From positions 1-9,872 of the forward strand of contig MNUP01000080.1 of NCBI GenBank assembly GCA_001871075.1: DNA of 9,872 nucleotides. The letters are read 5' to 3'. The notes beneath the pieces are model-generated. The model was not told the DNA's origin. It saw nothing but the letters and a program-made list of their open reading frames with translations, and ran no database searches. Made by a program: the position numbers and the translations under genes. The stretch is from Candidatus Desantisbacteria bacterium CG1_02_49_89 (lineage in GTDB: Bacteria; Desantisbacteria; UBA1551). Positions 1 through 9,872 of this stretch are shown one piece after another; position 1 is the first letter of the stretch; every line of letters starts with the position of its first letter.

Positions 1-10
1 TTTTGGTTAA

Positions 11-46
11 ACTCGCCTACGGGCGAGTGGCCCCGGCTTTGTCGGG
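11..46. repeat. Two adjacent hairpins ending just before an in-frame stop
   Basis: Hairpin A pairs ACTCGCC (11-17) with GGCGAGT (22-28) around TACG; read as RNA this is a C(UACG)G tip, a member of the very stable UNCG tetraloops. Hairpin B pairs CCCGGC (32-37) with GTCGGG (41-46) around TTT, with one G.T pair. A TGA in the frame of the downstream protein fragment follows at 48-50. The order (hairpin ending GGCGAG, short spacer, hairpin rich in CCCCG/CGGG) resembles the pair at 9248-9297. It may be an inserted palindromic element that broke the gene; insertion is inferred, since no intact copy is available for comparison. Confidence 0.6.
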
Positions 47-50
47 ATGA

Positions 51-416
51 GTAGCAGGAACGGTTTTACCCGCTACCCATACAAAACTCGGAAGAACCAG
101 ACTGTATATCAGCACCCGCGCGGCGGTTTCCGGCATTTCCTGGGATAATAATAAGCTGGATTTCAGCCTGTCTTTCCCCGAAGGGGAGAGCGGGTATGCT
201 GTCATTGCCTGCATTGACGCACCTGATACGGTTGTCCTTAATGGGAATATAATAGAGAAGACCTCTAATTTAAAGAAATCAGACAAAGAGGGATGGCGCT
301 ATCAAAGGAACTGGCTGGAAGTGAAGATCCTGTCCTCAAAGGCAACGCTGGAGATAAGGGGCGCGAAATACAAATACGTTACCTCGGTCAGAAAGCCGGC
401 CAGTAGTTTGCAGTAA
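51..416 (+). pseudogene. 3' remnant of a paralog of the downstream 1529-aa secreted enzyme-like protein
   Basis: This frame is open from just after the TGA at 48-50 to TAA at 414-416 (121 codons) and has no plausible start codon or ribosome binding site, so it is the tail of a longer gene. From about position 66 it aligns with residues about 1274-1385 of the gene at 650-5239: PATHTKLGRTRLYIS against PATYIAGTGKERLYIN, then ISWDNNKLDFSLSFPEGE against IAWKENKLKFSALFPEGE, and RGAKYKYVTSV against EGAKYRYITVI. It stops where the downstream protein begins its extra C-terminal binding-like module, so the paralog ended with the beta-sandwich that closes the helical barrel. The reading frame upstream of 51 does not resemble the family and lies in a double hairpin. 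Either the gene was broken by that element, or a frameshift lies nearby. Degraded paralog is favoured, but the rest of the gene is outside the window. Confidence 0.75.
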
Positions 417-422
417 ATGCAG

Positions 423-446
423 ATTGAGATTAAGATTGAGATTGAG
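423..446. repeat. Hexamer tandem repeat ATTGAG
   Basis: Four consecutive 6-nt units: ATTGAG, ATTAAG, ATTGAG, ATTGAG. It begins 6 nt after the stop of the truncated paralog. Function unknown; simple-sequence slippage is the plain explanation. Confidence 0.8.
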
Positions 447-476
447 GAAATATATTAGTTTAACGGTTTGGGAGTA

Positions 477-490
477 GGGGCTTCAGCCCC
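477..490. repeat. Hairpin with C-TTCA-G tip preceded by GTAG
   Basis: GGGGC (477-481) pairs with GCCCC (486-490) around TTCA, and GTAG lies at its 5' edge (474-477). It shares the C-TTYA-G tip with hairpins at 555-568 (opposite strand), 7433-7450, 9341-9358 and 9366-9383, although the stems differ. Confidence 0.7.
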
Positions 491-494
491 GTTA

Positions 495-576
495 TAGGAG
501 TAGGGCCTTTTCGTAGACCCGCCAGTTTTTAAGGAGGGAGGCCCGTTATTTAACGACCCTAAAGGGTCTACTCCTA
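495..576. repeat. 82-bp inverted-repeat element, MITE-like
   Basis: The ends are a perfect 9-bp inverted repeat: TAGGAGTAG at 495-503 and CTACTCCTA at 568-576. Near the right end GACCC/GGGTC (555-568) forms a hairpin around TAAA, which is TTTA on the other strand. CCCGTTAT occurs just before the left end (488-495, in GCCCCGTTAT) and again inside (543-550, in GGCCCGTTAT). There is no coding potential. This has the form of a small non-autonomous palindromic element. The rest of the 417-649 spacer (577-640) shows nothing I can name. Confidence 0.55.
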
Positions 577-649
577 AAGCTCTACGATCCACAGCAGTGC
601 AGCCCGCCCGGAAAGCTTTAAAGGGCAGGTTTAACGCACCGGAGGCTTT

Positions 650-3600
650 ATGAAGAAGATTTTATTCCTGGTTCTTATTTTAACTTTTAACTTTTCCGAA
701 TGGATCCCTTTGGGACAACTTTTAACTTTGAACTTTTGCCGCGCGGAAAACGCGCAGGTTGTAAGCAACCCGGGATTCGAGGAGCTTGACCAGGACGGGT
801 GGGCTCCCGGATGGCAGCAGGTCGGCTCCCTGGTTGAGGTCAGCACTAAGGAAGCGCATTCAGGCAAGAATTCCCTTCACTTACTGCGCGCTCCGGGGAT
901 ACCGGATCCTGAGACCGGCCTGAACCGCGACTGGAAACCGGATTCAGGCGAGCAGGGAACAATGCTTTCCCAGAAAAAGGGATGGATCTCATTCTGGTAT
1001 AAGGCACCCAAAGCCAAAGGCAATATTAAGATACTTACTATCCCGATGAGCGCCCGCCCAATGGAAGACACAGGAGAGCAGAGATCAGAGTTCACCATTC
1101 CCTTAGAGCACGTCGGAGACAGCAAGTGGCACCAGGGATGGGTCAAATTCGATTATTCGAAGAACCCTAAGGTCAAATGGGTCCATATCTCCCCCAGGAT
1201 CACCGGGGGCGAGGGAGAGATTTATCTGGATGATTTCGCGTATTTTGACAAGAAAGAAGGACAGCCGAAACTGAGCGAGGGTTCTTTTTCAGAGCCTGAA
1301 TCAGCAGGAGAGCCGGGTGAGGTAAAAGCGGTTGTAGAAAATATCGGGGACCTGGCACTTGCAGGCGTTAAGGTTGAGCTGAAGCTTCCCGCAGGCCTTA
1401 AATCAGATAAACCGCTGGTCCAGACCATCACGAACATTCCTGCGTCAGGCCAGCACACAGCTGTCTGGTCAGTAACAGGCATCAGTGATAAAGCAGAGAA
1501 AGCTAAAATTCTAGTTTACGACAGCAAGGGTGAGGTCGCGCAGTCAAAGGACCTGACCCTTAGGATCAGCCCAGAAACTGATAAAGGCCTTATAGCGTGG
1601 TGGAAGTTTGACGAAGGCAGCGGGACCCTGGCAAAAGATTCTTCCGGGAACGCGTTTGACGGCGAAATAGTGGGGGACGCTGACTGGGATAAGGGTATTT
1701 CCGGCAACGCTCTGAAATTGAACGGCGGGCGCGTCGAGGTCCAGTATGACGAAAAACTGGCGCTGGGCAAGGCGCTCTCGATCCAGATGTGGGTCTGCCC
1801 GACCGATTATGAGCCGGACACATACAAGATCCTGGTCGCTTTGTGGGACAGCTACCTCCTGCGTTTTGACAACCCGCCTGAAGGCGGCAGGCCTTCGTTC
1901 TTTGTGTTTTTGGAAGGGATACCTGAACCCAGGATACAGGGTAAAGTCCCGGAATTGAACAAGTGGGTTTGCGTGACAGCAGTGTGGGACGGCGCGAAAG
2001 ACCAGATATGGATCAACGGTGTAAAAACAGAATCGGACAGGAAGGGGCAAATTACGACCAAACCGAATAATCTTATGATCGGGGAGAATTTCATCGGTTT
2101 GATCGACGACGTCAAGATCTTCAACCGGGCGCTGAAAGAAGACGAGATCGTGGCAAACCTTCCCCCGTCCCCGAAAATTTCACCCTTAAAGGTTTCAACA
2201 CCGCTTGCCGAGACCGGCAAGCCTTTCACGCTTTCCTGCGAGGTTTCAAACGCCGGCGGGAAATCCGCGAAAGACGGCGCAGCGGAGCTTGCGCTCCCCA
2301 AGGGATTCACCATAATTGACGGGACCAGCAAGGTGAATATCGCGCTTCTGAGCAGGAAATCCCCGCAGACATTAAAGTGGACCGTTAAGTCAGACGTTCC
2401 GATTGCGGGCAGCGCGGTAATCACGGTCGGGTTCAGCGGGATGGAACAGCTCACTGCAAACTCGAGGATGGTTGTGGCAAAGCCCATTACGAAAGAGGGC
2501 GCGGTGCCTATAAAACCCGAGATCAGCAGGTCAGGTGATGATTTCATACTTGCGAACGATAAGGTGCGCCTTGTATTTCCTAAAAACGATTTCGGGTACG
2601 GGGTATTCGCTGTTGACGTCAATAAGGACGGGAAATGGGAGAGGGTGGCTTCCGCAAGCTCCCTGAGCTACCTTGCGGTCAAAAAGGACCAGAATATAAT
2701 AAGGAAACATATATACTGCGGTTCGGGAAACCCGATCCAGCTTGATTCCGGAGAGGCAGGCATTGAATTCAGGGATACGATAGATGACGGGACAGGCACT
2801 AACTGGAAGTTCCGCTGCCTGTTCCTTATAGGAAAAGACGACAGGATAAAGACGGAATACGAAGCAGTGCCTGACAAGGACGGCAGCCTTGTTGTTTTGT
2901 ACGGCCCGATGCTTTACGCGGGAGAGGGAAGTTTCGGCTCAAAGAAGGACGACGGCCTGTTCTGCGGGCTTGAGTGGCTGGTGGGAGACGAACAGTCTTC
3001 TTCCAACCTTGACATGCACGACCCTGACTATTATTTAAGGTATGTTCCGCACGGGAACAAGCCTACTATCCCGTTCATGGCGGTTTCAAAGGACGGGACT
3101 GCGATAGCCCTTATGTGGGACGCTTTGCAGAAATGGGATGGCGCAAACATAAGGCCTGCCGCGGTCTATGCGTCTCCAAATTTCATTGACGGTCAGGAAA
3201 ACCATCTAATGGGATTGTTCCTGCCTTCCACGATCGAGTGGCTGGGGCAGAACAACCTTGAGGCGGTCAGCAACCCGTATCCTTTTAAAAAAGGAGTGCC
3301 GCTGAAGATCGTTTCCCATATAGTCGCGGCAACGCCTGTAAAAGAATCCATAGATTGCCTTAACAGATGGTTCAATACATACGGTGTGACTGATCCTGCT
3401 CCGCTTCCGAGAGGCAGCTATACAAAAGAGATAGAATTCAGCATGAAGGCGTACCTTGAATCTTTATGGGCTGAAGGAGAGAAGCAGTGGTGGACATCCA
3501 AAGGCGGAGGGGATATGAGCCTGAAAGGGGTTCCGCCTTCTTTCGCGTTCCAGCTTAAAATGGCTTCTGTAATGACAAAAGACGAAGAGCTGAAAAAGAA

Positions 3601-5239
3601 ATATCTTGATATGGTTGACCGCGCAATGAAAATAGGCGGATTTTCAACAGTCTGGGGGGATGACGCGGGTTTCACATGGGCAAACCCGGCTGCTGCGATC
3701 CTGGGATTCGGCGGGCAGGCAGGTTCTCAGCTGGACGGGATGTGGGAGGACGGTTCATGGAGGTTCAGGACAAGGATAGGCACGTCTTTCCCGTTCAAGG
3801 GCTATGACTACGGCTTGCTTGGCCCGGACAAGGCGGCTGAACTCGGGACCTGCGCGAGGAGCGCGTATGAAGTCCTGAGGTTCGTGCGCATGACAGGGGA
3901 TTGGGAAGTTTTCAACACCGTAAAGAAATCGCTTGAATTCATGAAGCAGTTCAACGTTCCCCGCGCTGCCCAGGTATGGGAGTGCCCGGTGCACACCCCG
4001 GACATACTCGCGGCTGCTGACGCTGTTGATGCCTATATCGAAGCGTATTGGTTCACCGGTGAAAAACAGTATCTTGACGAGGCGATAAGGTGGGCGTGGG
4101 CAGGCATGCCTTTTGTGTATGTCTGGAACCAGCCTGACCATCCCGTGATGCGGTACGCGTCTATCGCTATATTCGGCGGCTCCCAGTATGGTTCTTCCTG
4201 GATAGGCCAGCCTGTGCAGTGGAACGGGCTGCGGTATGCTTACGCGATCCTGAAGCTTGCTGACCTTGACAAAACATTCCCCTGGCGCAAAGTTGCCGAG
4301 GGAATAACAATCAGCGCCATGTACCAGCAGAATGAAGAAGGCAAGGATGTCGCGCTGTGGCCTGATAACTTCAGCACTTCGAACGGGAAGCTGTGGGTCA
4401 AGTGCCCCTGGGTTTTTGAGCCGGGGCAGATCCTGAAGAACGTTTATAAGCTGCTTGACAGGGACCTGGAGCCCGCGACATACATCGCAGGCACAGGGAA
4501 AGAAAGGTTGTATATCAACGCCCGCGCGAAGGTCGCGGATATCGCCTGGAAAGAAAACAAGCTGAAATTCAGCGCGCTGTTCCCTGAGGGTGAGGGCGGC
4601 GGTTATATTGTGATCACGAGCATTGGCAGGCCGGTAAAGGTCACGCTTAACGGTTCGGAGCTTGCTGAAAACATTAAGGTTTACGGGAACAGGGACATTG
4701 GCTGGAAATACGAATCCGGCATGGGCTTCCTGTCAGTCAGGATCAACCAGGGAAAAGGCGCTGACAAGGTTGAGGTTGAAGGCGCGAAATACAGGTACAT
4801 TACCGTGATCCCCAAGCAGACAGACAAGATAGCGTTCACGTTTGATTCTGACATGGAAGGCTGGTCTCCCGTGAACCAGATAGACAACTTGACTTCAGAG
4901 GACGGCGTATTGAAGGGTAACGCGACAGGCGGCGATCCCTACATGAACAGGTCGCGCGTTAAGGTTGACGGCAACCTTTACAAGACCGTGAAAGTCCGCG
5001 CTAAAAGCAATTTCGGCAACGGCATAGCCATCTACTGGATCACGGCTGACAGCCCAGACTGGGCTGAGGACAAGGTCATACACCTGCCGCTTGCGCCTGA
5101 TTACCGGTTCCGCGAGTTCGTGTTCGAGGTCGGCAGGGACAATATGTGGGCAGGCAAGACCATAACAGGCATACGGCTTGATCCTGTTGAGGGCGGCACC
5201 GGCGGCAAGTTCGAAGTGGACTACATCAGGGGCGAATAA
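650..5239 (+). CDS. Secreted multidomain LamG protein with a glycosidase-like helical-barrel core
   Basis: 1529 residues. The ATG is set by GGAGG at 641-645, 4 nt upstream. Residues 1-32 are a signal peptide (probable cut after C-R-A). Visible modules: about 33-200, a carbohydrate-binding-like beta-sandwich (NPGFEE... ending YLDDFAYF); about 210-305, an Ig-like NEW3/CARDB-type domain; about 312-500, a LamG/concanavalin-like domain (WWKFDEGSGTLAKDSSG... FIGLIDDVKIFNRAL); about 510-610, a second Ig-like domain resembling the first; about 625-910, a beta-sandwich; about 920-1275, an alpha-helical repeat resembling six-hairpin glycosidases; about 1285-1385, a closing beta-domain; about 1392-1529, a C-terminal binding-like domain (FDSDMEGW... 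FEVDYIRG). Conserved-looking acids in the helical part include D1004/D1005 (WGDDAGF), E1033/D1034 (MWEDGSW), E1111 and D1118 (VWECPVHTPD), which are candidate catalytic residues only. I cannot place it in a numbered family. A role in extracellular glycan breakdown or binding is inferred. The membrane-protein gene follows after 149 bp. The signal-peptide codons contain a repeat with a 21-24 nt intrusion. Confidence 0.93.
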   Translation: MKKILFLVLILTFNFSEWIPLGQLLTLNFCRAENAQVVSNPGFEELDQDGWAPGWQQVGSLVEVSTKEAHSGKNSLHLLRAPGIPDPETGLNRDWKPDSGEQGTMLSQKKGWISFWYKAPKAKGNIKILTIPMSARPMEDTGEQRSEFTIPLEHVGDSKWHQGWVKFDYSKNPKVKWVHISPRITGGEGEIYLDDFAYFDKKEGQPKLSEGSFSEPESAGEPGEVKAVVENIGDLALAGVKVELKLPAGLKSDKPLVQTITNIPASGQHTAVWSVTGISDKAEKAKILVYDSKGEVAQSKDLTLRISPETDKGLIAWWKFDEGSGTLAKDSSGNAFDGEIVGDADWDKGISGNALKLNGGRVEVQYDEKLALGKALSIQMWVCPTDYEPDTYKILVALWDSYLLRFDNPPEGGRPSFFVFLEGIPEPRIQGKVPELNKWVCVTAVWDGAKDQIWINGVKTESDRKGQITTKPNNLMIGENFIGLIDDVKIFNRALKEDEIVANLPPSPKISPLKVSTPLAETGKPFTLSCEVSNAGGKSAKDGAAELALPKGFTIIDGTSKVNIALLSRKSPQTLKWTVKSDVPIAGSAVITVGFSGMEQLTANSRMVVAKPITKEGAVPIKPEISRSGDDFILANDKVRLVFPKNDFGYGVFAVDVNKDGKWERVASASSLSYLAVKKDQNIIRKHIYCGSGNPIQLDSGEAGIEFRDTIDDGTGTNWKFRCLFLIGKDDRIKTEYEAVPDKDGSLVVLYGPMLYAGEGSFGSKKDDGLFCGLEWLVGDEQSSSNLDMHDPDYYLRYVPHGNKPTIPFMAVSKDGTAIALMWDALQKWDGANIRPAAVYASPNFIDGQENHLMGLFLPSTIEWLGQNNLEAVSNPYPFKKGVPLKIVSHIVAATPVKESIDCLNRWFNTYGVTDPAPLPRGSYTKEIEFSMKAYLESLWAEGEKQWWTSKGGGDMSLKGVPPSFAFQLKMASVMTKDEELKKKYLDMVDRAMKIGGFSTVWGDDAGFTWANPAAAILGFGGQAGSQLDGMWEDGSWRFRTRIGTSFPFKGYDYGLLGPDKAAELGTCARSAYEVLRFVRMTGDWEVFNTVKKSLEFMKQFNVPRAAQVWECPVHTPDILAAADAVDAYIEAYWFTGEKQYLDEAIRWAWAGMPFVYVWNQPDHPVMRYASIAIFGGSQYGSSWIGQPVQWNGLRYAYAILKLADLDKTFPWRKVAEGITISAMYQQNEEGKDVALWPDNFSTSNGKLWVKCPWVFEPGQILKNVYKLLDRDLEPATYIAGTGKERLYINARAKVADIAWKENKLKFSALFPEGEGGGYIVITSIGRPVKVTLNGSELAENIKVYGNRDIGWKYESGMGFLSVRINQGKGADKVEVEGAKYRYITVIPKQTDKIAFTFDSDMEGWSPVNQIDNLTSEDGVLKGNATGGDPYMNRSRVKVDGNLYKTVKVRAKSNFGNGIAIYWITADSPDWAEDKVIHLPLAPDYRFREFVFEVGRDNMWAGKTITGIRLDPVEGGTGGKFEVDYIRGE
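678..733. repeat. Heptamer array split by a 21-24 nt block inside signal-peptide codons
   Basis: TTTTAAC at 678-684 and 685-691, then TTTT (692-695), a block at 696-716 with core TCCCTTTGGGA, then AAC (717-719), TTTTAAC (720-726) and TTTGAAC (727-733). The block therefore splits one heptamer. It encodes most of S16-Q23 (SEWIPLGQ), placing polar and charged residues in an otherwise hydrophobic leader. Removing 696-719 (24 nt) keeps the frame open with a continuous hydrophobic run; removing only 696-716 would create TTT-TAA. Unit length 7 is not a multiple of 3, so gain or loss of a unit would shift frame. Confidence 0.75.
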
Positions 5240-5255
5240 TCCCTGAAAGACATTG

Positions 5256-5335
5256 CAAATTTCAAATTGTCTCAAAAGGACCCTTTCGGGATTTATAGAA
5301 AATTTGAAATTTACAATTTTCAATTTGACTTTTGA
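5256..5335. repeat. Inverted heptamer arrays around a CCCTTTCGGG core
   Basis: The left arm has CAAATTT (5256-5262) and CAAATTG (5263-5269). The right arm has AATTTGA (5301-5307), AATTTAC, AATTTTC, AATTTGA (5322-5328) and CTTTTGA (5329-5335), all in register at 7 nt. AAATTTCAAATT (5257-5268) is the exact 12-nt reverse complement of 5301-5312. Between the arms lies GGACCCTTTCGGGATT, with CCC/GGG able to pair. It fills most of the 149-bp spacer between the large secreted protein and the membrane protein. It could act as a weak terminator or processing site, but it has no clean T-tract. A further 8-nt tandem, GACACTTT twice, lies at 5353-5368. Confidence 0.75.
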
Positions 5336-5388
5336 AATAGTTTTTAAACTCTGACACTTTGACACTTTATTTCAAAAGGAGGGGTAAC

Positions 5389-7326
5389 ATGACTGGAAGG
5401 GCACTGGTTATCGGTATCGTGTGCGTGCTGGCTCTGGCGTTCGCAATCCCGTATTGCGACCTGGTGATGCACGGGACGTGGGTCGGGCTGACGGCTTTTC
5501 CCATTTCATCGTTCTTTACGTTCGTGGTCCTGGTGCTGGGAATCAATTTTCTTCTGAAGTTATTGAAGATAGGGCTGAAACCCGGGGAACTGCTGACCAT
5601 TTACGTGATGATGCTTGTGGGAGCGGGTATCCCTTCGTTCGGCCTGACAGGGCTTCTTATACCGTATATCGCGGGCCCTTTCTATTTCGCGAGCCCGGAA
5701 AACAAGTTCGCGGAAACCTTCCACCAGTATATCCCGCAGTGGATGAAGCCTTCCACGCCGGAAGCGGTAACCTACCTTTATGAAGGCCTGCCCGCGGGAC
5801 AAAAGATACCCTGGGCAGCGTGGACCCAGCCGCTTATTATGTGGACCCTGCTCGCGCTCGCGGTCTATCTTGTTTTTTTCTGCCTGAGCACCGTGCTGAG
5901 GAAGCAGTGGATAGAGAACGAAAAGCTCATATTCCCGCTCACTTCAGTGCCGGTGGAAATGGCGGCGCAGGAAGAAGGGGATAAAAGCCTTGTCCCTCCT
6001 TTCTTCAAGAACAAGGTCATGTGGATGTTCTTCGCGGTTCCCTTTATAATCCACGCCATCAACGGGCTTTCATTCTATTTCCCCGCTATCCCGAAGATCA
6101 ACGTCCAGCTTATCGACATAGGCAGGTTCGTCGCGCAGAAGAAGCCTTTCAACCAGCTTATCTGCCTGTGGCTGCGGATCCCTTTCAGCATCATAGGCCT
6201 GACCTATATCCTGCCGGTCCAGCTTTCTTTCTCCCTGTGGTTTTTTTACATTTTCTTCAGGTTCCAGGAGCTGATCGGCGCTACGATGGGATTCCCAATG
6301 CCGTTCGTGCAGGCTTACCCTGTGCGCGCTTTTGTCGCGCACCAGATGGCAGGCGGGATATTAGTATTCGCCGTGATAAGCCTGTGGGCGATGCGCAAGC
6401 ATCTTAAGGATATGTTCAGGAAGGCGTTTACCGGAGACAAGGCAATTGATGATTCAGGCGAGATGCTGTCGTACCGGTTCGCGATCTTCGGGCTGATCAT
6501 AGGCATGGTCGGCATCTCTTTCTGGGGCAAAGCGATGGGCGCTTCGTTCTGGCTGACCCTGCTCCTTTTCGTGATCTATTTCCTGATGCACATCGTCGCG
6601 GTGCGGCTCGTGTGCGAGGGCGGCATGCTTTACGTCCAGCACCCCCTTAGGCCCTGGAACATGATCATGCTTGCCGGGGGAAGCGCGATGTTCAGCCCCG
6701 TCAACATAACATGGATGACCTTCTTTGACCATCTCTGGATGGTTGACAACAGAAGCCCGCTTATGCCTCCGATAATGCAGGGCCTTAAGATCTCCGAGGC
6801 GATCCCGGGCAAGAACCGCAGGCTGCTTGCGGTGGGGATGGTGGTGTCGGTGCTGCTTGCGATAGTGGTGTCCTACTGGTCATACATGAGGCTGATGTAC
6901 AAGTTCGGGGGAGTGAACCTTCACTACTGGTTCACCACGTATTACACGAAGAACCTTTTCTCCTCGTGGACCACGTACCTGATAAACACGGGTGAGAAAG
7001 CCCAGCCCATGGGCCTTGTGTCAATGGGGATCGGCGGAGCCACGATGTGGTTCCTTATGTTCATGCACCGCACGTTCCTGTGGTGGCCTTTCTCCCCGAT
7101 AGGGTACCTTATGGGAGCGTCCTGGCCGATGATAAACTTCTGGTTCCCGATATTCCTCGGTTGGCTGGTAAAGACCATAGTCATGAGGATCGGGGGTATC
7201 AAGGTTTACAGGCTGCTGATGCCGGGTTTCCTGGGTTTCATCTTCGCCGAGTTCCTAAGCGCCGGGATGTGGGTCGCGATCGACTTCTTCACCGGGGTCA
7301 AGGGCCACGAGATCTTCTCCTTTTAA
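5389..7326 (+). CDS. Polytopic membrane protein, DUF6785/DUF6784-like, probable transporter
   Basis: 645 residues. The ATG at 5389 is chosen because AAAGGAGG (5375-5382) lies 6 nt upstream; an in-frame TTG at 5359 would put that Shine-Dalgarno inside the gene. I count about 12-13 hydrophobic segments, roughly at residues 5-25, 37-58, 68-95, 147-170, 210-230, 265-288, 320-336, 363-380, 385-405, 480-500, 544-560, 575-595 and 612-634. Characteristic stretches are STVLRKQWIENEKLIFPLTS (167-186), RLVCEGGMLYVQHPLRPWN (406-424) and the C-terminal GWLVKTIVMRIGGIKVYR (591-608). From memory these match the paired uncharacterised domains DUF6785 (N-terminal) and DUF6784 (C-terminal), whose members sometimes carry transporter-type annotations. 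Substrate unknown. The position between two secreted LamG proteins suggests, but does not show, uptake or export of a glycan-related compound. Co-transcription with the upstream gene is possible, since I see no convincing promoter in the spacer. Confidence 0.9.
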   Translation: MTGRALVIGIVCVLALAFAIPYCDLVMHGTWVGLTAFPISSFFTFVVLVLGINFLLKLLKIGLKPGELLTIYVMMLVGAGIPSFGLTGLLIPYIAGPFYFASPENKFAETFHQYIPQWMKPSTPEAVTYLYEGLPAGQKIPWAAWTQPLIMWTLLALAVYLVFFCLSTVLRKQWIENEKLIFPLTSVPVEMAAQEEGDKSLVPPFFKNKVMWMFFAVPFIIHAINGLSFYFPAIPKINVQLIDIGRFVAQKKPFNQLICLWLRIPFSIIGLTYILPVQLSFSLWFFYIFFRFQELIGATMGFPMPFVQAYPVRAFVAHQMAGGILVFAVISLWAMRKHLKDMFRKAFTGDKAIDDSGEMLSYRFAIFGLIIGMVGISFWGKAMGASFWLTLLLFVIYFLMHIVAVRLVCEGGMLYVQHPLRPWNMIMLAGGSAMFSPVNITWMTFFDHLWMVDNRSPLMPPIMQGLKISEAIPGKNRRLLAVGMVVSVLLAIVVSYWSYMRLMYKFGGVNLHYWFTTYYTKNLFSSWTTYLINTGEKAQPMGLVSMGIGGATMWFLMFMHRTFLWWPFSPIGYLMGASWPMINFWFPIFLGWLVKTIVMRIGGIKVYRLLMPGFLGFIFAEFLSAGMWVAIDFFTGVKGHEIFSF

Positions 7327-7342
7327 ATTTATTCCCTGATCT

Positions 7343-7366
7343 TCTTCCCCCTCTGAAGGGGGAAGA
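7343..7366. terminator. Perfect 10-bp hairpin after the membrane-protein gene
   Basis: TCTTCCCCCT (7343-7352) pairs perfectly with AGGGGGAAGA (7357-7366) around CTGA, starting 16 nt after the stop codon. No T-tract follows, so intrinsic termination on the + strand is doubtful. It may be a processing or stability hairpin, or one member of a dispersed CCCCC/GGGGG palindrome family also seen at 9463-9509. Confidence 0.5.
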
Positions 7367-7388
7367 CTGAGATGGGGGTGTTGTTTGC

Positions 7389-7410
7389 GGGAGAGGGCTG
7401 GGGTGAGGGG
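7389..7410. repeat. Purine-rich GGGAGAGGG...GGTGAGGGG stretch
   Basis: All purine except a CT and a T. From memory, similar GGGAGAGGG-GGTGAGGGG sequences are common dispersed intergenic words in many bacterial genomes. No gene or stem is evident here. Confidence 0.35.
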
Positions 7411-7432
7411 CAGATCATCAGATAGATGTAAC

Positions 7433-7450
7433 TCAGGCCTTTAGGCCTGA
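7433..7450. repeat. Hairpin with C-TTTA-G tip
   Basis: TCAGGCC (7433-7439) pairs with GGCCTGA (7444-7450) around TTTA. It has the same tip as the hairpins at 477-490, 9341-9358 and 9366-9383 with a different stem. Confidence 0.65.
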
Positions 7451-7465
7451 AGTCTGAAATGTTGA

Positions 7466-7513
7466 CTTATGGCTAATGGTCTATGGTTGTGTTTAACGAT
7501 AAGCCATAAGCCA
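7466..7513. repeat. Inverted heptamer arrays upstream of the second LamG gene
   Basis: The left arm has CTTATGG (7466-7472), CTAATGG (7473-7479) and TCTATGG (7480-7486); the right arm has TAAGCCA twice (7500-7513). The right units are the reverse complement of rotated left units, so CTTATGGCT (7466-7474) pairs exactly with AGCCATAAG (7502-7510). The centre is 13 nt (7487-7499). It ends 34 nt before the chosen start codon and could form a leader hairpin; no regulatory role is shown. Confidence 0.7.
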
Positions 7514-7547
7514 TATGCGGATTTATAATTTATGGACGGGAGGGATT

Positions 7548-9218
7548 ATGCGTAAAATTTTCTTGTTGTTAGTCTTAACTTTCAGCTTTCAGCTCCTTCG
7601 GGCTTTCAGCTGCAGTTACGCCGCCGGCCTGCCCTGGGTCCAGGGCCCGGGGGAATTTGCAAGCGGGTCAAGCACTAAAATTGAGAATTCGGTTCTCATA
7701 TTTCACCTGGATGAGGGCTCAGGTACATTTGCAGGCGATGTTTCCGGTTACGGAAACAACGGGACGCTTGGTGCCGCCCAGTGGGGGACGGGTAAAATAG
7801 GGGGGGCTGCGGATTGCGGCGCGGGCGGGTCTATATCAGTTGCTGATGCAAATTCTCTTGACCTGACCAATAAAATGACCATACTGCTCTGGGCAAGGTA
7901 CGACAGCGACAATTCAGATTACCTGCAAATTATCCGGAAAAGCAATTCGTTTGTTGTAAGGCGCGACAATTCTGGGGAAGGCCTCCAGATAAGCTCATTT
8001 ATCAAGACAGACGCGTCATTTGAGCCGAGGGCATCAAGCGGGTTCGTCCCGGTTTTGGGTGAATGGTTCCATGCAGCCATGACTTTTGACGGGACAACAA
8101 TGAAACTTTACATTAACGGTGAGCTGAAAGGTTCAGTCGAAAGATCCGGTTCAATTAACGTGGGCGCGGATCCTGTCCTGATCGGCAGCAAATGGCCCGG
8201 GCTGATAGATGAGGTTAAAATATATAACAGCTGTTTTTCTTCGGACGAGATAAAAGCTGATTACGGCGGCTCAGGGTTTTTCGGGCGTTTTCTTTCTCCC
8301 GGCGGCGTACTGGAATCAACTGAATGTGACTGCGAGGAAAGCGCAACGCTTGGCAGGATGGATTGGGTTGCCGACGTTCCGCAGGGCTGCACCCTGTCCT
8401 TTTACGCAAGCATAAAGGACGAACTGACAGGGTTGTGGGCCGAGACAGGCCCGTACCGTTCAAGCGGCAGCATCCTGCAGCTTCCGCCTTCCAGGTACAT
8501 AAAATACAGGGCTCAGGTTGAAATTCCGTCTAATTCCAGGGCCGAAGTCTTACTGAAAGAGGTTAAAATATATCCTGCTTTGCAGGGCATAGCATCGAGC
8601 AATGCCGCGGGTCCCACACTTATATTTAAAAATGAAGACAAGATGACGCTTGACCTGTATTTCAACGTGCCGATGGATTCAAACAACGGCAGCTGCTTTG
8701 TTGACCTGACCGATGAGAATAACGTTGTGATCCACATAAGCACCGGCGACGGGACATGGATTGATTCAATGCATTTTCAGACGAAGCCGTTTGATCTGTA
8801 CGGTCAGAATATATCAGGGGGGTTCGCAAGCCTGACGATCACCGGGCCCAATCCGGTCGGCAACACGAACACGAACACCCTTTACTGTTATGCGCCGCGC
8901 TATATCCTGGTAGATGCGGGCGGGAACCCTGTTCCAAATTCCTTTTTCCCCAATCCTTTTTCGCCCAACGGGGACGGCAAGGCAGACCAGACAACTCTGC
9001 TGCTTATGCTTCCTTCACCGAAGACCATTACCGTGAAGATCTATGACCTTAAAGGAAGGCTGGTCAAAGTCCTTGTTGAGAACAGGGTGGGTATGGGCGA
9101 AGGGATAATCTGGGACGGAACAGACGAGCTGGGCAGGATATGCCCGGTCGGGCTTTATATTTACCAGATCAGGATGGATAATGAATTCAAGAACGGCTCG
9201 GTCGTTTTAGCCAAATAA
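7548..9218 (+). CDS. Secreted LamG protein with FlgD/CHU_C-like C-terminal domain
   Basis: 556 residues from the ATG at 7548, chosen because GGGAGGG (7538-7544) is just upstream. An earlier in-frame ATG at 7515 sits in a repeat without a Shine-Dalgarno and would place 11 polar residues before the MRK... leader. Residues 1-25 are a signal peptide (likely cut S-Y-A). About 45-240 is a LamG domain (LDEGSGTFAGDVSGYGNNG... GLIDEVKIYNSCFSSDEI). About 243-342 is a beta-sandwich module with a SRYIKYRAQVEI-type strand. About 350-462 looks Ig-like. About 464-556 contains FFPNPFSPNGDGKADQ, VKIYDLKGRLVKVL, WDGTDELGR and GLYIYQIRM, the pattern of FlgD Ig-like and gliding-motility/CHU_C C-terminal domains, often a surface-sorting or structural tail. 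No catalytic site is evident. Glycan or surface binding is inferred. Its LamG domain resembles that of the 1529-residue protein. Confidence 0.92.
   Translation: MRKIFLLLVLTFSFQLLRAFSCSYAAGLPWVQGPGEFASGSSTKIENSVLIFHLDEGSGTFAGDVSGYGNNGTLGAAQWGTGKIGGAADCGAGGSISVADANSLDLTNKMTILLWARYDSDNSDYLQIIRKSNSFVVRRDNSGEGLQISSFIKTDASFEPRASSGFVPVLGEWFHAAMTFDGTTMKLYINGELKGSVERSGSINVGADPVLIGSKWPGLIDEVKIYNSCFSSDEIKADYGGSGFFGRFLSPGGVLESTECDCEESATLGRMDWVADVPQGCTLSFYASIKDELTGLWAETGPYRSSGSILQLPPSRYIKYRAQVEIPSNSRAEVLLKEVKIYPALQGIASSNAAGPTLIFKNEDKMTLDLYFNVPMDSNNGSCFVDLTDENNVVIHISTGDGTWIDSMHFQTKPFDLYGQNISGGFASLTITGPNPVGNTNTNTLYCYAPRYILVDAGGNPVPNSFFPNPFSPNGDGKADQTTLLLMLPSPKTITVKIYDLKGRLVKVLVENRVGMGEGIIWDGTDELGRICPVGLYIYQIRMDNEFKNGSVVLAK
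7579..7609. repeat. Heptamer array with CCTTCGGG block in signal-peptide codons
   Basis: CTTTCAG at 7579-7585 and 7586-7592, then the 10-nt block CTCCTTCGGG (7593-7602), then CTTTCAG (7603-7609). The layout matches 678-733: heptamers, a CCTT-GGG block, then heptamers, again in the codons of a signal peptide. Here the block encodes part of Q15-L16-L17-R18-A19. Confidence 0.7.
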
Positions 9219-9235
9219 CGAGCAGGATGTTTTTC

Positions 9236-9311
9236 GTGTAAGGTGCCCGCCCAGACATCTGTCTGGGCGAGGTCTCGCCCCGATGAATATCGGGGCGGAT
9301 AAGGTGTAAGG
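9236..9311. repeat. Two hairpins bracketed by an 8-bp direct repeat
   Basis: GTGTAAGG occurs at 9236-9243 and 9304-9311. Between the copies are CGCCCAGACA/TGTCTGGGCG (9248-9269, 10-bp stem, TC loop) and CGCCCCGAT/ATCGGGGCG (9276-9297, 9-bp stem, GAAT loop). The direct repeat has the size of a target-site duplication, consistent with an inserted palindromic element, but a chance 8-mer cannot be excluded. It starts 17 nt after the stop of the LamG gene; either hairpin may protect the mRNA 3' end. Confidence 0.55.
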
Positions 9312-9335
9312 CAAGATTATGCGTAGAGATATTTC

Positions 9336-9411
9336 GTAGGGCAAGCCTTCAGGCTTGCTGGTAGCCGCAGGCTTTAGCCTGCGATAGGTAGGGGCGCAAT
9401 TCATTGCGCCC
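9336..9411. repeat. Three consecutive GTAG-led hairpins
   Basis: GTAG recurs at 9336, 9361 and 9388, each followed within 1-5 nt by a perfect stem: GCAAGCC/GGCTTGC around TTCA (9341-9358), CGCAGGC/GCCTGCG around TTTA (9366-9383) and GGGCGCAAT/ATTGCGCCC around TC (9392-9411). The stems are unrelated in sequence; the leading GTAG and the spacing of 25-27 nt are shared. A related unit is at 474-490. Confidence 0.65.
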
Positions 9412-9462
9412 GATTTGCAGCGGTCCCGATTCATCAGCACGTATTTTACAGGATTTCAATAT

Positions 9463-9509
9463 AAATCCCCCTATTTCCCCCTTTTAAAAAGGGGGATGAA
9501 GGGGGATTT
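9463..9509. terminator. CCCCC/GGGGG double palindrome, possible bidirectional terminator
   Basis: The inner stem is CCCCCTTTT (9477-9485) with AAAAGGGGG (9487-9495). The outer stem is AAATCCCCC (9463-9471) with GGGGGATTT (9501-9509). A T-rich run follows (9506-9516), as in an intrinsic terminator. It lies between the LamG gene and the argC promoter, where a terminator would be expected. Palindromes of this type are dispersed in many bacterial genomes, so it may primarily be a repeat element. Confidence 0.6.
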
Positions 9510-9516
9510 TATTTTC

Positions 9517-9545
9517 TTGACTTTTTCATATTTTTATGATATAAT
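9517..9545 (+). promoter_or_regulatory. Strong sigma-70 promoter with extended -10
   Basis: TTGACT (-35, 9517-9522), 17-bp spacer, TATAAT (-10, 9540-9545) preceded by TGA at 9537-9539, giving TGnTATAAT. This is one mismatch from full consensus in an AT-rich setting. Predicted start is near 9552, giving an argC leader of about 220 nt. It begins just after the terminator-like palindrome. Confidence 0.85.
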
Positions 9546-9578
9546 ATTACCCTGTTTCAATTTGCAACATACTGAAAC

Positions 9579-9608
9579 CACACGATTTCACAGATTAACA
9601 CGAGATTC
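9579..9608 (+). repeat. Decamer array, left arm
   Basis: Three 10-nt units in register: CACACGATTT, CACAGATTAA, CACGAGATTC. The inverted counterpart is at 9727-9756. CACAGATT/CACGGATT words of this kind are widespread in intergenic DNA of many bacteria (general recollection). Confidence 0.65.
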
Positions 9609-9619
9609 TATACTAATCT

Positions 9620-9711
9620 GTCATTGCGAACCGAAGCCGCGAGCGAAGCGTGGCGGGCAGGTGAAGCAATCTTGTATTAGATTGTTTCGTCATTTCATTC
9701 CTCGCAATGAC
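9620..9711. mobile_element. 92-bp MITE-like palindrome with GTCATTGCGA ends
   Basis: Terminal inverted repeats are GTCATTGCGA (9620-9629) and TCGCAATGAC (9702-9711). An inner stem GAAGCAATCT (9663-9672) pairs with AGATTGTTTC (9679-9688), one mismatch. The GCGAGCGAAGCG portion is typical of the dispersed ATTGCGAG...GAAGCAATC palindromes found across many bacterial phyla. No transposase is nearby, so it would move only in trans, if at all. It lies inside the predicted argC leader. Confidence 0.75.
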
Positions 9712-9726
9712 CCGCTTCTACGGCAG

Positions 9727-9756
9727 GTCATCTGTGGAAATCCGTGAGAATCTGTG
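9727..9756 (-). repeat. Decamer array, right arm (inverted)
   Basis: Read on the minus strand: CACAGATTCT (9747-9756), CACGGATTTC (9737-9746) and CACAGATGAC (9727-9736), the same decamer family as the left arm in the opposite direction. It ends 4 nt before the argC Shine-Dalgarno. Confidence 0.65.
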
Positions 9757-9771
9757 GTTAAAGGAGCTTTA

Positions 9772-9872
9772 ATGGTTAAAGTTGGAATAGCGGGTGTAAC
9801 AGGAATGGCGGGAGAGGAACTGTTGAAAATTCTCCTCGGCCACAATGGTGTTGAAATAACCTATATAGGCTC
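9772..9872 (+). CDS. argC: N-acetyl-gamma-glutamyl-phosphate reductase, N-terminus (partial)
   Basis: The first 33 codons, cut by the window end. ATG at 9772 with AAGGAG at 9761-9766, 5 nt upstream. The product opens MVKVGIAGVTGMAGEELL and continues through HNGVEITYIG, the N-terminal Rossmann strand, G-x-x-G-x-x-G NADP-binding loop and second strand typical of ArgC. ArgC reduces N-acetylglutamyl-5-phosphate to the semialdehyde, the third step of arginine biosynthesis, in the cytoplasm. The catalytic cysteine region lies beyond the window. Transcription probably starts near 9552. LysY-type relatives and aspartate-semialdehyde dehydrogenases share the fold, but the wording of this segment fits ArgC best. 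Confidence 0.85.
   Translation, partial: MVKVGIAGVTGMAGEELLKILLGHNGVEITYIG

Follow-up and report, generated by a model that had tools for sequence, protein, structure and literature searches.

The window, that is, the whole 9,872-nt stretch of DNA that we analyzed, is contig C31 of a draft genome (2.48 Mb in 150 contigs, 93.5% complete, 1.8% contamination). ORFs were assigned mechanically at a threshold of at least 100 aa, and the gene contexts given here are therefore approximate. The genes and repeat features of the window are listed below, with the evidence for each in parentheses.

650–5239, plus strand: secreted LamG/NEW3-domain protein; its signal peptide MKKILFLVLILTFNFSEWIPLGQLLTLNFCRAENA contains the array at 678–737 (ORF; Pfam Laminin_G_3 and NPCBM_assoc)
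678–695, plus strand: left half of a TTTTAAC heptamer array (TRF; lag-7 identity 11/11)
696–716, plus strand: dispersed palindrome of 21 nt, CCGAATGGATCCCTTTGGGAC, cleanly inserted into the array (excision restores the register, 30/32)
717–737, plus strand: right half of the TTTTAAC heptamer array (TRF; lag-7 identity 12/14)
5253–5271, plus strand: weakly periodic left arm, GCAAATTTCAAATTG, of an inverted element (folds with 5300–5318; lag-7 identity 6/13)
5281–5290, no strand: palindrome CCCTTTCGGG nested in the centre of the inverted element (sequence; family counts)
5300–5338, plus strand: right arm, an AAATTTG/CAATTTT heptamer array (TRF; lag-7 identity 23/32)
5348–5368, plus strand: period-8 array ACTTTGAC, of the family of the genome's GTGTCAAC octamer arms (TRF; period-8 family)
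5389–7326, plus strand: DUF6785/DUF6784 membrane protein, downstream of the 5253–5338 element (Pfam)
7428–7450, no strand: REP-like hairpin GTAACTCAGGCCTTTAGGCCTGA, of the type of the repeats that flank two RAYT genes on contig C23 (sequence; comparison of RAYT flanks)
7466–7486, plus strand: left arm CTTATGG/CTAATGG/TCTATGG (lag-7 identity 10/14; fold)
7499–7515, plus strand: right arm ATAAGCC, inverted relative to 7466–7486 (TRF; fold; lag-7 identity 10/10)
7549–9218, plus strand: LamG/CHU_C (type IX signal) protein; its signal peptide MRKIFLLLVLTFSFQLLRAFSCSYAA contains the array at 7579–7609 (ORF; Pfam)
7579–7612, plus strand: CTTTCAG heptamer array broken by CTCCTTCGGG, within the signal peptide (TRF; fold; lag-7 identity)
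9579–9612, plus strand: left decamer arm of the CACAGATTAACACGAGATT type (lag-10 identity 10/24; period-10 family of the genome)
9619–9711, no strand: nested dispersed repeat TGTCATTGCGAAC...TCGCAATGACC (related 174-bp and shorter families)
9728–9760, plus strand: right decamer arm AATCCGTGAGAATCTGTGG; the next gene starts beyond it, at 9772 (lag-10 identity 14/23)

The ATG at position 650 is preceded by the Shine-Dalgarno (SD) sequence GGAGG, the start at 7549 likewise has an SD sequence, and the ORF starting at 9772 carries a Semialdhyde_dh domain. Paralogs of the DUF6785/DUF6784 protein in this genome number five (C31, C129, C94, C87 and C135), the C94 copy having one in-frame TGA. Several hairpins cluster at 9241–9420, and a GTAG-like foot is present in some of them (GTAGGGCAAGCCTTCAGGCTTGCT and those next to it).

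Strong period-7 arrays numbered three in the window, compared with 0.01 in shuffles. The earlier note had described five arrays in exact register, and period-7 sub-arrays are indeed present at the places it named, with the one at 7579–7594 confirmed by TRF and lag-7 identity. The register does not, however, hold over the full ranges given for 678–733, 5256–5335, 7466–7513 and 7579–7609 (lag-7 identity 0.43, 0.44, 0.59 and 0.54), the left arm at 5256–5275 is not periodic when taken alone, and the period-10 array placed at 9579–9756 consists of two weak decamer arms. The array at 678–733 is direct and is broken by the 21-nt insert. Among the three arrays that had been called inverted, the arms at 5256–5335 and at 7466–7513 do fold together, while 9579–9756 is a weak inverted pair of decamers flanking a palindrome, TCATTGCGA...TCGCAATGA, that differs from the proposed CCTT(T)(S)GGG core. 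Half-sites of the TGTCATTGCGAAC...TCGCAATGACC repeat occur 216 times genome-wide, versus 78 in a shuffle, and BLAST found about 40 sites in the genome similar to the array at 5300–5338. The period-8 array at 5348–5368, which had been overlooked, lies directly before the SD sequence of the next gene. The arrays had also been placed next to start codons; this was half right, since those at 678–733 and 7579–7609 lie 28–83 and 30–60 nt inside the genes that start at 650 and 7549. The closeness of arrays to start codons comes from short gaps between genes and from insertions in signal peptides.

A genome-wide scan, which the earlier note had suggested, strongly supported the arrays. Within the 1.907 of 2.48 Mb that were scanned, a strict threshold (at least 18 matches in 21 comparisons) yielded 356, 81, 60 and 23 arrays of periods 7, 8, 9 and 10, respectively, compared with 0 in an order-1 shuffle; a looser threshold (17 matches) yielded 494, 137, 92 and 64, some 800 altogether, compared with 0–1 in such shuffles. 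Arrays of periods 5, 6 and 11 were nearly missing from the scan. The window itself carries a period-6 array, AGATTG, of 4.3 copies at 421–446, a period near absent elsewhere in the genome. Though the detector admits arrays from 18 bp upwards, period-7 spans peak at 30–32 bp (median ∼4.4 units) instead of decaying with copy number as in slippage microsatellites; secondary span modes lie at 34–36 bp for period 8 (median 4.1 units), at 40–44 bp for period 9 and at 28–30 bp for period 10 (∼2.9 units).

The period-7 arrays comprise 101 distinct canonical unit sequences, and array units are linked by single changes into a near-continuous network. A pattern common to the heptamer units is weak (3.98 bits, against a null of up to 3.71), and a single unit motif shared by all arrays was rejected on this ground. 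The genome agrees with the suggestion that what is maintained is shape and length, not sequence: it has 101 units, a preferred span of 30–32 bp and one centre found across units and periods. Three of the five window arrays had been described as inverted; genome-wide, inverted pairs within 300 bp do outnumber direct ones (68 versus 24), but most arrays are solitary, and a strong inverted partner lies within 150 bp of only ∼13% of them. Intergenic gaps that bear arrays are, after subtraction of the array span, about as long as array-free gaps (median 90.5 versus 106).

Arrays also occur within genes, where they favour signal peptides. When signal-likeness was judged, by a home-made rule, on the first 12 residues, before the array, heptamer arrays were present in 14 of 101 signal-like N-termini and in 4 of 540 others (odds 21.6, p = 5e-9); a looser count, with the array included in the judgement, gave 24 of 154 and 6 of 501. 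Array density was 57 per 65.5 kb in N-terminal regions versus 57 per 690 kb inside genes, and in signal-like N-termini it was near the intergenic level and far above that in mid-gene sequence. Units within signal peptides include TTACACG, AACTTTC, ACTGGAC, CTATGGT and CTTTCAG; TTATGAA, the commonest unit, has stop codons and was not seen there. In-frame heptamer arrays in signal-peptide coding sequence were found on contigs C23, C34, C37, C65, C67, C75, C94, C98, C104, C111, C112, C117, C120, C130, C134 and C139. The arrays at 678–737 and 7579–7612, both in signal-peptide coding sequence, belong to this genome-wide pattern.

The best inverted family consists of 36 TTATGAA elements of ∼100 bp with a common layout, AATTATGAATTATGAATGATGAATTATGAATCAA-nnnCAAGGA-TTTATTTAAAT-TTCCTTG-nnGTTGATTCATAACTCATAATTCATAACTCATAATT. 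These elements usually begin a few tens of bases from a stop codon and end directly before the next ribosome-binding site. Mean column identity was 79% across 22 aligned copies, and copy number differs by one unit between elements. Their centre, CAACnGCAAGGA...TCCTTGCnGTTG, is also found between period-8 GTGTCAAC octamer arms, and a shorter form of it sits between GATCCTA heptamer arms. Using a profile built from the TTATGAA centres alone, we found that all matches outside the family, up to an E value of 0.5, lie beside GTGTCAAC or GATCCTA arrays, while a shuffled genome gave 0 matches below 0.01. Arm polarity is fixed (10 of 10 for period 8, 10 of 12 for period 9), and some arrays are nested within the centres of others. 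One arm of the TTATGAA elements carries a variant unit; of the 24 elements that could be oriented, 19 have this arm towards the stop codon (two-sided binomial p ∼ 0.007).

The CCTT(T)(S)GGG or CCTTTGGG core had been regarded as part of the array design; it proved to be a separate, nested dispersed palindrome. Palindromes of the CCCTTYGGG type (21–22 nt) occupy 188 sites, whereas a shuffle gave 47; most lie outside arrays, with 38 of the 188 in array zones. Within 678–737 this palindrome is the clean 21-nt insert. As a shared array core, CCTTTGGG was rejected, its 31 occurrences in arrays showing no clear enrichment over the 23.6 expected from the intergenic share. Several CCCTTYGGG palindromes sit in AACTTTT arrays at an identical point, TTT^AAC, and their excision restores the heptamer register. 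Some of the small palindromes belong to RAYT/REP families, because two Y1 genes on C23 have tandem CAGGGCTAAAGCCCTGA and TCAAACCTGAAGGTTTGA hairpins at their flanks, and a gene on C111 has CCCCAACAAGTTGGGG there. These RAYT-like Y1 transposase genes with tandem REP hairpin flanks lie at C23:1739–2222, C23:3765–4248 and C111:7530–8076. The genome has 10 Y1_Tnp matches; in the eight genes examined, heptamer arrays were never the genes' own flanking repeat, and since the flanks bear REP hairpins or other repeats instead, RAYT was rejected as the mover of the arrays. A search for reverse transcriptase gave one partial RVT_1 match. Other dispersed repeats are very abundant in this genome as well, among them AAAGATGATTACGGTGATTATTT (k-mer count 81) and the TATTTCGTGCTTTCGTGGAAATC family.

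Evidence for turnover came from individual loci. An unrelated gene on C36 carries the array-plus-insert block of 678–733 in its own signal peptide, identical at 50 of 50 nt, and C38 has a near copy; CCGAATGGATCCCTTTGGGAC has exact copies at C36:9448 and C38:17979. Paralogs on C75, C79, C130 and C139 share an array slot, and an N-terminal motif suggests that they are PorV-like; a Pfam search with a 70-residue piece gave no match. The mature genes on C75 and C79 share 53% identity, and their arrays are identical at 31 of 31 nt, while the genes on C130 and C139 are 87% identical yet hold different array units in one slot. Counts of pairwise homology are no proof of copying, because similarity among arrays of the same unit is partly trivial.

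We consider it somewhat probable that the arrays are dispersing miniature cassettes, MITE- or REPIN-like in behaviour, that are tolerated wherever sequence is free. This reading builds on the abundance and preferred size of the arrays, the shared centre, the identical blocks in unrelated genes and the permissiveness of the sites; the route of copying is what we infer. A cassette would measure ∼30–40 bp, its unit being repeated ∼4.4 times if 7, 8 or 9 bp long and ∼2.9 times if 10 bp long; some cassettes would form the two inverted arms of ∼100-bp elements, on either side of a palindromic centre. Whole blocks would be copied or converted between sites, and an array of another unit could take over the position of a block, as seen at a few loci and presumably more generally. 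Arrays would persist at unconstrained sequence, as they do in the short gaps from stop codon to ribosome-binding site, and in the hydrophobic stretch of signal peptides if, as observed there, the unit is open in all three frames. Smaller palindromes, some of the RAYT/REP type, would insert into arrays later, as the nested insertions show. Spread may proceed by strand-slippage expansion combined with ectopic conversion, or by transposition in trans, and persistence would require no host function. The main unexplained point is the stop-side bias of the variant arm, which is not expected of a neutral inserter. A bolder version, possible although we think it unlikely, is that a mechanism reading period and length rather than sequence propagates an element class whose arms can change unit or even period at an unchanged site and around an unchanged centre, with its modules recruited genome-wide as hydrophobic cores of signal peptides.

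The same bias of 19:5 would suit host binding sites, by which the arrays would be rows of contact sites for an IHF/HU-like nucleoid protein or global regulator, with the unit number set by the protein footprint. Such a role, published as a proposal for the paired 7/8-mer sites of Geobacter metallireducens (PMC2700814), could also explain the preferred span and unit number and the fixed arm polarity of the period-8 and period-9 arrays; 101 heptamer units and four periods with a weak common pattern are unlike the site of one protein, and many arrays lie within signal-peptide coding sequence; the role appears improbable here. Still less probable are ordinary microsatellites, each array being produced on its own by slippage of the polymerase and drifting afterwards. 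The near-continuous network of units and the one-unit differences in copy number are what slippage might leave behind; a span peaking at 30–32 bp without monotone decay, an identical composite block in unrelated genes, and an inverted layout with a palindromic centre in common are not.

The location of the inverted elements between the stop codon and the ribosome-binding site of codirectional genes, and the array density, which is lowest in divergent gaps (1.5 versus 2.7 per kb), would agree with RNA hairpins acting in transcripts as terminators or stabilizers between genes. We hold this to be very unlikely, however, as most arrays are solitary and the stems gave no sign of selection for pairing. 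Compensatory double changes were seen in 0 of 34 stem pairs across the 22 aligned elements, below any shuffle (15 cells in shuffles), a weak negative because the rows, set by gene direction, mix both element orientations. Mismatches on the sense strand showed no wobble bias (G.U 83, A.C 93), and RNA pairing is thus unsupported; an Rfam search gave no match. That the arrays are an artefact of assembly or binning, for which the fragmentation, completeness and contamination of this draft metagenome genome could be invoked, seems exceedingly improbable: arrays are read in frame within intact ORFs on many contigs, and similar inverted elements occur in independent Poribacteria records and in other genomes.

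The combination of features, which the earlier note did not recognize, has a partial precedent in paired opposite-strand tandem 7-/8-mer sites published for G. metallireducens. Its classes 1–3 and H4 have three to five tandem 7-/8-mers, or a TCTCCGTS[Y] unit, per site, and a handful of unit sequences each occupy about 16 to 49 sites, mostly as opposite-strand pairs at variable distance, with many copies per genome (PMC2700814). Tandem 7-/8-mers, some paired on opposite strands, are found here too, and the median unit numbers (4.4 for period 7, 4.1 for period 8) fall within the same three to five per site. Unlike those sites, ours form ∼800 arrays with 101 heptamer units, a cross-family centre and many members in signal peptides, and they are not mostly opposite-strand pairs even though inverted pairs prevail over direct ones. 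The direct TAACTGA heptamer repeats of Beggiatoaceae and cyanobacteria are mostly intergenic, just upstream of start codons; one unit dominates, almost always in direct orientation with one inverted repeat reported, and related heptamers are rarely repeated (PMC4679880). Short heptamer arrays, mainly intergenic and a short way upstream of start codons, are the likeness here; TAACTGA-type arrays have one unit, are direct and overlap the ribosome-binding site, while the present arrays have 101 units and SD sequences usually lie outside them.

Like REPINs and REPs with their RAYTs (PMC3116915), the inverted elements are dispersed and miniature, and the RAYTs of this genome are flanked by their own REP hairpins, which also nest in arrays. 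The arms here are instead periodic arrays of interchangeable units, and they are not classed as REPINs because none flank the RAYTs examined. The 36 TTATGAA elements resemble MITEs in being short, dispersed and bounded by terminal inverted repeats; inspection of the printed elements by eye revealed no evident target-site duplication. Bacterial MITEs such as RPE and YPAL/RU-2 are ∼100-bp stem-loops located intergenically or, in frame, inside genes, and one Yersinia signal peptide is formed partly by a MITE (PMC2229807). In contrast, about two dozen signal peptides here carry short multi-unit heptamer arrays rather than one full element. In Nostoc, the small dispersed repeats (SDR) of 21–27 nt described by Elhai and colleagues in 2008 are reportedly palindromic and embedded in tandem heptamers. 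Small palindromes embedded in heptamer arrays are seen here as well, although sequences and phylum differ.

Bacterial tandem arrays of 6–10 nt have usually been recorded unit by unit and left unexplained. This genome offers hundreds of them together, with a preferred size, interchangeable units, a common centre and a countable site preference, so that the question of their spread becomes directly testable. The arrays in signal peptides also offer a natural experiment in the reshaping of export signals by inserted repeats.

The nearest relative of this genome used for comparison is related at the order level only. Among 290 genomes, the TTACACG array was found only in this one, while AGTTRTC arrays were present in 10, with a backwards control also matching in two genomes; in two of the 10 (G025 and G224) they form inverted pairs of the same polarity. 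Loci from other phyla, 1.2 Mb in total, contained 15 period-7 arrays, nearly all in Poribacteria, several of them inverted pairs with a centre of their own, TTAAGAGG...CCTCTTAA. Inverted 7-/8-mer elements of Poribacteria lie at L198 20420–20535, L202 19014–19138, L211 11979–12075 and L208 17864–17935.
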